Assembly (NCBI RefSeq): GCF_002305875.1
Contig: NZ_CP022098.1
Location: forward strand, 8,990,001-9,054,000
From: Cystobacter fuscus
GTDB lineage: Bacteria > Myxococcota > Myxococcia > Myxococcales > Myxococcaceae
Length of the DNA stretch: 64,000 bases
Reading direction: 5' to 3'
Shown here: piece after piece, positions 1 through 64,000 of the stretch
How positions within the stretch are numbered: position 1 is the stretch's first letter
Layout of the letters: the number at the start of each line of letters is the position of its first letter
The notes under the pieces: generated by a model
What the model saw: the letters and a program-made list of their open reading frames with translations, nothing else
The model's database searches: none
What the model was told of the DNA's origin: nothing
Translations under genes and position numbers: made by a program

Positions 1-2019
1 CTCTTCCTCTCTCTTGGTTTGGTTCTGCGTCATGCCCCCCACCCAGAGGGTGCGATAGGGCAGCTCGCCATACTTCAGCTTCAACTCGGGCACCGCCACG
101 TAGAGGTAGTACGAGCCAGCGCGTGGCAGCGAGGGCTCCACCTCGTACACGCCCTCGCCCACCTCCCGAGCGGTCATCTCCGTGCGCTGCCGCCCCGGAG
201 CGGCGTAGGTGAGGACCTTCACCGCCAACCCGGTGGCGGGCTGATGGGTCGCGGCCTCGCGAAGCATGAAACGCAGCAACGGCTTCTGGCCCACTGAAAA
301 CCGCGCTGGAGCGTCCAGATACTCGATCTCCAGCGCGCCCAGCGCCTTCTTCAGAGCGGGGTTGGCCTTGGCCTCCACACGGAAGCAGTGCAGGACCCGC
401 GGAGCATCCACGAGGAAGGCCACGTCATACTGCCCTGCCACCGGTAGCCGCAGCCGAGCCGTATAGACGCCGGGTTCCACTTCCCGCAGGCGCCTGTCCA
501 CCACCTGCACCGCCCGGGCGTTGTGCCCGTAGTTCCCAAAACTCCCCATGGGAGCATTCATGCCCTCCATGTAGAAGGACGTGGTGTTGTCAGCGGGACT
601 GGCCACGAAGATGGCCGCCTCGATGGAGGCCTGGGAGATGGAGTCGGCGATGCTCAGGTCCCCCGCGAGCTTGGGGGCGGACTGGCCCGCGGAAAAGCCT
701 TGCACCGTGGGCTGCTTGCCCCTCCCCAGGGTGGAGAGATTGATCATCTCCACCCGCTCCGAGTCCAGCAACCGCACATAGGCGAAGGCCCGGGTGAAGC
801 CGAGCTGGTAGGGCTGCCCGCTCACGGGGATGCCGTGCACGAGCTGGTTCTCCGCCGCATCCACGACGTACACCTCGTGCTCGACGGGATTGACGATCAG
901 GCCCCAACGGCCGTCCTGGGAGAAGCGCATGGGACCCAGGCCCGGCCTCGCGGACAGCCGCGCCACCTCCTCCAGGCGAGCGCCGTCAAAGGCTGTCACC
1001 GTCCCCTCCTTCCCATCCGCCACGTAGAGGACGCGGGAGAGCGGTGAGTAGGCCAGGGAGATGGGGAGCGGGCCCGCCTTCAGGTCCTTGACCTTCTCCA
1101 GCCGGGCGATGGAGATGACGGAGATGGTGCCCTCGTCCCTGTTGCTGACGAAGGCGTAGCGGTCGTCGCTGGAGAAGACAATCTCATGGTGCCCGCGTCC
1201 GGTGGCAATCCTCGCGACGGGCTCCAGCGACTGCATGTCTATCACCGTGACACCGCTCCGAGCCGGTTCACTGGCGTCATTGCCAACCCAGAGGTAGTGC
1301 CCATCCGGCTGCAAGGCGACCCGGGTGGGCTCCTGGCCCGCCAGCACCCGGGCCTCGACCCGGAACGCAGTCGTGTCCACCACCGCCACCGCCCCGGCCC
1401 TCGGCATGGAGACATAGAGCCTCTTCTGATCCAGGCTCTTGACCCAGTCAGCTCCCGGGCGCTCGAGCACCACCGTGGTGTAGAGGCTCGTCTTGCCCGT
1501 CATTCCCACCACCGGATCGATGACGGAGATGCTCGGATCCTTGTTGAGCACCAGCAGGTAGTAGCCGTTGAGGTCGATGAGCGGGCGGATACCGACCAGG
1601 CCCTTGAGATAGACACCCACCCGATCCTTGCACTCCCGCTGCGCTTCCGCCTTGTCCGACAGCAGATGGCCCATGTCCATCCACGCCGAGGGCGACAGGC
1701 CCCGCAGCGGAAGACCACTGCTCACATCCGTCATGCGCAGCCGAACCTCGGCCTCATCGCCTTCCATCAGCGGCCCCTGGGAGCCATGGGTGTCGTCGGG
1801 ATGGAGCAGGGAGAACTCCACCACCACCCCATTCTTGACGAGCCGCTGCGGGCCCTGAATGGGCTCGGAGAGGACGACCGGCTCCGTCCGGAGCGGTGCG
1901 AACCTGGCCGCGGGGACAATGAATGCCATGAGCACCGCCATGCACAGGACGGCGAGCACGACGATGGCCACCTCGGCCCGGGAGCGCTGGGCCTCTCTGT
2001 CTTTCGGAGTCATGGCCAT
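1..2019 (-). CDS. Membrane-anchored YncE/cytochrome-D1-like beta-propeller protein (3' end outside window)
   Basis: The reverse strand is open from an ATG at 2019 to the left edge, so the C-terminus is missing. The protein begins MAMTPKDREAQRSRAEV and has one hydrophobic segment at about residues 17-35 that looks like a signal anchor. A beta-sandwich-like region follows, with MRMTDV-like and MDMG segments of the kind seen before cytochrome D1 domains. Then comes a run of YVTN-type propeller blades (DPSISVIDP, KRLYVSMPRAGAVAVVD, DRYAFVSNRDEGTISVISI, RVLYVADGKEGTVTAFD). A second sandwich region near the edge resembles the N-terminal one. Such proteins are exported surface or periplasmic proteins of unknown ligand. 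A GAGG lies a few bases before the ATG; an in-frame ATG at 2013 is an alternative start. Confidence 0.75.
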   Translation of the reverse strand, partial: MAMTPKDREAQRSRAEVAIVVLAVLCMAVLMAFIVPAARFAPLRTEPVVLSEPIQGPQRLVKNGVVVEFSLLHPDDTHGSQGPLMEGDEAEVRLRMTDVSSGLPLRGLSPSAWMDMGHLLSDKAEAQRECKDRVGVYLKGLVGIRPLIDLNGYYLLVLNKDPSISVIDPVVGMTGKTSLYTTVVLERPGADWVKSLDQKRLYVSMPRAGAVAVVDTTAFRVEARVLAGQEPTRVALQPDGHYLWVGNDASEPARSGVTVIDMQSLEPVARIATGRGHHEIVFSSDDRYAFVSNRDEGTISVISIARLEKVKDLKAGPLPISLAYSPLSRVLYVADGKEGTVTAFDGARLEEVARLSARPGLGPMRFSQDGRWGLIVNPVEHEVYVVDAAENQLVHGIPVSGQPYQLGFTRAFAYVRLLDSERVEMINLSTLGRGKQPTVQGFSAGQSAPKLAGDLSIADSISQASIEAAIFVASPADNTTSFYMEGMNAPMGSFGNYGHNARAVQVVDRRLREVEPGVYTARLRLPVAGQYDVAFLVDAPRVLHCFRVEAKANPALKKALGALEIEYLDAPARFSVGQKPLLRFMLREAATHQPATGLAVKVLTYAAPGRQRTEMTAREVGEGVYEVEPSLPRAGSYYLYVAVPELKLKYGELPYRTLWVGGMTQNQTKREEE

Positions 2020-2627
2020 GAGCCTCACTGCACCCGGAGGAGGCCCCGCAAGCCCACGATCGCCACCCTGCGTCTCAAGGCACACCTCCGTCACGTGAAG
2101 CCATTCGTGTGCCCAATCAGGGAGACGGGCGTAGGACTGTCTGCATGGCTTGTACCGTATGGCCGAAATCGTCAGTATGGCCCTCGGGTGCAATTGGGAG
2201 TGCGGCAGTCAACGTGCGACGGCTCGACTTCCGCGCGCACGAGTTTCTTCCGGTGAACCCCATTCCGCCTGCACGGGAGCTCCGCCCCGTCTCGCCCCGG
2301 CACTTCGACGCCGAACAGTGGCGTCCGCGGTGCTCGGCTCGCCGCGGCGATGATGAACGTGTCTATCTTTATAGCCGCCAACGAATCGCCAGACCGATCC
2401 TCCGTTCCCCGAGCGTGCCAGCGGAAGAATCACACCGGAGAACAAGAGATTCATCTCCTGGAGGACACGGGCGGACCTCCCCACGCCCCCGCATTGCCGC
2501 GATTTGGATGGAGTCCGGCACTTTGGGATGAATCGAACCTGGTTGAGCCCGATGAGTAGGTTCTCCTCGCAACCATCCCCACGCCCAACCATCCCTGGGC
2601 GCGCGGAACAGGCAGAGGAGGTCCATC
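2020..2627. other. Divergent intergenic region, no gene supported
   Basis: This gap of about 0.6 kb separates the leftward propeller gene from the rightward COQ4-like gene. Several short open frames exist on both strands, but none has a credible ribosome site or recognisable protein. It probably carries the two divergent promoters. I see no clear repeat or hairpin in it. Confidence 0.5.
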
Positions 2628-3335
2628 ATGGGAAACATCATCAAGACGATCCGCGTCAGCCGTGCCGCCCTGGCCATGATCCGAAACGCCAATGATCCCG
2701 ACCGGGTCTTCGATTTGATCGAAGCGCTGTACTCATCGTCGGATGCGGCGCAGAAGGCGGTGGCGAGGATGTCCCGAGATCCGGAGATCGCACGCGTGAT
2801 GCGGGAGCGCCCCCGTCTGGGACGCATCGACCTGGAGGCACTGGGCCGGCTCCCCAGGGGCACACTGGGGCGCACCTTCGTGGACCATCTGCGTGAGAGC
2901 GGCCTGGATCCGAACCTGCTGCGCGTACAAGAGGCCCCGGATGCGGCCAGCTACGTGAAGGCCCACCTGTTCGAGACACACGACCTGTGGCACGTGGTGA
3001 CGGGCTTCCCCACGACCTCCGAGGGGGAAATGGGGCTGCAGGCCTTCTACTTCGCCCAGAGCGGCTCCCGCGTGTCGATGGGTGTCTTCGTGGCGGGCCT
3101 GTGCTTCACCTTCCTGAAGAACTTCGAGTTGTGCGAGGTGGCGATGCCGCTGGTGGTAAGGGGATGGCTGCTGGGGCGGCGGGCCAGGCGGCTGTTCGGC
3201 ACGGACTGGAAGACGCTGCTGGATAGACCGCTGGAGGAGGTACGCGCCACCTTCGGCCTGGAACTCGACAAGGTGGACGCGATCCTCCGCGAGTTCGAGC
3301 GAGCCAGGCCCTCCGCGGCGATCATCCCAGCCTGA
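2628..3335 (+). CDS. COQ4-like protein (ubiquinone-biosynthesis scaffold family)
   Basis: The protein is 235 aa. It carries the hallmark COQ4 metal motif HDxxH(x11)E: H118, D119, H122 and E134, in HDLWHVVTGFPTTSEGE. The N-terminal half is helical and has the RxRLGRIDLEAL-like run common before the motif. COQ4 organises or catalyses steps of ubiquinone head-group modification on membranes. In bacteria without a classical ubiquinone operon, as here, the role is less certain. The start ATG follows GGAGGTCC by a good spacing. No other quinone gene is adjacent. Confidence 0.8.
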   Translation: MGNIIKTIRVSRAALAMIRNANDPDRVFDLIEALYSSSDAAQKAVARMSRDPEIARVMRERPRLGRIDLEALGRLPRGTLGRTFVDHLRESGLDPNLLRVQEAPDAASYVKAHLFETHDLWHVVTGFPTTSEGEMGLQAFYFAQSGSRVSMGVFVAGLCFTFLKNFELCEVAMPLVVRGWLLGRRARRLFGTDWKTLLDRPLEEVRATFGLELDKVDAILREFERARPSAAIIPA

Positions 3336-3438
3336 GGCCACGGCCTCGGCTTCCTCCACCACCCCCCTGACCACTCAGCTCGCACCGACCCGGGACATGG
3401 GGGGCGCCCCCTCGTGCCCGCGCGTGCGAGAGCCCTCC

Positions 3439-3765
3439 TCAGGGCGAGCCGTCCTCGGCCTGGACCTGGTCGCCCTTGCCATGATGCCAGCAGCCGCACG
3501 CGGGACCCTTCCCCGCGGCGCCACTGGCTCCATGCGAGCAATGCGGGCACTGACAACCCCTGCCCGCCGCGGCCTGCGCGGAGCCATCCTCCGCCTTGGC
3601 GTGAAGCGAGCAGCGGCATCCGCCGAACTCGCCCTGGGCCACTTCCGAGGAGGTGCTGGAGGCAGCGGTGGTGTCCTCTCGAGCCGCCGTCTGGCTGGTG
3701 GCGCAACCAGTGAGGATTGACACGGTGGAGGTGGAGAGGACCAACAACAGGGTACGTACGCTCAT
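3439..3765 (-). CDS. Small cysteine/histidine-rich lipoprotein
   Basis: The protein is 108 aa, reading from ATG at 3765, preceded by GAAGGAG at ideal spacing. An in-frame start 27 bases upstream has no such site. The N-terminus is a lipoprotein signal ending in a lipobox (SILTGCATSQ). The mature part is low-complexity and has three spaced Cys/His clusters: GGCRCSLHA, GCQCPHCSHG and ACGCWHHGKG. These look like repeated metal-binding loops. No family is recognised. A role in metal binding at the cell envelope is inference from composition only. Confidence 0.6.
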   Translation of the reverse strand: MSVRTLLLVLSTSTVSILTGCATSQTAAREDTTAASSTSSEVAQGEFGGCRCSLHAKAEDGSAQAAAGRGCQCPHCSHGASGAAGKGPACGCWHHGKGDQVQAEDGSP

Positions 3766-4188
3766 GTCGTGACTCCTTCGGGTGAGACGCAAGCTGACGA
3801 GAGAATGCCAGAAGCGCCAGGCGGATGCGCATCACCCGCCCATCGAATCCCGAGGCAGGGCGTCAGGCAGTGAACTTTGTCAGCGATGAGCGCGGTTCAC
3901 ACGCGTGTCCAATCCCAATCAACTATGAACTCCAACGAGGACGACTGCCCGCCCCGCCCCATGGGGAGCCCTGCCCTGGAGTCGCGCTAGCTTCGTGAAT
4001 GAATCCAGCCTCCTGGGCCAGGCTAGCGCACTGATCGGCCATGTCTACATTGAGGCCCGTGAACGCCCCCGCTGCCTCCGCTGAATTCTCGAGATGAGAG
4101 TGTAAGGCCTGGGCAGGCCTTCGTGGAAGCACGGACAACTCCAAACCGGCCCCCAACCCCCTGGCTTCCAGAAGGAAGGTGTAGAGAC
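3766..4188. other. Intergenic region upstream of the AHBA/ligase operon
   Basis: No credible gene is seen. It is bounded by the leftward lipoprotein start and the rightward ligase start, so it should hold promoters for both. A weak open frame on + joins the ligase from 4123, but the strong ribosome site lies only before 4189. Confidence 0.5.
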
Positions 4189-5520
4189 ATGCGCGCGAGC
4201 TTCGAAGAGCGACTGAAGACCCTGCGGAATCCCCCGGTCATCGCGAACTACTTCTCCGGGGAGGGGCAGGCGGACGTCATGCCTCCCGAGAAGCTGGCCA
4301 GATACCAGTTCGAGGCACTCAAGGCCGTCGTCCAGCAAGCGTATGACCATTCTCCCTTCTACAGGCAGAAAATGACCCGGGCCGGGATCTCTCCCGACGA
4401 CCTCCAGCAACTCTCGGATGTCACCCGGCTGCCCTTCCTGACGAAGGACGAGCTGCGCGGACAGCCCTGGCGGCTGCTCACCTGCGACAAGAAGGACGTC
4501 GTGCTCATCCAGGTGTCCACCGGGACGACGGGCGGTGAGGAAATCTACATGACGTATACGTGGAATGACTATCTGCTCCACGACCTCGCCCCCCGGTACA
4601 CGAAGCTGTTTCCGGTCGGACCCGGCGACGTGTGTCTCAATGCCCTCCCGTACGAGATGAGCACCGCGGGGCTCGCCTTCCACAAGACCTTCATGGACGG
4701 CCACCAGTCCACGGTCATCCCCGCCGGAAAGGGTGGCGCCTACTCCACGCCCGCCAAGACCATCAAGATGATCCGGGATCTGCGTCCCTCCATCGTCGTC
4801 ACCAGCCCGTCGTGGTCCATCACCCTGGCCGAGGAAGCGGCCGAGGCCTCCTTCGATCTGAAGAGCCTGGGGCTCAAGAAGATGTGGTTGACCGGCGAAG
4901 GATGCTCGCCCGCCTTCCGCCAGCGCGTGGAGAAGCTCTGGGGAACCACGGCCAACTACTTCTATGGCTCGCTCGAGTGCGGGCAGCTCGGAATCGAGTG
5001 CGACGCGCATGACGGCTACCACCTGGCCCAGGCCCACGTCCTCATGGAGATCGTGGATCCGAAGACCGGGCGGGTGCTCCCCCCGGGCGAGGTGGGCGAG
5101 ATCGTCGTGACGGCGCTCTTGCGCTACGACAGCCCGGTCCTCCGCTTCCGCACGGGAGACCTGGGCAGCCTGCGGACCGACACGTGCGCCTGCGGCTCCA
5201 CGCTCACCCGCTTCCACATGAAGGGCCGCGCGTTCGACCAGCTCCACTTCCGTGGTCAGCCATTCTCACCCTTCTTCGTGGAGGAGCACCTGATGCGCAT
5301 GCCCGAGGTCGGCAACTGGTTCCAGTTCGTCATGCCGACAACGGACAGCGCGAGCATCAAGATCCGCTGCGAGCTGACTCAAGGCATCAAACCCTCCCCG
5401 GAGCTGGCCACCACGCTCGCCAACCGGATGAAGCTCTCGACGGGCCTGTCCTTCGACATCGAGCTCGTCGATCGCCTGCCCCGCCCGACGGCCAAGGCGG
5501 TCCGTGTCGTCCGTGAGTGA
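4189..5520 (+). CDS. Phenylacetate-CoA ligase (PaaK)-type adenylate-forming ligase 1
   Basis: The protein is 443 aa. The ATG at 4189 follows GAAGGAAGG; an in-frame ATG at 4123 lacks such a site. PaaK landmarks are present in order: QAYDHSPFYRQKM near the N-terminus, the phosphate-binding loop STGTTGGE, the adenylate motif YFYGSLECGQLGIEC, and YDSPVLRFRTGDLG followed by a cysteine pair (CACG). The C-terminal lid is short. The family activates aryl carboxylates with ATP to acyl-AMP and often passes them to CoA or another nucleophile. As first gene of an operon with an amidohydrolase, a second ligase and 3,4-AHBA genes, it probably activates an aminohydroxybenzoate. The exact substrate is not readable from sequence. 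Confidence 0.85.
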   Translation: MRASFEERLKTLRNPPVIANYFSGEGQADVMPPEKLARYQFEALKAVVQQAYDHSPFYRQKMTRAGISPDDLQQLSDVTRLPFLTKDELRGQPWRLLTCDKKDVVLIQVSTGTTGGEEIYMTYTWNDYLLHDLAPRYTKLFPVGPGDVCLNALPYEMSTAGLAFHKTFMDGHQSTVIPAGKGGAYSTPAKTIKMIRDLRPSIVVTSPSWSITLAEEAAEASFDLKSLGLKKMWLTGEGCSPAFRQRVEKLWGTTANYFYGSLECGQLGIECDAHDGYHLAQAHVLMEIVDPKTGRVLPPGEVGEIVVTALLRYDSPVLRFRTGDLGSLRTDTCACGSTLTRFHMKGRAFDQLHFRGQPFSPFFVEEHLMRMPEVGNWFQFVMPTTDSASIKIRCELTQGIKPSPELATTLANRMKLSTGLSFDIELVDRLPRPTAKAVRVVRE

Positions 5521-5548
5521 TCCACCCCACCACCGGAGGAATTCATCC

Positions 5549-6301
5549 ATGATCATCGATGCCCATGCACACGTCTCCCCCACCACCTATGGCGCCACCG
5601 AGCAGTACCTGGAGGTCCTGAGCCAGAGTGGTATCGACCAGGCCGTCATCTGTCCGGGCGGAATGCTGGATGTGAGGAAGATGAGCGAGTTCGTGTCTGG
5701 TCAGAAGAAGCCAGACGCGGTCCCGAAGAACGAGTACGTGGGGAACTGCGTCCAATCCAGTCCCAAGCTGATTGGAATGGCTTGCGTGAACCCGTGTGAT
5801 CCCCAGGCCGCCGAGAAGCTGGAGCAGTATCTGGAGCAGGGCTTCCGGGGCCTGATGGTGTCGCCGCTCGTCCACAAGTTCTCCTTCTCGGATGACTCGA
5901 TGGCCGAGCTGGCCGAGCTGTGCGGCGAGTATGGCGTTCCCATCGTCTCCCACAATGGCTGGCGGCCGGGGGCGAACACCGGCGACTACGCCCTGCTGGC
6001 CAGGAAGTTCCCCCGCACGAACTTCATCCTGGAGCACATGGGGCAGTTGCCCACCGACGGAGAGGCGACCCTCACGGCCGCCGAGCTGGACAACTTCTTC
6101 CTCGAAACGTCGCTCAGCAGCTACCTGCACGTCGTGGAGACGGTGAAGAAGACGGGGGCGAGCAAGGTGATCTTCGGCTCCGAGTTTCCCCTCTCCCACC
6201 CCGCCCTGGAGTTGAGGAAGGTCCTCCTGCTTCCCATCACCGATGGAGAGCGCGAGCAGATCCTGGGCGGCAACATCCGCGAACTGCTCCACCTCGATTG
6301 A
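5549..6301 (+). CDS. Amidohydrolase-2 family protein, candidate heterocyclase
   Basis: The protein is 250 aa. ATG 5549 sits after GGAGGAATT; an upstream in-frame start at 5504 lies inside the ligase gene. It has the TIM-barrel amidohydrolase metal signature HxH (IDAHAH, residues 6 and 8), further histidines in IVSHNGW and ILEHMGQ, and a late acid in FGSEFPLSHP, where this family more often has Asp. Enzymes of this family hydrolyse, decarboxylate or cyclise aromatic substrates. In nataxazole biosynthesis a member (NatAM) closes a benzoxazole ring from an aminophenol ester made by a partner ligase. It lies 28 bases after ligase 1 and 23 bases before ligase 2, which supports an analogous role here. 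That role is inference. Confidence 0.8.
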   Translation: MIIDAHAHVSPTTYGATEQYLEVLSQSGIDQAVICPGGMLDVRKMSEFVSGQKKPDAVPKNEYVGNCVQSSPKLIGMACVNPCDPQAAEKLEQYLEQGFRGLMVSPLVHKFSFSDDSMAELAELCGEYGVPIVSHNGWRPGANTGDYALLARKFPRTNFILEHMGQLPTDGEATLTAAELDNFFLETSLSSYLHVVETVKKTGASKVIFGSEFPLSHPALELRKVLLLPITDGEREQILGGNIRELLHLD

Positions 6302-6324
6302 CCACCCCGAGGGACTCACGACCC

Positions 6325-7554
6325 ATGGCCACGTCAGAACGCATGGACATCATCAATCAGGTGCTGCGACACGCGCGAGGCGCCCCCTTCTACCGGGCTC
6401 GCCTGCCGCATACTCCCCTCCGCTCCTGGGAGGAGTTCCAGCGGCTCCCCTTCACGACCAAGGAGGACCTGCGCCGACAGTCGCCGCACGGCCTCATCTG
6501 TGTCCCGCCCGAGAAGCTCCTGCAATACCACGAGTCCTCCGCGACGACGGGCACCCCCGTGTCCACCTGGTTCAGCGGCGAGGATCTCGCGGAGATCCAT
6601 TCGCGCTTCTCCGAGTGGGGCGTCGGGTTCAAGCCCGGGGATCGGGTGCTCATCCGCTTCCCCTATGCCCTCTCCACCATCGGGCACTTCGTCCATGGGG
6701 CCGTCCAGCACAAGGGCGCCTGTGTGATCCCCGCCGACAGCCGGAGCTCCATCACCCCGCTGTCCCGCGTGGTCGAGCTGATGAAGAAGTTGCAGGTCAC
6801 CGTGCTCGCCACCATCTCCCTGTCGGCGGTGATGATCGCCGAGGCCGCGGAGATGGCGGGGTTCGAACTCCGCCGGGACTTTCCCCACCTGCGCGCCATC
6901 TGCTGCGCCGGAGAGCCCCTGACCCAGGCCCGGCGCAAGCTGCTGGAAGAGCTCTGGGGAGTGCCCGTGTATGACAACTATGGGATGACCGAGACGGGTC
7001 CCCAGGCCATGGACTGCCAGGAGCAGCAGCTCCATCCCTGGCAGGAGCACTTCTTGATGGAAGTGCTGGACGAGCGGCTCGAGAAAGAGGTGGCACCGGG
7101 CGAGACGGGCTACTCGGTCATCACCTCGCTCACCCCGCGGGCCTCGCCCATGATCCGCTACCGCACGGGCGATCGGGTCCAGCGCGTGGAGCGGCCCTGC
7201 AAGTGCGGCCAGAATTCGACCCTGATCGTCCGCGGCCGGGTGGAGGACCTGTTGTGGAGCCAGGGCAGGCCGGTCGATCTCTGGGAGTTGGAGGAGATCG
7301 TCTCCCAACTGCCCAGCCGGCGCTTCTGGCGGGTGACCTCCGCGTCGGACGGACAACTGCACTTCACGGTGGAGAAGGAGCGGGAGGGGGATTCGCTGCG
7401 GCCCGCCCTCCTCTCCCGGCTGGAGGAGCACCACGGCCTGCGCCTGAAGGTCGACCTGGTCCCCAAGGGCACCCTCTATGACCGCCAGGAGCCGATCTCG
7501 TTCGGAATGGCGGGCAAGCCCATCTACGTGAGCGCGCCAGAACGCCACCCGTGA
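6325..7554 (+). CDS. PaaK-type adenylate-forming ligase 2
   Basis: The protein is 409 aa and starts MATSERMDIINQVL after GAGGGA. It is a second, diverged PaaK-like enzyme: HARGAPFYRARL near the start, SSATTGTPVST phosphate loop, VPVYDNYGMTETGPQAMDC adenylate motif, and ASPMIRYRTGDRV followed by CKCG. It is only modestly similar to ligase 1, so the pair probably activates different acids or performs successive steps. Its place directly after the amidohydrolase suggests it either forms the ester or amide that is cyclised or activates the product carboxylate. A reading frame extending upstream to 5920 overlaps the amidohydrolase and was rejected. Confidence 0.83.
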   Translation: MATSERMDIINQVLRHARGAPFYRARLPHTPLRSWEEFQRLPFTTKEDLRRQSPHGLICVPPEKLLQYHESSATTGTPVSTWFSGEDLAEIHSRFSEWGVGFKPGDRVLIRFPYALSTIGHFVHGAVQHKGACVIPADSRSSITPLSRVVELMKKLQVTVLATISLSAVMIAEAAEMAGFELRRDFPHLRAICCAGEPLTQARRKLLEELWGVPVYDNYGMTETGPQAMDCQEQQLHPWQEHFLMEVLDERLEKEVAPGETGYSVITSLTPRASPMIRYRTGDRVQRVERPCKCGQNSTLIVRGRVEDLLWSQGRPVDLWELEEIVSQLPSRRFWRVTSASDGQLHFTVEKEREGDSLRPALLSRLEEHHGLRLKVDLVPKGTLYDRQEPISFGMAGKPIYVSAPERHP

Positions 7555-7662
7555 GGCAGTGGCCAGCCAAGACGAACCATTCCGTCCGCGTCACTCATCC
7601 CGGCCCCTCTCGCGCCGCGGACGGTAGGCATCACGAACATGCCGGGTGGAGAACACACAATC

Positions 7663-8913
7663 ATGGACGTTACCGCGACCAACAGCGTGAACAATGATGT
7701 CGTCAACATGCAGAAGCGCGAGCGCATCCGCCTCGAGCGCGTCGAGGGGGACCGCAACCGGGTGGAGGAAACCGGCTCGCTCATCGCCTGGTTCGACACG
7801 GCCGGACTGGCCACGCCCGCGGACTGCGAGGGCATGCTCGGACGAATCGTCAATCAGGCCTACACCGGCGTCGTCCTCTACCCGGAGAATGTCACCGCGC
7901 TCGCGCCGGCCATCCCGGCGCGCGTGCTCAAGGTGCTGCATACCCCGCGCATCGAGGATCTCGAGCGGCTCAAGACCCTGCCCCAGGGCGGCCAGAGCTT
8001 CGTGGTGGCCAGCCCGGACGTCCAGGTGCTGCTGAAGGCCGCCGAGCTGGGGCTCAACACCTGCTACCGCGCCTACGTGGATGACGGGGCCAGCCTCCAC
8101 GCGTCCATCCAGGAGGGTGTCCACCATGCCTACCTGATGGTCCGCTTCCGGGATCCCACCAACATCCCGCTGGAGCTGGTGATCGCCTCGCTGCAGGCCA
8201 CGCGCACCGTGCTCATCAAGGAGATCAACACCCCGACGGACGTGGATGACGCCATCGTCACCCTGGGCGTCATGGAGGTGGGCGCGGACGGCGTCATGTT
8301 CTCGCCGCGCAGCCACGCGGCGCTGAGCGAGTTCGTCTCGCGGCTCGGCCGGTTGGATCGCGCGGCGACGAAGGTGGAGGTGGCCAGCGTGGTGCGCAGC
8401 GTGCCCATCGGCATGGGCTACCGCAGCTGCATCGACACCACGACGCTCTTCTCCCCGACGGAGGGCATGCTGGTGGGCTCCACCTCGCAGGGCGGAATCC
8501 TGTGCTGCCCCGAGGTCTTCTTCCTGCCCTACATGGAGCTGCGCCCCTTCCGGGTGAACGCCGGCGCCGTGCACAGCTACGTCTACAACTACAACAACCG
8601 CACGGACTACATGAGCGAGCTGCGCGCGGGCGCGTCCATCATGCTGGTGGACCACAACGGCAAAACGCGCCGCTCCAGCGTCGGCCGGATGAAGACGGAG
8701 GTGCGGCCCCTGCGCCTCATCGAGGTCGAGTTCGCCAGCGGCGAGCGCATCAACGCCATCATGCAGGACGACTGGCACGTGCGGATCTTCTCCGACGAGG
8801 CCAAGCCGCTGAACATCACCGCCCTCAAGCCCGGTGACAAGGTGCTCGGCCACCTGGCCCAGCCCGGCCGGCACGTGGGCATCAAGGTCGACGAGCACAT
8901 CATCGAGACCTGA
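7663..8913 (+). CDS. Type II 3-dehydroquinate synthase homologue, GriH-like 3,4-AHBA synthase
   Basis: The protein is 416 aa from ATG 7663, which lies after GGTGGAG; ATG 7639 is possible but has a poorer site. It matches the archaeal-type dehydroquinate synthase family: IKEINTPTDVDDAIVTLGVMEVG-like block, EGMLVGSTSQGG, RPFRVNAGAVHSYV, YMSELRAG and the C-terminal barrel (IRLIEVE-like, GVRHV-like). In bacteria such genes mark aminohydroxybenzoate pathways. GriH of grixazone converts the GriI product to 3-amino-4-hydroxybenzoate. The adjoining aldolase and aspartate kinase give the same three-gene logic. A shikimate role is less likely, since these enzymes use an amino-sugar-acid substrate. Confidence 0.87.
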   Translation: MDVTATNSVNNDVVNMQKRERIRLERVEGDRNRVEETGSLIAWFDTAGLATPADCEGMLGRIVNQAYTGVVLYPENVTALAPAIPARVLKVLHTPRIEDLERLKTLPQGGQSFVVASPDVQVLLKAAELGLNTCYRAYVDDGASLHASIQEGVHHAYLMVRFRDPTNIPLELVIASLQATRTVLIKEINTPTDVDDAIVTLGVMEVGADGVMFSPRSHAALSEFVSRLGRLDRAATKVEVASVVRSVPIGMGYRSCIDTTTLFSPTEGMLVGSTSQGGILCCPEVFFLPYMELRPFRVNAGAVHSYVYNYNNRTDYMSELRAGASIMLVDHNGKTRRSSVGRMKTEVRPLRLIEVEFASGERINAIMQDDWHVRIFSDEAKPLNITALKPGDKVLGHLAQPGRHVGIKVDEHIIET

Positions 8914-8963
8914 GCCCCATCCCAATCGGAGTACTTCATTTCAAGCAGGAGGAGACTGACATC

Positions 8964-9827
8964 ATGAATGGAACAGCCAAGCGCATCCGCTGGTCACATT
9001 TCGTGGACCGGCGGAGCGGACGGGGAATCATCGTCCCCATGGATCATGGGCTGACGATTGGACCGGTGGAAGGCCTGGCCAGCGTGGAGCAGCTCTCGCG
9101 CTGGATCGGTCATCCGGGCATCACGGGGATCATCGCCCACAAGGGCATGGTGGAGCGGCTCGGGAGCCATGGTCTGTTGAAGGGCATCGGCGTCATGATC
9201 CACCTCAATGGCATGATGTCGCTGGCCTCGACACCGGACCGCAAGGAGCGGCTGACCTCGGTGGAGGCGGCGCTCCGCCTCGGGGCGGACGCGGTCTCCC
9301 TGCAGCTCAACTTCGATGGAAAGAACGACGCCCACAACCTGGCCCAGCTCGGGTCGGTGGTGGACGAGGCCCAGCAGTACGGCCTGCCCGTGCTCACCAT
9401 GCTCTACGACAAGGTCCCCTGCGACGCGCAGGAGCAGCGCGTGAACAGGCTCAAGCACCTGATGCGCGCGTGCGTGGAGCTGGGCACGGACGCGCTCAAG
9501 CTGGCCGCGCCGGATGATCTCGCGCTGATGCCCACGCTGCTCGAGGGCATCCGGGAGCACACCGCCGTGTTCTTCGCGGGGGGAGCGATGCGCTCGGAGG
9601 CGGAGATCCTCATGATGGCCGAGGAGGTGGTGCGCTGCGGCGCCACCGGGCTGTGTGTGGGACGCAACATCTTCCAGCGGGAGTCCGCCCGCGCCACGCT
9701 CAGCCAGCTGCAGGAGGTGGTCCTGGGCAACCATGCCGTGGTGCCGGAGTCCGGTGGCACCTGGAGCCTGCCCGACCGCGCTCCCCAGGTGCGCTGGTCC
9801 CCCGTGGTGGAAGAGGTCGTGAAATGA
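8964..9827 (+). CDS. Class I aldolase, GriI / ADH-synthase-like C7 aminosugar-acid synthase
   Basis: The protein is 287 aa and follows AGGAGGAG. It is a DeoC/LacD-type TIM barrel: the early [11 protein letters not shown] segment, [12 protein letters not shown], a Schiff-base lysine in [10 protein letters not shown], and the phosphate-binding [10 protein letters not shown] and [10 protein letters not shown] loops. The archaeal relative makes 2-amino-3,7-dideoxy-D-threo-hept-6-ulosonate. GriI condenses aspartate semialdehyde with dihydroxyacetone phosphate to the C7 precursor of 3,4-AHBA. It lies 50 bases after the GriH-like gene and overlaps the aspartate kinase start by four bases (ATGA), so the three are very probably translationally coupled. 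Confidence 0.87.
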
Positions 9828-11143
9828 AGCCCACGGTCATAAGCCCCCTCCCTCCGGGGGGGCGGGCGTACCAGAACCACCGGCGACCCCTCGTCGTGAA
9901 GAAGTTCGGGGGAACGTCGGTGGCGGGTATCGAGCGCATCCGCAACATCGCCCGCATGGCGCTGGCCAGCCAGCAGGCGGGCAACGACGTGGTGGTGGTG
10001 GTCAGTGCCATGGCCGGCGAGACGGATCGGCTGTTGAAGCTGGCCCACCAGGTGCTTCCCCTGCCGGACTCGCGGGAGATGGATGTGCTCGCCTCGACGG
10101 GGGAGCAGGTGTCGGTGGCGCTGACGGCGCTGGCCATCCAGGCGGAAGGCGGACAGGCCTTCTCCCTGTTGGGGCACCAGCTGCCAGTGCTCACGGACAG
10201 CGCCTTCTCCCGAGCCCGCATCCAGCGGGTGGAGCAGGGCCCCATCCGCCGGGCCCTCGCCCAGGGGAAGATCGTCGTGGTCGCGGGCTTCCAGGGGGTG
10301 GATCCCGACAACAACATCACCACCCTGGGGCGCGGTGGCTCGGACACCACCGCGGTGGCGGTGGCGGCCGCGCTGAAGGCGGACGTCTGTGAAATCTACA
10401 CGGACGTGGACGGTGTCTACACGGCCGATCCCCGTGTCTGTCCTTCCGGGCGAAAGCTGAACACCATTGCGTATGAAGAGATGCTCGAGTTGGCGTCCCT
10501 GGGGGCCAAGGTGCTCCAGGTGCGCAGCGTGGAGATCGCCATGAAATACGAGGTACCCGTGCACGTACGCAGCACGTTCTCGGAAGAGGAAGGGACCCGG
10601 ATCGTCGCCCGGGAGCAGGTGCTCGAGGCCCGGCAACTGACCGGACTGGCGTGCGAGCGCGGGCAGGCCCGGGTGGAGCTGCTCGGGGTGGAGTGCAGCC
10701 CGCATCAGGTGTTGGAGGTCACGGACCTGCTGGCCGACTTGAACGTGAGCGTGGACATGCTCTGCCATACCCGCTGCGGCCTGGAGCGTTCCCGGACGGA
10801 CATCTCCTTCACCCTGCCGGAGGGAGAGTTGCTCCGCATGCAGCCCCACCTGGAGCAGCTCTCCGAACGGCTCGGCGCCCGTGAGCTGCGGGTGTCGTCG
10901 AACCTGGCCAAGGTGTCGCTGGTGGGCATCGGCCTGCGCTCGGATCCGGGAATCGCCGCCCGCCTGTGCCGCGTCCTGAACCAGCAGGGCATCGCCGTGT
11001 CGGGCCTGGTGGTGAATGAGCTGCGGGTGAGCTGCCTGCTGGGGTCGGGACACGCGGACGACGCCATCCGCCTGCTGCACGAAGCCTTCGAGCTCGCCGA
11101 CGAGACCTCCACCGAAGCGCTCACCGCCAGCGCCCCGGCCTGA
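9824..11143 (+). CDS. Aspartate kinase supplying the AHBA pathway
   Basis: The protein is 439 aa. ATG 9824 overlaps the preceding TGA; a longer frame back to 9653 lies within the aldolase gene. The N-terminal kinase domain has [10 protein letters not shown], the [20 protein letters not shown] active-site run and the [14 protein letters not shown] block. The C-terminus carries two ACT-type regions, containing [17 protein letters not shown] and [13 protein letters not shown]. It phosphorylates aspartate, the first step to aspartate semialdehyde. A pathway-dedicated kinase beside GriI/GriH homologues would boost precursor supply. No semialdehyde dehydrogenase is in the cluster, so the housekeeping one must be used. 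Whether the ACT domains are feedback-insensitive cannot be told by eye. Confidence 0.88.
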
Positions 11144-11169
11144 GCGGCGCAGCGCGTGAAGTCCATGAG

Positions 11170-11213
11170 CCGGGCTGCCCGAGCCCCGATTCCAGGGCAG
11201 CCCGGTTCTGTTT
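11170..11213 (+). terminator. Rho-independent terminator of the AHBA operon
   Basis: A perfect 11-bp stem, CCGGGCTGCCC at 11170-11180 with GGGCAGCCCGG at 11195-11205, encloses a 14-base loop and is followed by TTCTGTTT. It begins 27 bases after the aspartate kinase stop. A homologous, longer hairpin occurs at 11712-11755, because this segment was duplicated. Confidence 0.7.
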
Positions 11214-11290
11214 CCAGGATGTGGCGGTGCAGTGCGGCACGGACTTCCCGATGGAGCGCGCCTCGAGCGGGTGCGCGGCCGGGAGGACGG
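11214..11290 (-). pseudogene. Decayed copy of the 3' end of the multicopper oxidase gene
   Basis: On + the stretch CCAGGATGTGGCGGTGCAG, then ...ACTTCCCGATG... and AGCGGGTGCG, repeats with substitutions the sequence at about 11838-11905. There it encodes the C-terminal HCHILDHEDLGM copper motif region of the oxidase on the reverse strand. Here it is out of frame and cut directly against the terminator. It is part of a tandem duplication of the gene junction. Confidence 0.7.
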
Positions 11291-11319
11291 GCCTGACCCC
11301 CAAAGCAGATGGCGGGCCC

Positions 11320-11700
11320 TCGTGGCCGGACTGAACGTGAGCGTGGACATGCCCTGCCATGCCCGATGAGGGCGGGCGCGCGCCCCGGACGGACAGCTCC
11401 TTCATCTCGAGTGGTTCCCGAACAAGCCAGGCGCCCGTGGACCGCGGAAGCCAGCGAAGCTGGCCAGAGTCACCGCTGGTGGGTGGTGGCCCGCGCTCCG
11501 GCCATCCGCCGCCCGCCCATGCCGCGGCCCGAAGCCGCTGCGCAGCTCCGTGCCGGGCAGGTTCCGTCAGAGGGAAGGCGGTTGCGCGGAGCGAGGGCGT
11601 TCATCACCCCAGACAGGACCTACCTCGGGTCACTCGCCTGGCGGGACATCCTCCGGGCCTCACACCTCCAGCGCCCCGGCCTGAGCGGCGGACGCATGGA
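11320..11700 (+). pseudogene. Decayed copy of the 3' end of the aspartate kinase gene
   Basis: CTGAACGTGAGCGTGGACAT at about 11330 repeats the kinase sequence at 10739 almost exactly. Patches further along also match (GCCATGCCCG, CCCCGGACGGACA, CTGGCCA...GCTGGTGG, the 23-base CCAGCGCCCCGGCC/TGAGCGGCG end at about 11669). Substitutions and indels destroy the frame. It cannot encode a kinase. It is a remnant that dates a duplication of the kinase/oxidase junction. Confidence 0.75.
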
Positions 11701-11711
11701 GAAGGGGGCCG

Positions 11712-11755
11712 GGCACCGGGCTGCCCGAGTCAAACGCTCAGGGCAGCCCGGTGCC
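11712..11755 (-). terminator. Long hairpin after the multicopper oxidase gene
   Basis: The arms GGCACCGGGCTGCCC (from 11712) and GGGCAGCCCGGTGCC (to 11755) pair perfectly, with an added GAG/CTC extension across a bulge. It starts five bases beyond the oxidase stop on the reverse strand. The following T-tract is weak (CCCCTTCTCC). It is the second copy of the 11170-11213 hairpin. Confidence 0.55.
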
Positions 11756-11759
11756 GGAG

Positions 11760-13352
11760 TCAGTGGGGGTGCTCGCTACTGCTCATCGAACCGGGCGGGA
11801 CGATTTCCTCCACCTCCATCATTCCCAGATCCTCATGGTCCAGGATGTGGCAGTGCAGCACGAACTTCCCGATGTATCGCCTGTAGCGGGTGCGCAGCCG
11901 GAAGGCCTCGCCCGGCCGCATGAAGAGGGTATCCTTCCAGACGTCCTTTCCATTGCCCAGCATCACCAGGAAGGGATTGACGTGGATGTGGAAGGGATGG
12001 CCCAGTGCCTGTGAGGCGGAGAGGTGCCACTCCTCCACCGACTCCAACTGGAGCCGGCGCGGCGGTTCGTTCGGGTCGTAGGGCCGGCCGTTGATCATGA
12101 ACATGGGCGGGACGACGCTGAAATCCACATCGAAGTGCGCCTCCTGGGTGCCAGTGACTTCCTCGTCCTTGATGGGCGAGAAGGGCACCAGCCTGGCCAG
12201 ATCGGCCGCGCTGGGCAGCGGCATCATGCCGCCGCTCCTGCCCTCCACCACGACGCGAGCCAGGACCTTGCGCGACTCCTCCTGGCCATGCAGCGAGTCC
12301 TTGACAGCGCTCGCCTCATCCACCAGCAGGTAGGTCTCCTGCACGGCACCGGCCCTCACCATCACGTCCACCCGGTAGCCGGGAAACATCTCCGTTTCCT
12401 GGACCGCGTCGAGGCGGCCGGTGGTGATGCCGTCGTGGGCGATCTGGTACTGCGTCATCACGGCCCGCGGATCGCTCTCGCGCTCGAGTCGGAGCCGGAG
12501 AGCCTCCATGGTGCCCGTGTGGATGAACCTCCAGCGCTGCGCCTCGCCCGGCCTCAGCTTGATGGTGGGCATGAGCTCCCCGTTGATGAGGGTGCGCAGG
12601 CCGGACCGCTCCCAGGCTCCCGGCATGAACGGGTCGTAGTTCTCCACCATGTTGATCTGCTTGCCCGGCGCTTCGGGATCCTCCCTCAGGACATAGGGGA
12701 TCTGCTCGAACACGAAGAGCCGCTCCCGGGCATTCCTGATGGCGGGAAGCTCGTCGATGTCGCCGCGGACGATGATGGCGCCGACCATGCCACTGGAGAC
12801 CTGCAAGGCCACCGAGCCGTGCTTGTGGGCATGGTACCAGTAGGTCCCGGCGGGGTGGTCCTCGGGAATCTTGATTTCATACTCGAAACGCTTCTGGGGA
12901 CCGATGGCCAACAGCACGTTGTCCGAGTTTCCCACGGGAGACACGTGCAGCCCGTGGGTGTGGATGTTGGTGGTGTTGAAGCCGTGCGGAATGTTGGGGG
13001 TGGGATGGAGCAGCCCCGCCTCCACCGGGGGAGGTTCCGGCGGAAGCTGGTTGTCCAGGAGGATGCTCAAGGTGGTTCCGGCCCGCACCTCGATGGTCGG
13101 TCCGACGAGCCCTCCATTGTAGGAGCGCAACTTCACGTCATCCCATTGCGTGCACTCGCCCTGCTCCATGGTCCGGCAGATACGATTGGTGGCGTACTTG
13201 ACCACGAGGTCCTGGGAAACCTTCTGTTGTTCGTACGGCCGTGGCCATGGCGTGGGCCATGGTTGTTGAGGAAGGGTGATCGCCGCGGCGCCCGCCATCA
13301 ACCCAATACCCAGCAGCGAAAGGCTGCTCTTTCTGAGAGACAAGAGTCCCAA
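11760..13352 (-). CDS. Secreted laccase-like multicopper oxidase
   Basis: The protein is about 530 aa from a TTG at 13352; no in-frame ATG precedes the signal peptide, so the exact start is uncertain. A hydrophobic export signal covers residues 5-25. All four copper motifs of three-domain multicopper oxidases are present: HTHG (131-134), YWYHAHKHGS (171-180), HPFHIHVNPF (about 468) and HCHILDHEDLGM (about 505), with Met as the likely T1 axial ligand. These enzymes oxidise phenols, aminophenols or metals with O2. Phenoxazinone synthase of this class couples o-aminophenols. Facing a 3,4-AHBA operon, the oxidase could act on its product, but it is convergent, not co-transcribed, so the link is only suggestive. 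Confidence 0.85.
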   Translation of the reverse strand: MGLLSLRKSSLSLLGIGLMAGAAAITLPQQPWPTPWPRPYEQQKVSQDLVVKYATNRICRTMEQGECTQWDDVKLRSYNGGLVGPTIEVRAGTTLSILLDNQLPPEPPPVEAGLLHPTPNIPHGFNTTNIHTHGLHVSPVGNSDNVLLAIGPQKRFEYEIKIPEDHPAGTYWYHAHKHGSVALQVSSGMVGAIIVRGDIDELPAIRNARERLFVFEQIPYVLREDPEAPGKQINMVENYDPFMPGAWERSGLRTLINGELMPTIKLRPGEAQRWRFIHTGTMEALRLRLERESDPRAVMTQYQIAHDGITTGRLDAVQETEMFPGYRVDVMVRAGAVQETYLLVDEASAVKDSLHGQEESRKVLARVVVEGRSGGMMPLPSAADLARLVPFSPIKDEEVTGTQEAHFDVDFSVVPPMFMINGRPYDPNEPPRRLQLESVEEWHLSASQALGHPFHIHVNPFLVMLGNGKDVWKDTLFMRPGEAFRLRTRYRRYIGKFVLHCHILDHEDLGMMEVEEIVPPGSMSSSEHPH

Positions 13353-13597
13353 GTTCAGACCTGCGCTTTCTCCCTGATCTCAATCAGATAGGGGAAGGCG
13401 AGAGTAGGACCGTCTCTAATTCCGGACAGGCCAGAATCGCTAAAGTTTCCTCCATCAAACTGCCACGACGTGAGGGAGCGGAAACTCCACCCTCCAACGC
13501 CCTGGACTTGATAATTGATTACCCTGCCGTCCGAGACGAAACGAGCCCGGGCTGCCACTTCCCCGACGCGGACCAGGAGCGGTGGCCCCCACGTGAC

Positions 13598-14275
13598 TCA
13601 ATGGAGCCGTCGCGCTACCGCGCGCAGCACGGCGGATTCCAGCTCGGCCGGGGTGGGGCCCGAACTCTGCACACCCAATTCCGCTGCCAGCCCAGGGAGC
13701 GCATTGATGGCGAGGCCACCCACGAGGATGGGCAGAGCGGGGTCCAGCCGCTCGCGAACCTCCGCGACGGCCCTGCGAAGGGCGGGAATGTTGAAAAGCA
13801 TCGTCACCGACAAAGCCAGCACGTCTGGCAGCTCTCGCTCGAGGAGCCCCACCAGGCTGTGCGTGGGAAGGTTGGCTCCGAGGTACATCACGGTGAAGCC
13901 CGCCAGTTCCAGGAAGTCGGACAACAGGCGGGTGGGCATCTCGTGCATCTCCCCCTCGACGCAGGCCACCGCCACGCTCACTCCTCGGGAGGGCGAGGGC
14001 TGGGCACGAGAGAAGAGGTGGGCGAGCGCCACCTGGGAGACGGCGGTGGCCCGGTGCTCCTGGGCAATGCCGATCTCCCCCTGCTGCCAGAGCCGGCCCA
14101 GCTCTCGCTGAGCCGCCTGGATCACCTGACACTGGAGTTCCGTGACGGAAACACCCTGCGCCAAGGCCTCATCCAGGAGGCGCAGGGTGCCCCGCAGGTC
14201 CCCCGCCATCTGCTCGGCGAGATAGGACCCGAGCAGGCGAAGGAAGCGAAGCTCCGCTGGCTGGCTTTGTTCCAT
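13598..14275 (-). CDS. Stand-alone cobalamin-binding protein with CarH-type Wx9EH cap motif
   Basis: The protein is 225 aa and starts MEQSQPAELRFLRLLG; a longer open frame upstream covers the divergent kinase gene and was rejected. The N-terminal helical cap has W-QQGEIGIAQ-EH, matching the Wx9EH motif of AdoCbl photoreceptors of the CarH/LitR type. The C-terminal Rossmann-like half has GEMHEMPTRLL in place of the usual ExHxxG: the B12 lower ligand His is kept and the Gly is Pro. There is no MerR DNA-binding domain. It probably senses B12 or light and acts through a partner, perhaps the divergently transcribed histidine kinase 178 bases away. That coupling is inference. Confidence 0.78.
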   Translation of the reverse strand: MEQSQPAELRFLRLLGSYLAEQMAGDLRGTLRLLDEALAQGVSVTELQCQVIQAAQRELGRLWQQGEIGIAQEHRATAVSQVALAHLFSRAQPSPSRGVSVAVACVEGEMHEMPTRLLSDFLELAGFTVMYLGANLPTHSLVGLLERELPDVLALSVTMLFNIPALRRAVAEVRERLDPALPILVGGLAINALPGLAAELGVQSSGPTPAELESAVLRAVARRLH

Positions 14276-14453
14276 GATTCCCTGGCACGCGCCTCCTGAG
14301 AACCAAACATAGTCACGAGGATTGTCTTCGCGGGGTGGAGGAGGCCCTGGCGCCGCCCTGCCCGCCCCTGCCCCTTGCGTGCCCTGGGATTGGAAAGACT
14401 TTCCACCCACTCCATCTTGAGGGAGACCAGAGTCGCTCTGGTCGGGAGTTCTC

Positions 14454-15935
14454 ATGGGGGAGGGACAGGACATGCGCCGGCTCCCCTGGGAGACCGCTGG
14501 AAAGGTGATTTTCTCGGGGCTCGTCCTCCTGGGAGCCCTTGCCCTGGTGAATGTCGTGACCTCCCCCAGGCAGTCGGAGGGATGGAGCTTCCCGTGGGTG
14601 GCGGTGTTGGTGGCGCTGGCACTGGGCGTGGGGGTCCTGCTCGGCTCCCGACAACCAGAGGAGTCCTTGCCCTCCGAGGTGGAGAGGCGCGAGTGGGAGG
14701 GCCGATTCCTGAGCGAGGTAGGCGCGCGCCTCGCCTCGACGCTGGACCATGAGCAGACGCTCACGAACGTCGCCACGCTGGCCGTGGGTTCCCTGGCGGA
14801 CTGCTGCCTCCTCTCCCTGGAGGCCGAGGACTGGAGACCGCGGCGGCTGAAGGCCGTGCATCTCGATGCGGACAAGGCTCCACTCGTCGAGGCCATGGAG
14901 CGCACGGCGCTCGATCGGCGGGGCCCGCCCTTGCTCTCGTTCCCGCTGGAGCCGCGGCGGCCCTGGGTGCTGTCGGATGTGTCCTCCGCGAGCCTCGAGT
15001 CCCTCGCCCGAAGCGAGGAGCACCTCCGGCTCCTGCTCGAGCTGAACCCGCGCTCGCTCATGGGCCTGCCACTGCTGGTTCACGGACACTTCCTGGGCAC
15101 GCTCGTGCTCGTCTCCTGTGCTCCCCGCCACGCGTATGAAGAGGCAGACCTGCGGCTGGGAGAGGAGCTGGCGCGCCGGGCCGCGCTCGCGATCCAGAGC
15201 GCCCGGCTCTACCGGACCGCCCGGGAAGCCACCCAGGCGCGTGACGACGTCCTGGCCGTGGTGGCGCACGACCTGCGCAATCCGCTCAACGCCATCTCCA
15301 TCAGTGCCCAGACGTTGTTGAGACAGCGGACCATCGCCAACGACCCACAGCTCCAGGCTCCCTTGCGCATCATCCGCAGCTCCGTGGAGCGCATGAACCG
15401 GTTGATTCAGGATCTCCTGAACGTGAGCCGCATGGAGGCGGGCAAGCTGGCCGTGGAGACCTATCCGGAGCCCGCGGAGTCACTCCTCCAGGAAGCGCTC
15501 GAGGAGGCGCGCCCGCTGGCCTCGCGGCTCCAACTGAGCACCGACATCGCCGAGGTGCTGCCCGCGGTGCGCGTGGATCGGGAACGAATCCTCCAGGTCT
15601 TCTCCAACCTGCTGGGCAATGCCCTGAAGTTCACCCCGCCCGGGGGCCGGGTGACGCTCGGCGCCCGGGCGGAGGGAGCGGTGGTGCGCTTCTGGGTGAG
15701 TGATACCGGCCCGGGAATTCCCCCCGAGGCCCGTGAGCACCTCTTCGACCGCTTCTGGCAGATGCGGCACGGAGATCGACGGGGGGCCGGGCTCGGGCTG
15801 TCCATCGCCAAGGGGCTCGTCGAGGCGCACGGAGGGCGCATCTGGGTGGAGAGCGAGCCTGGCCACGGAAGTACCTTCTCCTTCGTCGTGCCCGTGGCGC
15901 ACGAGGCCCCTCCCCTCACTCACTCGGGACCGTGA
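14454..15935 (+). CDS. Membrane histidine kinase with GAF domain
   Basis: The protein is 493 aa from ATG 14454, after GGGAG; ATG 14472, after GGAGGGACAGGAC, is equally plausible. Two membrane helices (about 18-36 and 45-64) are followed by a GAF domain (about 85-250). The kinase core has H-box VVAHDLRNPLNAIS (His about 271), N-box SNLLGNALKF (about 383), G1 DTGPGIP (about 416), F-box LFDRFWQ and G2 GAGLGLSIAKG (about 444). It should autophosphorylate in response to a GAF or membrane signal. No response regulator is adjacent. It is divergent from the cobalamin-binding protein, which may share its promoter region. Confidence 0.88.
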   Translation: MGEGQDMRRLPWETAGKVIFSGLVLLGALALVNVVTSPRQSEGWSFPWVAVLVALALGVGVLLGSRQPEESLPSEVERREWEGRFLSEVGARLASTLDHEQTLTNVATLAVGSLADCCLLSLEAEDWRPRRLKAVHLDADKAPLVEAMERTALDRRGPPLLSFPLEPRRPWVLSDVSSASLESLARSEEHLRLLLELNPRSLMGLPLLVHGHFLGTLVLVSCAPRHAYEEADLRLGEELARRAALAIQSARLYRTAREATQARDDVLAVVAHDLRNPLNAISISAQTLLRQRTIANDPQLQAPLRIIRSSVERMNRLIQDLLNVSRMEAGKLAVETYPEPAESLLQEALEEARPLASRLQLSTDIAEVLPAVRVDRERILQVFSNLLGNALKFTPPGGRVTLGARAEGAVVRFWVSDTGPGIPPEAREHLFDRFWQMRHGDRRGAGLGLSIAKGLVEAHGGRIWVESEPGHGSTFSFVVPVAHEAPPLTHSGP

Positions 15936-15957
15936 GCCACGGGCAGCCAGCCCTGGC

Positions 15958-17139
15958 TCACTCCTGGACCACGGGAGCCTCCGTCACATACAGCTCGGCG
16001 GAAGACTGATCGTGATTGCCGGCACCGCCCACGACGAGCAGGGAGCCCTCGGGCAGCAACGTGGCCGTGTGCTGGAAGCGATCCACGTTCATGCTGGCCG
16101 TGGAGCTCCAGGTCCCCGTGGCCGGGTCATACAACTCCGCGGAGAAGTGGATGCCGCCGTTGTCATGGTAGCCACCCGTCACGAGCACCCGGCCATCGGG
16201 CAGCAGCGTCGCCGTGTGATAGCGCCGTGCCGCGTTCATGCCGGCCGTGGACGACCACGTCTGGGTATTCGGGTCGTACAGCTCCGCCGAGACATTGCGC
16301 CCATCCGGATCACCTCCGGCCACGAGCACCTGGCCCGTGGCCAGCAGCGTCGCGGAGTGATAGGTGCGAGGCGCCCTCATGCTGGTCGTGGACGACCATG
16401 TCCCGGTGCTCGGGTCATACAGTTCCGCCGCGTTCCTCCGGCTTCCCTTGTCATCCCCACCCACCACCAACACCCGCCCATCGGGCAGCAACGTCGCCGT
16501 GTGATGGGTGCGCGCCGTGCCCAGGCTTCCCGTGGCCGTCCAGGTGCTGGTGCCCGGATCGTACAGCTCCGCCGAGCTCAGCGCGCGCCCGCCGAATTCC
16601 TTGTCGGTGCCCCCCACCACGAGCAACCGGCCATCGGGCATCAGCGTCGCCGTGTGGCCGAAGCGCGTCGTGAGCATGTTGCCCGCGGGGCTCCACGAGA
16701 CCGTGATTTCGTCGTACAGTTCCGCGTTGACCCCCGTGCGAGGGTGCCGTCCGCCGCCCGCCACGAGCACCCGGCCATCGGGCATCAACGTCGCCGTGTG
16801 CGAGCGGTGGGTGGTGAGCATGTTGGCCGACCGCCACCACTCTCCATTTCTCGGCTCGTATGCCTCCGTGGTGGTATTGAAGCCGCCCGCCACGAGCACC
16901 TGGCCCGAGGGCAGCAGGGTGGCGGTGTGATACAGGCGCGGCAACTGCATGCTCCCGGTGACCGCCCAGGACGGCGCACCAGGCGTCTCACCGTCACGCA
17001 AGGCCGAACCAGACGTCGCCGGCCCTCGAGTCATGTCTCGTCTGTCTTCAGCCCCGCCCGATTCCGGAGCCCCACACCCACCCAGAGCCGCGAACAAGGC
17101 GAGCACGGCACCACGACACATGGTTTTCTTCATGAGCAT
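15958..17139 (-). CDS. Kelch-repeat lipoprotein
   Basis: The protein is 393 aa from ATG 17139 ([10 protein letters not shown]), preceded by GGGAG; the next ATG at 17133 is an alternative. The lipobox is [11 protein letters not shown]. About six to seven Kelch units follow, each built on [16 protein letters not shown] followed by SAELYDPxTxTWSxT. They should form one beta-propeller on the outer surface. Such lipoproteins are abundant in myxobacteria and generally of unknown binding partner. A fragment of another Kelch gene is at 54719-54926. Confidence 0.85.
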
Positions 17140-17497
17140 GTCTGACGACTCCCGCTGGCAGTGGCCCCGAGTCATTGCTCTCATGTATTACTCAGAAGGC
17201 AGACCCGAGGTGCTGCGAAAGCTAGGCAGCGCGGAACAGGGGCTCAATTGCTGGCCCTCCGGCTGTTGAGCCGTGCGCGCTCACGCAGTCGGAAATGTCT
17301 GGTTCATCCTGGTTGACGTGTCTCCAGGGGCCAATGGGGTGGCGATTGCAGCAGCAGGGTGAAGGAGAAGGTACTGCCCACACCCACCGGCCGGACCGAA
17401 CGCGCGGCGCGCCACGGGAAGTATGGACAAAAACAAAATTGATGTAAAATAAGAAACATGAGAAAGAGCTGGTGAAACCGCTATTCCAGGGAGAACC
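17140..17497. other. Divergent intergenic region, AT-rich on the right
   Basis: No gene is seen. The last 80 bases before the glycosidase gene are unusually AT-rich for this genome (ACAAAAACAAAATTGATGTA and following), consistent with a promoter for the rightward gene. Confidence 0.5.
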
Positions 17498-19006
17498 ATG
17501 AATCGATTCAAGCTGCTTTCAGCACTGGGCCTGCTGGTCCTCGCGTGGTCTTCAACGGCCCAAGCACTGACCTATGGAGTGAATCTTCATCCAGCGCACG
17601 TCCGCACGGTGGATCAGGCCAGACAAACGGCGCTGGTGTTGAGCCAGAGGAACATCCGCTCCGTCCGGTTGGACATCTCCCCCCAGTCGGACATCAACTG
17701 GCTCACCCAGGTCGTGACGGCATTCAAGGAGCGCAACATCCAGCTGGAAGCCATGCTGTACGATCCGAAGAACAACAGCTACACCTGTGGAACCCAGGCC
17801 ACGGAACAGCAGGCCTATGATGCCACCTGGAACATCGTCAATCAGATGAAGCATCTGATCCGGGACTGGGAGATCCAGAACGAGCGGCAACTGCGGATCG
17901 CGCCTGGCTCGTCCGCCATGGATGCGTCACCGTACAACAACGACTGTGGCCTGCGTGAAGCCGCCGTCAACCGTGGGATGTCCCGAGCCATCAGGGACGT
18001 CCGGGCCAGCTCCGGAGTTCCCTTGCGGATCATCCTGGGGTTCATCGGCCGTGGCTATGGCTTCATCGACTTCATGGTCTCGCAAGGCGTGGAGTTCGAT
18101 GTCCTGGGTTATCACATCTATCCCTGGGCGGAGCAGACGAGCCTCGACACGGACCCCTGGTTCGGTACTGGTGGGCTCTTCGCCAACATGGTCCGCTTCA
18201 ACAAGCCCGTCAGGATCAATGAGTTCAATTGCGCGGAAGTCTACGCGGGAGACCCCAACACGCCTTATGGCGGCAGGACCCCGTACGAGAACCTCCCCGG
18301 CAAGCCGATGACCGAGGCCTGCTTCCGGGGCATCACGAAGCACCTGAACATCATCTTGTCCCAGACGAAGGTCAACATCGAGTCGGTCTCCTTCTACGAG
18401 CTGCTGGATCAGCCGGAGCTCAATTCGATGTCCGAGAGCCGCTTCGGATTGATGTATGACCTCAACACGCCCAAGGTCCACCTCTTCCTGGCATCTGCTT
18501 TCGCTGGAGGAAGCCTCAGCGCGGCGGAGAGGACCACGATCACCAGCCGCGGGCTGCTGACCGATGCGCAGATCAACGCGAACCAGGCCGCGGCGGGTGG
18601 ACAGCCACCTCCCGTGGTCGCCAACGCGATGACCCATGCGGACTACGTGAAGTACCTCTACGAGATCCTCCTGGGGCGCGTGGGCGATGCGACGGGGTTG
18701 ACCACCTGGACCAACGCCCTCACCAATGGCTCCATGACCCGCATTCAAGTGCAGGTCGCCTTCCTCGACTCCAACGAGTACCGCACCAACAGGCTCGCCA
18801 CGGGGAACTACACCCCCGCCTCGACGCTGAACGCGATGTCCAACACCTACTTCGTCACCTATGCATACGCGGTCTTGTTGGGCAGGGATCCCGATGCCTC
18901 CGGGCTCGCCGCTTACGTGAATGCACTGCAAACGGGAACGACACGAAGCGACGTGGTGAAGGCCCTCATCTCCAGCAACGAGTACAAGACGCGGCACGGG
19001 CGCTAG
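17498..19006 (+). CDS. Secreted clan-A-type glycosidase-like protein with two DUF4214 domains
   Basis: The protein is 502 aa; ATG follows CAGGGAGAACC. A Sec signal (MNRFKLLSALGLLVLAWSSTAQA) precedes a TIM-barrel-like region of about 330 residues. DWEIQNER (about 122-129) has the Asn-Glu acid/base signature, and RINEFNCAE (about 238-246) provides a candidate nucleophile Glu at the end of a strand, as in GH-A glycosidases. Two C-terminal DUF4214 repeats follow, each with the pattern YLYEILLGRxxDxxGL...FLxSNEY. DUF4214 is common in secreted or S-layer-associated proteins. Substrate is unknown; action on an extracellular polysaccharide is likely. Confidence 0.75.
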   Translation: MNRFKLLSALGLLVLAWSSTAQALTYGVNLHPAHVRTVDQARQTALVLSQRNIRSVRLDISPQSDINWLTQVVTAFKERNIQLEAMLYDPKNNSYTCGTQATEQQAYDATWNIVNQMKHLIRDWEIQNERQLRIAPGSSAMDASPYNNDCGLREAAVNRGMSRAIRDVRASSGVPLRIILGFIGRGYGFIDFMVSQGVEFDVLGYHIYPWAEQTSLDTDPWFGTGGLFANMVRFNKPVRINEFNCAEVYAGDPNTPYGGRTPYENLPGKPMTEACFRGITKHLNIILSQTKVNIESVSFYELLDQPELNSMSESRFGLMYDLNTPKVHLFLASAFAGGSLSAAERTTITSRGLLTDAQINANQAAAGGQPPPVVANAMTHADYVKYLYEILLGRVGDATGLTTWTNALTNGSMTRIQVQVAFLDSNEYRTNRLATGNYTPASTLNAMSNTYFVTYAYAVLLGRDPDASGLAAYVNALQTGTTRSDVVKALISSNEYKTRHGR

Positions 19007-19320
19007 GCCCTCGCTGTCGCGGCTTCGCACCAGCCCGCCGGCCCGCCACCTGGCCGCCTGCCCCCGCCCGCCGCACTCCAGGTGTCTGGCAAAGACTCTC
19101 AGCACGGGTCCACCCCACGGAGGCACCACGCGCGGGCTGCTCCCACCACTCGGTGAGTGAAAAGGGTTGGCGTCCTGGCGCAAGTGGGAAGGGTCCCCGC
19201 CTCGGAGGAGGCGGAGTGGACGTGGGGGACCACGTTGCGCGACGATCTCCTCCCCTTCACGGTCCCGTCCCCACGGACGGATCTTCCGCACGACAGCCAT
19301 TGCCCAGGAGGTGCGGCCGT
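19007..19320. other. Intergenic region before the Pkn kinase
   Basis: No gene is supported. An open frame joining the kinase from 19153 is very likely spurious, because the strong AGGAGGT site lies just before 19321. Confidence 0.5.
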
Positions 19321-21084
19321 ATGAGCAATTCCGACGATGAGATGGTGATGCGCGACGAGCGCCAGCTACCGCCGCCTTCCCTGGACGAATCCGAGAGGGT
19401 GTGGGAGGCCACCGTCGTCAGGGACGTCGTGGTGGGCCAGCGGATCGGCGAGTACGAGGTGCGCCGGCGCATTGGCAGCGGAGGAATGGGCGTCGTCTAC
19501 GAGGGCGAGCACCCCATCATCGGCCGCAAGGTCGCCATCAAGCTCATCCGCCCCGACTCCTCCGAGGGCGTCCGCTCGCGAGACCTGATCGCGGAGGCGC
19601 GCGCCACCAGCGCCATCCGCCACCGCGGCATCATCGACATCTTCGGCTTCGGCACGCTCCCGGGACTCGGCCAGTACCTCATCATGGAGTACCTCACCGG
19701 GCGTCCGTTCGACGAGGTCCTCCATGACCGGGGCGCGCTGCCGCCCGCCGAGGCCATCCAGCTCATCCTCGAGGTGCTCGGCGCGCTGTCGGCCGCGCAC
19801 GGCGTGGGCGTCATCCACCGAGACCTCAAGCCGGGCAACCTCTTCGTGGTGCAGGAGTCCAACGGCACCGAGTACATGAAGGTGCTCGACTTCGGCCTGG
19901 CCAAGCAGGCCGCGGCGCCCCACTCCGCCACGCCCCAGACCCGCGCGAGCATGATCGTGGGCACGCCGGACTACATGGCGCCAGAGCAGGCGTGTGGGCA
20001 GGAGGTGAGCCCGCGCACGGACCTGTACGCGGTGGGCATCATCCTGTTCGAGATGCTCACGGGACGGCTGCCCTTCCAGGCGGCGACGCCCATGCAGGTG
20101 GCCATCCACCAGGTGCAGACGCCGCCACCCGCGCCGTCGTCCCTCGTGGAAGGACTGCCGCCCGAGCTCGACATGCTCGTCCTGCGCCTGCTGGCGAAGA
20201 AGCCCGAGCAGCGACCGGCCTCGGCGGATGAGGTGGCGCGCGAGCTGAAGTTCATCTCCCGGACGCTCGCCACGGAGTCGACCCGGGTGACCACCCCTCC
20301 CCGAAGCGCGCCGGAGCCCCTCCCGGCTCCTCGGGCCCAGGTCCGGCAAGGGGCCGCCCGGGCGGCGGCTCCGCGCTCTCCGAGCAGCAGGCGCTCGGGG
20401 CGCGTCTCCTCCGTCGCGGAGACACGGGCCGCACCGAGGACCCTGTCCGGGTCGCGTCCGGCGGTCCCCGAGCCCTTGCCCACCGCGACCCGGCGAACCA
20501 CTCCGCCTCGTGACACGCGGGCCGTCATGACCGATCGGCTCGAGCGCGCGCCGAGCCCCGGCTCGCACACGGTGCGACGGGTGGCGGTAGGCGTCATCAT
20601 GCTCTTCGTGGGCCTGGGAGCGACCCTGTTCCTCCACACGCCGAAGGCCCCGGAGCCCACCAGTTCCAAACAGACGAGCCCTGTTCGCCCACCCGCCCCC
20701 AAGCCCCTGGCCGCGCCGTCCACCCAGCTCGCGACAGCACCCACCGCGGTGTCCATCCTCGGAGGGGGAGAGGTGCCCTCCCCGGTCCCGCCGAAGACCA
20801 GCCCCGACTCCTCCCGGATGGTCCGGAGCACCCCGACCGCCGAGAAGAACCACACTCCTTCCGGGGAGGGAACCCTGACCCTGGTCAGTGAGTGCTGGGC
20901 CGAGGTGTACGTGGATGGCAGCTACATGGGGAAGATGCCCCCGCTGCACGACATGCTCCTGACCGTCGGCACGCATGCGCTCGAGCTGCGCGACAATGCC
21001 GCCATCCAGAAGCGACGCCAGGAGTTCAATATTCGCCCGGGGAAGCAGACCCTCCTCGAGGTCACCTGTCAGCTCGAGGACTAG
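19321..21084 (+). CDS. Transmembrane Ser/Thr protein kinase (Pkn type) with PEGA-like C-terminus
   Basis: The protein is 587 aa with start ATG 19321 after CAGGAGGTG. The kinase domain (about 40-310) has the Gly loop IGSGGMGVVYEG, VAIKLI lysine, HRDLKPGNLF catalytic loop, DFGLAK and MAPEQA, so it should be active. A Pro/Arg-rich linker leads to a membrane helix (VAVGVIMLFVGLGATLFL, about 422-440). The periplasmic part is Pro/Ser-rich and ends with a PEGA-like module (AEVYVDGSYMGKMPPLHDM...). It probably reads an envelope signal. The next gene starts 32 bases on and encodes an exported TPR/barrel protein, a likely partner. Confidence 0.9.
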   Translation: MSNSDDEMVMRDERQLPPPSLDESERVWEATVVRDVVVGQRIGEYEVRRRIGSGGMGVVYEGEHPIIGRKVAIKLIRPDSSEGVRSRDLIAEARATSAIRHRGIIDIFGFGTLPGLGQYLIMEYLTGRPFDEVLHDRGALPPAEAIQLILEVLGALSAAHGVGVIHRDLKPGNLFVVQESNGTEYMKVLDFGLAKQAAAPHSATPQTRASMIVGTPDYMAPEQACGQEVSPRTDLYAVGIILFEMLTGRLPFQAATPMQVAIHQVQTPPPAPSSLVEGLPPELDMLVLRLLAKKPEQRPASADEVARELKFISRTLATESTRVTTPPRSAPEPLPAPRAQVRQGAARAAAPRSPSSRRSGRVSSVAETRAAPRTLSGSRPAVPEPLPTATRRTTPPRDTRAVMTDRLERAPSPGSHTVRRVAVGVIMLFVGLGATLFLHTPKAPEPTSSKQTSPVRPPAPKPLAAPSTQLATAPTAVSILGGGEVPSPVPPKTSPDSSRMVRSTPTAEKNHTPSGEGTLTLVSECWAEVYVDGSYMGKMPPLHDMLLTVGTHALELRDNAAIQKRRQEFNIRPGKQTLLEVTCQLED

Positions 21085-21116
21085 AGCCCTCCCTCCGTCA
21101 GGAGCCGTGTCTTTCC

Positions 21117-21971
21117 ATGTCCCCGCGTGCCTTTGTCCTGATGGTCCTCCTCGCCCCGCTGGCCGCGTGGTCGCAGCCGCGCGGCGTCGATTTCTACAAG
21201 CGTGGCCAGTACGAAAAAGCGATCGACAAGCTTCAGCAGGAAGCGGACGACCCGAGCTCCTCCTCGAAGGAGCAGGCGCTCGCGCGTGCCTACCTCGCCG
21301 CATCGATGCATGCGCTCGGCATGAAGGACGAGGCCCGCGCGCAGCTCGAGGAGCTCGCGCGGCGCCACCCCGAGCAGCGGGTGGACACCAGGCGCTTTCC
21401 TCCTGACTTCGTGGCGTTGGCGGACCTGGCTCGGGAGGACGTGGAGGCCGAGCGGCTCCGGGCGGAAGCCGAGGCCCGGGCAGCCGAGCAGCAACGGAGC
21501 ACGGTGGTAGCCGAGCCGTCGCGACCCGACGAGGCAAGGCACGAGGACGAGCATCAGGCCATACGGTCCGGGCCGGACACCTCCTTCCGGCTGCGCCCGG
21601 AGGTCTTCGGCTACGTCGACATGCTGGGCCAGGGCGCCCGGGGGTTTGGAGTGGGGGTCAACCTGGGCTACGGAGGACTGGACTCCAGCGCGCGACTGCT
21701 TCCGGGACCCGCTGGCCGGTGGGGAATGGGACTGGAGCTGGGCTACCTCCTGGGTCGCGGCCTCATCCAGCCGCGCATCGCCCTGCGCGGTACGCTGGTG
21801 ACGGGCGTGGGCGCCGGCGGGGGTGGCACCGTGGGGGTGCGGGTGACCCCCTTGTCCCGGCTGACCTTCCTGGTGGACGTGGGCGTCGAGAAGCTCGCGG
21901 TGAGCGCGCCAGAGCGCTTCCGCAGTGTGCTCCTGACGGCCTCGGCTGGGGCGGGCGTCCCCCTGCTCTAG
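21117..21971 (+). CDS. Exported TPR-like protein with C-terminal barrel-like region
   Basis: The protein is 284 aa with a Sec signal (MSPRAFVLMVLLAPLAAWSQ). Residues 25-90 form TPR-like helices (FYKRGQYEKAIDKLQQEA, YLAASMHALGMKDEARAQLEELARRHPEQ). An Ala/Glu/Arg-rich coiled stretch follows. The last 120 residues are Gly-rich and alternating, as in outer-membrane barrels (GVGVNLGYGGLDSSARL, GMGLELGYLLGRG). It is co-directional and close behind the Pkn kinase, probably in one transcript. No specific family is recognised. Confidence 0.7.
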   Translation: MSPRAFVLMVLLAPLAAWSQPRGVDFYKRGQYEKAIDKLQQEADDPSSSSKEQALARAYLAASMHALGMKDEARAQLEELARRHPEQRVDTRRFPPDFVALADLAREDVEAERLRAEAEARAAEQQRSTVVAEPSRPDEARHEDEHQAIRSGPDTSFRLRPEVFGYVDMLGQGARGFGVGVNLGYGGLDSSARLLPGPAGRWGMGLELGYLLGRGLIQPRIALRGTLVTGVGAGGGGTVGVRVTPLSRLTFLVDVGVEKLAVSAPERFRSVLLTASAGAGVPLL

Positions 21972-22134
21972 CCGGCGACTGGGGGAAGCGGAACATCATC
22001 CGCTCGCCTTCCTGCTCCATGGCATGGAGCCCCTCGAGCAGCTCGCTGAATCCGAATCCGGAACCGGCGCGGCCTGTCAAGCAGCCAAGGGGCAAGCATC
22101 CAGAACCAGATTATTTTCCGCCGTAACCAGTACT

Positions 22135-22154
22135 GTTCTCGATAATACGAGAAC
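22135..22154. promoter_or_regulatory. Perfect inverted repeat upstream of trifunctional kinase 1
   Basis: GTTCTCG-ATAATA-CGAGAAC is a perfect 7-bp inverted repeat around an AT-only spacer, about 115 bases before the kinase start at 22270. The surrounding 60 bases are AT-rich for this genome. It looks like a regulator site or a promoter-proximal operator. The binding protein is unknown. Confidence 0.4.
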
Positions 22155-22269
22155 TGCACCCCATGGGAGCCCCGGCAGCGGGCCGGCACCAGCCCCGTCC
22201 GCGAGTCGCGAGCCATCGCCCTCCGGATCGTGGGGAGCGGGGGGCTCAACCAAGGTGGACAGTCTTCAT

Positions 22270-25200
22270 ATGGTCGGCATTCCTGGCTACACGCTGATCG
22301 ACAAGCTCAAGTCGACGAGCACGAACATCTTGTACCGCGCGGTGCGCGACTCGGATCGCCTGCCCGTCATCGTCAAGATGCCCATGTCCGCGAACCCCGG
22401 CACTCGCGAGCACGACGACTACCGCCGGGAGCACGCCATCCTGCAGCGGCTGAGCGAGGTGCGCGGCGTGCCCCGGGCCCTGGGATGCGAGCTGAGCGGC
22501 GGGCGGCCGGTGCTCCTGCTGGAAGGAGAAGGCGGAACCGCCCTGTCCGACACCGTGGGGACTCCGCTCGGCGTGGAGCGCTTCCTCGAGCTGGCCATCT
22601 CCCTGGCGTCAACGCTCACGGAGATCCACCGTCGCGGCGTCATCCACAAGGACATCAAGCCCGCCAACATCATCCTCCTGCCCTCGGGGGAAACGCGCAT
22701 CATCGACTTCGGGAGCGCCACCGTCCAGAGCGTGGAGCACGTGGAGGCGGCCCCCGCCCTCCTCATCGAGGGAACCCTGGCCTACATGTCCCCGGAGCAG
22801 ACCGGGCGGATGAACCGCTCGGTGGACTACCGCACCGATCTCTACTCCCTGGGGGTCACCTTCTACGAGCTGCTCACCGGCACCCTGCCCTTCCACGGGG
22901 GCGATGCGCTCGAGTGGTTCCACGCCCACATGGCGCAGATCCCGAGAACGCCACACGAGCGCGTCCCGGCCATTCCCCCCACCCTGTCCGCCATCGTGAT
23001 GAAGCTGCTGGCCAAGGTGGCCGAGGAGCGCTACCAGGGCGCCGACGGGCTGAAGGCGGACCTGCTGCGCTGCCAGGAGGCGCTCGGCCGGGAAGGAGAA
23101 CTCGAGCCGTTCCCCCTGGGCGAGCACGACATCCCCACCCACTTCCAGATGCCCCAGCGGCTCTATGGGCGCGAAGCGCAGGTGAACACGCTGCTCCAGT
23201 CCTTCGAGCGCATTGCCCGGGGCGGGCATCCGGAGCTGGTGCTGATCAGCGGCTACTCCGGCATCGGGAAGTCCGCGGTGGTGCACGAGCTGTACCGGCC
23301 CGTCGTACAGCGGCGAGGCCTCTTCCTCGATGGCAAGTTCGACCAGTTCCAGCGGGACATCCCCTACGCCACCCTGGCCCAGGCCATCCGAGGCCTGGTG
23401 CGCCAGCTGCTGGCCGGCACCGACGCGGAGCTCGAGGTATGGCGCCAACAGCTCTGTGAGGCGTGGGAGGACAGCGGGCAGTTCCTCGTGGATCTGGTCC
23501 CCCAGCTCGAGCTCGTCGTGGGCAAGCAACCACCGCTCCCCACGCTCTCACCCGCCGAGTCGCACCACCGCTTCGACTGGGTCTTCCAGCGCTTCCTCGG
23601 GGTGCTCTCCACCCCCGCGCACCCGCTCGTCGTCTTCCTGGATGACCTGCAGTGGGCCGACGTGGCCAGCCTCCGGCTCATCCGCCACCTCTTCACCCAC
23701 CCGGACACCCCGCCGTTGTTGATGATCGGCGCCTACCGCGACAACGAGGTCAGCCCCTCCCACCCGCTGATGCTGGCGCGGGAGGAGCTGCGCAAGGGCG
23801 GCGCGTGGGTGGCCGAACTCCGACTCGAGCCCCTGAGCCAGGAACAACTGCGGCAGATCATCACCGATGCGCTCCCGGGCGCGGAGCAGGAGGTCATCGA
23901 GCCGCTCTCGGACCTGGTGCACCAGAAGACCGGAGGCAACCCCTTCTTCTTCCTCCAGCTCATGCGGACGCTCAATCAGGACGGGCTGCTGACCCGCACG
24001 CCCGAGGGCCGCTGGCAATGGGATGAGCAGGGCATCCGGGCCCGGGCCTACTCCGACAACGTCGTCGACTTCCTGGTGGGCCGGCTGCGACAGCTCCCCG
24101 AGCAGACCCAACACCTGCTGCGCCTGGCGGCGTGCGCGGGCAACGCCTTCCCGACGCGGACCCTGGCCATCATCTCCGACAGAGCGGAGGACGAGGTGGA
24201 GCGGGGACTCGAGCCCGCGCTCCAGGAAGGCCTGTTGATGCAGGGGGGCCAGAAGCAGTACCGATTCCTCCACGACCGCATCCAGCAGGCGGCCCATGCC
24301 CTCATTCCCGAGGAGGAGCGCAAGGCCATCCACCTGCGTATCGGACGCTTGCTGCTGGCGAGCCTGACCCCGGAGGAAGCGCGCGAGAAGCTCTTCGACG
24401 TGGTGAACCAGCTCAACGCCGGGGCCGAGCTGCTCGTGCTCCCCGAGGAGCGCCACCGGGTCGCGCTGCTGAACGCCGAGGCGGGCAGGAAGGCGCAGGC
24501 CTCGACCGCGCACCGCTCGGCCATCACCTACTTCACCGCGGCCCTGTCGCTGCTGCCGGGCGACTCCTGGGAGGACGAGCACGCACTGACCTTCCAGCTC
24601 AGCCTCCAGCGAACGACGAGCGAGTTCATGAGCGGCAACACGGATGGGGCACGCCAGCTCGCGGAGGCGCTCCGCCCCCGGGCACGGACCTCCGCGCAGC
24701 TCGCGCTGGTGTCCGTGTTGTTGAGCGACATCCACATCGCCACCAGCGAGACCCTGCTCGCCGTGACCTGTCTGCTGGAGTGCCTGACCTCGCTGGGCAT
24801 GCCCATGCCCCTCCACCCCTCCCGGGAGGAGGTGGAGGTCGCCAACGCGGAGGTGTGGTCACTGATGGGAGGGCGCCCCATCGGGAGCCTCCTCGAACTG
24901 CCGCTCATGACGGACCCGGACATCCAGGTGGTGATGAGCGTCCTCGCCGCCCTGTTCACGCCCGCGCTCTTCACGGACGTCAACCTGCTCGTCCTCCACC
25001 TGTGCCGGATGGTCTCGCTCTCCCTGCGCCACGGCAACAGCGAGGCCATGACGAATGGCTATGCGTGGTACGGCATCACGCTGGGTGACCGGTTCGGGCG
25101 CTACCTGGAGGGCCATGCCTTCGGCGAGCTGGCCCTCGCCCTCGTCGAGCGCCACGGCTTCTCCACCTCCCGGGCGAGAAGCCTCTACTCGATGGAGATG

Positions 25201-27642
25201 ATCAGCGTCTGGACCCAGCCCCTCACCCTCTCACTGGAATACATCCGCAACGCCTTCCAGCTGGCCGTTCCGGCGGGCGATTTCCAGACCGCCTGCTACT
25301 GCTGCAACCACATCATCACGAATCGCCTCGTCCACGGGCACAATCTGGACGAGGTCTACCAGGAGTCGATCGCGCGCATGGACTTCGCGCGGAAGGCGGG
25401 CTACCAGGGCGTCCAGCAAGTCATCCAGCACACCCAGCGCTACATGCAGCAGCTGCGCGGCCTGGCACCCTCCTTCGAGTCGCTGAACGGAGAGGACTTC
25501 GACGAGGAGTCCTTCGAGCTCGGGCTGTCGTTGAAACCGCACATGAGCACCGTGGTGTGCTGGTACTGGATCACCAAGACGCAGTCGCGCTTCATGTGCG
25601 GCCGTTACGAGGAGGCGCGGCAGGCGTCGACCAGGGCCGAGGAACTCCTCTGGTCCTCGGTCGGCCATATCCAGCTGGTCGACTTCCACCTCTACACAGC
25701 CTTGGCCCTGTCCGCCTGCTGCGAGGACGCGGCGCCAGAAGCCCGGCGGGACTACCTCGAGGCCATGCAGCGGCACCAGCGACAGTTCGAGCTCTGGGCG
25801 AAGCACAACCCCGGCAGCTTCCGCGCGTCCGAGCGGCTGGTGTCCGCGGAGCTCGCCTACCGCCAGGGCCAGTGGGACGAGGCGATGCACGCCTACGATG
25901 CGGCGCTCCACTCCGCACGCGAGCACGGCTTCCTCCAGAACGTCGCGCTCGCCAATGAACTCGCGGCGCGCTTCTGGCTCAAGCGGGGAGTCAAGAGCAT
26001 TGCCCTGGCCTACGCCCGCGAGGCGCGGGAGACGTACCGGACGTGGGGGGCCCACGGCAAGGTCCAGCAGCTGGATGGCCAGTGGCCCTCGCTCTCCAGC
26101 ACGGCGAGCGCTCCGGACCGCGGCACCTCCGATACGACCGCGACGCATCTCGACGCGATCACCGTGGTGAAGGCCCAGCAGGCCATCTCCGGGGAGATCG
26201 TCCTGGAGCAACTGGTGTCCACGCTGCTGCGGGTGGCCATGGAGAACGCCGGCGCCCAACGAGGCGCCCTGCTGCGCCCGCTCGGCAACAAGCTGCGGCT
26301 GGTGGCCATCTCCAACGTGGTGGAGGGGGGCACCGTGGTGCTCCCGGAGGACAACGCCACCCACGAGCTGCCGTGGTCACTCCTCACCTACGTCAAGCGC
26401 ACGCACGAGCACGTGCTCATCGGGGATGCCTCCCGGCCCCATCCCTATGCCTCCGACGACTACTTCGAGCGCGGCCGGGCCAAGGCGGTGCTCTGCCTGC
26501 CGCTGCTGCGCCAGGAGGAGCTCGTCGGCGTGCTCTACCTGGAGAACAGCCTCACCGCGGACGCCTTCACCCCGGCGCGCATCCGGCTGCTCGGGCACAT
26601 CGCCTCCCAGGCCGCCATCTCCATCGAGAACGCGCGACTCTACGCCGACATCCATCAGGCCAAGGCCGCCCTGCGCGACGCCAACGACGAGCTGGAGCGG
26701 CGCGTGGACGAGCGCACGCACGAGCTCAAGGATGCCCAGGCCCGACTGGTGGAGATGGCGCGCGCGGCGGGCATGTCCGAGATCGCCTCCAACGTGCTGC
26801 ACAACGTGGGCAACGTGCTCACCAGCGCCGTCGTCAACCTCGAGACGACGCGTCACGCGGTGGGCGCGTCACGGGTCGTCCGGGTGCGGCAGGTGGCCGC
26901 GCTGCTCGAGGAGCACCGCGAGATGCTGGTGGACTTCCTCACGAAGGATCCCCGGGGAAGCCGCCTGCCCGACTACGTGTCCGCGCTCGCCGCCGAGCTC
27001 ATCAAGGAGCAGACGACCCTGCAGGAGAGCCTGGACGCCATGAACCGGCACCTGGAGCACATCCGCGCCATCGTCCAGGTGCAGCAGACCTACGCGAAGA
27101 CGCCGCTGCTCACCGAGGAGTGCGACCTGGCGCAGCTCGTCGACGACACCCTGCGCATCCAGTACGCCTCGCTCCAGCGCCACGGCGTCACCCTCACCCG
27201 CGAGTTCGCCCTCCTGCCCCGGCTGCGGCTCGACAAGCACAAGGTGATGCAGATCCTCGTCAACCTCGTGGCCAACGCCAAGTACGCCATGGACGCGATG
27301 CCCGAGCAGCATCGGCACCTGTGCGTGCGGCTCACGGCCGACAACGGGTGGGCGCGCGTCCAGGTGACGGACAGCGGCGTGGGCCTCGCGCCAGACGTCC
27401 AGGGCAAGCTCTTCACGCATGGCTTCACCACGCGCAAGGACGGCCACGGCTTCGGCCTGCACTCGAGCGCGCTGGCGGCGAAGATGCTGGGAGGGCGGCT
27501 GAGGCTGGAGAGCGAGGGCCCCGGCAAGGGGGCCACGGCCACCCTGGAGATTCCGCTCAAGCCCGAGCCCAGGGACGTCCCCCCGGAAACCGGCCGGAGG
27601 GCGCCTGGCGGGCGGCCTCCTTCGTCCGCGAATGAGCGTTGA
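22270..27642 (+). CDS. Trifunctional Ser/Thr kinase - AAA ATPase - GAF - histidine kinase, paralogue 1
   Basis: The protein is 1790 aa from ATG 22270, which aligns with the start of the paralogue at 34336. A frame open back to 22024 is probably not coding. An N-terminal eukaryote-like kinase (1-270) has VIVKMP, HKDIKPANI (about 126), DFGSA and MSPEQTGRMN but no classic Gly-rich loop. An AAA ATPase follows, with Walker A SGYSGIGKSAVV (about 327) and Walker B VVFLDDLQWAD (about 452). A long helical TPR-like region leads to a GAF domain (about 1300-1455). A DHp helix has LHNVGNVLTS (about 1508) and the HATPase has NLVANAKYAMD, DSGVGL and GHGFGLHSS. Such hybrids relay signals into multicellular behaviour. 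The ligand is unknown. Confidence 0.9.
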   Translation: MVGIPGYTLIDKLKSTSTNILYRAVRDSDRLPVIVKMPMSANPGTREHDDYRREHAILQRLSEVRGVPRALGCELSGGRPVLLLEGEGGTALSDTVGTPLGVERFLELAISLASTLTEIHRRGVIHKDIKPANIILLPSGETRIIDFGSATVQSVEHVEAAPALLIEGTLAYMSPEQTGRMNRSVDYRTDLYSLGVTFYELLTGTLPFHGGDALEWFHAHMAQIPRTPHERVPAIPPTLSAIVMKLLAKVAEERYQGADGLKADLLRCQEALGREGELEPFPLGEHDIPTHFQMPQRLYGREAQVNTLLQSFERIARGGHPELVLISGYSGIGKSAVVHELYRPVVQRRGLFLDGKFDQFQRDIPYATLAQAIRGLVRQLLAGTDAELEVWRQQLCEAWEDSGQFLVDLVPQLELVVGKQPPLPTLSPAESHHRFDWVFQRFLGVLSTPAHPLVVFLDDLQWADVASLRLIRHLFTHPDTPPLLMIGAYRDNEVSPSHPLMLAREELRKGGAWVAELRLEPLSQEQLRQIITDALPGAEQEVIEPLSDLVHQKTGGNPFFFLQLMRTLNQDGLLTRTPEGRWQWDEQGIRARAYSDNVVDFLVGRLRQLPEQTQHLLRLAACAGNAFPTRTLAIISDRAEDEVERGLEPALQEGLLMQGGQKQYRFLHDRIQQAAHALIPEEERKAIHLRIGRLLLASLTPEEAREKLFDVVNQLNAGAELLVLPEERHRVALLNAEAGRKAQASTAHRSAITYFTAALSLLPGDSWEDEHALTFQLSLQRTTSEFMSGNTDGARQLAEALRPRARTSAQLALVSVLLSDIHIATSETLLAVTCLLECLTSLGMPMPLHPSREEVEVANAEVWSLMGGRPIGSLLELPLMTDPDIQVVMSVLAALFTPALFTDVNLLVLHLCRMVSLSLRHGNSEAMTNGYAWYGITLGDRFGRYLEGHAFGELALALVERHGFSTSRARSLYSMEMISVWTQPLTLSLEYIRNAFQLAVPAGDFQTACYCCNHIITNRLVHGHNLDEVYQESIARMDFARKAGYQGVQQVIQHTQRYMQQLRGLAPSFESLNGEDFDEESFELGLSLKPHMSTVVCWYWITKTQSRFMCGRYEEARQASTRAEELLWSSVGHIQLVDFHLYTALALSACCEDAAPEARRDYLEAMQRHQRQFELWAKHNPGSFRASERLVSAELAYRQGQWDEAMHAYDAALHSAREHGFLQNVALANELAARFWLKRGVKSIALAYAREARETYRTWGAHGKVQQLDGQWPSLSSTASAPDRGTSDTTATHLDAITVVKAQQAISGEIVLEQLVSTLLRVAMENAGAQRGALLRPLGNKLRLVAISNVVEGGTVVLPEDNATHELPWSLLTYVKRTHEHVLIGDASRPHPYASDDYFERGRAKAVLCLPLLRQEELVGVLYLENSLTADAFTPARIRLLGHIASQAAISIENARLYADIHQAKAALRDANDELERRVDERTHELKDAQARLVEMARAAGMSEIASNVLHNVGNVLTSAVVNLETTRHAVGASRVVRVRQVAALLEEHREMLVDFLTKDPRGSRLPDYVSALAAELIKEQTTLQESLDAMNRHLEHIRAIVQVQQTYAKTPLLTEECDLAQLVDDTLRIQYASLQRHGVTLTREFALLPRLRLDKHKVMQILVNLVANAKYAMDAMPEQHRHLCVRLTADNGWARVQVTDSGVGLAPDVQGKLFTHGFTTRKDGHGFGLHSSALAAKMLGGRLRLESEGPGKGATATLEIPLKPEPRDVPPETGRRAPGGRPPSSANER

Positions 27643-27719
27643 CTGGAAACCGTGGCACCTTTTCCTACCCGCGCCGGGCGGCCGTCACGGCATGCTGGGC
27701 GCTTCTTCGGGGTGAATAC

Positions 27720-29501
27720 ATGAAGGACTTCTTCAAGACGCTTTTCGCCTGCCTGGTGGCGCTGGGTGTCTTCGTCGTGGGCTTTGTCTTCCTGTTCGTG
27801 GGCTTCGTGGCCGTGGTGGGTGGCTCCAGCGAGCCCCCGGTGCCATCCAAGGCCGTGCTCGTCGTGGACCTGGACATGAACCTGCTGGACCACGCCAGCG
27901 CGCCGGGCGTGTCGGAATCCCTGCAGACGGCCCTCCAGGGAGAGAAGAGCCGGACCCTGGCGCTCGCCACCGCCGTGGCGGCCGTGGACCGGGCCGCGGC
28001 GGACGAGCGCATCGTGGGGCTCTACATCACCAGCAACCTCGTGCCCGCCGGCTACGGCTCGGGCCCCGCCGCGCTGCGCGAGTTGCGCGGCGCGCTGCAG
28101 CGCTTCAAGGCCAAGAAGCCCGTGCTCGCCTACAACGTCGATTGGGCCAAGCGCGACTACTACCTGGCCTCCGTCGCCTCGCCCCTCTTCGTGAACCCCG
28201 CCGGCAGGGTGGAGATGAATGGCCTGGCGTCCGAGACCACGTTCTTCGGCGATGCCCTGCAGAAGTTCGGCGTCCAGGTGCAGGTCACCCGCGTCGGCAA
28301 GTACAAGTCCGCGGTGGAGCCCTTCCTCCTCAACCGCATGAGCGACCCCAGCCGGGAGCAGATGCAGATGCTGCTGGACGACCTGTGGACCGAGTGGAAG
28401 ACCACGGTCGCCCCCGATCGCAAGCTGACCCCGGAGGCCCTGCAGGCCCTGGCGGACGACAAGGGCATGCTCCTGCCCGAGGAGGCCCAGGTCGCCGGGC
28501 TCGTCGACCGCGTCGCGTCCTTCGACGAGGTCATCGAGGAGCTCAAGAAGCTGTCGGGCACCGACTCCGAGAACAAGAGCTTCAACCAGGTCGATCTGGC
28601 CGCCTATGCCGGCACCGAGGTCCGCCCCGGCAAGGGCAAGAACCGCATCGCCGTGGTGTACGCCGAGGGAGAGATCGTCAACGGAGAGGGGCGCTCGGAC
28701 CAGGTGGGCGGGGATCGCCTCAGCCGGGAGCTGCGCAAGCTGCGGCAGGATCCCGACGTGAAGGCCGTGGTGCTGCGCGTCAACAGCCCGGGTGGAAGCG
28801 CCAGCGCCTCGGATCTCATCCAGCGCGAGGTCATCCTCACCCAGAAGACCAAGCCCCTGGTGGTCTCCATGGGCACCTATGCCGCGTCCGGGGGCTATTG
28901 GATCAGCGCCTACGCGGACCGCATCTTCGCCGCGCCCAACACCCTCACGGGCTCCATTGGCGTCTTCGGCCTGCTGCCCAACTTCCAGAAGCTGGCCAAT
29001 GACCTGGGCGTCACCTTCGATGGCGTGCAGACGGCGCGCATGGCCACCCTGGGCACCGTCACGCGCCCCCAGGGCGAGGCGGAGCTGGCGCGCATCCAGG
29101 CCCTCACGGATCGCATCTACGAGCAGTTCCTGGACAAGGTGTCCGAGGGCCGCAAGCTGGACCGGGAGAAGCTCAAGGAGATCGCCCAGGGCCGCGTGTG
29201 GTCCGGAGTCCAGGCCCAGAAGCTGGGGCTCGTGGACGAGCTGGGCACCCTGGAGGACGCGGCCCGCTTCGCCGCCGAAAAGGCGGGGGTGGACAAGGAC
29301 TACCGGATGGACATGCCCAAGGGGCGCAAGTCCTTCGCCGAGCAGCTCGCCGAGTCCCTGAACGAGGAGGCCCGGCCCAAGGCCCGCTCGTCGGTGGACG
29401 TGCTGCTGGCCGATGTCCAGCACCAGGTGGAGGTCCTGCGCTCCCTCAACGACCCGGCTGGCGTCTACGCCCGCATGCCGTTCGAAGTTTCCATCCACTA
29501 G
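27720..29501 (+). CDS. sppA: Signal peptide peptidase SppA (protease IV, long form)
   Basis: The protein is 593 aa. ATG 27720 (MKDFFKTLFACLVALG) follows GGGGTGA; the frame upstream overlaps the kinase end. One N-terminal membrane anchor (about 8-35) is followed by two tandem S49 domains, as in 67-kDa SppA. The general-base lysine lies in TRVGKYKSAVEPF in the first domain, and the nucleophile serine in MGTYAASGGYWIS in the second. It degrades cleaved signal peptides in the membrane. It lies 77 bases after the giant kinase and may be read through from it. Confidence 0.93.
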   Translation: MKDFFKTLFACLVALGVFVVGFVFLFVGFVAVVGGSSEPPVPSKAVLVVDLDMNLLDHASAPGVSESLQTALQGEKSRTLALATAVAAVDRAAADERIVGLYITSNLVPAGYGSGPAALRELRGALQRFKAKKPVLAYNVDWAKRDYYLASVASPLFVNPAGRVEMNGLASETTFFGDALQKFGVQVQVTRVGKYKSAVEPFLLNRMSDPSREQMQMLLDDLWTEWKTTVAPDRKLTPEALQALADDKGMLLPEEAQVAGLVDRVASFDEVIEELKKLSGTDSENKSFNQVDLAAYAGTEVRPGKGKNRIAVVYAEGEIVNGEGRSDQVGGDRLSRELRKLRQDPDVKAVVLRVNSPGGSASASDLIQREVILTQKTKPLVVSMGTYAASGGYWISAYADRIFAAPNTLTGSIGVFGLLPNFQKLANDLGVTFDGVQTARMATLGTVTRPQGEAELARIQALTDRIYEQFLDKVSEGRKLDREKLKEIAQGRVWSGVQAQKLGLVDELGTLEDAARFAAEKAGVDKDYRMDMPKGRKSFAEQLAESLNEEARPKARSSVDVLLADVQHQVEVLRSLNDPAGVYARMPFEVSIH

Positions 29502-29569
29502 CGTGACTCACAAATGTCGGCCCTGGAGTCTTCCCCTTCGAATGCCCCCGACGACGGAGGAGAATGACC

Positions 29570-29776
29570 ATGCCTCTAGAGCCACAGCGAATGGATGAGG
29601 ATCATCGCCACGTATGGCTGATTGGTGACCTGCTCGGAGCCATGATCGGCGGTACGCGAGGGATGATCCTCGCGCCCGCCTGCGCTGGCCCCGCCCCAGG
29701 CCCACCGATCACGCCATTGCTCTCACGGATGGGTGACTGCCTCGTCACCCAAACCCTCAGGACAGCGCCCGGCTGA
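29570..29776 (+). CDS. Possible small protein of unknown function
   Basis: The frame is 68 aa, MPLEPQRMDEDHRHVWLIG onward. ATG 29570 sits eight bases after GGAGGAGA, one of the best ribosome sites in the region, but the protein is Gly/Pro-rich and matches nothing I know. The site, not the protein, is the support for it. Confidence 0.35.
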   Translation: MPLEPQRMDEDHRHVWLIGDLLGAMIGGTRGMILAPACAGPAPGPPITPLLSRMGDCLVTQTLRTAPG

Positions 29777-29913
29777 GTTCGACCCGAGGCGCCTGTCCCA
29801 GCCTTGCTCGCCTCTCGGGGTGGAGCATGGGCATCGAGGTGCGTGCGTGGACCTGGAGCGGTGCGGAGAAGCAATCACGCCCCCCCTCACTTCCTCGACG
29901 CACGGAGTCGCCC

Positions 29914-30255
29914 ATGCTCGATACCCCTGCTCAAATCGCCCGGACCCTCACGTCCCGGAAGGTAAGAACCACCACGATTGCCTTGTTGGTCGCCGGCTCG
30001 CTCGTCGTCAACGCCGCGCCTCCCGAGCGGCTCCCCACAGCGGTCATTGGCGGGTCAACCGGATTCATCCTCCTGTTCGCCTGGCTGTTCTTCAACAGGG
30101 GCATTTCCCAGCTCCCCCAGAAGCAGCGAGGGCCACTCATCCTCGTGGTGCTGGTGATGTTGGCCCTGCTGCTCGTGGTCCAGGCCCGAGTCGTCCTGAG
30201 CCTGGTTGACACGGTGTTCCAAAGCCAGGCACTGAACACCCGGGACACCCGATGA
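29914..30255 (+). CDS. Small three-helix membrane protein
   Basis: The protein is 113 aa from ATG 29914 (MLDTPAQIARTLTSRKV), after GGAG; an ATG at 29827 gives an unlikely extension. Three hydrophobic segments: TTIALLVAGSLVVNAA, AVIGGSTGFILLFAWLFF and LILVVLVMLALLLVVQARVVL. No family is recognised. Confidence 0.55.
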   Translation: MLDTPAQIARTLTSRKVRTTTIALLVAGSLVVNAAPPERLPTAVIGGSTGFILLFAWLFFNRGISQLPQKQRGPLILVVLVMLALLLVVQARVVLSLVDTVFQSQALNTRDTR

Positions 30256-30367
30256 CAAGGCGGGGGAGGCCATGAGCGTGGGGCCTCGCCAAGGGAAGCA
30301 CGCCCACGGTATGTTGAACCCCATGGGGGGCGATGGACGCCGCCCCATGAACCTCCTGGAGGCAACC

Positions 30368-30433
30368 ATGAACGCCGCCCTTGATCTTGTCGCGGTCGCT
30401 GTCCTGTTCGCCCAGGGGGCGCGGGCCGCCTGA
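30368..30433 (+). CDS. Very short hydrophobic ORF with strong ribosome site (possible leader)
   Basis: The frame encodes 21 aa, MNAALDLVAVAVLFAQGARA plus one Ala. GGAGG lies six bases upstream and is itself half of the palindrome CCTCCTGGAGG, which could hide the site by pairing. It ends about 100 bases before rsgA. It could be a leader peptide or the relic of a signal sequence. Chance is not excluded. Confidence 0.3.
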   Translation: MNAALDLVAVAVLFAQGARAA

Positions 30434-30533
30434 CAGGCCCCGAAGGTCCGACGCAGCGCGGTCCCGCTCCTTGCTGGGTGCCCTCGAGTCCTCAGGTGCG
30501 CCGCAGGCACCGTTCTGCCCGGAGTCCTTCACC

Positions 30534-31622
30534 GTGTTCCTCGAATCCCTCGGCTGGGGTCCATCCCTCGCCCACGCGTTCTCCGTTGTCCTCGACAGCT
30601 CTTCCCTGCCCCTCGTCCCCGGCCGCGTCGTGCGCCAGGAGCGCGGGCTGCTCACCGTCCAGACCTCCGAGCTTCGCCTGCTCGCGCGCCCCTCGGGACG
30701 GCTCCTCCACCACGCCTCCGGCGCCCAGGCCCTGCCCACCGTCGGGGACTGGGTGGCGCTGCAACCCCCATCTGGCCCGGGCGAGGCCCTGATCCACGAG
30801 GTGCTCCCGCGCCGCGGCGTCCTCATGCGGCGTGAAGCGGACAGCGAGCACGAGGGGCAGCTCATCGCCGCGAACCTCGACGTGGTGTTCCTCGTGACGG
30901 GGTTGGATGGCAACTTCAACCCGCGCCGCATCGAGCGGGCGCTCACCCTGGCGTGGAGCAGCGGGGCCTCGCCCGTGGTCGTCCTCAGCAAGGCGGACCT
31001 CGCCCCCGAGGTGGCCGATCGCGTCCGCGAGGTCGAGGCGCTCGCCCCCGGAGTCCCCGTGCTCGCGCTCAGTGCCCACACCGGAGAGGGCCTCGAGGCG
31101 CTGCGCGCCCACCTGCCCCCCGCGACGACGGGAGCGCTGCTCGGCTCCTCGGGCGTGGGCAAGTCCACCCTCGTCAACCACCTCGTGGGCGAGGAGCGTC
31201 TGGCCACCCAGGCCGTGCGGCCCGAGGACGACAAGGGCCGCCACACCACCACCCACCGCGAGCTGTTCCTCCTGCCGCACGGCGGGCTGCTCATCGATGG
31301 GCCCGGGATGCGCGAGCTCGGGTTGTGGGGAGGAGAGGAAGAGGGGCTCGGCCAGGCGTTCGCGGACCTCGTGGCGCTGGCCGCCCACTGCCACTTCCGG
31401 GACTGCACGCACCGGGGAGAGCCGCGCTGCGCGGTGCGTGCCGCCGTGGCCGAGGGAACGCTCGACGAGGAGCGGCTCGAGAGCTTCGAGAAGCTGCGGC
31501 GCGAGCAGGCCTACCACGCCCGTCAGTCGGACGCCGCCGCGCGGCGCGAGCACCACCGCCACGTGAAGAGCCTCACCCAGGCCGGCTGGGAGCGCTCACG
31601 CTCCAAGCGGCGAGGAGACTGA
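30534..31622 (+). CDS. rsgA: Ribosome small-subunit-dependent GTPase RsgA
   Basis: The protein is 362 aa from GTG 30534 (FLESLGWGPSLAHAF after the start), preceded by GGAG. An open frame from 30381 has no usable ATG closer to the domain. An N-terminal OB-fold is followed by the circularly permuted GTPase typical of RsgA: G4 LSKADL comes before G1 GSSGVGKSTLV and G3 DGPGMREL. The zinc motif CHFRDCTHRGEPRC follows. It matures the 30S subunit by driving release of assembly factors. It is a housekeeping gene with no operon partner here. Confidence 0.9.
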   Translation: MFLESLGWGPSLAHAFSVVLDSSSLPLVPGRVVRQERGLLTVQTSELRLLARPSGRLLHHASGAQALPTVGDWVALQPPSGPGEALIHEVLPRRGVLMRREADSEHEGQLIAANLDVVFLVTGLDGNFNPRRIERALTLAWSSGASPVVVLSKADLAPEVADRVREVEALAPGVPVLALSAHTGEGLEALRAHLPPATTGALLGSSGVGKSTLVNHLVGEERLATQAVRPEDDKGRHTTTHRELFLLPHGGLLIDGPGMRELGLWGGEEEGLGQAFADLVALAAHCHFRDCTHRGEPRCAVRAAVAEGTLDEERLESFEKLRREQAYHARQSDAAARREHHRHVKSLTQAGWERSRSKRRGD

Positions 31623-31628
31623 GGACGG

Positions 31629-31664
31629 AAGGGGGCCCGGACCGTTCCGGGTGTGGGTCCCCTT
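31629..31664. terminator. Bidirectional terminator between rsgA and the ELW lipoprotein gene
   Basis: AAGGGGGCCCGGA pairs imperfectly with TCCGGG...CCCCTT and is followed on + by CCCTTTTCT. It sits between two convergent stops (31622 and 31672), so it can serve both genes. Confidence 0.5.
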
Positions 31665-31671
31665 CCCTTTT

Positions 31672-33192
31672 CTATTCGCGCACCGGGGCCACGCACGCGT
31701 CGCGCAGGGTCGTGGACCACAACTGGTTGGCCTGGGTCTCGTCGAAGGCACTGAAGAAGACGCGACCCCCCACGCGGAGGAACTCCCGCGGGTAGGAACT
31801 GCCGATGCTGGCGGGCGCGATGTCCTCCAGCCTCCGCGTGCCCGCGGGCGTGCCGTTCGACACCCAGGGCTCGAGGCCCGCCGACTCCTGCTCGAAGGCG
31901 CTGAAGAAGACGAGCTCGTCGCTCACGGCGTAGACGGGCGAGCCGTATTCGTCCGACAGGCTCAACGGCCGGCGCAACAGTGTCGTGCCCGAGGCCGTCC
32001 CATCCGTCACCCAGAGCTGCGCGTCCCGGGGCGCCGGGCCCGAGCTGCCAATGTAGAAGGAGAAGAAGATCTTCGTGCCCTGGGGGGCGACACTGACGTC
32101 CGTCACGTACGGAAACGCCTCACCCTGGCTCGCGTAGGGGTTGGGGATGGTGAAGATGCTCGTGGAGTCCCCCCCCGCCACCGGAAGGCGGTTCAGGACC
32201 ATGTACTGGGTGCTGTACGAGGTCGTCGTCAGGTACAGGTAGGAGCCCAGCATGTCGAGCAGGCGCACGCCGCGCGAGGGGCCGAAGGTCTTCAGACGCA
32301 CCGTCCCGGCCGCCGTGCCATCCGTCTTCCACACCTCGGTGTCATTGGTCGGTTCTCGCAAGGCGAAGAAGGCGAGTCCGCCGGAGATGCGCAGCTCGCT
32401 GGCGTACGCACTGTCGGGTCCGGCATCCAGGCGCTTGAGGCGAACCGTGCCCCCCGCCGTGCCGTCCGTGCTCCACAGCGCCGTGCCCGACGCGTCCCGG
32501 GCGAAGAAGAGCAGCGCGCCGCCCAACCGGCCCGCCGCGTTGCTCACCTCGGTTCCCTCGGGGAAGTCGCGCACCCGCACCGTGCCCGCCTCGGTACCAT
32601 CCGACGTCCACAGCTCGCCGCGCGACGACGAGGACACCGGGTCATACACATCCCGGAAGAAGACGAGCCGGCCACCCAGCGCCGTCAGGTGCGACACGTA
32701 CGAGCCCTCCACTCCGGGCGTCAGATCCTTCAGGAGTCGCGTTCCGCCGCTCGTCCCGTCGCTCACCCACAACTCCGACCCGTGCTCGGCATCCGCCGCC
32801 TGGAAGAAGAGCAGGGACGGAGAGGCCGTGAGCTCGCGCACCGAGGGAGTCATGTGCGCCTCGGTGACTGGGAACTCCTTCACCAGGACGGTCCCCGCTT
32901 CCGTGCCGTCGCTCTTCCACAAGGCCCTGCGGCCGTCGTCGAAGTTCGCGGCGAAGTAGAGCTGGCCACGGAACTCCTCGAAGGACTCCGGGAACGAAGC
33001 CAGGCGAGGAGGATGGTCGGTGGGGGGAAGAATGGTGCGCACCCGCTGGGTGCTCGCCTCGTCCGGAAGGCACAGGAGCGCGGAGGCCACGTCCCGCGTC
33101 GCGACCTCCTCCCCCTCGTCCGGAAGCGGACCGCCACAACCCACACCGAACGCCAGGAGGAACAACCCCATCCCTTCACGCCACATCGCCAT
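31672..33192 (-). CDS. ELWxSDGTxxGT-repeat lipoprotein
   Basis: The protein is 506 aa from ATG 33192 (MAMWREGMGLFLLAFGVGCGG, lipobox FGVGCG), after GGAGGGGTGG; an upstream in-frame start has no signal. About eight repeats carry ELWxSDGTxxGTxxL, for example ALWKSDGTEAGT, ELWVSDGTSGGT, ELWTSDGTEAGT, ALWSTDGTAGGT and EVWKTDGTAAGT. They should make a propeller or solenoid on the cell surface. Such repeats are common in myxobacterial and planctomycete surface proteins of unknown function. Confidence 0.82.
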   Translation of the reverse strand: MAMWREGMGLFLLAFGVGCGGPLPDEGEEVATRDVASALLCLPDEASTQRVRTILPPTDHPPRLASFPESFEEFRGQLYFAANFDDGRRALWKSDGTEAGTVLVKEFPVTEAHMTPSVRELTASPSLLFFQAADAEHGSELWVSDGTSGGTRLLKDLTPGVEGSYVSHLTALGGRLVFFRDVYDPVSSSSRGELWTSDGTEAGTVRVRDFPEGTEVSNAAGRLGGALLFFARDASGTALWSTDGTAGGTVRLKRLDAGPDSAYASELRISGGLAFFALREPTNDTEVWKTDGTAAGTVRLKTFGPSRGVRLLDMLGSYLYLTTTSYSTQYMVLNRLPVAGGDSTSIFTIPNPYASQGEAFPYVTDVSVAPQGTKIFFSFYIGSSGPAPRDAQLWVTDGTASGTTLLRRPLSLSDEYGSPVYAVSDELVFFSAFEQESAGLEPWVSNGTPAGTRRLEDIAPASIGSSYPREFLRVGGRVFFSAFDETQANQLWSTTLRDACVAPVRE

Positions 33193-33413
33193 GCTCCACC
33201 CCTCCGCTGACTGGGAGGCAAGGGTGGGATGCGTCAAGCCTCGCGCCAAGTGCTCCCCGGCAGAGCCCTGCTCGGCTGCCTGGAGACCCCTGGCCCTCGA
33301 CGACCTGGAAACACCCAGCCGGATTCAACGGGGTGCTCGCGGATGAACAGTCCTCGCCCGCCCGACTTCGTCCCGACTTGCCCGTCACGGAGCAATGAAG
33401 GCTCTCATACAGA

Positions 33414-34157
33414 ATGAAGACGACCTCGCGAATGCTCGTGTTCCTCGTGCTGGGTCCACCGACGCTCGCTCGCGCCGCCGAAGACGACTGGAACATGCGG
33501 GATACGCTGCTCACCGAGGCCGCCGCGGTGCCCGGCGCGGGCACCGTGCGGGTCAGCGCGGGGGGCGGACTCAATCAGTCAGACGATGGCGCGGACGCCT
33601 CCGTCACGAGCCTGGGCGCGTCCCTGCTGTGGTCCCCCGTCACGAACCTCGCGCTGGGCGTCTCCTCCCAATGGCAGGGAGGCTCATTCACGCCCACGGC
33701 CTCCGTGCGCTGGCAGTTGCTCTCCGAGGCCGTCGCGCCCGTGAACCTGACGGCCCTCGTGCGTTTCAGGGCAGTGGGCATGGAATCAACGGGCTCCGAG
33801 CTGGATGCCAAGCTGGCGTTCGGGAGGACCCTCGGACGCGTGGGACTGACGGGAAACGTGCTCGTCGGCAAGGGCCTGGGCCACCGGGGCGACGTGGACT
33901 TCGAGGCGGCTTCGCTCGCGTCGTACCAGCTCACCCCCTCCTTCCGCGCGGGCCTGGAGGGGCGCGTCCACTTCGAACTCGTCGACGAGTTCAAGACGCC
34001 CGAGGACATGGGGCGGCCCTTCGGCCTCGTGGTTGGCCCGACCGCCTCCTACGTGTGGAAGGGCTTCCAGTTGCAGGGCCTGGTGGGTTGGAGCTCGCCG
34101 CGCGGCTCCGCCCCCACGGGCGTGGTGGCGCAGGCGCTGGCGACCTTCGACTTCTGA
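33414..34157 (+). CDS. Exported outer-membrane-barrel-like protein
   Basis: The protein is 247 aa. A Sec signal (MKTTSRMLVFLVLGPPTLARA) precedes a mature part of alternating polar/hydrophobic strands and Gly turns (GTVRVSAGGGLNQSDD, LGASLLWSPVTNLALGVSS, VGLTGNVLVGKGLGHRGDVD) ending in aromatic ATFDF, typical of an outer-membrane beta-barrel. No specific family is recognised. Confidence 0.65.
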   Translation: MKTTSRMLVFLVLGPPTLARAAEDDWNMRDTLLTEAAAVPGAGTVRVSAGGGLNQSDDGADASVTSLGASLLWSPVTNLALGVSSQWQGGSFTPTASVRWQLLSEAVAPVNLTALVRFRAVGMESTGSELDAKLAFGRTLGRVGLTGNVLVGKGLGHRGDVDFEAASLASYQLTPSFRAGLEGRVHFELVDEFKTPEDMGRPFGLVVGPTASYVWKGFQLQGLVGWSSPRGSAPTGVVAQALATFDF

Positions 34158-34335
34158 GCCGCCCTGCTCCGCAACCCTGGGGTTTGAACTCGGGGTCCAT
34201 CCCTGGAGATGCCGTCAGTCCGGGTTCAACGGGGGGGAGGCGAGCCAGCGGAGTGGATGCACATGACGGAGTCCCTCCGACCCTGTTACACCCCATGACG
34301 GTTGCGCCCAAGCGTGTCAGCGCCCCGGCCGACGC

Positions 34336-37300
34336 ATGATGCTCGACATCCCAGGGTACAAGCTCCTCGGTACGCTGCGCACGACCAGCGCGAGCGTGCT
34401 CTTTCATGCGGTGCGTGAGTCGGATGGCCTGCCGGTCATCATCAAGACCCCCGCCGTCCAATCCCCCAACCTGCGCGAGCGCGAGCGCTACCGCCGGGAG
34501 TTCGGCATCCTGCGGCGGCTGCGGGAGGTGGGCGGCGTGGTCCGCGCCTTTTCGCAGGAGGACGTGCTCGGCCGGCCCGTGATCCTCATGGAGCGGCTGC
34601 GGGGCGAGCCCCTGGCCGACTTCGTGGGCAAACCCATGGAGGTGCCCCGGTTCCTGGAGCTGGCCCTCTCGCTGGCCTCCACCCTCGCGCAGGTCCACCG
34701 CCACGGCGTCATCCACAAGGACATCAAGCCCGCCAACATCATCGCCGAGCCCGAGGGCGGCGCCCGTCTCATCGACTTCGGGGTGGCCACGCTCCAACGG
34801 GTGGAGCACCAGGAGGCGGCGCCCGCCTCCCTCATCGAGGGGACACTCGCGTACATGTCGCCCGAGCAGACCGGGCGGATGAATCGCCAGGTGGACTACC
34901 GCACGGACTTCTACTCGCTCGGGGTCACGTTCTACGAGCTGCTCACCGGACTGCGCCCCTTCCATGGACGGGACGCGCTCGAGTGGTTCCACGCCCACAT
35001 CGCCCAACGTCCGAAGCCTCCCCACGAGCTCGTCCCCGGCGTGCCTCCCGCCCTCTCGGCCGTCGTGCTCAAGCTGTTGGCCAAGACGGCCGAGGAGCGC
35101 TACCAGAGCGCCGAGGGGCTGCGGATCGATCTGGAGAAGTGCCGCGACGGAGCGCTCGAGGCGTTCCCCCTGGGCACCGCGGACAGCCCCCAACGCTTCC
35201 AGTTGCCTCAGCGGCTCTATGGGCGCGAGACGCACGTCGCCACGCTGCTGCGGGGATTCGAGCGCGTCGCGCGGGGAGGAGCCGCGGAGCTCATGCTGGT
35301 GCACGGCTACTCCGGCATCGGCAAGTCCTCGGTGGTGCGGGAGCTGCACAAGCCGGTGGTGCAGCGGCGTGGGTTCTTCCTGAGCGGCAAGTTCGAGCAG
35401 TTCCAGCGCGACATCCCCTACGCGACGCTGGCCCAGGCCATCCGCGGGCTCGTGCAGCAGTTGATGGCGGGCAGCGACGAGGAGCTGGCCCACTGGCGCG
35501 AGCGCCTCCAGGCGGCCTGGGCGGAAAAGGGCCAGGTGCTGGTGGAGCTCGTCCCCCAGCTCGAGCGCATCGTGGGCCGGCAACCCCCGGTCCAGGAGCT
35601 GACGCTCTCCGAGGCACAGAACCGCTTCAGGCGGGTGTTCCGCCAGTTCCTCGGCGTCTTCGCCACGCCGGAGCAACCCCTGGTGCTGTTCCTGGATGAC
35701 TTGCAGTGGGCGGACCTGGCCAGCCTCCAGCTCATCCAGCACCTGCTCACCCACCCGGAGACGCCCCCCCTGCTGCTGCTGGGCGCCTACCGGGACAACG
35801 AGATTTCACTCTCGCATCCCCTGATGTTGACGTTGGACGCGGCGCGCAAGTCAGGCGCCCGGGTGACCGACCTCCGGCTCGAGCCACTGAGCGTGCAGCA
35901 GCTCCAGCAGCTCGTCACGGACGCCCTGCCCGGAGCGAGCCCGGAGCTCGTCGTCCCCCTGTCGGCGCTGGTGCGCGAGAAGACGGGCGGCAACCCGTTC
36001 TTCGTCAACCAGCTCCTGCTCGCGCTCGACCACGACGGCCTGCTCACCCGCACGCCCCAGGACACCTGGCAGTGGGACGCCGAGCGCATCCAGGCCAGGG
36101 GCTACTCGGACAACGTGGTCGACTTCATGGTGGCCAAGCTGCGCCAGCTCCCCACGTGGGTCCAACGCCTGCTGAGCCTGGCCGCGTGCGTGGGCAACGT
36201 CTTCTCCCTCGCGATGCTGAACACCCTGTCCGGACAGCAGGGGGAGGACGAGGTGGAGCGGGGACTCGCCCCCGCGCTGCAGGAGGGTCTGTTGACGCGC
36301 GACGGCCCGGAGCAGTTCCGCTTCCTGCATGATCGCATCCACCAAGCGGCTCATGCCCTCATCTCCGCGGAGGAGCGCAAGGCCATCCACCTGGGCATCG
36401 GCCGGACGCTGCTCGCGAGCCTCTCTCCGGAGGAGCTGCACCAGAAGCTCTTCGACGTGGTGAGCCAGCTCAACGACGCGGTCGAGCTCATCCACGAGCC
36501 CGCGGAGCGCCACCGCCTCTCGCGGCTCAACGCCGAGGCGGGCATGAAGGCCAAGGCCTCCATCGCGCATCGCCCCGCCATCTCCTATTTCACCAAGGCC
36601 TTCTCGCTCATTCCCGGGGACCCGTGGGAGACGGACGCCACGCTGGCCTTCCAGGTGCGGCTCGCCTGGGCCCAGTGCGAACTCATGAGCGGCAATCCCG
36701 CCGAGACGGGCCGGCTGATGGAGGGACTCCTCACCCGGGCGCCCACCCTCGCGGACAGGGTGGCCACCTACCTGCTGCTGAATGACCTCTACCTGGGCAC
36801 GTCCCGGATGAAGGAGGCCAGCGCCTGCATCCTGGAGTGTCTGGCCTTGCTGGGCATGTCGATCCCCGCGGCCCCCTCCGCCCAGGAAGCGACGGCCGCC
36901 TACGAGGAGGTGCGGGCACTGCTCCGGGAGAACCCCATCCGGAGCCTCGACGCGCTTCCCCGCATGACGGATCCGGACATGAAGCTGACGATGGACGCCC
37001 TCCTGTCCCTCTTCTCCTCATCCTTCTTCATCGATCCCCACCTGCTCATCATCAACCTGAGCCAGATGGTCACCCTGACGATCCGGCACGGCTTCACGGA
37101 AGCCGCCCTGTCCGGGTTCAGCTGGCTGGGGGTGATGGCCGGCGCCCACTTCAACCACTACCGGGAGGGCTATGCGCTGGGAGTGCTCGCCCGGCAGCAC
37201 CTGGAGCACCACGAGCTGTCCTCACAGCGGGCCAAGGTGCTCTTCAGCCTCCAATTCATCAGCTATTGGGCCCAGCCCCTCGCCGTGACCCAGCAGCTCG

Positions 37301-39624
37301 TCATCGAGGGCTTCCAGCACGCCGTCCAGCAGGGAGAATTCCAGGTGGCCGCCTACTGCGGCAACTCCATCACCCTGAACCGCCTCGCCATGGGGCACCA
37401 CCTGGATGACGTCCACCAGGAAGCGCTCGTGCGAGGCGACTTCTCGCAGAGGGCGGGGGTCGCCGATGCGCGGAGCATGCTCCTGCTCCATCAAAGCTAC
37501 GTGCGACAGTTGCGCGGGCACTCGCTCTCGTTCGACACGCTGAGCGGAGAGGACTTCGACGAGCAGGCGTTCGAGGCGTCACTGAAGTCCTCGCGACTGA
37601 ACGGCCCGCGCAGCACCTATTGGCTCGTCAAGATGAAGTCCCGCTTCATGTGCGGCGCCTACGAGGAGGCGCTCGAGGCCGCCAACCAGGTGGCCGGGTA
37701 CATCTGGGTCATGAGGGGAAGCATCAACATCCTGGACTTCCACCTCTACCGCGCCCTCACGCTGGCCGCGACCTGCGAGGGCGAGGCGACGGCGGCGAGG
37801 GAGAAGACCCTCGAGGCCATCCAGCGGCACCACGAGCAGCTCGCGTCCTGGGCGGATAACTGCCCCGAGACCTTCCGCGCCCCCGAGCGCATGGTGTTCG
37901 CGGAGCTGTCCCGGCTCACGGGGCGGCTGGATGACGCGATCATCGCCTATGAGGACGCCATCCGCTCGGCGCGCGACAACGGCTTCACCCAGAACACCGG
38001 CATCGCGGCCGAACTCGCGGCGAACTTCTGGCGCGCGCGGCGGGCGACGACCACCGCCCTCACCTTCGCGCGCGATGCCCGGGCGGCGTACCAACAATGG
38101 GGAGCCCTGGGCAAGGTGCGTCACCTGGAGTCCCGATGGCCAGGCCTCGAGCCCTCCCGGACCGACGTCGAGGACGCCACCACCGCCACCACGGACTCCA
38201 CCCAGGTCGACGCGCTCACGGTGGTCAAGGCACAGCAGGCCATCTCCCGGGAGATCGTCCTGGAGCGGCTGGCGACGACCCTGCTGCAGGTGGCCATCGA
38301 GAACGCCGGAGCCCAACGCGGCGCCCTGTTGCTGCCCGACGGGGACACGCTCTCGGTGGCCGCCATCTCCGGAGGCCCACCGGAGGACAGCGCCGTGCGG
38401 GTCGGGGAGCAAGGCACTTCCCAGGAGCTGCCCTGGACGCTCATCGGCTACGTCAAGCGCACCCACGAGCACGTCCACATCGACGACGCCGCCCAACCCC
38501 ATCCGTTCTCGTCCGACGAGTACCTGCGCGGCCACGAGACCCGCTCGGTGCTGTGCCTGCCGCTGATGCGCCAGGAAGTGTTCTGCGGAGCGCTGTATCT
38601 GGAGAACAACCTGGCCACCAACGCCTTCAACCCGAAGCGGCTCATCCTGCTGAGCCACCTCGCCTCGCAGGCGGCGATCTCCATCGAGAACGCGCGACTG
38701 TACGAGCATGTGAAGCGGGGCGAGGCGGCCCTGCGCCGGGCCAACGACGCGCTCGAGCAGCGGGTGGAGGAGCGCACGCGCGCGTTGAAGGAAGCCCAGG
38801 CCCAACTGGTGGACACGGCGCGCGAGGTGGGCATGAGCGAGGTCGCCTCCAACGTGCTGCACAACGTGGGCAACGTGCTCACCAGCGCCGTCATCAACGT
38901 GGAGATGCTGCGCCGGGCCGTGGGCGACTCGCGCGTGAGCCGGGTGAAGCAGGTCTCCGCGATGATTCTCGAGCACCGCGAGGATCTCTCGGACTTCTTC
39001 ACGGGCGACTCGCGAGGCCGGCAGATCCCCGACTACCTCGCCGAGCTGTCCGAGGAGCTGCTGCGCGAACAGGAGAAGTTGCTGGGAGACGTGGAGGAGA
39101 TGGGCCGGAACATCGAGCACATCCGCGCCATCGTCCAGGTGCAACAGACCTACGCGAAGACCGCCGTCCTGGCGGTGGAGTGCGACCTCGCCCAGCTCGT
39201 CGACGATGCCCTGCGCATCCAGATGGCCTCGCTCAAGCGCCATGGCATCACCATCACCCGGGAGCTGCCCGTGCTGCCCATGGTGCAGATGGACAAACAC
39301 AAGGTGTTGCAGATCCTCATCAACCTCATCAGCAACGCCAAGCACGCGCTGGACGTGCTCCCGGAGAGCCAGCGGCGGCTGCACGTGCGGCTCTCCACCC
39401 AGGGGCACAAGGTCCGCGTCGAGGTGGTGGACAACGGCATGGGCATCGCCCCCGAGTCACGTGAGCGGCTCTTCACGCACGGCTTCACCACGCGCAAGAA
39501 CGGTCATGGCTTCGGCCTGCACTCGAGCGCGCTGGCGGCGCAGATGCTGGGCGGGCAGCTCACGTTGGAGAGCGACGGCCCCGACAAGGGCGCCACGGCC
39601 ACGCTCGAGCTTCCCCTCGGCTAG
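34336..39624 (+). CDS. Trifunctional Ser/Thr kinase - AAA ATPase - GAF - histidine kinase, paralogue 2
   Basis: The protein is 1762 aa and collinear with the gene at 22270-27642. Kinase domain: VIIKTP, HKDIKPANI (about 127), DFGVA, MSPEQTGRMN. AAA domain: Walker A GYSGIGKSSVV (about 325), Walker B LVLFLDDLQWAD. A TPR-like region, GAF (about 1295-1450), DHp LHNVGNVLTSAV (about 1506), HATPase NLISNAKHALD (about 1655) and GHGFGLHSS (about 1722) follow. The catalytic modules are nearly identical in motif wording to paralogue 1, while the central helical region is more diverged, suggesting different inputs to a shared output. The start has no obvious ribosome site. The H-box uses HN rather than HE/HD. 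Confidence 0.9.
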   Translation: MMLDIPGYKLLGTLRTTSASVLFHAVRESDGLPVIIKTPAVQSPNLRERERYRREFGILRRLREVGGVVRAFSQEDVLGRPVILMERLRGEPLADFVGKPMEVPRFLELALSLASTLAQVHRHGVIHKDIKPANIIAEPEGGARLIDFGVATLQRVEHQEAAPASLIEGTLAYMSPEQTGRMNRQVDYRTDFYSLGVTFYELLTGLRPFHGRDALEWFHAHIAQRPKPPHELVPGVPPALSAVVLKLLAKTAEERYQSAEGLRIDLEKCRDGALEAFPLGTADSPQRFQLPQRLYGRETHVATLLRGFERVARGGAAELMLVHGYSGIGKSSVVRELHKPVVQRRGFFLSGKFEQFQRDIPYATLAQAIRGLVQQLMAGSDEELAHWRERLQAAWAEKGQVLVELVPQLERIVGRQPPVQELTLSEAQNRFRRVFRQFLGVFATPEQPLVLFLDDLQWADLASLQLIQHLLTHPETPPLLLLGAYRDNEISLSHPLMLTLDAARKSGARVTDLRLEPLSVQQLQQLVTDALPGASPELVVPLSALVREKTGGNPFFVNQLLLALDHDGLLTRTPQDTWQWDAERIQARGYSDNVVDFMVAKLRQLPTWVQRLLSLAACVGNVFSLAMLNTLSGQQGEDEVERGLAPALQEGLLTRDGPEQFRFLHDRIHQAAHALISAEERKAIHLGIGRTLLASLSPEELHQKLFDVVSQLNDAVELIHEPAERHRLSRLNAEAGMKAKASIAHRPAISYFTKAFSLIPGDPWETDATLAFQVRLAWAQCELMSGNPAETGRLMEGLLTRAPTLADRVATYLLLNDLYLGTSRMKEASACILECLALLGMSIPAAPSAQEATAAYEEVRALLRENPIRSLDALPRMTDPDMKLTMDALLSLFSSSFFIDPHLLIINLSQMVTLTIRHGFTEAALSGFSWLGVMAGAHFNHYREGYALGVLARQHLEHHELSSQRAKVLFSLQFISYWAQPLAVTQQLVIEGFQHAVQQGEFQVAAYCGNSITLNRLAMGHHLDDVHQEALVRGDFSQRAGVADARSMLLLHQSYVRQLRGHSLSFDTLSGEDFDEQAFEASLKSSRLNGPRSTYWLVKMKSRFMCGAYEEALEAANQVAGYIWVMRGSINILDFHLYRALTLAATCEGEATAAREKTLEAIQRHHEQLASWADNCPETFRAPERMVFAELSRLTGRLDDAIIAYEDAIRSARDNGFTQNTGIAAELAANFWRARRATTTALTFARDARAAYQQWGALGKVRHLESRWPGLEPSRTDVEDATTATTDSTQVDALTVVKAQQAISREIVLERLATTLLQVAIENAGAQRGALLLPDGDTLSVAAISGGPPEDSAVRVGEQGTSQELPWTLIGYVKRTHEHVHIDDAAQPHPFSSDEYLRGHETRSVLCLPLMRQEVFCGALYLENNLATNAFNPKRLILLSHLASQAAISIENARLYEHVKRGEAALRRANDALEQRVEERTRALKEAQAQLVDTAREVGMSEVASNVLHNVGNVLTSAVINVEMLRRAVGDSRVSRVKQVSAMILEHREDLSDFFTGDSRGRQIPDYLAELSEELLREQEKLLGDVEEMGRNIEHIRAIVQVQQTYAKTAVLAVECDLAQLVDDALRIQMASLKRHGITITRELPVLPMVQMDKHKVLQILINLISNAKHALDVLPESQRRLHVRLSTQGHKVRVEVVDNGMGIAPESRERLFTHGFTTRKNGHGFGLHSSALAAQMLGGQLTLESDGPDKGATATLELPLG

Positions 39625-39654
39625 GAAGAAAGCGGATTGAGAGGCCATGAAACG

Positions 39655-39978
39655 ATGAGACCGCGCCTGGTGCTGTGGGGTTCGCTGCTGACGCTGCAAT
39701 TGCTCGCAACGGCCTTTCCTCCCGAGGCCATTGGCCCCGCGGTGGCCGGTTCGGTCTACCTGCCCCTCATGGTCTTGCGAGCGGTGGGCCTCCCCGTTTT
39801 CGGGAAGGCGGAGTCCGGGGGATGGCCAGGGCCCTCACTGCTGGGGTGGATCCTGGTTGCCGGCTTCTGGGCGGCCGTGTGGTGGGGCGTGGTATCGCTC
39901 GTGAGCCTCCTCGGAGGACGAAAGCAAGGTCCGCCCGCGCGAGGCGCTTCTGGCGGAAGTGAAAGCAAATCCGCCTGA
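39655..39978 (+). CDS. Small membrane protein
   Basis: The protein is 107 aa from ATG 39655 (MRPRLVLWGSLLTLQLL); a TTG at 39637 is less likely. Three hydrophobic stretches are seen (about 4-20, 29-46, 63-85, with WILVAGFWAAVWWGVVSLVSLL), then a basic tail. It begins 30 bases after the giant kinase and may be co-transcribed. No family is recognised. Confidence 0.6.
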   Translation: MRPRLVLWGSLLTLQLLATAFPPEAIGPAVAGSVYLPLMVLRAVGLPVFGKAESGGWPGPSLLGWILVAGFWAAVWWGVVSLVSLLGGRKQGPPARGASGGSESKSA

Positions 39979-40030
39979 GATTCAAGGTGGTGCCGTCATT
40001 CTTGTCATTTCGTCATGGCCCCGTGCGGCC

Positions 40031-41002
40031 CTACCCCGCCACGGTCAGCACCACCTTGCCCACCGTCTCCCGGCCCTCCAGCCGCCGGTGTGCCTCGGCC
40101 GCCTCGGCCAGCGGCAGCTTCAGGCCAATGAGGATCCGAAGTCTCCCGTCCGCGACGTCGCGAATGAGCGACTCGAGGGCCCGGTGATGAGACCCCGGAG
40201 GATGCCGCGTGTGCAGCCAGTACGCGCTCACCTTCAATGACTTCTCGTAGAGGGTCTCCACGTCCAGGGCGGGGGGCCGGCCACTCGCCGAGCCATAGCT
40301 CACCAGATGTCCGAAGGGAGCCAACACCCGGAGACTCGCCTCCCACGTGCTCGCCCCCACCGCGTCCAGCACGAGGTCCACGCCCCCTCCGTCCGTGCGC
40401 CGGTGGACCTCCGTCACCACGTCCTCGCGGTCGTAGCGGATGACCTCGTCGACACCCAGTTCCTGGACGAGCCGGGCCTTGGCCTCGCTCGAGACCGTGC
40501 CGAAGACGCGCGCGCCCAGGGCCCTGGCGATTTGCACCGCCAGCACCCCGACGCCCCCCGCCGCCGCATGGACGAGCACGGACTGTCCCCGTTGTACCCG
40601 GGCCACCGTGTGCAGCAGGTGGTACGCCGTCAGGCCCTGCACCGGCACCGCGGCGGCTTCCTCGAAGGACACCTCGTCTGGCAGGGCGACGAGGCCACTC
40701 GCGGGGGCCTTCGCGAACTCGGCGTAGCACCCCGTCGTCAGCGTGACGACCCGTTGTCCCAGGAGGGCCTCGTCCACTCCCGGCCCCACCGCGCGGACCA
40801 CTCCGGCGGCCTCGCTCCCGAGAATCCGCGGGAGGGGAACCTTCGTGTCATAGAGCCCTCGGCGCCGTTCCGTGTCCGCGAAGTTCACGCCGGCCGCGTG
40901 GACCTGGAGCCGGACCTCCCCTGGCCCCAACTCGGGCTCCGGCACGTCCTCGAGCCGCAGGACCTCGGGGCCCCCGATGTGGTGGTAGCGAATCGCTTTC
41001 AT
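40031..41002 (-). CDS. Zinc-independent quinone oxidoreductase (MDR family, Qor-like)
   Basis: The protein is 323 aa. The start MKAIRYHHIGGPEVLRLED is typical of Qor; upstream extension in frame is spurious. NAD(P)H is bound by VHAAAGGVGVLAVQIARALGARV, and the N-terminal GroES-like fold contains GVNFADTERRRGLY. No catalytic zinc Cys is present. It probably reduces quinones or enones with NADPH. It stands alone, divergent from the M4 protease. Confidence 0.87.
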   Translation of the reverse strand: MKAIRYHHIGGPEVLRLEDVPEPELGPGEVRLQVHAAGVNFADTERRRGLYDTKVPLPRILGSEAAGVVRAVGPGVDEALLGQRVVTLTTGCYAEFAKAPASGLVALPDEVSFEEAAAVPVQGLTAYHLLHTVARVQRGQSVLVHAAAGGVGVLAVQIARALGARVFGTVSSEAKARLVQELGVDEVIRYDREDVVTEVHRRTDGGGVDLVLDAVGASTWEASLRVLAPFGHLVSYGSASGRPPALDVETLYEKSLKVSAYWLHTRHPPGSHHRALESLIRDVADGRLRILIGLKLPLAEAAEAHRRLEGRETVGKVVLTVAG

Positions 41003-41145
41003 GGCGCGTCCTCGTAACAGGCCACCCGCAGCTTCGAACCGGATTTCACTGAAGTAAATGTTATCCCGTTGATTACTGATTTCGCGATCCTTCATACTGC
41101 GCCACCCTGGCGATCCGCCATGGCTCTTCACGGGGGAAACACCGG

Positions 41146-43005
41146 ATGCGTACTCGGATGCTCGCGGCCTGCCTCTCACTCGCTGTCTCGGGTTGTGGAA
41201 CGGAGTTGTCGGAATCATCCGCTGAACAGGCGCGTGCCGAGGAGGCCGGCTTCGGCTCGCTCGGGGATGTCCAGGCCGCGCTCGCGGCACTTCCCTCCGC
41301 CGAGATCGTGGGCTCGCACGACGATGGCGTTCCCTTCATGATCAAGGGCCGGTTGAGCACCCCCCAGGGCCTCGCCGCGGGCTCGTCACTGTCGAACATC
41401 GCCGCGGTGTTCCGCCTGAACCCCTCCGAGCTGGTGCGGACGCGCTCGCACCGGGACGAGCAGGGCCACCTCCATACCCGCTACGGCCAGACGAAGAATG
41501 GGCTGCCGGTGATCGGCGGAGAGATCATCCTCCACCAGGACGCCACCGGCCTCATCTACGCGGCCAATGGCTCGGCGCGTGATGGAGAGCAGGCCCCCAC
41601 CCGGCCGAGCATCGCGGGTGACGCCGCGAGGAGCGCCGCCCTGAATGCCACCGCGGGCCGCCACCTCGCCACCGAGGGCGAGCCGCGTCTGGTGTACGTC
41701 CGCTCCAGCGACGGCGGCACGCTGAAGCTGGTCTATGAGGTCGTGGTGACGGGCGAGGGCGCGACGCTGCCCATCCGGGACCACGTGTTCGTCAACGCGG
41801 TGAACGGCTCCATCGAGCGGCGCGACGCGGACATCCACACGGCGCTCAACCGCATCGTCTACTCGGGGAAGACCAACACGGTCGTCCGCAAGGAGGGAGA
41901 TCCCCCCACGGGAGACGTGATCGTGGACACGACCTACGACAACCTGGGCGAGACCTACAACTGCTACAAGACCCTGTTCAATCGCGACTCGTACAACAAC
42001 GCGGGCGCGACACTGAAGGCCACGGTCCACTACGGCACCAACTACGTGAACGCCTATTGGGACGGCACGCAGATGGTGTACGGCGATGGCGACGGCGTGA
42101 ACTCGCTCGCGCTCGGCCTGGACAAGGACGTGACCACGCACGAGCTCACCCACGCCGTGACCGAGAACGAGTCCAACCTCATCTACTCGGGCGAGTCCGG
42201 CGGGCTCAACGAGTCCCTCTCCGACATCTTCGCCAGCGTGTGCGAGAGCTGGGCCTCGGGCACCTGGTCCACGGCCCCGGACATCTACAAGATCGGCGAG
42301 GACGTCTGGACGCCGGGGACCGCCGGTGACGCGCTCCGCTACATGGACGACCCGGCCAAGGACGGCGTCTCGCTCGACTATTGGACGAGCAGCGCGGGCA
42401 GCAAGGACGTGCACTACAGCTCGGGCATCAGCAACCTGGCCTATGCGCTCCTGACCAAGGGCGGCACGCACCCGCGCGGCAAGAGCACCACGGTCGTGAC
42501 GGCGATCGGCGTGGAGAAGGCCGGACGCATCTTCTACAGGGCCAACACGGACTACTTCACGGCCTCCACCTCCTTCGCCCAGGCGAAGACGTACACCGGA
42601 CAGGTCGCGACGGCACTCGGCTACACCTCGGCGGAGATCGCCTCCGTGGCGGCGGCCTGGACCGCGGTGGGCGTGGGCGTCGGGGTGCCGCCCCCGCCCG
42701 CCACATTGACCAACGGCGTGGCGAAGACGGGCCTGGGCGCTTCCACGGGCAGCGAGCTGTACTACTACCTGGACGTGCCGGCCAACACGGCGTCCTCGTT
42801 CGTCATGAACGGTGGCACGGGAGACGCGGACCTGTACGTGAAGGCGGGCGCCACCCCGACCACGACCGCGTATGACTGCCGCCCGTACAAGACGGGCAAT
42901 GCCGAGTCGTGCGCCATCGCGGCGCAGACCACGGCCACCCGCGTCTACGTGATGCTGCGCGCCTACAGCACCTTCTCCGGTGTATCGCTCACGGGCATCT
43001 ATTAG
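41146..43005 (+). CDS. M4 (thermolysin-family) metalloprotease with PPC domain
   Basis: The protein is 619 aa. ATG follows GGGGGAAA. It has a lipoprotein-like or Sec signal (AACLSLAVSGCG), then an FTP/PepSY propeptide (about 30-230). In the catalytic domain HELTH (about 332-336) and GGLNESLSDIF (about 352-362) give the zinc ligands and catalytic Glu, and DVHYSSGISNLAY carries the transition-state His. The C-terminal PPC domain (about 530-619, SELYYYLDVPANTASSFVMNGGTGDADLYV) is usually clipped after export. It is an extracellular protease suited to prey lysis. Confidence 0.92.
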   Translation: MRTRMLAACLSLAVSGCGTELSESSAEQARAEEAGFGSLGDVQAALAALPSAEIVGSHDDGVPFMIKGRLSTPQGLAAGSSLSNIAAVFRLNPSELVRTRSHRDEQGHLHTRYGQTKNGLPVIGGEIILHQDATGLIYAANGSARDGEQAPTRPSIAGDAARSAALNATAGRHLATEGEPRLVYVRSSDGGTLKLVYEVVVTGEGATLPIRDHVFVNAVNGSIERRDADIHTALNRIVYSGKTNTVVRKEGDPPTGDVIVDTTYDNLGETYNCYKTLFNRDSYNNAGATLKATVHYGTNYVNAYWDGTQMVYGDGDGVNSLALGLDKDVTTHELTHAVTENESNLIYSGESGGLNESLSDIFASVCESWASGTWSTAPDIYKIGEDVWTPGTAGDALRYMDDPAKDGVSLDYWTSSAGSKDVHYSSGISNLAYALLTKGGTHPRGKSTTVVTAIGVEKAGRIFYRANTDYFTASTSFAQAKTYTGQVATALGYTSAEIASVAAAWTAVGVGVGVPPPPATLTNGVAKTGLGASTGSELYYYLDVPANTASSFVMNGGTGDADLYVKAGATPTTTAYDCRPYKTGNAESCAIAAQTTATRVYVMLRAYSTFSGVSLTGIY

Positions 43006-43011
43006 CGGGCT

Positions 43012-43929
43012 TCAGCGCGGAGGTGGAGCGTAGGTCCAGGCGAGGAGGTCGGAGCGCTGTACGGAGCGCCCGTCCTTCAAGACCTCCAACGAGGCCTCCC
43101 CTCCCGCCCGAAGGACATACGTATAGCCCTCGTTGCGGAAGGTGAAGATGGAGCCGTCCGGGGTGCGTTCCTCGGTCCCGCCCTGGACCGTCTGCGAAGC
43201 CGGAGTCGTCTGGCCATAACCCTCCACCCGCGTCTGCTTCGCCTTGGCGGCGGCGGTGAAGTCGAAGGACTGGTAGGTGAAGCCATTCGCCTCCTGGGTG
43301 ACGAGCACGCTGCGGGTGCCATCGAAGCCCATCACCCGCACGCCCAGCATCCACCGGCAGGACAGGTCCACCCCACCCGCCTGGAGGCTCACGAAGGGGG
43401 GAATCAGCGCGCGGTCGGGCTCGGGCAACATGCCAGGGTTGACCGCATGCAGGTTGCCCGCCTCCTTGCCGTCCTGGAGCAGCGGGTAGAAACGCTGGCC
43501 GGCTCCGGGAGACACCTCTCCCAGTGCGTAGGTCTGCTGGGTGGACGGAGCACCCTTGCGCTTCTCCACCCAGGTGAGCGTGGCGGTGGATCCCCCCTCG
43601 TCGCGCTCGACGACGGCGATCCGGGGCCGGTTCGTCCCATCACAGAGAAACCAGGCGGGACGCGGCGAGCCCTTCAGGCGCGAGAAGGTGTGGCTCGCCG
43701 CGGCGGGCTCCTCGGGCCGGGGGCTGGCCGTGGCACCGGGAGCACCCGCGTCGGGAGCAGCGGCCGCGGCCACGGGTGCCACGGGAGGAGCCTCGACGGG
43801 AGGCCGCGGGGCCGCCGTTGATTTCTCCTGACAAGCACCCAACACAAACAGCAGCACGGGCGTGAACAGAGAACCGCTCCGGCGGACCTGGAGCATGGGC
43901 AGTCTTGAGGGGAATGAAAGACGTCGCAT
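43012..43929 (-). CDS. Lipoprotein of unknown function
   Basis: The protein is 305 aa from ATG 43929 (MRRLSFPSRLPMLQVRRSG), after AAGGACAG. The signal ends LFVLGACQEKS. A Pro/Ala-rich linker precedes a mature domain with no family that I recognise (RIAVVERDEGGSTATLTWVE, RWMLGVRVMGFDGTRSVLV). It is convergent with the M4 protease (6-base gap) and divergent from the molybdenum hydroxylase operon. Confidence 0.7.
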   Translation of the reverse strand: MRRLSFPSRLPMLQVRRSGSLFTPVLLFVLGACQEKSTAAPRPPVEAPPVAPVAAAAAPDAGAPGATASPRPEEPAAASHTFSRLKGSPRPAWFLCDGTNRPRIAVVERDEGGSTATLTWVEKRKGAPSTQQTYALGEVSPGAGQRFYPLLQDGKEAGNLHAVNPGMLPEPDRALIPPFVSLQAGGVDLSCRWMLGVRVMGFDGTRSVLVTQEANGFTYQSFDFTAAAKAKQTRVEGYGQTTPASQTVQGGTEERTPDGSIFTFRNEGYTYVLRAGGEASLEVLKDGRSVQRSDLLAWTYAPPPR

Positions 43930-44031
43930 GTGACTGTCCTTAACATGACGTCCTTCACCCCAAGCGGTGATTCGCGCTGGGCCGCGCGTGAAGGACTCCG
44001 GTAGCGTCATCCGCGAGAGGAGCGTTCGACA

Positions 44032-44673
44032 TTGGCCCCATCCGATGATGACTCCGACCCCAAGCCCACACTGCCCAGACTCAGCCGGCGGGATTTCTTC
44101 ACCGGCGCGGGCGCGTCCGCGCTGACCGCCACGCTGGTCCAGTCCACCGCGCAGGCGGCCGCGTCCCCTCCACCAGTCCTGGGCCCCGAGCCCGCCTCGC
44201 TGTCCCTCACCGTCAATGGCCGCGCCGTGGCCGTCCAGGCCGATCCCGCCACGACCCTCGCCGAGGTGCTGCGCAATCACCTCGGCCTGACGGGAACGAA
44301 GATTGGCTGTGACCGCGGCGCCTGCTCGGCCTGCACGGTCTGGCTCGATGGCGAGGTCGCCGCGAGCTGCATGACGCTCGCCCTGGACGCCCGGGGCCGG
44401 AAGATCACCACCATCGAGGGACTCGCCCGGGGTGACGAGCTCCATCCGGTCCAGCGCGCCTTCGTGGAGAACGATGCGCTCCAGTGCGGGTTCTGCACGC
44501 CCGGCATGGTGATGAGCTGCGCCGCGCTGGTCGAGCGCAATCCGAAGTGCACGCTCGAGGATGTGAAGCAGGCGGTCAGCGGTCATCTGTGCCGGTGCGG
44601 CACCTATCCCAACGTCTTCAAGGCGACCCTCGCGGCGGCCCAGGCGGGTGGAAAGACAAAGGGGAACAGCTGA
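44032..44673 (+). CDS. Tat-exported (2Fe-2S) subunit of molybdenum hydroxylase (PaoA/YagT-like)
   Basis: The protein is 213 aa from a TTG start after GAGAGGAG; no ATG is available. A twin-arginine signal (LSRRDFFTGAGASALTATLVQ) precedes two [2Fe-2S] domains: CDRGACSACTVWLDG, then CGFCTPGMVMSC and CRCGTYPN. It passes electrons from the Mo site to FAD in aldehyde or xanthine-type oxidoreductases. It overlaps the Mo subunit gene by one base (TGATG). Its Tat signal probably carries the whole folded complex to the periplasm. Confidence 0.92.
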   Translation: MAPSDDDSDPKPTLPRLSRRDFFTGAGASALTATLVQSTAQAAASPPPVLGPEPASLSLTVNGRAVAVQADPATTLAEVLRNHLGLTGTKIGCDRGACSACTVWLDGEVAASCMTLALDARGRKITTIEGLARGDELHPVQRAFVENDALQCGFCTPGMVMSCAALVERNPKCTLEDVKQAVSGHLCRCGTYPNVFKATLAAAQAGGKTKGNS

Positions 44674-47153
44674 TGCAAGACGTCAAGGACACCACGGGTA
44701 CCCAGGGAGCTGGCTCCTCCGCCGAAGGACAGAAGGCCCCGCAGGCGGGTCCCCAGAAGGCGCCGCCGCCGAACCCGGGACCCTCGAGGCAGCAGGCGCT
44801 CTCGTATGGGATTGTCGGCCAGGGATTGAAGGAGGTCACCCGGCGGGTCCCCGAGGACGAGCCCCCTCCCCTCCCCGAGAACGCGAAGCTCAAGTCCATC
44901 GGCAAGCCTGTCTCCCGCCTGGATGGAATCGAGAAGGTCACCGGCAGGGCCCGCTATACCTTCGATGTCCAGCTTCCCGGCATGCTCTGGGGCAAGTGGG
45001 TCGTCTCGCCGCTGCCCCATGCGCGCATCAAGTCCATCGATACCTCGGCGGCCGAGCGCGCTCCGGGAGTCCGAGCCGTTCACGTCCTGGAGCTGCTGCT
45101 GTCCACCGCGCGGTTGCGTGACCCCAAGGCGGAAAAGGGCAATCGCTATCCCACGGTCCGCTACGCGGGCCAGCCCATCGCGGCGGTCGCGGCCGACAAC
45201 CCCCGCGCCGCCGAGGCCGCGGCACGGCTGATCAAGGTGGAATACGAGCCCCAGGCCCACGTCACCGGCATTGAGGAGGCGATGAAGGAGAACGCACCTC
45301 GCGTCTACCCCGGCCCCACCGAGCAGCCGGCGACGGCGGGAGGCGGAGGAGCGCCTCCAGGCCTCCCCCAGAATGGCAACGTGCGAGGTCCCGACACGAA
45401 GCCCCGGGGCATGGGCCCGCGCGGGGATGTCGCCCAGGGGTTTCGCGAGTCCGACGTGGTGGTCGAAGCGGAATACCGCACGCAGGTGCAGACCCACGTG
45501 CCCATGGAGCCGCATGGACTCGTCGCCGATTGGCGGGACGAGGGTCTCACCCTCTACGCCTCCACCCAATACATTGGCAGCGTCCGGGACGAGGCGGCCG
45601 AGCACTTCGATCTGCCGAAGAGCAAGGTCCGGGTGATCAGCGACTTCACCGGCGGCGGCTTCGGCGCGAAGTATGGAATTGGCAACTTCGGGCTGCTCGC
45701 CATCCATCTATCGCGCAAGGCCCGGGCGCCGGTGCGGATGATCCTGGATCGCCGGGACGAACATGTCTCGGGTGGCAATCGTCCCAACAGCATTCAACGG
45801 CTCAAGCTCGGCGCGAAGCGTGACGGCACCCTCGTGGCGCTCCAGCTCCAGGCGTATGGCAGCGGAGGCGTGGCCGGAGGCGCGGGGGTCGGCTTCGCGC
45901 ATGGCACCCTCTATGCCTGCCCGAACGTGCACGTGGAGCAGTACGACGTCTTCACCAACACGGGGCCCTGCGCCGCCTTCCGGGCGCCCGGTCAGGCCCA
46001 GGGCATGTTCGGCCTGGAGCAGGCCGTGGACGAGCTGGCGGAGAAGCTCGGGATGGATCCGCTCGCGCTCCGGGAGAAGATCGACATCTCCGGGACGGAT
46101 GATTGTCTGGCCCGGGCACATGAGCGCCGCGTGGGCGCCGAGCGGTTCGGCTGGAACAAGCGGCGGCCCGCGGGCTCGGACAAGGGAGCCATCAAGCGGG
46201 GCATGGGAGTCGCCCAGTCCCAGTGGCTCTACCTCGTCCACCGGAACGCCGCGTGCGAGGTGCGGGTGATGGGCGATGGTTCCGTCGAGGCCTTCAGCAG
46301 CACGCAGGACATCGGGACGGGGACTCGCACCATCCTGGCCCAGGTGGTGGCGGAGGAGTTCGGCCTGCGCCCCGAGGAGGTGGGTTCCCATATCGGCGAC
46401 TCCCGCTATCCAGGCGGGCCCGCCTCCGGTGGGAGCCGGGTCACCAGCTCCCTGACTCCCGCCGCCCGGAATGCCGCTTGGCGCTGTGCCCGTGATCTGG
46501 CCACACGCCTCGCCCCCGTTCTCGACACGAACGCGGATGACATCGTCTTCGCGGCGGGCAAGGTGATGGTGAAGGGCAAGCCCGCGTCGGCGATGCCGTT
46601 TCGCGAGGCGGTCAAGAAGGCCCGGTTCCAGGAGATCTCCCACCGCGCCGAGCGCCGGGACGACTACGAAGGGTACATGGCCGTGACCCCGGACATGAGC
46701 ATCAGCCGGCATGGAATTGGGGGCGTCCAGTTCGCCGAGGTCGAGGTCGATACCGAGACGGGCATCGTCAAGGTGGTGCGGATGGTCGCGGTGCACGACT
46801 GCGGGCGTCCCATCAATCCCAAGCTCACCGAGAGCCAGATCTTCGGAGGGGTGATTCAAGGCGTGAGCTACGCCCTCTACGAGGAGCGGCACCTGGATGC
46901 CGCGAGCGGCCACCAACTCAACGCCAACGTCGATCAATACAAGATCGTCGGCTCGCGCGAGGTGCCGAGCATCGAGGTCATCCTGCTCGAGCAGCTCGGG
47001 GCGCAGTCCTCGACGGACGCGCGTGGAGTCGCCGAGCCCGCCAACGTGGCGACGGCGGCGGCGGTGGCCAATGCCTTCTACAACGCGACGGGCAAGCGCA
47101 TCCGCACGCTCCCGATGACGCCCGCGAATGTGCTCGCGGCGCTGCGCGCCTGA
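44673..47153 (+). CDS. Molybdopterin-binding catalytic subunit of aldehyde/xanthine-type oxidoreductase (PaoC-like)
   Basis: The protein is 826 aa from ATG 44673. It has an unusual Pro/Gln-rich N-terminal extension of about 60 residues, then SRLDGIEKVTGRARYTFDV, the standard start of the domain. Further blocks are DFTGGGFGAKYG, CAAFRAPGQAQG, SSTQDIGTGTRT and GGPASGGSRVTSS. The catalytic glutamate lies in ARGVAEPANVATAAAVANA. Substrate is probably an aldehyde or N-heterocycle. Operon order FeS-Mo-FAD differs from E. coli paoABC (FeS-FAD-Mo). Confidence 0.9.
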   Translation: MQDVKDTTGTQGAGSSAEGQKAPQAGPQKAPPPNPGPSRQQALSYGIVGQGLKEVTRRVPEDEPPPLPENAKLKSIGKPVSRLDGIEKVTGRARYTFDVQLPGMLWGKWVVSPLPHARIKSIDTSAAERAPGVRAVHVLELLLSTARLRDPKAEKGNRYPTVRYAGQPIAAVAADNPRAAEAAARLIKVEYEPQAHVTGIEEAMKENAPRVYPGPTEQPATAGGGGAPPGLPQNGNVRGPDTKPRGMGPRGDVAQGFRESDVVVEAEYRTQVQTHVPMEPHGLVADWRDEGLTLYASTQYIGSVRDEAAEHFDLPKSKVRVISDFTGGGFGAKYGIGNFGLLAIHLSRKARAPVRMILDRRDEHVSGGNRPNSIQRLKLGAKRDGTLVALQLQAYGSGGVAGGAGVGFAHGTLYACPNVHVEQYDVFTNTGPCAAFRAPGQAQGMFGLEQAVDELAEKLGMDPLALREKIDISGTDDCLARAHERRVGAERFGWNKRRPAGSDKGAIKRGMGVAQSQWLYLVHRNAACEVRVMGDGSVEAFSSTQDIGTGTRTILAQVVAEEFGLRPEEVGSHIGDSRYPGGPASGGSRVTSSLTPAARNAAWRCARDLATRLAPVLDTNADDIVFAAGKVMVKGKPASAMPFREAVKKARFQEISHRAERRDDYEGYMAVTPDMSISRHGIGGVQFAEVEVDTETGIVKVVRMVAVHDCGRPINPKLTESQIFGGVIQGVSYALYEERHLDAASGHQLNANVDQYKIVGSREVPSIEVILLEQLGAQSSTDARGVAEPANVATAAAVANAFYNATGKRIRTLPMTPANVLAALRA

Positions 47154-47170
47154 ATCGGACCGGAGGACGC

Positions 47171-48160
47171 ATGCAGAGCTTCGAGTGGGTGGATGCTGAA
47201 TCCGTGGAGCAGGCCGTGTCGCTGCTGGGTGAAGGCAGCGAGCGCGCGCCGGTCATGGCGAAGGCCGGTGGGATGGATCTGCTGGATCTGATGAAGGGCG
47301 GCGTGGTGTCCCCGCGCCGGGTGGTCAACCTCAAGACCATCAAGGGCCTGGACGGGGTGCGCTTCGACGCGAAACAGGGGCTGGAGCTCGGCACCCTGGT
47401 GACGCTGAGCCGGGTGTCGCGGGAGCCCGAGGTGCGCCGCCGCTTCGTGGCGCTCGCGGAAGCGGCGGAGCATGCCGCGACGCCGCAGGTCCGCAATGCC
47501 GCCACCCTGGGCGGCAACCTGCTCCAGCGGCCCCGCTGCTGGTACTTCCGCAACGAGTACTTCCACCAGGTGGAGGGCAACGAGGTCGAGCGGGTCCGCG
47601 AGGGGCAGAACCAGTACCACGCCATCTTCGACAATCAGCGCACGGTGATGGTGCACGCCTCCACCCCGGCCACGGCCCTGGTGGCCTATGGCGCCTCGGT
47701 CGAGTTGAGCGGACCCGGGGGCAAGACGCGCGTAGTGCCCGTGTCCGACTTCCTGCTGCCACCGGACATGAAGCGGCCAAGTGACACGGTCATCGCGCCG
47801 AACGAGGTGTTGACGCGCGTGCGCATCCCGGCACCGGGCGCGGGGACGAAGGCGGCGTACTACAAGCAGGGCGAGCGGGAGAGCTACGACTGGCCGATCT
47901 GCGACGTCGCGGTGGTGCTCCAGATGGATGGGCAGGTCGTCCGGCAGGCGGCCATCGCCCTGGGCTGGGTCGCGCCCACGCCCCGGCGGGCGGCGGAGGC
48001 GGAGAAGCTCCTCGTCGGGAAGAAGCTCGATGAGGAACTCGCTCGCCAGGCGGCGAAGGCGGCCGTGAGCGGCGCGACGCCCCTGTCGAAGAACGCCTAC
48101 AAGGTGCCAATCCTCGAAGCGGTGATCCGAAGGACGGTGATCGCCGCGGCGAAGGCATGA
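47171..48160 (+). CDS. FAD-binding subunit of molybdenum hydroxylase (PaoB/YagS-like)
   Basis: The protein is 329 aa. The FAD domain has AKAGGMDLLDLMKGG and NAATLGGNLLQRPRCWYFR. The extra Cys-containing loop after GGNLLQR resembles the [4Fe-4S] insertion of PaoB/YagS, although only part of the cluster ligands can be judged by eye. The C-terminal CO-dehydrogenase-flavoprotein domain follows. It starts 17 bases after the Mo subunit and overlaps the next small gene (ATGA). Confidence 0.9.
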   Translation: MQSFEWVDAESVEQAVSLLGEGSERAPVMAKAGGMDLLDLMKGGVVSPRRVVNLKTIKGLDGVRFDAKQGLELGTLVTLSRVSREPEVRRRFVALAEAAEHAATPQVRNAATLGGNLLQRPRCWYFRNEYFHQVEGNEVERVREGQNQYHAIFDNQRTVMVHASTPATALVAYGASVELSGPGGKTRVVPVSDFLLPPDMKRPSDTVIAPNEVLTRVRIPAPGAGTKAAYYKQGERESYDWPICDVAVVLQMDGQVVRQAAIALGWVAPTPRRAAEAEKLLVGKKLDEELARQAAKAAVSGATPLSKNAYKVPILEAVIRRTVIAAAKA

Positions 48161-48426
48161 GAGAGCCCATGGACTCGAACACCGAGCAGAAACCCCCGCG
48201 CGTCTGCCGGCGTGTGCGCTCGAAGGGAACGCCGGGCGTGCGCTACGACGCGGCGGTGGAGTGGGAGACGGGCTTCGTGTCGACCGCGACGTTCTGGTGC
48301 GTCTCGACGGGAGAGTGCGTGGGGCCCGATGACGACCTGGTCCATCCGCATGCCTGCGGAGAGGGGCGCGTCTGCTTCCGTCCCCCCACGGACGAGTCGG
48401 CGGAGGAGGCTCGAATCCTGGAGTGA
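48157..48426 (+). CDS. Small cysteine-containing protein at end of molybdenum hydroxylase operon
   Basis: The protein is 89 aa. The ATG overlaps the FAD-subunit TGA (ATGA), a sign of translational coupling; ATG 48169 is an alternative. It contains CRRV, FWCVSTGECVGPDDD and HACGEGRVCF, with five cysteines. It is not a MoCo chaperone (PaoD/XdhC-like) by motif. Function unknown. Confidence 0.5.
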   Translation: MREPMDSNTEQKPPRVCRRVRSKGTPGVRYDAAVEWETGFVSTATFWCVSTGECVGPDDDLVHPHACGEGRVCFRPPTDESAEEARILE

Positions 48427-48478
48427 ACTTGGGAACCGTTCACCGCCCAGGCTTGGTTGAGGAGGGGGCGGGAAGGGC

Positions 48479-48570
48479 GTGACCAACATTCCGGGCGGTT
48501 GCGAGGTAAAGGCGCGATTCTGCTGGGAATTTCGCACCGCCCGGCGCGGGTTCGAATCACGCCGCCTCCA
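48479..48570 (+). tRNA. Degenerate tRNA-Ser(GCU)-like sequence (pseudo-tRNA)
   Basis: The 3' part GCGGG-TTCGAAT-CACGC, then CGCCTCC and A, reads as T-arm, acceptor strand and discriminator, with one mismatch in the T stem. Upstream, GCGAGGTAAAGGCGC resembles a class II D-arm with deletions, and GATTCTGCTGGGAATT resembles an anticodon arm with GCT in the loop. The 5' acceptor strand does not pair, so it is not functional as written. It lies at the border between the intact operon and the mobile-element region, a usual integration point. Confidence 0.35.
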
Positions 48571-48820
48571 CTAGAAGTTGCCCGCCGCCTTAGCTCACCT
48601 TCCCACGGACCGGGTGCTCGCCTCGTCGTTCGGTGATAGCCACCGGCCCGAGGAATGGACGCGGAAGGTCGGCGAACGCCAGGAGCGTGGGGTTCACGCT
48701 CTTCTGCCTGGGGATGCTGACCCTGCTCATCGCGGGGCAAGGGTTATGCCTGCCGTTGGCCGGAATCACGGCGTTCCTGGCCTTGCTTATCCGTGCTGGG
48801 CCTCACCAGGCCGTGAGCGG
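48571..48820. other. Stretch without a supported gene at the edge of the mobile region
   Basis: A + frame from GTG 48633 contains a hydrophobic stretch (VGFTLFCLGMLTLLIAG...) that fades into the LysR stump. It may be the relic of a small membrane protein. I see no ribosome site and no family. Confidence 0.3.
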
Positions 48821-49018
48821 TCAAGTCGCGCTGGCACCGCCGCGGGCACCGGCGCGCCGGATGAGGTCGCGGAAGGCGCTCATCGCCGGGTCGGTGTGGG
48901 TGCGCTCGTGCCACCACAGGTTGATGGTGAGGGTGAGCGGCGGCACCGGGCTCTGCACGGTGCGCAGGCCAAGGCGCGGGCCGAGGCGGGTTGTGTGCCG
49001 GGCCAGAGGAGACGCGGT
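48821..49018 (-). pseudogene. C-terminal stump of a LysR-type regulator
   Basis: About 65 residues read like the end of a LysR effector domain: RLGPRLGLRTVQSPVPPL, then LTINLWWHERTHTDPAMSAF and RDLIRR. The DNA-binding part is gone; the frame continues upstream into an IS91-type relic. It is a host-gene remnant cut by a mobile element. Confidence 0.6.
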
Positions 49019-49248
49019 GCAGCCCCATGGGGCACACGCCGGCCCAGAGGCCCCCTCCAGGGGGCGGCCACAGGGGTGTGGGCGTCTTTGGCAGCGTGAC
49101 GGCTCGAGGCTCAACACCACGTGTGCTGGGGTGGCCCCCGCGCTGCGGCCAGCGCAAGCAGGCCGCGTGGGCAGTGACAGGTGCTCCACAATGGCGCGCA
49201 CGGCGTTGGGTGCCGTCAGGACGGCATCGACACACTGCCACGGGTCCG
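49019..49248 (-). mobile_element. IS91-type element relic A (C-terminal end of transposase plus 3' flank)
   Basis: VDAVLTAPNAVRAIVEHLSLP corresponds to VLAYVTAPAGVRSILEHLGLP of relic E. The bases after it (CCACCCCAGCACACGTGGT, then GTGTGCCCCATGGGGCTGC) also match the 3' flank of E. It is divergent from relic B across the recombinase unit, so they may be different copies. Confidence 0.55.
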
Positions 49249-49265
49249 CCACCCTTATTTGAGCA
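49245..49265 (+). repeat. Left terminal inverted repeat of serine-recombinase unit
   Basis: Its inner 17 bases are CCACCCTTATTTGAGCA (49249-49265). The reverse complement of the right copy differs at one of these bases, and at two of all 21. It is AT-richer than its surroundings and lies just before the GTG start of the DUF5372 gene. Confidence 0.65.
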
Positions 49266-49266
49266 C

Positions 49267-49710
49267 GTGGCCGTAACGCTGCCGGTCCACCCCCTCAAGG
49301 GCGTGATGCTGCCGGTCGCCCGGTTCATCCGCAGCCAGGACGGTCGGCGCTACGTCGACGTGGAGTACCCTCCCGGCCGGTACATGCGACTGCCGCTCGA
49401 GTGGACGGACCGCTCCCCACCCCTCGTTCCGCCGAGCGTCGGTGGTCGCGCAGTCCGCCTCTCCGTCCCCGTTCTGCTCAAGCTTGCCAGCGCAGTGCAG
49501 GTGGCGCTCGGTCGCCCCCAGGGCTCATCAACCGCGCCCCTGTCCCACGGTGGACCTACGTTGACACATGCCAACGTGTCCACCCCAGAAATCCGGCCCG
49601 CCGTGGTCGGCACTGCCCGTGGCGGCAAGGCAGCAACTGCTCGGCACGTGGGCCGCCCTGCTGCACAAGGCGCTGCGCGCCGAAACCGTAGACGCGGAGG
49701 AAGGCGATGA
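49267..49710 (+). CDS. DUF5372-like protein, companion of serine recombinase
   Basis: The protein is about 147 aa from GTG 49267, immediately inside the left inverted repeat; the start is uncertain. VAVTLPVHPLKGVML and MRLPLEWTD are the two conserved blocks of DUF5372 (HPFHPL...G, and ...PxxWTD). The C-terminal half is Arg/Ala-rich and may be poorly conserved. Members are typically encoded just before transposase or recombinase genes. It overlaps the recombinase start by four bases. Function unknown, presumably mobility accessory. Confidence 0.6.
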   Translation: MAVTLPVHPLKGVMLPVARFIRSQDGRRYVDVEYPPGRYMRLPLEWTDRSPPLVPPSVGGRAVRLSVPVLLKLASAVQVALGRPQGSSTAPLSHGGPTLTHANVSTPEIRPAVVGTARGGKAATARHVGRPAAQGAARRNRRRGGRR

Positions 49711-51815
49711 ACGACAAGGTTCGAGCCACGCATCTGGAGCGTCGAGCGGTGGTGTATCTGCGCCAGTCCACGCTCAGTCAGGTCCATGAGCATCGTGAGT
49801 CCACGGCCCGTCAGTACGCCCTGCGCCAGCGTGCTCTGGAGCTGGGCTGGCCGCCCGAGCGCATTGAGATAATCGATGAAGACATGGGCCAGAGCGGTAC
49901 GAGCGCGGACTGGCGGGCGGGCTTCCAGCGCATGGCCGAGGAGGTCGCGCACGGACGCGTCGGCGCCATCTTCTCGCTGGAAGTCTCTCGCCTGGCGCGC
50001 TCCTCGGCGGACTGGCACCGGCTGCTGGACTTGTGCGGCCTGGCCGACGTGGTGCTGGTCGATGAACAGGCCGTCTACACTCCGCGCGACTACAATGACC
50101 GGCTGCTGCTGGGCCTCAAGGGCACCATGAGCGAAGCCGAGTTGTACTGGATGCGTTTGCGCTTGCAGGGCGGCAAGCTGTCCAAGGCACGGCGTGGTGC
50201 CCTCCACATCACGCCGCCCGTGGGCTATGAGTGGGAGGAGACAACGAGCCGGTTTCGCTTCGACCCCGACGAAGGGGTGCAGCGAGCCGTGCGCCTTGTT
50301 TTCGAGCGCTTTCGCCTGGAGGGCAGCGCCTATGCCGTGCTGCGCTACTTCATGAAGAACGGGTTGAAGCTGCCCGTGCGAGAGCCGGGCACGCACCAAT
50401 TGCACCCGGAGCCACCGCGCTACACCCTGCTGCTCTCCATGCTCCACAACCCCACCTACGCCGGTGCCTATGTCTTCGGGCGCAATGAGAGGCACATGGC
50501 GCTGGTGGACGGACAGTTGCGGCGCCAGCGCCGTACGCGTTTGCCGCGGGAAGCATGGAAGGTATGCCTGAAGAACCACCACCCGGCCTACATCAGCTGG
50601 GAGGAATACGAAGCCAACCAGAAGAGGCTCGCTACCAACCATCCCAGCTACCAGCAGCCGGACCAACGCGGTGCTGCCCGCGAAGGGAGCGCTCTGTTGC
50701 AGGGGCTGGTGCTCTGTGGCCGGTGCGGTCACCGGATGCAGACGGCCTACCGGGAGTCCGGGCATCCGTACTACGAGTGCCGCCGCATCACCGACAAGGG
50801 CATGTGCTGGACGGTGTCGGCCGCAGGCATTGACGAGGCAGTCGCCCGACTCTTTCTGGAGACAGTCCAGCCTCCGGAGATTGAGCTGGGCCTGGCCATC
50901 ACCCGGGAGGTGGAACGGCAGGCCCAGGAGGTAGGGCGTCAGTGGAAGCTGCGGCTGGAGCGGGCGCACTACGAGGCGCAACTGGCCGAGCGCCGTTACA
51001 AGGCGGTGGACCCGGACAACCGCGTGGTGGCCCGCACGCTGGAGCGTGAGTGGAACGAGAAGCTGGGCGAGTTGGAGGTGCTCGAGCGCGAGCACCAGCA
51101 GGTACTGCGGCGCGAGAAGGTGGAACTCACGAGCCAGGACAGAGCACGCCTGCTCGAACTGGCCAAGGACTTGTCGTACGTCTGGCACGCACGGAGCACG
51201 ACGAATGCCGAGCGCAAGAACCTGCTGCGGATTCTGGTGCGAGAGGTGGCGCTCAGCCCTGTGGAAGTCCCGGAGCGCGGGATTCACATCCAGGTGCTAT
51301 GGCAGACCGGTGCGTGCAGCGACCTGACCATTGCACGCCGCCCTTCCTACACGAGGGCTACCTCGCCCGAGACCATCAAGCTCATTGGCACACTGGTGGA
51401 GCAGAAGAGGACCGATAGGGAGATAGCGGCTGAGCTGAACCGAAGGGGGCTGCTCTCCGGAGTCAAGCGCGCCTGGGACAAGCAAGCGGTGCGCTGGGTG
51501 CGCAGGCGCTACGGCATCCACCGCCAGCCGGTGGGACGACGGCGAGGACGGCCTCGACAGCCGGAGCGCCGGGCTGACGGCCTGTACTCAACGCACGGTG
51601 TCGCCGCACTGCTGGATGTTACTGAGACAATGGTGCGCACCTGGGTCGAGAAGGGCTGGCTGCGATGTGTCGAGGGCGGCGGTCCGGGCACTCCTCGGTG
51701 GTACAAGCTCGATCGCTCGACACTCAAGCGGCTGAGGGCCGCCAAGGCCCAGGGAAATGGCTCCAGCGGACGCGGAGCTGCTCAAATAAGTGTGGAGGAA
51801 GGTGGGGCATTATGA
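49707..51815 (+). CDS. Large serine recombinase
   Basis: The protein is 702 aa. The N-terminal catalytic domain has [11 protein letters not shown] (nucleophile Ser in YxRxS), [18 protein letters not shown] and [14 protein letters not shown]. The recombinase domain is followed by a zinc ribbon (LCGRCGHRM...YYECRR...GMC), a coiled coil (about 400-490) and a C-terminal MerR-like HTH ([23 protein letters not shown]). That HTH tail and an excisionase-like end are unusual for phage integrases but known in transposon-borne recombinases. The stop (51813-51815) lies outside the right inverted repeat, so the last few residues are encoded by the flank. Confidence 0.9.
51779..51799 (-). repeat. Right terminal inverted repeat of serine-recombinase unit
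   Basis: TGCTCAAATAAGTGTGG (51779-51795) and four further bases mirror the left copy at 19 of 21 positions. It lies within the last codons of the recombinase. Confidence 0.65.
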
Positions 51816-52262
51816 GGAGGCCATCAGGTATGCCAATACCCGGCGCTTGCCTCCACACCCGGCACAGGTGAAGACGTCCACGCCGAACGTCCTCAGCAGT
51901 TGCGCCTGGTCCACTCGCGGCGTCCTCTTCTTCTTCGGCTCCTTGCTGAGCGCTGCCTCAGGTTCCTCGCTCGCCCCCTCCTCTCCTGCTTGGGGGACCA
52001 GAAATGGCCGCAGTTTCGAGCCTGGAGCGAAGACGCCGTGGAACCTCGTGAGGTTTGCCCGAGGCGGAGGCACCAGGGATGCCAGGCGACGCAGCAACTC
52101 CAACCCGGTGAAGAGCAGGTGCGTGGTGCCGTCCGGCAGCGGGCGCTTCATCCGATAAGCGATGCGGCCGTCCTCCGCTCGTGACAAACGCTCCAGCGCC
52201 AACGCTCCGCGTGCTCCATAGCGGCACAGCCGCTCCAGCCCCTGCCTGTCGTTGGCGTGAAC
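51800..52262 (-). mobile_element. IS91-type transposase relic B (internal fragment)
   Basis: About 148 residues in one open frame: [56 protein letters not shown], then the Cys motif [19 protein letters not shown], where the frame stops at 51810. These are the middle and C-terminal parts of IS91/IS801-type HUH transposases. The N-terminal HUH/Tyr catalytic region is absent, so it cannot move itself. Confidence 0.75.
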
Positions 52263-52350
52263 ACGGCCGCCCGGCCGCGTGCGACCCCCTGGTGCCCTTC
52301 TCTTCACGGCCGCCCCCTCCGCCTGACTGCTAGGTTCGCGCCCCGCCCAC

Positions 52351-53232
52351 ATGGATGCCCCCTCGAACGCGCCACCCCCAAGCAGCCTGCCGAGCATGCC
52401 GTCACGGCGCGCGGCCGTCCTATTCACCCTCTGCTCGGGCGGCGCGGTCCTCATTGGCTGCGGAGTGGCCGCCGCGCACGCCGTCCCCCCTGCCCTCTGG
52501 GCGCGCAACGCCGGCGCCTGGATCCTCGGGGCGCTCCTGGCCACCGTGCTCGCTCGGACCGCCACGCCGCGCATGGCACGCGTCTGCCTGCTCCTGGTCC
52601 CGGCCGCCATCGCGGCCACCTTTCTCGATGGGGGGCTCTCGGGCGTCCACCGCTGGATCCGCCTGGGCCCCGTGCGGCTCAACGCCGCCGAGCTGCTCCT
52701 GCCCGTGGGCCTCGTCGCCTGGTCGAGCCTCGCCCCCCGACGGTTCCCGTTCGCGCTCACCGTGCCCGGGATCGGGCTCGTCCTGGCGCTCCAGCCGGAT
52801 GCCTCGCAAGCCGTGGCACTGGCGGGCGCCGTCCTCGCGATCCAGCTTGCTCAACGTCCACAAGGGGCGCTCGGGTGGGTGGGCGTGGCGGTCTCCACGG
52901 CGGCGGCCCTGATCGCACTCTTCCGGCCGGATCCCCTGCTGCCCGTGCCCGAGGTCGAGGGCATCCTCGGCCTCGCCCGGGACACCTCTCCGCTCCTGGC
53001 GCTGCTGGCCGTGCTCACCCTCGCGGGAGCCGTCCTGTCGCCCCTGGTCGCCGTCAAAGGCCCCTTGCCCGCCGCGGCGATGGGCCTCGCCGTCTACCTC
53101 GCGCTCTCGGCGCTGGCGCCCGGACTCGGGGCCTTCCCCGTTCCCCTCGTGGGCATGGGGGCCAGTCCCATCCTCGGTGCGTGGTGCGGCCTGGGGCTCC
53201 TCGTGGGCCTGGGCCGCCCACGGCGGAGCTGA
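52351..53232 (+). CDS. Short SEDS-like (FtsW/RodA-related) membrane protein
   Basis: The protein is 293 aa with about nine hydrophobic helices. [22 protein letters not shown] resembles the GAxRWIxLGxxxxQPSE block of FtsW/RodA, and [17 protein letters not shown] resembles the LQPDLGT block that bears the catalytic Asp. [23 protein letters not shown] resembles the LPFVSYGGSS block near the end. It is about 80-100 residues shorter than typical SEDS proteins. It might polymerise glycan or be a degenerate paralogue. ATG 52396 is an alternative start. Confidence 0.55.
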
Positions 53233-54088
53233 TCAAGCACTCCGCGAACTCCGCCAACCCGTCAGCAACTCCCGGAGGGTCTCCGGCGTGTTGCGCGCGG
53301 GCTCGTCCAGCACCTGTTCCACGAGGAAGCGCGTCGCCTCCCCCACCATCGGCGAGGGCCCCACGCCGAGCGCCGACATGATTGCTCCGCCGTTGAGCGC
53401 CAGGTCCTTCGCCGTCAGCGGCGGCTTCGTGGCGGCCAGGGCACGCAGCCACCGAGAGCAATGCCTCCAGTTGGGCGAGCCCCACCTTGGACAGCAGGCG
53501 GCGCAGCGCTTGATCCGGCGCGCCCACCAGGGACTCCACGGCCGCGTGGGTCACCAGCAGGCGGATGCGCTCGATGACCTTGGCGGGGAACTTGAGCCGG
53601 GTGCCGATCTCCTCGGCGCGCGCGGGCTCGACGAGGTCCGCGAGCAGCGCGGCCAACCGAAGCTCCACCTCGGCGGGCGCGGCGGCGGCGGCCTCCCGAG
53701 CCCGGCGGGCGGCCTCGGGCTCGGCCTCGGCGACCTCGGGCAGGAACACCCCGAGCAGCCCCGTGTCCGCGAGCAGCTCGAGCCCGAACACGGCCTTGCG
53801 CGACAGGAGCAGCTTCACGAACTCGTCCCGCACGCGCTCCAGGGCCACCTTCTGGAAGATGGGCAGCGTGGGACGAATCGCCGCCTGGGTGTCCGGATCG
53901 AGCGAGAAGTCGAGCACCGCGGCGAAGCGCACCGCGCGCAGGGGGCGCAAGCCGTCCTCGGAGAAGCGCGCCGTGGCCGAGCCCACGCAGCGGATGAGCC
54001 GCCGCTCCAGGTCCTCCTGTCCGCCGAACGGATCCACGAAGTCCTGGCCCACCGGATCCCACGCCATCGCGTTGACGGTGAAGTCGTT
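53233..54088 (-). pseudogene. CCA-adding enzyme / poly(A) polymerase pseudogene
   Basis: The frame starts mid-protein with NDFTVNAMAWDP, directly after a stop at 54089-54091, and continues DPFGGQEDL and RFSEDGLRPLRAVRFAAVL: the end of the nucleotidyltransferase head and neck of the class II family. The catalytic N-terminal part with the GxD...DxD motifs is missing. Near 53440-53460 the frame shifts; the true C-terminus continues in another frame as RALAATKPPLTAKDLALNGG and ends at 53233. CCA enzymes are usually essential, so a functional copy must be elsewhere. Confidence 0.75.
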
Positions 54089-54253
54089 CTACATCGGGGA
54101 CGTCGGATGAACCGCAGCGTCGCGTTTGCACGGTTTCCTCGTCGCTGAGCGTGTACCAGTGCCGCTCGAAGGCCCTCAGGTGCCGCGCGCTCCCCGCCCA
54201 TGTGTCGCCATGACGCCTATTACTTATCCCCCTGAGGTAAAGGCCTGCATCAA

Positions 54254-54715
54254 GCGTATAGGCGGGATAGAGGCCATGTAGAGGATGAGGGCTGGAGCGC
54301 AGGAGCCGAGGAGGGCCGCTGACGGGGCCGCCCGAGCAGTACGCCAGGCGGGTGGAGAAGCCGCGCAGCCCCTTGGGATACACACGTCGGCCCAGGCCGC
54401 CTTCCCATGAGGTGCGCGGCAGGCGATTGGCTCTCTTGGCTGGGGCCGCTTGAGCCTCAACACCACGCGCTCTGGGGGGGCCTCGCGCCGGGGCCAGCCT
54501 CGCACCTGCCGGGGCCAGGCCCAAGTGCGCCAGCATCGCTCGCACTCCACCCCCTCCCTTCACGTCCGCCAGCTCCCGCCGCCTGCCTCCACACCTCACG
54601 CAGACGAACACCTCGACGTCGAACGTCCTCTTGAGCCACTCTGCCCACTCCACTCGCGGCGTCTTCTCCTTCCTCGGTTCCTTCCTGGCCGCTACCTCAA
54701 GCCTCGCGCTCGCCT
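54254..54715 (-). mobile_element. IS91-type relic C (C-terminal transposase fragment plus outer end)
   Basis: TPRVEWAEWLKRTFDVEVF, then CVRCGGRRRELADV and VRAMLAHLGL are the C-terminal zinc-motif region of the transposase. It is followed (to lower coordinates) by the noncoding flank and the 76-bp outer end shared with relics D and E. The outer boundary at 54254 follows CAAG on +, a tetranucleotide used as target by IS91/IS801-type elements. The right boundary is fused to a Kelch-gene tail. Confidence 0.75.
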
Positions 54716-54718
54716 CCT

Positions 54719-54926
54719 CCACAACCACAGCGCGACGCTGCTCTACTCGGGCAAGGTGCTGGTGGCCGGTGCCGCCCTCGCCAGCGGCGCCGAGCTGTAT
54801 GACCCGGACACCAACACGTGGACCCTGCTCCCGGATGCACAGGTGCCCGCCAGCACGGCCGCGACCCTGCTGCACACCGGCCAGGTGCTGCTCACGGGCG
54901 ACACGACCTCGCGCTACACGCCCTGA
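54719..54926 (+). pseudogene. C-terminal tail of a Kelch-repeat protein
   Basis: About 68 residues: NHSATLLYSGKVLVAG, AELYDPDTNTWTLLPD, AATLLHTGQVLLTGD, then stop. These are one and a half Kelch units like those of the lipoprotein at 15958-17139. Everything upstream is replaced by IS91-type relic C, so no signal peptide or start remains. Confidence 0.7.
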
Positions 54927-55013
54927 GAGGGCTCGTCACGAATGGACCGAGGGCCCGCCTCATGAGCAGCGGGGCGGACCTCCCACTCGGGAGGCGTACC
55001 AGGGCTCCGGGGC

Positions 55014-55733
55014 TCAGGAGTAACCCGGGACCTCGGACTCGGCCAGTCCCGCGAGCCGAAACGCGAACGAATGCGCCACCGCGGGCGGGAACCGCTCCAG
55101 GAGGAAGGGCACCAGCCTGCGTGCGAAGTCCTCCTGCTCCTTCCGGGCCGCGAGGACCGCGAGCGTGAGCGCCTGGAGCGGGAGCCGCCATTCACGGCGG
55201 ACCGTGTCCTCGTCCAGCTCTTCTTCATCTTCACGCAGGACCAGCCACGGCGCCGCCCAGCTGGCGCGCACCTGGGGGTGGCCGATCCAGAACCCCTCGA
55301 ACCGCTGGCGCGCGGCGTTCTCCCAGTGCTCCAGGTTCCGCAGATCGCCGCAGCACCGGGGCTTCAGCACCACGTGCTCGTCCTCGAGCAGCGCCTGGCC
55401 TCCCATCATCGCGGAGACACTGTCGACGCGGGGCTCCGCGCCCGTGGCGTCCAGGGACTTCAGCGACACCCGGAGCAGTTGGCGCAGGACGTGAGGGTCG
55501 GTGAGCCGCGAGGTCGGAACGAGCCAGCTCTCCGGGACGAGCGGCTCCAGCTGGATGCCCGCGTCCGCGAGACGCTCCGCCCAGGAGCGCTCGTCCCCGG
55601 GCCCGTCCTCGTCCGAGACTTCGGGCAGAGGCCGATCCAGACGGGCATAGGGCCCCGGCTCGAACTCGACGACGGGCACCAGGCGGAGCTTGCTGGACAG
55701 CGTAAGGGTCTCGCGGGGACGTGAACGCGGCAT
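55014..55733 (-). CDS. Hypothetical acidic protein
   Basis: The protein is 239 aa from ATG 55733 (MPRSRPRETLTLSSKLRL). It is soluble, rich in Glu/Trp (FEGFWIGHPQVRASWAAPW, REDEEELDEDTVRREWRL) and has helical C-terminal segments. No family is recognised. Coding bias is normal for the genome. It is apparently intact within a damaged neighbourhood. Confidence 0.6.
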   Translation of the reverse strand: MPRSRPRETLTLSSKLRLVPVVEFEPGPYARLDRPLPEVSDEDGPGDERSWAERLADAGIQLEPLVPESWLVPTSRLTDPHVLRQLLRVSLKSLDATGAEPRVDSVSAMMGGQALLEDEHVVLKPRCCGDLRNLEHWENAARQRFEGFWIGHPQVRASWAAPWLVLREDEEELDEDTVRREWRLPLQALTLAVLAARKEQEDFARRLVPFLLERFPPAVAHSFAFRLAGLAESEVPGYS

Positions 55734-55810
55734 GGCGCTCAGCGTAACAGGCGAGCCCCCCGCGGGAGGAAGGCCCCGGCGCCACGAAGCAGCCGGGGCC
55801 CGCGCTCGGC

Positions 55811-56683
55811 TCACGAAATCTTGAGCACCGAGCGGAAGCGCACGTCCGCCTTCATCATGCGCGCATAGGCCTCGGTGGCCTGCTCCAGCGGGAAGAGCTC
55901 GATGAGGGGCTCGACGCCCGTGAGCACGCTGAAGCGCACGGTCGCGTCGATGTCGCGCGCGCCCTCCTCGGCCACCCAGCCCCGCACCGAGAGCCGGCTC
56001 AGCAGCTGCACCGGCGACAGCTCCATCTTCTCGCCCGAGCCCGCGACGATGACCACCTCGCCATCCATGGCGAGGCCGCCCACCACCGCGGCAATCGCCT
56101 TGGCGTTGGGCGCCGTCGCGATGACCACCTTCGCGCCGCCCAGGGCCTTGAGCGCCTGGCCCACGTCCTGGGTCTCGGTGTCGATGTAGTTCGTGGGCCC
56201 CAGCTGGCGCGCGAGCGCCTCCTTCTGACGGCCGCGCGAGATGGCCACGGTGCGGAAGCCCGCCCTGCGCGCGTACTGGATGGCCAGGTGCCCCAGCCCG
56301 CCGATGCCCTGGATGGCCACGACATCGCCCATCCGTGCCTTGCTCTGCCGCAGCGCCGTGAAGGTGGTGACGCCGGCGCACATGAGCGGCGCGGCCTGCA
56401 CGGCGCTGAGCCCCTCGGGAATCACCACGAGCGCGTCCGTGAAGGCCGCCATGTACTCCGCGTAGCCTCCGTCCACCGTGAGGCCCGTCACCTGCCCGTG
56501 GCCTCCGCCCCAACCCACGCCGACCCGCTGGCCCACCGCCCAGCCGCTCACCTCGGGCCCGAGCTTCTCGATGACGCCGATGACCTCGTGGCCGGGGATG
56601 CGCGGGTACTGCACGCCGGGCCAATGGCCTTCAATGGCCACGTTCTCTCCATGGCACACGCCGCACGCCTCGACGCGCAGCAA
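55811..56683 (-). pseudogene. Zinc alcohol dehydrogenase, N-terminally truncated and lacking the structural zinc loop
   Basis: The frame begins at LLRVEACGVCHGENVAIEG, so the first 25-30 residues of the GroES fold and the start codon are missing. Catalytic zinc Cys (ACGVCH) and PGHE are kept, as is the NAD site IQGIGGLGHLAIQYARRAG. Between RVGVGWGGGHG and QVTGLTVDGGYAEY the usual CxxCxxCxxxxxxxC structural zinc loop is deleted in frame, about 17 residues. Upstream sequence is an unrelated fragment on the other strand. It is unlikely to be functional. Confidence 0.7.
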
Positions 56684-57005
56684 CCGACTTCCTCGCCGAG
56701 CTGGCCTCGCTGCACCACCGCCACGCCGCCGGCTTCGCCCCGGAGCTCCCCCTGCGCGAGCTGTACGAGGACTCGCCGGAGATCGCCTCCCCCGAGGCCT
56801 TCGCCGCCGCCACCGAGGCCGTCCCCAAGGCCCAGGCCAAGGGAGACACGCTCGGCGTGCGCCGCCTGCGGCTGCTGCGCGACTTCATCGCCACCCAGGT
56901 GGAGGAGGCCCTCGCCGCCGAGGACGCCGAGGCCGTGGCCCGGCTCGAGGCCAGCGCCCGCCTCTCCGTGGACGACCAGGTGCTCTCCTTCGGCGAGGCG
57001 CTCGG
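56684..57005 (+). pseudogene. Orphan helical gene fragment between two breakpoints
   Basis: An open frame with no start, TDFLAELASLHHRHAAGF..., DTLGVRRLRLLRDFIATQ, SARLSVDDQVLSFGEALG, runs straight into the IS91-type end at 57006. Codon bias is that of a real gene. It resembles the helical N-terminal part of M3-like peptidases, but I am not sure. Its left end abuts the truncated dehydrogenase. Confidence 0.5.
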
Positions 57006-57107
57006 GCGTATAGGCGGGATAGAGGCCATGTAGAGGGTGAGGGCTGGAGCGGAGGAGCCGAGGAGGGCCGCTGACGGGGCCAGAAAGGCCGCGCGCCGCG
57101 CCGGTAA
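57006..57107. mobile_element. IS91-type outer end, solo copy D
   Basis: GCGTATAGGCGGGATAGAGG and the following bases to 57081 match 54254-54329 and 61058-61133 with only a few differences. The match to copy E continues to about 57107 (GGCCGCGCGCCGCGCCGGTA). No transposase sequence remains. A solo end is what one-ended rolling-circle transposition or later deletion would leave. Confidence 0.7.
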
Positions 57108-57536
57108 CTCGTTGGATGTGAAATCATCAGCCCTCCACAAGAGGGCCGGGGTGGGGTCTGTCTTGTCCGCATGACGGGCAGGAGGATGCTGTTGTGGGAG
57201 GGCATCCAGCATCGGGGGGCCTGCGAGGTGCGCTGTGTCGCATGCTCCCGTTGGGGTGTGAAGCACGTCACTGCGCCCAAGCGGTTCACGTGGCAACGTG
57301 GCCTCTCACGAAGCCAAAGGGCACCCTCAGGTTGACGGCTGCCATTACCCTTCAATCCCCCCACAGCCGACTGGCGTGCAGATTGTCCTCTTCTTTCAAT
57401 CACTGACGGAATGGATTTCCTCTTGCGAAATATTCTATGTCTGTCCCTCACGTGCCTATCCACCCAGCCGCACACTAGACGTGGGCCTGTTCCCGGAATC
57501 CCGGGCTGAGCAAACACATAACAATCGGATACAGTC
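57108..57536. other. Intergenic region without recognised gene
   Basis: This gap of about 430 bases is relatively AT-rich toward the right. Short frames on both strands have no support. The last 100 bases probably carry the promoter of the following gene. Confidence 0.45.
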
Positions 57537-58076
57537 ATGCCATCCTCACCAAGAACCGGGGTGGAGGCCGTTGCGCGGCTGGCCATGGCCTCGGCGCTGC
57601 TGTGGCTTGCTTGCGATGAAGTGCCACGTAGCGGGGACGAATCGTTGCATCGGGAGAGACTCGAGTCCAAGGCCCTCCAGGCCATGTCCGGTGGGCAGTG
57701 GAGTTTCACTGGCCCTTTGTCCACGGCGTCGGGGGGCGTCGTCCAGACCTGCGATGGAGTCCGCTCGAGCGACACCCTCGATGGCGAGGCCGTGGTCACC
57801 GAGGGGACGAGGACGGACCTAGTCCTCACCTACAACGACTGCGCCATCGGTTATGAGCTCCCGCTGGCGGGCAACAGCGCCAGCGCCAAACCCCAGTCCT
57901 GTGGAGGCGGGCTGCTGCGCGTGGATGTGACGGACGGCTCCCTGTCCCTCGACAATGGCAAGCTGCACCAGGTCGAGCACGGCTCGTTCACGGCCTTTGG
58001 CAAGACGTGCGTCTACAACACCGATGCCTATCTGACCCGCGTGGAATCCAGCCCCACTCCCAGCCCCCCTCCCTGA
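57537..58076 (+). CDS. Exported hypothetical protein
   Basis: The protein is 179 aa. The N-terminus (VARLAMASALLWLACDE) is a likely export signal, perhaps a lipoprotein with a non-ideal lipobox. The mature domain has four further cysteines (VQTCDGV, YNDCAIG, QSCGGG, KTCVYN) and mixed beta content, and ends in a Pro-rich tail. No family is recognised. Ribosome site weak. Confidence 0.5.
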   Translation: MPSSPRTGVEAVARLAMASALLWLACDEVPRSGDESLHRERLESKALQAMSGGQWSFTGPLSTASGGVVQTCDGVRSSDTLDGEAVVTEGTRTDLVLTYNDCAIGYELPLAGNSASAKPQSCGGGLLRVDVTDGSLSLDNGKLHQVEHGSFTAFGKTCVYNTDAYLTRVESSPTPSPPP

Positions 58077-58393
58077 GCGGGACAGCTCGCGCGCTCGATG
58101 CTGATGGGTCCGCTCGGGGGGACGTGGCCGCCCTGGGCCTGACGCTCGACCCTCGTGGTCCAGGCCGTGCGCGGCCATTCCATCGTGTCCTGGCACCCGT
58201 TGCCCTCGCGGGCCGCGTGCCGCGCCTCCTGCACGCGGCACCGCGGGGCGAGAGCGCGAACCCGGCGGTGCAGAACGCACAGCCGAATCGAGCCTTGAAT
58301 TGACAACCCACGCGGGGTGGTGAGGCTGCCGGATTGTGTCCGCAGCCCGCCTCGCCCCCTCTGCTTCAGACCCATGCGCTTGAACCCGGGGAG
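58077..58393. other. Intergenic region, nothing recognised
   Basis: The gap of about 315 bases lies between the exported protein and the LysR gene, which are convergent. Open frames here lack ribosome sites and sensible products. No clear terminator is seen. Confidence 0.45.
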
Positions 58394-59314
58394 CTACGCA
58401 AGCTCGCGGGCGAGCCGCTCCACCAGCCAGTCGATGAACACTCGCACGCGCTTGTTGCGCTTGCGCGCCTGCGGGTAGAGCACCGACACCGGCGCGGTAT
58501 GGGTTTCCCAATCCCGCAGCACCGGCACGAGTACGCCTTGTTCGAGGTGCGCGCGCACCGTCGAGCCGTAGGCCTGGCCCACCCCCAGTCCCGCGAGAAT
58601 CATACTGAGATGGCCCGTGCTGTCATTCGACATCACGTCGGCAGTCTCGAACTCGTACAGCGCGTCGCCCCGCCGGAAAACCAGCGGCACCCTCTCGCCT
58701 GTAAGCGCCGAGAAGTAGCCCACCAGTTCGTGCCCGGTCTTGAGCGCGGGTGGATCGGCCGGCGTGCCCTTGCGCGACAGGTAGGCCGGGCTGGCGCAGG
58801 TGATCAACCGGTCCTCGAAGATGACCCGCGCGATCAACGAGGCATCGGCGATCTTGCCCAGGCGGATGACGCAGTCCGCCGCCTCCTCCACCAGGCTGAT
58901 GGGCCGATCGCTGACGCCCACCATCAACTGGATGTGCGGGTGAAGTGCCCGGAACTCGCCCAGGAGGGGAATCAGATGTGCGTTCGCCATCGACGAGTGC
59001 ACATCCACACGCACTCGACCGCGGAGGCCCGAGCCCCGCTCCCGCACCTCGGCGTCCACCTCGCTCAGGCGCAGCAGGATCGGGCTGACCTGCTGGTAGT
59101 ACTCGCTGCCCTCGCCCGTGAGTTTCACGACCCGCGTGGAGCGGCTCAACAGCTTGACCCCCAGGTGGCCTTCGAGTTCCGACAACAACTTGCTCGCACT
59201 GGACTTCGGCATGCCGAGTTGCGCCGCCGCGCGTGTCAGCGAACCGGTCTCGACGACGCGCAGGAACAAACGAATGGCGGCGAACTGATCCATGGTGCGA
59301 GCATACCCGTTCAT
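58394..59314 (-). CDS. LysR-family transcriptional regulator
   Basis: The protein is 306 aa from ATG 59314; MDQFAAIRLFLRVVE at ATG 59293 is the family-typical start and is not covered by the palindrome. The HTH is SLTRAAAQLGMPKSSASKLL, with the family signature ELEGHLGVKLLSRSTR. The effector domain follows (VRVDVHSSMANAHLIPLLGEF..., ADCVIRLG). It belongs to the CrgA/YafC-like subgroup. It is divergent from the nitroreductase gene 96 bases away and probably controls it through the intervening palindrome. Confidence 0.9.
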   Translation of the reverse strand: MNGYARTMDQFAAIRLFLRVVETGSLTRAAAQLGMPKSSASKLLSELEGHLGVKLLSRSTRVVKLTGEGSEYYQQVSPILLRLSEVDAEVRERGSGLRGRVRVDVHSSMANAHLIPLLGEFRALHPHIQLMVGVSDRPISLVEEAADCVIRLGKIADASLIARVIFEDRLITCASPAYLSRKGTPADPPALKTGHELVGYFSALTGERVPLVFRRGDALYEFETADVMSNDSTGHLSMILAGLGVGQAYGSTVRAHLEQGVLVPVLRDWETHTAPVSVLYPQARKRNKRVRVFIDWLVERLARELA

Positions 59315-59336
59315 TGTTCCCCACCAGGAACAATGA
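59311..59336. promoter_or_regulatory. Perfect palindrome between lysR-type and nitroreductase genes
   Basis: TCATTGTTCC-CCACCA-GGAACAATGA: a perfect 10-bp inverted repeat with a 6-base spacer. It contains a T-N11-A type core and overlaps the upstream ATG of the LysR gene, so binding would also repress the regulator. It lies 74 bases before the nitroreductase start. It is a strong operator candidate. Confidence 0.7.
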
Positions 59337-59409
59337 CTTCACGAAATCACCTCTTCACCCAAGTGACAACGCTCTTATCGTTCATGGACATGAACCCTGG
59401 AGCACATCA

Positions 59410-60249
59410 ATGAACGCACCGAACACCAGCGAGAAGCTGCTCGACCTCCGGTACGGCGAGCAGGACAAGCCGCGGAACATGCGGTGGAACAGCACCATCG
59501 AGGCGCTGCTCGAGCACCGCAGCGTTCGCAACTACCTGCCCGAGCCGCTCCCCGAGGGAGCGATCGAGGCCATGGTGGCGGCGGCGCAATCCGCGTCCAA
59601 TTCTTCCAACCTGCACCAGTGGAGCGTGGTCGTCGTCACCGATGTGGCACTCAAGGCGCGCATTGCTGAATGTTCGCGAACCAGCGGCTCCGGCAACCCC
59701 TACATCGAAAAAGCCCCCGCGCTCCTGCTGTGGGTGGCCGACCTCTCACGCAACAATAGGATTGCCACCGCCGACGGCCAGTCCGCCGTGGTTCACGAGT
59801 ACCTCGACGCCCTGATCATGAGCACCATCGACACCGCGCTCGCGGCGCAGAACGCCACGATCGCGGCCGAATCCCTCGGCCTGGGCGTGTGCTACCTGGG
59901 CGCGATGCGCAACAACGCGCAGGCCGTTGCCGAGTTGATCGGACTGCCCAGATTCAGTGTCGTCGTCTTCGGTTTGCTGGTGGGCGTCCCCGATCCCTCG
60001 GTGCCCACCCGCATCCGCCCCCGCCCGAGCCAGGCGGTCGTCCTGCATCACAACCGCTATGACGTCGAACGCTCCCTGCGAGAACTCGCCAGCTATGAGC
60101 CGGCCTTCGCGGCCTTTCGCGCGGAGCTCGGAATGAACCAGAAGACCTGGAAGGACGCGGCAAGACTCTCGGCGGTCGACATGGCCTACATGGACGGCCG
60201 GGAGAATCTGCGCGGCACGGTGGAACAGGCAGGCTTCAAACTGCGCTGA
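59410..60249 (+). CDS. FMN-dependent NADPH nitroreductase (NfsA-like)
   Basis: The protein is 279 aa from ATG 59410, after CTGGAG. HRSVRNYLPEPLPEG is the FMN-phosphate-binding start of the nitroreductase fold, with AAQSASNSSNLHQWSVVVV and the C-terminal FGLLVGVPDP block of the NfsA/FRP group. It reduces nitroaromatics or quinones by two electrons using NADPH. The divergent LysR gene suggests induction by an electrophile or quinone. Confidence 0.88.
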   Translation: MNAPNTSEKLLDLRYGEQDKPRNMRWNSTIEALLEHRSVRNYLPEPLPEGAIEAMVAAAQSASNSSNLHQWSVVVVTDVALKARIAECSRTSGSGNPYIEKAPALLLWVADLSRNNRIATADGQSAVVHEYLDALIMSTIDTALAAQNATIAAESLGLGVCYLGAMRNNAQAVAELIGLPRFSVVVFGLLVGVPDPSVPTRIRPRPSQAVVLHHNRYDVERSLRELASYEPAFAAFRAELGMNQKTWKDAARLSAVDMAYMDGRENLRGTVEQAGFKLR

Positions 60250-60297
60250 GGGATGTGGTGAAGCGCCCCAGTCGCCGCCAGCCGTCCTCGCGCCAGC

Positions 60298-60942
60298 TCA
60301 GGGGGAGTCGAGGCCGTTCACTTCCCGCACGACGCGCATCACCACGTCCTCGTAGCTCGCGCGCTCGATCCGCACGGTGAAGCCGCTCGCCAGACATTCG
60401 ATGGTGTCATCGCGGATGATGAGGAAGTAGTGCTTCAGCGTCTGCCACCGGGCGGCGTCGTACATCGAGTGCACGGAGTTGATCCGCCTCGCCTCCTCGG
60501 CCCACGTGGAGTGGATGACGAGGTTCGCCCCGCACTCGTCCAGCCCCTTGCCGTGGAGCCGGTGGCCATGCGTCACCTCGGAGTTGGGTGTGCCCGCCTG
60601 GACACGCATGACGCCGTCGAAGTGCACCACGACGACCGGCAGGGGCAAGGAATCGCCGTTCTCGTCCTCCTCGCCCGTGGGCCGGTGCAGGTAGACCAGC
60701 GCGACGCCCAGGGGCCCATACAGCACGCACGGCGAGGGCGAGGCCGCCTCCCAGGGGGGAAATCCCTCGCACGGGATGGCGTGTTCCTCGCCCCGCGCCG
60801 CGGCCAGGGCCCGCTCGGCCCGCCGCGTGCGCTCGAAGGCCGCATCGAGCGCGTCGAGCGAGCCCGTGGACCCTTGCAGCACACGCTCCTCGTCGCGTGC
60901 CCGGGCGAGTTCGGCTTCCAAGGCTTCAAGCTCAGGTGCCAT
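60298..60942 (-). CDS. Hypothetical protein with N-terminal coiled coil
   Basis: The protein is 214 aa from ATG 60942. Residues 3-50 are a charged helix (ELEALEAELARARDEERVL). The rest is a mixed domain with HGHRLHGKGLDECGANLVIH and DDTIECLASGFTVRIERASY. No family is recognised. Coding bias is normal. Confidence 0.6.
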   Translation of the reverse strand: MAPELEALEAELARARDEERVLQGSTGSLDALDAAFERTRRAERALAAARGEEHAIPCEGFPPWEAASPSPCVLYGPLGVALVYLHRPTGEEDENGDSLPLPVVVVHFDGVMRVQAGTPNSEVTHGHRLHGKGLDECGANLVIHSTWAEEARRINSVHSMYDAARWQTLKHYFLIIRDDTIECLASGFTVRIERASYEDVVMRVVREVNGLDSP

Positions 60943-60981
60943 CGCGGCACTCTATCTGGAACGGGCGCGCCACCCGGCCCC

Positions 60982-61057
60982 CTACTCCGGAATGTCCGCG
61001 AGGCTCCGGGGCTCCACCCGCGGCTGGGCGTTCATCTCGTGCCGGTAGCGCGAGGAG
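60982..61057 (-). pseudogene. 3' tail of a gene cut by IS91-type copy E
   Basis: The reverse strand reads RYRHEMNAQPRVEPRSLADI, then PE and stop, and is joined at 61057/61058 to the shared IS91 outer end. It is the last couple of dozen codons of an unknown gene whose body was lost. Confidence 0.4.
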
Positions 61058-61570
61058 GCGTATAGGCGGGATAGAAGCCATGTTGAGGGTGAGGGCTGGA
61101 GCGGAGGAGCCGAGGAGGGCCGCTGACGGGGCCAGCAAGGCCGCGCGCCGCGCCGGTACACGGGACGGTACAACCCCTTGGGGCACACCCCTGCCCTGGC
61201 CGCCCTCGCTTGAGGAGAGAGGCAGGGAGTTGGGGCGTATTGACAGCGGCTGCGCCAGGTTCAGCACCACGCCTGCTGGGGTGGTCCCCGGGCCGGGGCC
61301 CACTTCAGAGCCTGCGTGGGAAGTCCCAGGTGCTCCAATATCGAGCGCACCCCTGCCGGGGCCGTCACATACGCCAGCACCTTTCGCCTGCCTCCACAGC
61401 GGGCGCAGGCGAACACGTCCAGCGCGAACGTCCTCTTGAGCAACTCGGCCCAGTCTACTCGCGGCGTCTTCTCCTTCATCGGCTCCGTGCTGGCCGCTGC
61501 CTGGGGCGCCACTCTCCTCTCCTCCGCTCCGGCTTGGGGGACCAGAAATGGCCGCAGTTGCGCGCCTGGA
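61058..61570 (-). mobile_element. IS91-type relic E (C-terminal transposase fragment plus outer end)
   Basis: [44 protein letters not shown] and VRSILEHLGLPTQALKW make the best-preserved C-terminus of the five relics. The flank and the 76-bp outer end follow to 61058. The N-terminal part is replaced at about 61571 by an IS1182-type fragment. Confidence 0.78.
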
Positions 61571-61907
61571 GACCCTGTGAGAAGGCAGGGGCGTCGCCTG
61601 GCTGTGCCAGTGTGGCGAGCACCATCTGCCAGCAGCTGTCTGTTGCCGAGAGGCGTACCGCCTCCGCATCCGACACCTGGAGGTAGCCTTGCAGCAGCAC
61701 GGCCATACACAGCAGGGCGGGCGGTTGAGGCTCATCTCCCTGTCCACTGCTGCGATACATCGCCTCGAGTTCCTCCTGGAATTTCTCGTCGAAAATCTCG
61801 TGGCGATGCTCTCGCAAAAACACGAACAGCTTGCGGCTCTTGCCCACCAGCCGCAGCAGTCGCGTCTCCCGCTCATTGCACTTCACTTCGGGGGTCCAGC
61901 GCTCCAT
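61571..61907 (-). mobile_element. IS1182-type transposase, N-terminal fragment
   Basis: From ATG 61907, after GGAGGAA: NERETRLLRLVGKSRKLFVF, then LREHRHEIFDEKFQEELEAM, LLCMAVLLQGYLQVSDAEAV, ending AFSQG where relic E begins. The same blocks occur in the gene at 62980. About 110 residues remain of a protein normally over 450, without the DDE residues. Confidence 0.75.
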
Positions 61908-62233
61908 GGCGTTCCTCCATCGACCTTCGCGGAACGCAGAGCACGCCACCCACTCTCTTGTCGATCCGTCCATACAACTGGACCATCCACTCGGCTGGAC
62001 TCCATCGGGCTTTTCAGCCTGATCGGCGCTCTAGGGATCAGAACGGAGTGGCCCTCCCCCAAACTACGCAGCAGTTTCTTCGTTGGGCCGCGAGTCTACG
62101 GGGTTGAAAGACTCTACTGTGGCAGGGAACGCCGATAGGGCGCCATCATTAGGCTTGGCTTGGATGCTGGCTTCTCGTCCTCTCCATGGCTGCGGCTGAT
62201 GCAGCCAGAGGCATTGCGTCGAGAATCTAGAGG
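61908..62233. other. Stretch with no recognised gene
   Basis: It probably includes the upstream end of the truncated IS1182-type copy. No inverted repeat pair or coding sequence could be confirmed by eye. Confidence 0.4.
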
Positions 62234-62878
62234 TTACCGATTCTCAATCCACTGCCGCATCCAGGCCGGACTCAATCCGAGGTATTCTAGCCATCTAAGA
62301 GTATCTTTGGGGCCGATAAGCCGGTCTCCTGTGCGACTGTCGTGAATTTTTGTTACAAAAATCTGAGCCTTCGATGCCAGTTGTGGATTGGTTGAGTCTG
62401 CAAGCAAATATGCGGCCATGATGAGTTTGTCCGCGTTCTTGCTTGAGGGTTGTGCGCGAATCATCAGGCCGCAGAGGGATGCCTCAAAATCATTAAATTT
62501 GATTCTTCCTGCGAGGTAAAGATCTGTAATGGCAGAAGGTGTTATGCCGCTTTTTCTGCCAGATAAATATGTGCTGTCGCTAATTTTTGAGTATTCTTTG
62601 TTTTTGATGAAACTTCGGATTATGTCTTCTGGAGGAGGTAGGTAGCGAATGGTCTGGCGCCACTCCTTTTCCCAGGAATCTAGCTTGAGGTGTTTGGAAA
62701 TTGCTCTGGCGGTGAGCGCTTGTATTGCCGGTAGATAGCCAAGAGAATCGTTGGACAAGGGGAAGAAAGATGGGAAGGGCCAGATTAGCTTGTCTTGGTA
62801 TACTTGCCTGCCATGAGCGATCGAGTTTCGAATGTCGATTAGGTTCTCCACTAGTCCCTGTGATTTAATATTCAGCAT
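62234..62878 (-). CDS. HEPN-motif protein, probably N-terminally truncated
   Basis: The frame is 214 aa from ATG 62878; a TTG two codons earlier is possible. LVENLIDIRNSIAHGRQVYQ lies at residues 11-30 and carries the HEPN RNase motif Rx4H (RNSIAH) followed by G. In HEPN domains this motif sits in the second half of the helical bundle, so starting 18 residues before it suggests a lost N-terminus. The C-terminal 150 residues are helical and unrecognised. Base composition is clearly more AT-rich than all neighbours, a sign of transfer. HEPN proteins are common in defence and toxin systems. Confidence 0.55.
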   Translation of the reverse strand: MLNIKSQGLVENLIDIRNSIAHGRQVYQDKLIWPFPSFFPLSNDSLGYLPAIQALTARAISKHLKLDSWEKEWRQTIRYLPPPEDIIRSFIKNKEYSKISDSTYLSGRKSGITPSAITDLYLAGRIKFNDFEASLCGLMIRAQPSSKNADKLIMAAYLLADSTNPQLASKAQIFVTKIHDSRTGDRLIGPKDTLRWLEYLGLSPAWMRQWIENR

Positions 62879-62979
62879 TCCCAAGTGTTCTAGAACACCG
62901 ACCGATTTGATTTTTTAGTAAAATCAGGGATTTACGTGAGGGGGTGGACAACAGGGGCTGAATTTGATCAGGTCGGCAC

Positions 62980-64000
62980 ATGACCTTAGCCGTCAGTCCG
63001 CCGAAGGTGACCGGAGAGATAGCTCGATGGACTCCTCCGCGGGAGTTGAACGAGCAAGAGCAACAGATTGTCGAACGGATGAGCCGTAACGGCAAGCTGT
63101 TCGCTTTTCTGCGTCTGAATCGGCACAAGCTGATGGATGAGGCTTTTCAGGCGGAACTGGCCTCCATGTACCGCCAGACAGGAGCAGGGAAAGTGGCTAT
63201 AGCACCCGGGCTGATGGCAATGGCAATACTCTTACAGGGATACATGGGAGTGTCGGATGCCACCCTGGTGGAACTGACGGTCTTCGACTTGAGAGTGCAG
63301 ATGGTGTTGGGCTGGTTGGGTCACAGCGAGCCGGCGTTCTCCCAGGGCTCGTTGTATGAGTTTCGTCAGCGGCTGATGAGAAACCAAATGGACCGGCGCC
63401 TCCTGGAGAAGACAGTCGAGGTGGCGCGGGAACAGAAAGAGTTCGGTGAGCGAAAGCTCAAGACGCTGTTGCGAGTGGCGATTGACTCAAAGCCACTGGA
63501 GGGAGCTGGCCGGGTAGAGGACACCATCAACCTGGTAGGACACGCAGCGCGCAAGGTGATGATGTGCGTGGCGAAGCTGCTGGGATGTTCCAAGCAGCAG
63601 GCCTGCCGAGAGGCGGGTATTCCCTTGTTGTTGGAAAAAAGTATCAAGAAGGGATTGGATGTGGACTGGAGCGAAGCGGGGCAGAAAAAGAAAGCGCTGC
63701 AAGCCCTGCTCGAGCAAGTGGAAAGCATGATGTCCTGGCTAAGAAAGAATCTGGCAGAGGAGATGGAAGAGGAGCCTTTGAGGGAACACGTTCAGACTCT
63801 CGAGCAGATTCGCAAGCAGGACCTGGAGCCGGACCCAGAAGGAGGAGGTGTCCGCGTTCGCCAGCAAGTGGCGGAAGAGAGACGAGTGTCGGTAGAAGAT
63901 GGGGAGATGCGTCATGGACGCAAGAGCAAAAGCAAGCGCTTCAACGGATTCAAGCAGCATGTGGCCACGGCGCTGGACGAAGAACTCATCCTGGCATGTG
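62980..64000 (+). CDS. IS1182-type transposase (3' end outside window)
   Basis: The frame is open for 340 codons from ATG 62980 to the right edge. DUF772-type N-terminus: NGKLFAFLRLNRHKLMDEAF, LMAMAILLQGYMGVSDATLV, AFSQGSLYEFRQRLM. The first DDE aspartate is in LRVAIDSKPLEGAG, and HGRKSKSKRFNGFKQHVATA precedes the second. The complete element probably continues to the right. Base use differs from the core genome. Confidence 0.85.
   Translation, partial: MTLAVSPPKVTGEIARWTPPRELNEQEQQIVERMSRNGKLFAFLRLNRHKLMDEAFQAELASMYRQTGAGKVAIAPGLMAMAILLQGYMGVSDATLVELTVFDLRVQMVLGWLGHSEPAFSQGSLYEFRQRLMRNQMDRRLLEKTVEVAREQKEFGERKLKTLLRVAIDSKPLEGAGRVEDTINLVGHAARKVMMCVAKLLGCSKQQACREAGIPLLLEKSIKKGLDVDWSEAGQKKKALQALLEQVESMMSWLRKNLAEEMEEEPLREHVQTLEQIRKQDLEPDPEGGGVRVRQQVAEERRVSVEDGEMRHGRKSKSKRFNGFKQHVATALDEELILAC

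Follow-up and report, generated by a model that had tools for sequence, protein, structure and literature searches.

The question that this locus raises is what a cobalamin-binding domain (CBD) of the light-sensing type can control when it is encoded on its own. Described outputs of AdoCbl photosensors include DNA binding (CarH), action on a transcription-factor partner (AerR, PMC6199135), and action through fused domains, e.g., the diguanylate cyclase of photocobilins. In the 64,000-nucleotide stretch of Cystobacter fuscus DNA that we analysed (hereafter, the window), a gene for a CBD with neither a DNA-binding nor a fused output domain lies back to back with a histidine kinase gene (Table 1). 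We propose, with a probability of about 60%, that its product is a stand-alone AdoCbl light sensor with a photocobilin-type CBD, whose target in trans would be the membrane GAF histidine kinase encoded by the divergent gene.

Table 1. Features of the CBD–kinase locus (positions in the window; residue numbers refer to the encoded proteins).
Feature	Position	Strand	Basis
Stand-alone cobalamin-binding domain (CBD) protein, 225 aa, four-helix bundle and Rossmann fold	13598..14275	-	Pfam, phmmer, model
GxxxP motif (G133-P137)	13865..13879	-	motif scan
P114, Pro at the ExHxx(G/P) position	13934..13936	-	SasPcob alignment, published motif
GxxH motif; H111 is the expected lower axial cobalt ligand	13943..13954	-	aligned with SasPcob His108
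EH motif (E73-H74)	14054..14059	-	aligned with SasPcob Glu71-His72
GxxW (G60..W63), start of Wx9EH	14087..14098	-	aligned with SasPcob Trp61
Divergent intergenic region, 178 bp, with a 10-bp block at 14386-14395	14276..14453	.	comparison of pair loci
Histidine kinase, 493 aa: GAF (100-247), HisKA (H272, AHDLRNPL box), HATPase_c	14454..15935	+	Pfam, alignment

The gene is real, selected, and encodes a CBD and nothing else. Its frame stays open upstream of the ATG at 14275 (493 codons in total), and the four orthologues are likewise 225 residues long and begin, in the alignment, at this Met. Because this start Met is common to all five members of the clade (the window included) and dN/dS is 0.23–0.29 across all 10 pairs of these members, we consider the annotated gene genuine and under selection. 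A Pfam scan at E 0.001 returned B12 domains only, i.e., B12-binding_2 (residues 22–86, E 3.8e-12) and B12-binding (residues 99–200, E 7.1e-16), and no MerR domain. The absence of a MerR domain claimed in the preliminary description is thus confirmed. In the AlphaFold2 model (five-sequence alignment, pLDDT 88.9), the chain folds as a single CBD, with its final helix running to residue 224.

The motifs of cobalamin light sensors are in place. The same preliminary description had reported an intact Wx9EH and a kept B12 His ligand, and both are there, as W63-x9-E73H74 and as H111, which alignment sets on the cobalt ligand of SasPcob (in our numbering of SasPcob, the PDB sequence index equals the paper number minus six). 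The GxxWx9EH of the window CBD stands at the same alignment position as the SasPcob motif and arose in 2 of 20,000 shuffles of the sequence. The second motif is also intact (E109xH111xxP114-x41-S156xT158-x27-G186G187), so that the window CBD carries both Wx9EH and the published CarH-type motif D/ExHx2G/P-x41-SxT/V-x22-27-GG, in which Gly or Pro is permitted (PMC9304148). The replacement of the ExHxxG glycine by Pro, pointed out earlier, is therefore real, but it is no departure from the motif, since the published form allows it and the corresponding residue of SasPcob is also Pro; on the same grounds, degeneration was ruled out as an explanation of Pro114. The position is loose: Pro recurs in the Nannocystis and G008 rows of our alignment, AbPcob has Ser, CtMerR has Ala, and the orthologues of G010 and G030 have an Ala that fits neither form of the published motif. 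The residue after the Trp is Gln64, and Gln is found there in all five clade members and in SasPcob.

Four motifs, GxxW, EH, GxxH and GxxxP, have been proposed by SignatureFinder as the signature of light-responding CBDs; four tested proteins bearing it bound AdoCbl and were changed by green light, and a control protein without it bound hydroxocobalamin (OHCbl) only (PMC11796333). All four motifs (GxxH being G108-H111 in the window) are present in 5/5 clade members. We infer, with good support from these alignments, that the window CBD would bind and photolyse AdoCbl. The genome itself contains a match to the CobA/CobO/BtuR-family adenosyltransferases, which would supply this cofactor.

As for the kinship of the domain, a phmmer search against solved structures ranks SasPcob at the top (2.9e-27), ahead of AbPcob (8.9e-23), CtMerR (3.7e-21) and CarH (4.5e-10). 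The model likewise has SasPcob as its best fold match (Z 26.5, 1.8 Å, 207 aa), followed by AbPcob (Z 25.4), the methylamine corrinoid protein (23.0), CtMerR (22.9) and MetH (22.4 and 22.1), and then, lower, by AerR (7TE2, Z 20.8), CarH (about 19) and AppA-SCHIC (4HEH, 18.4). Because the methylamine corrinoid protein and MetH outscore CarH, fold alone cannot separate light sensors from enzyme CBDs; motifs and sequence score do. The closest solved relatives of the window CBD are thus the photocobilin CBDs, above CarH, in an order of clades that the trees leave unsettled. The description of the protein as a CarH-like cobalamin photosensor domain stands insofar as the domain is of the light-sensing AdoCbl type, but CarH is not its nearest kin, since photocobilin CBDs score higher. 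Membership of CarH itself was rejected: there is no MerR domain, the position that provides the bis-His partner holds a Gln, and the score for the CarH family NF052513 is 51 bits, where the cut-off stands at 400. Without a globin domain, the protein is not a photocobilin either. A CarH-type gene does exist elsewhere in the genome, with a MerR part recognised by eye and Wx9EH present.

On the other side of the intergenic region, HisKA with its phospho-acceptor His together with HATPase_c identifies a histidine kinase. It has two hydrophobic stretches (residues ~18–36 and 46–64), and the Pfam scan found no receiver domain in it. To see whether the GAF might be of the bilin-binding kind, its stretch was searched by phmmer, which gave weak matches only, to the GAFs of a dual sensor kinase and of DevS (best E 0.0016), and so no decision either way. 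Orthologues of the CBD (79–87% identity; next best 54%) and of the kinase (77–86%; next best 53%; best 16 candidates scored per genome, limit E 1e-110) occur in the same 5 of the 96 family genomes, the window genome counted, so that the pair is rare, and in 5/5 the two genes are divergent neighbours. The divergent arrangement with a GAF histidine kinase noticed from the sequence of the window is thus correct and extends to every pair locus. The five genomes belong to two genera, g1 (the window genome, G001 and G003) and g8 (G010 and G030). In the three g1 genomes, the pair is flanked by genes for DeoC, aspartokinase and a multicopper oxidase on one side and for a Kelch protein on the other; in G010, the surrounding genes encode an AMP ligase, a second kinase, YebC and cytochrome c552. 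No gene that flanks the pair in the window was found at the pair loci of G010 and G030. Since the two genes remain divergent neighbours in 5/5 loci while their flanks differ between the two genera, the pair is kept as a unit.

Adjacency to a kinase is weak evidence when taken alone, because the window genome is rich in kinases (at least 150 HisKA matches, with 150 scored of 266 candidates). The conserved pairing suggests light-controlled kinase signalling, and regulation of the kinase by the CBD in trans is a reading to which the comparison of genomes lends moderate support. In the region between the two genes, the block GGGATTGGAA (14386-14395) is invariant in 5/5 pair loci and could serve as a promoter or operator.

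Several other features of these loci were observed. The multicopper oxidase gene (11760-13352) lies downstream of the CBD gene on the same strand, after a gap of 245 bp, in the three pair-bearing g1 genomes, and it is not beside the pair in g8. The g8 pair kinases (L045:7558-9423 and L046:4712-6685) carry, after the membrane part and ahead of the GAF, a PAS domain missing from the window kinase. In two sister genomes, a second long kinase lies beyond the Kelch gene (L043:447-3146 and L044:10512-13196); its core is 47–49% identical to that of the pair kinase, and it is missing at that place in the window. Farther along the window, an ORF of 702 aa (49707-51815) has an N-terminus that resembles, by eye, a large serine recombinase.

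The relatives of the window CBD place the pair in a larger context, absent from the preliminary description, of sibling operons in which such CBDs go with a bilin-type globin and kinases. CBDs 46–54% identical to it are found at 56 further places in 55 family genomes, and in 55/56 cases a helical protein of ~230 residues is matched 11–66 bp downstream on the same strand (two of these matches are partial, one being split in two in G062 and one G077 copy covering the first 66 positions only). Mainly its fold points to this protein being globin-like. The top three matches of its profile are photocobilin chains, in their globin part, at weak E-values (0.022, 0.022 and 0.13), and single-sequence phmmer gave nothing useful. 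One member, modelled from a two-sequence alignment at pLDDT 81.6, best matches the SasPcob globin (Z 16.5, 1.9 Å, 114 residues), in a comparison where few matches extend past residue 120 and Foldseek E-values are weak (best 0.099); allophycocyanins and smURFP come next at Z 13–15, in a range where helical models may reach Z about 13–14 by common arrangement. Among 12 aligned members, the motif reads RGMC in 7, RGMS in 3 and HGMC in 2. BBAG-2 globins carry RGMC, two of them were shown to bind biliverdin and proved photoinert when taken alone, and Myxococcales globins adjoin B12-binding proteins (Rockwell et al. PNAS 2023, PMC10151467). The sibling operon most likely corresponds to these Myxococcales genes for B12-binding proteins and BBAG-2-type globins; the term "histidine kinase" does not appear in the main text of that paper (PMC10151467).

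Two multi-domain kinase genes lie near the sibling CBD and globin genes in the 12/12 loci used for the profile (on the other strand in Nannocystis), and kinases are also present at a thirteenth such locus, L069, i.e., in 13/13 loci read. Receiver domains were found in the kinases scanned for domains, which were both kinases at one locus and the first kinase at two more. The pair kinase is not orthologous to these sibling-operon kinases (about 30–40% identity in the core). The more distant stand-alone CBDs of G018 and G035 adjoin kinases as well. In total, a histidine kinase is close by in 20/21 stand-alone CBD loci with flanks read, which are related and not independent (5 pair loci, 12 operon loci, L057, L058, L061 and L069; the count leaves out the fusions L042, L059 and L060, the CarH-type L062, the truncated CBD of L063, and L041, which is the same contig as L057). 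The exception is L057, from G029, a 5.2-kb contig with no kinase.

The globin profile matched in 59/96 family genomes. No match to the sibling globin was found by tblastn in the window, by profile search at E≤1e-3 in the rest of its genome (150 of 200 candidates scored), or at 1e-6 in G001 and G003 (30 candidates scored in each); in these three genomes, the pair thus stands without a globin match. The operon and the pair do not simply replace each other: G002, of the same genus as the window genome, has the operon and no pair, and G010 and G030 have both. The sibling operon itself seems to decay or to change partners, since in four genomes (L064–L067) the globin gene lies near kinases and the sequence read around it gave no CBD match, and since a truncated CBD, a globin and a truncated kinase remain at L063. 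Two further proteins (L059:6335-7840 and L060:743-2122) carry C-terminal CBDs and an N-terminal part that is globin-like by eye, and so resemble photocobilins with the reverse domain order.

The phylogeny of stand-alone CBDs called for in the preliminary description was built from 40 rows, hand-picked from CBD matches and fetched loci (tree 1), and again without six long or doubtful rows, i.e., rel_L034, L027, L028, L030, L026 and TtCarH (tree 2). It succeeded in setting the pair CBDs among the sibling-operon CBDs, but did not settle their order relative to photocobilins and CarH, as both trees leave many CBD clades, these included, in an open fork. In tree 1, all five pair CBDs group together (100/100). 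The globin-linked CBD of Nannocystis is the one that this group joins (95/95 in tree 1, 93/90 in tree 2), within an 18-row clade made of the pair CBDs, the operon CBDs and the globin-less CBD of G029 (95/86 and 81/89, respectively); adding G008 to the 18 rows gives a clade with 91/93 in tree 1. Holding the 13 operon rows as one clade was rejected (AU p 0.02), a result that does not come from the pair alone, since op_G008 by itself also breaks the operon clade. The placement of the pair inside the globin-linked clade hangs on one Nannocystis row. From this placement and from the globins and kinases of the sibling operons, the window CBD seems to be a sensor of the photocobilin type whose globin was lost and whose kinase was exchanged for another. 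The simplest reading is that a CBD of the globin-linked lineage acquired an unrelated GAF kinase as its partner, the globin being lost, and that the locus is not a decaying operon.

How the sensor might work can be outlined on the model of its relatives. AdoCbl would bind base-off/His-on through H111, with W63 and E73/H74 expected from the alignment to line the adenosyl pocket. Green or blue light would cleave the Co–C bond, the adenosyl group would depart, and the dimer or surface state of the CBD would shift. The light state would probably be reached without the bis-His lock of CarH, since a Gln follows the Trp, as in SasPcob. The changed CBD could then gain or lose contact with the kinase, probably at its cytosolic GAF-HisKA part, and alter autophosphorylation; the conserved pairing is what suggests this step. 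More speculatively, an unlinked response regulator would pass the signal on.

Other explanations share the CBD with our reading and differ in what it does. It could be a light sensor with another partner, for example an AerR-like antirepressor, the kinase being a co-inherited and co-regulated neighbour. AerR does appear in the fold comparison (7te2, Z 20.8) and binds the transcription factor CrtJ (PMC6199135), and divergent genes often share control only, so that the two genes here may have just a promoter region in common. We find this explanation unlikely, however, as the pair stays together between two genera whose flanks differ, related CBDs also adjoin kinases in 20/21 loci read, and no such regulator is encoded among the six flanking proteins scanned. 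A CBD that signals to the kinase the amount or form of cobalamin, and not light, would agree with a fold that binds several cobalamins, and CarA of Myxococcus xanthus keeps its B12 motif while B12 is not needed for operator binding (PMC8156234). The conservation of W63, E73-H74 and the whole light signature in 5/5 clade members, set beside the signature-less control that bound OHCbl only (PMC11796333), makes such a sensor improbable.

Two further explanations would take the protein out of signalling altogether, and we give very little credit to either. Weak profile matches (TIGR02370, 42.6 bits; NF047996, 44.5 bits) and the fold match to the methylamine corrinoid protein (Z 23.0) could point to the corrinoid carrier of a methyltransferase system, but these scores fall far short of the 215.3 and 370 bits set as cut-offs for the two curated families, the six flanking proteins scanned include no methyltransferase, and the window CBD has the Wx9EH that the MetH of its own genome lacks. 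A functionless, decaying remnant of the globin-linked operon would account for the lack of a globin match in the genome, but scarcely for a dN/dS of 0.23–0.29, a full-length gene in 5/5 and intact motifs. Moreover, G010 and G030 hold both operon and pair, and in these genomes, therefore, the pair is no shrunken operon. We thus keep the stand-alone light sensor acting on the divergent kinase as the preferred reading.

Part of this picture is already known, namely, the chromophore chemistry, the fold, the AerR-type action on another protein, the CBD–globin neighbours of Myxococcales, and CBDs fused to GAF domains, which were found by database mining (PMC11796333). We found no paper on a CBD paired with a histidine kinase in the open PMC literature, outside which most subscription papers lie. 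The sensor is thus of a known kind, and its proposed wiring to a kinase would be new. If the proposed reading is true, the pair adds two-component signalling to the outputs of AdoCbl photosensors, provides a compact green-light switch working in trans, and offers a testable case of a photosensor changing partners. A wider scenario can be put forward tentatively, with odds that we hold to be short of even: a B12 photoreceptor would have shed its DNA-binding domain and its bilin globin to control a membrane histidine kinase in trans, the siblings would be split AdoCbl and biliverdin photosensors feeding hybrid kinases, and the pair would represent the exchange of the globin for a new kinase. Myxobacteria are non-photosynthetic and their fruiting bodies are stimulated by light (PMC11832031), so that an input of the CBD type could bear on fruiting.

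Compared with known systems, the photocobilins (SasPcob, PDB 8J2W/8J2X; AbDPcob, 8J2Y) offer the closest solved CBDs by sequence and fold. They share the W..EH and E/DxH motifs with the window CBD, and SasPcob also shares the Gln after the Trp and the Pro after the His motif, but the window CBD has neither their biliverdin-binding globin domain in its chain nor a fused enzyme. From the system of B12-binding proteins and BBAG-2-type globins described by Rockwell et al., the window locus departs in lacking a globin gene and in being paired with another kinase. CarH (TtCarH, 5C8A-F) has the same CBD fold, Wx9EH and His ligand; it differs by its MerR domain, and in TtCarH, His132 next to the Trp forms the bis-His light state, whereas the window CBD has Gln64 there. 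AerR is a stand-alone CBD, and the 205 residues of its chain agree with this. Sequence identity between AerR or AppA-SCHIC and the window CBD is 20%. AerR is alike in being a cobalamin photoreceptor with another protein as its target (PMC6199135); its partner is a transcription factor, whereas that of the window CBD is apparently a kinase.
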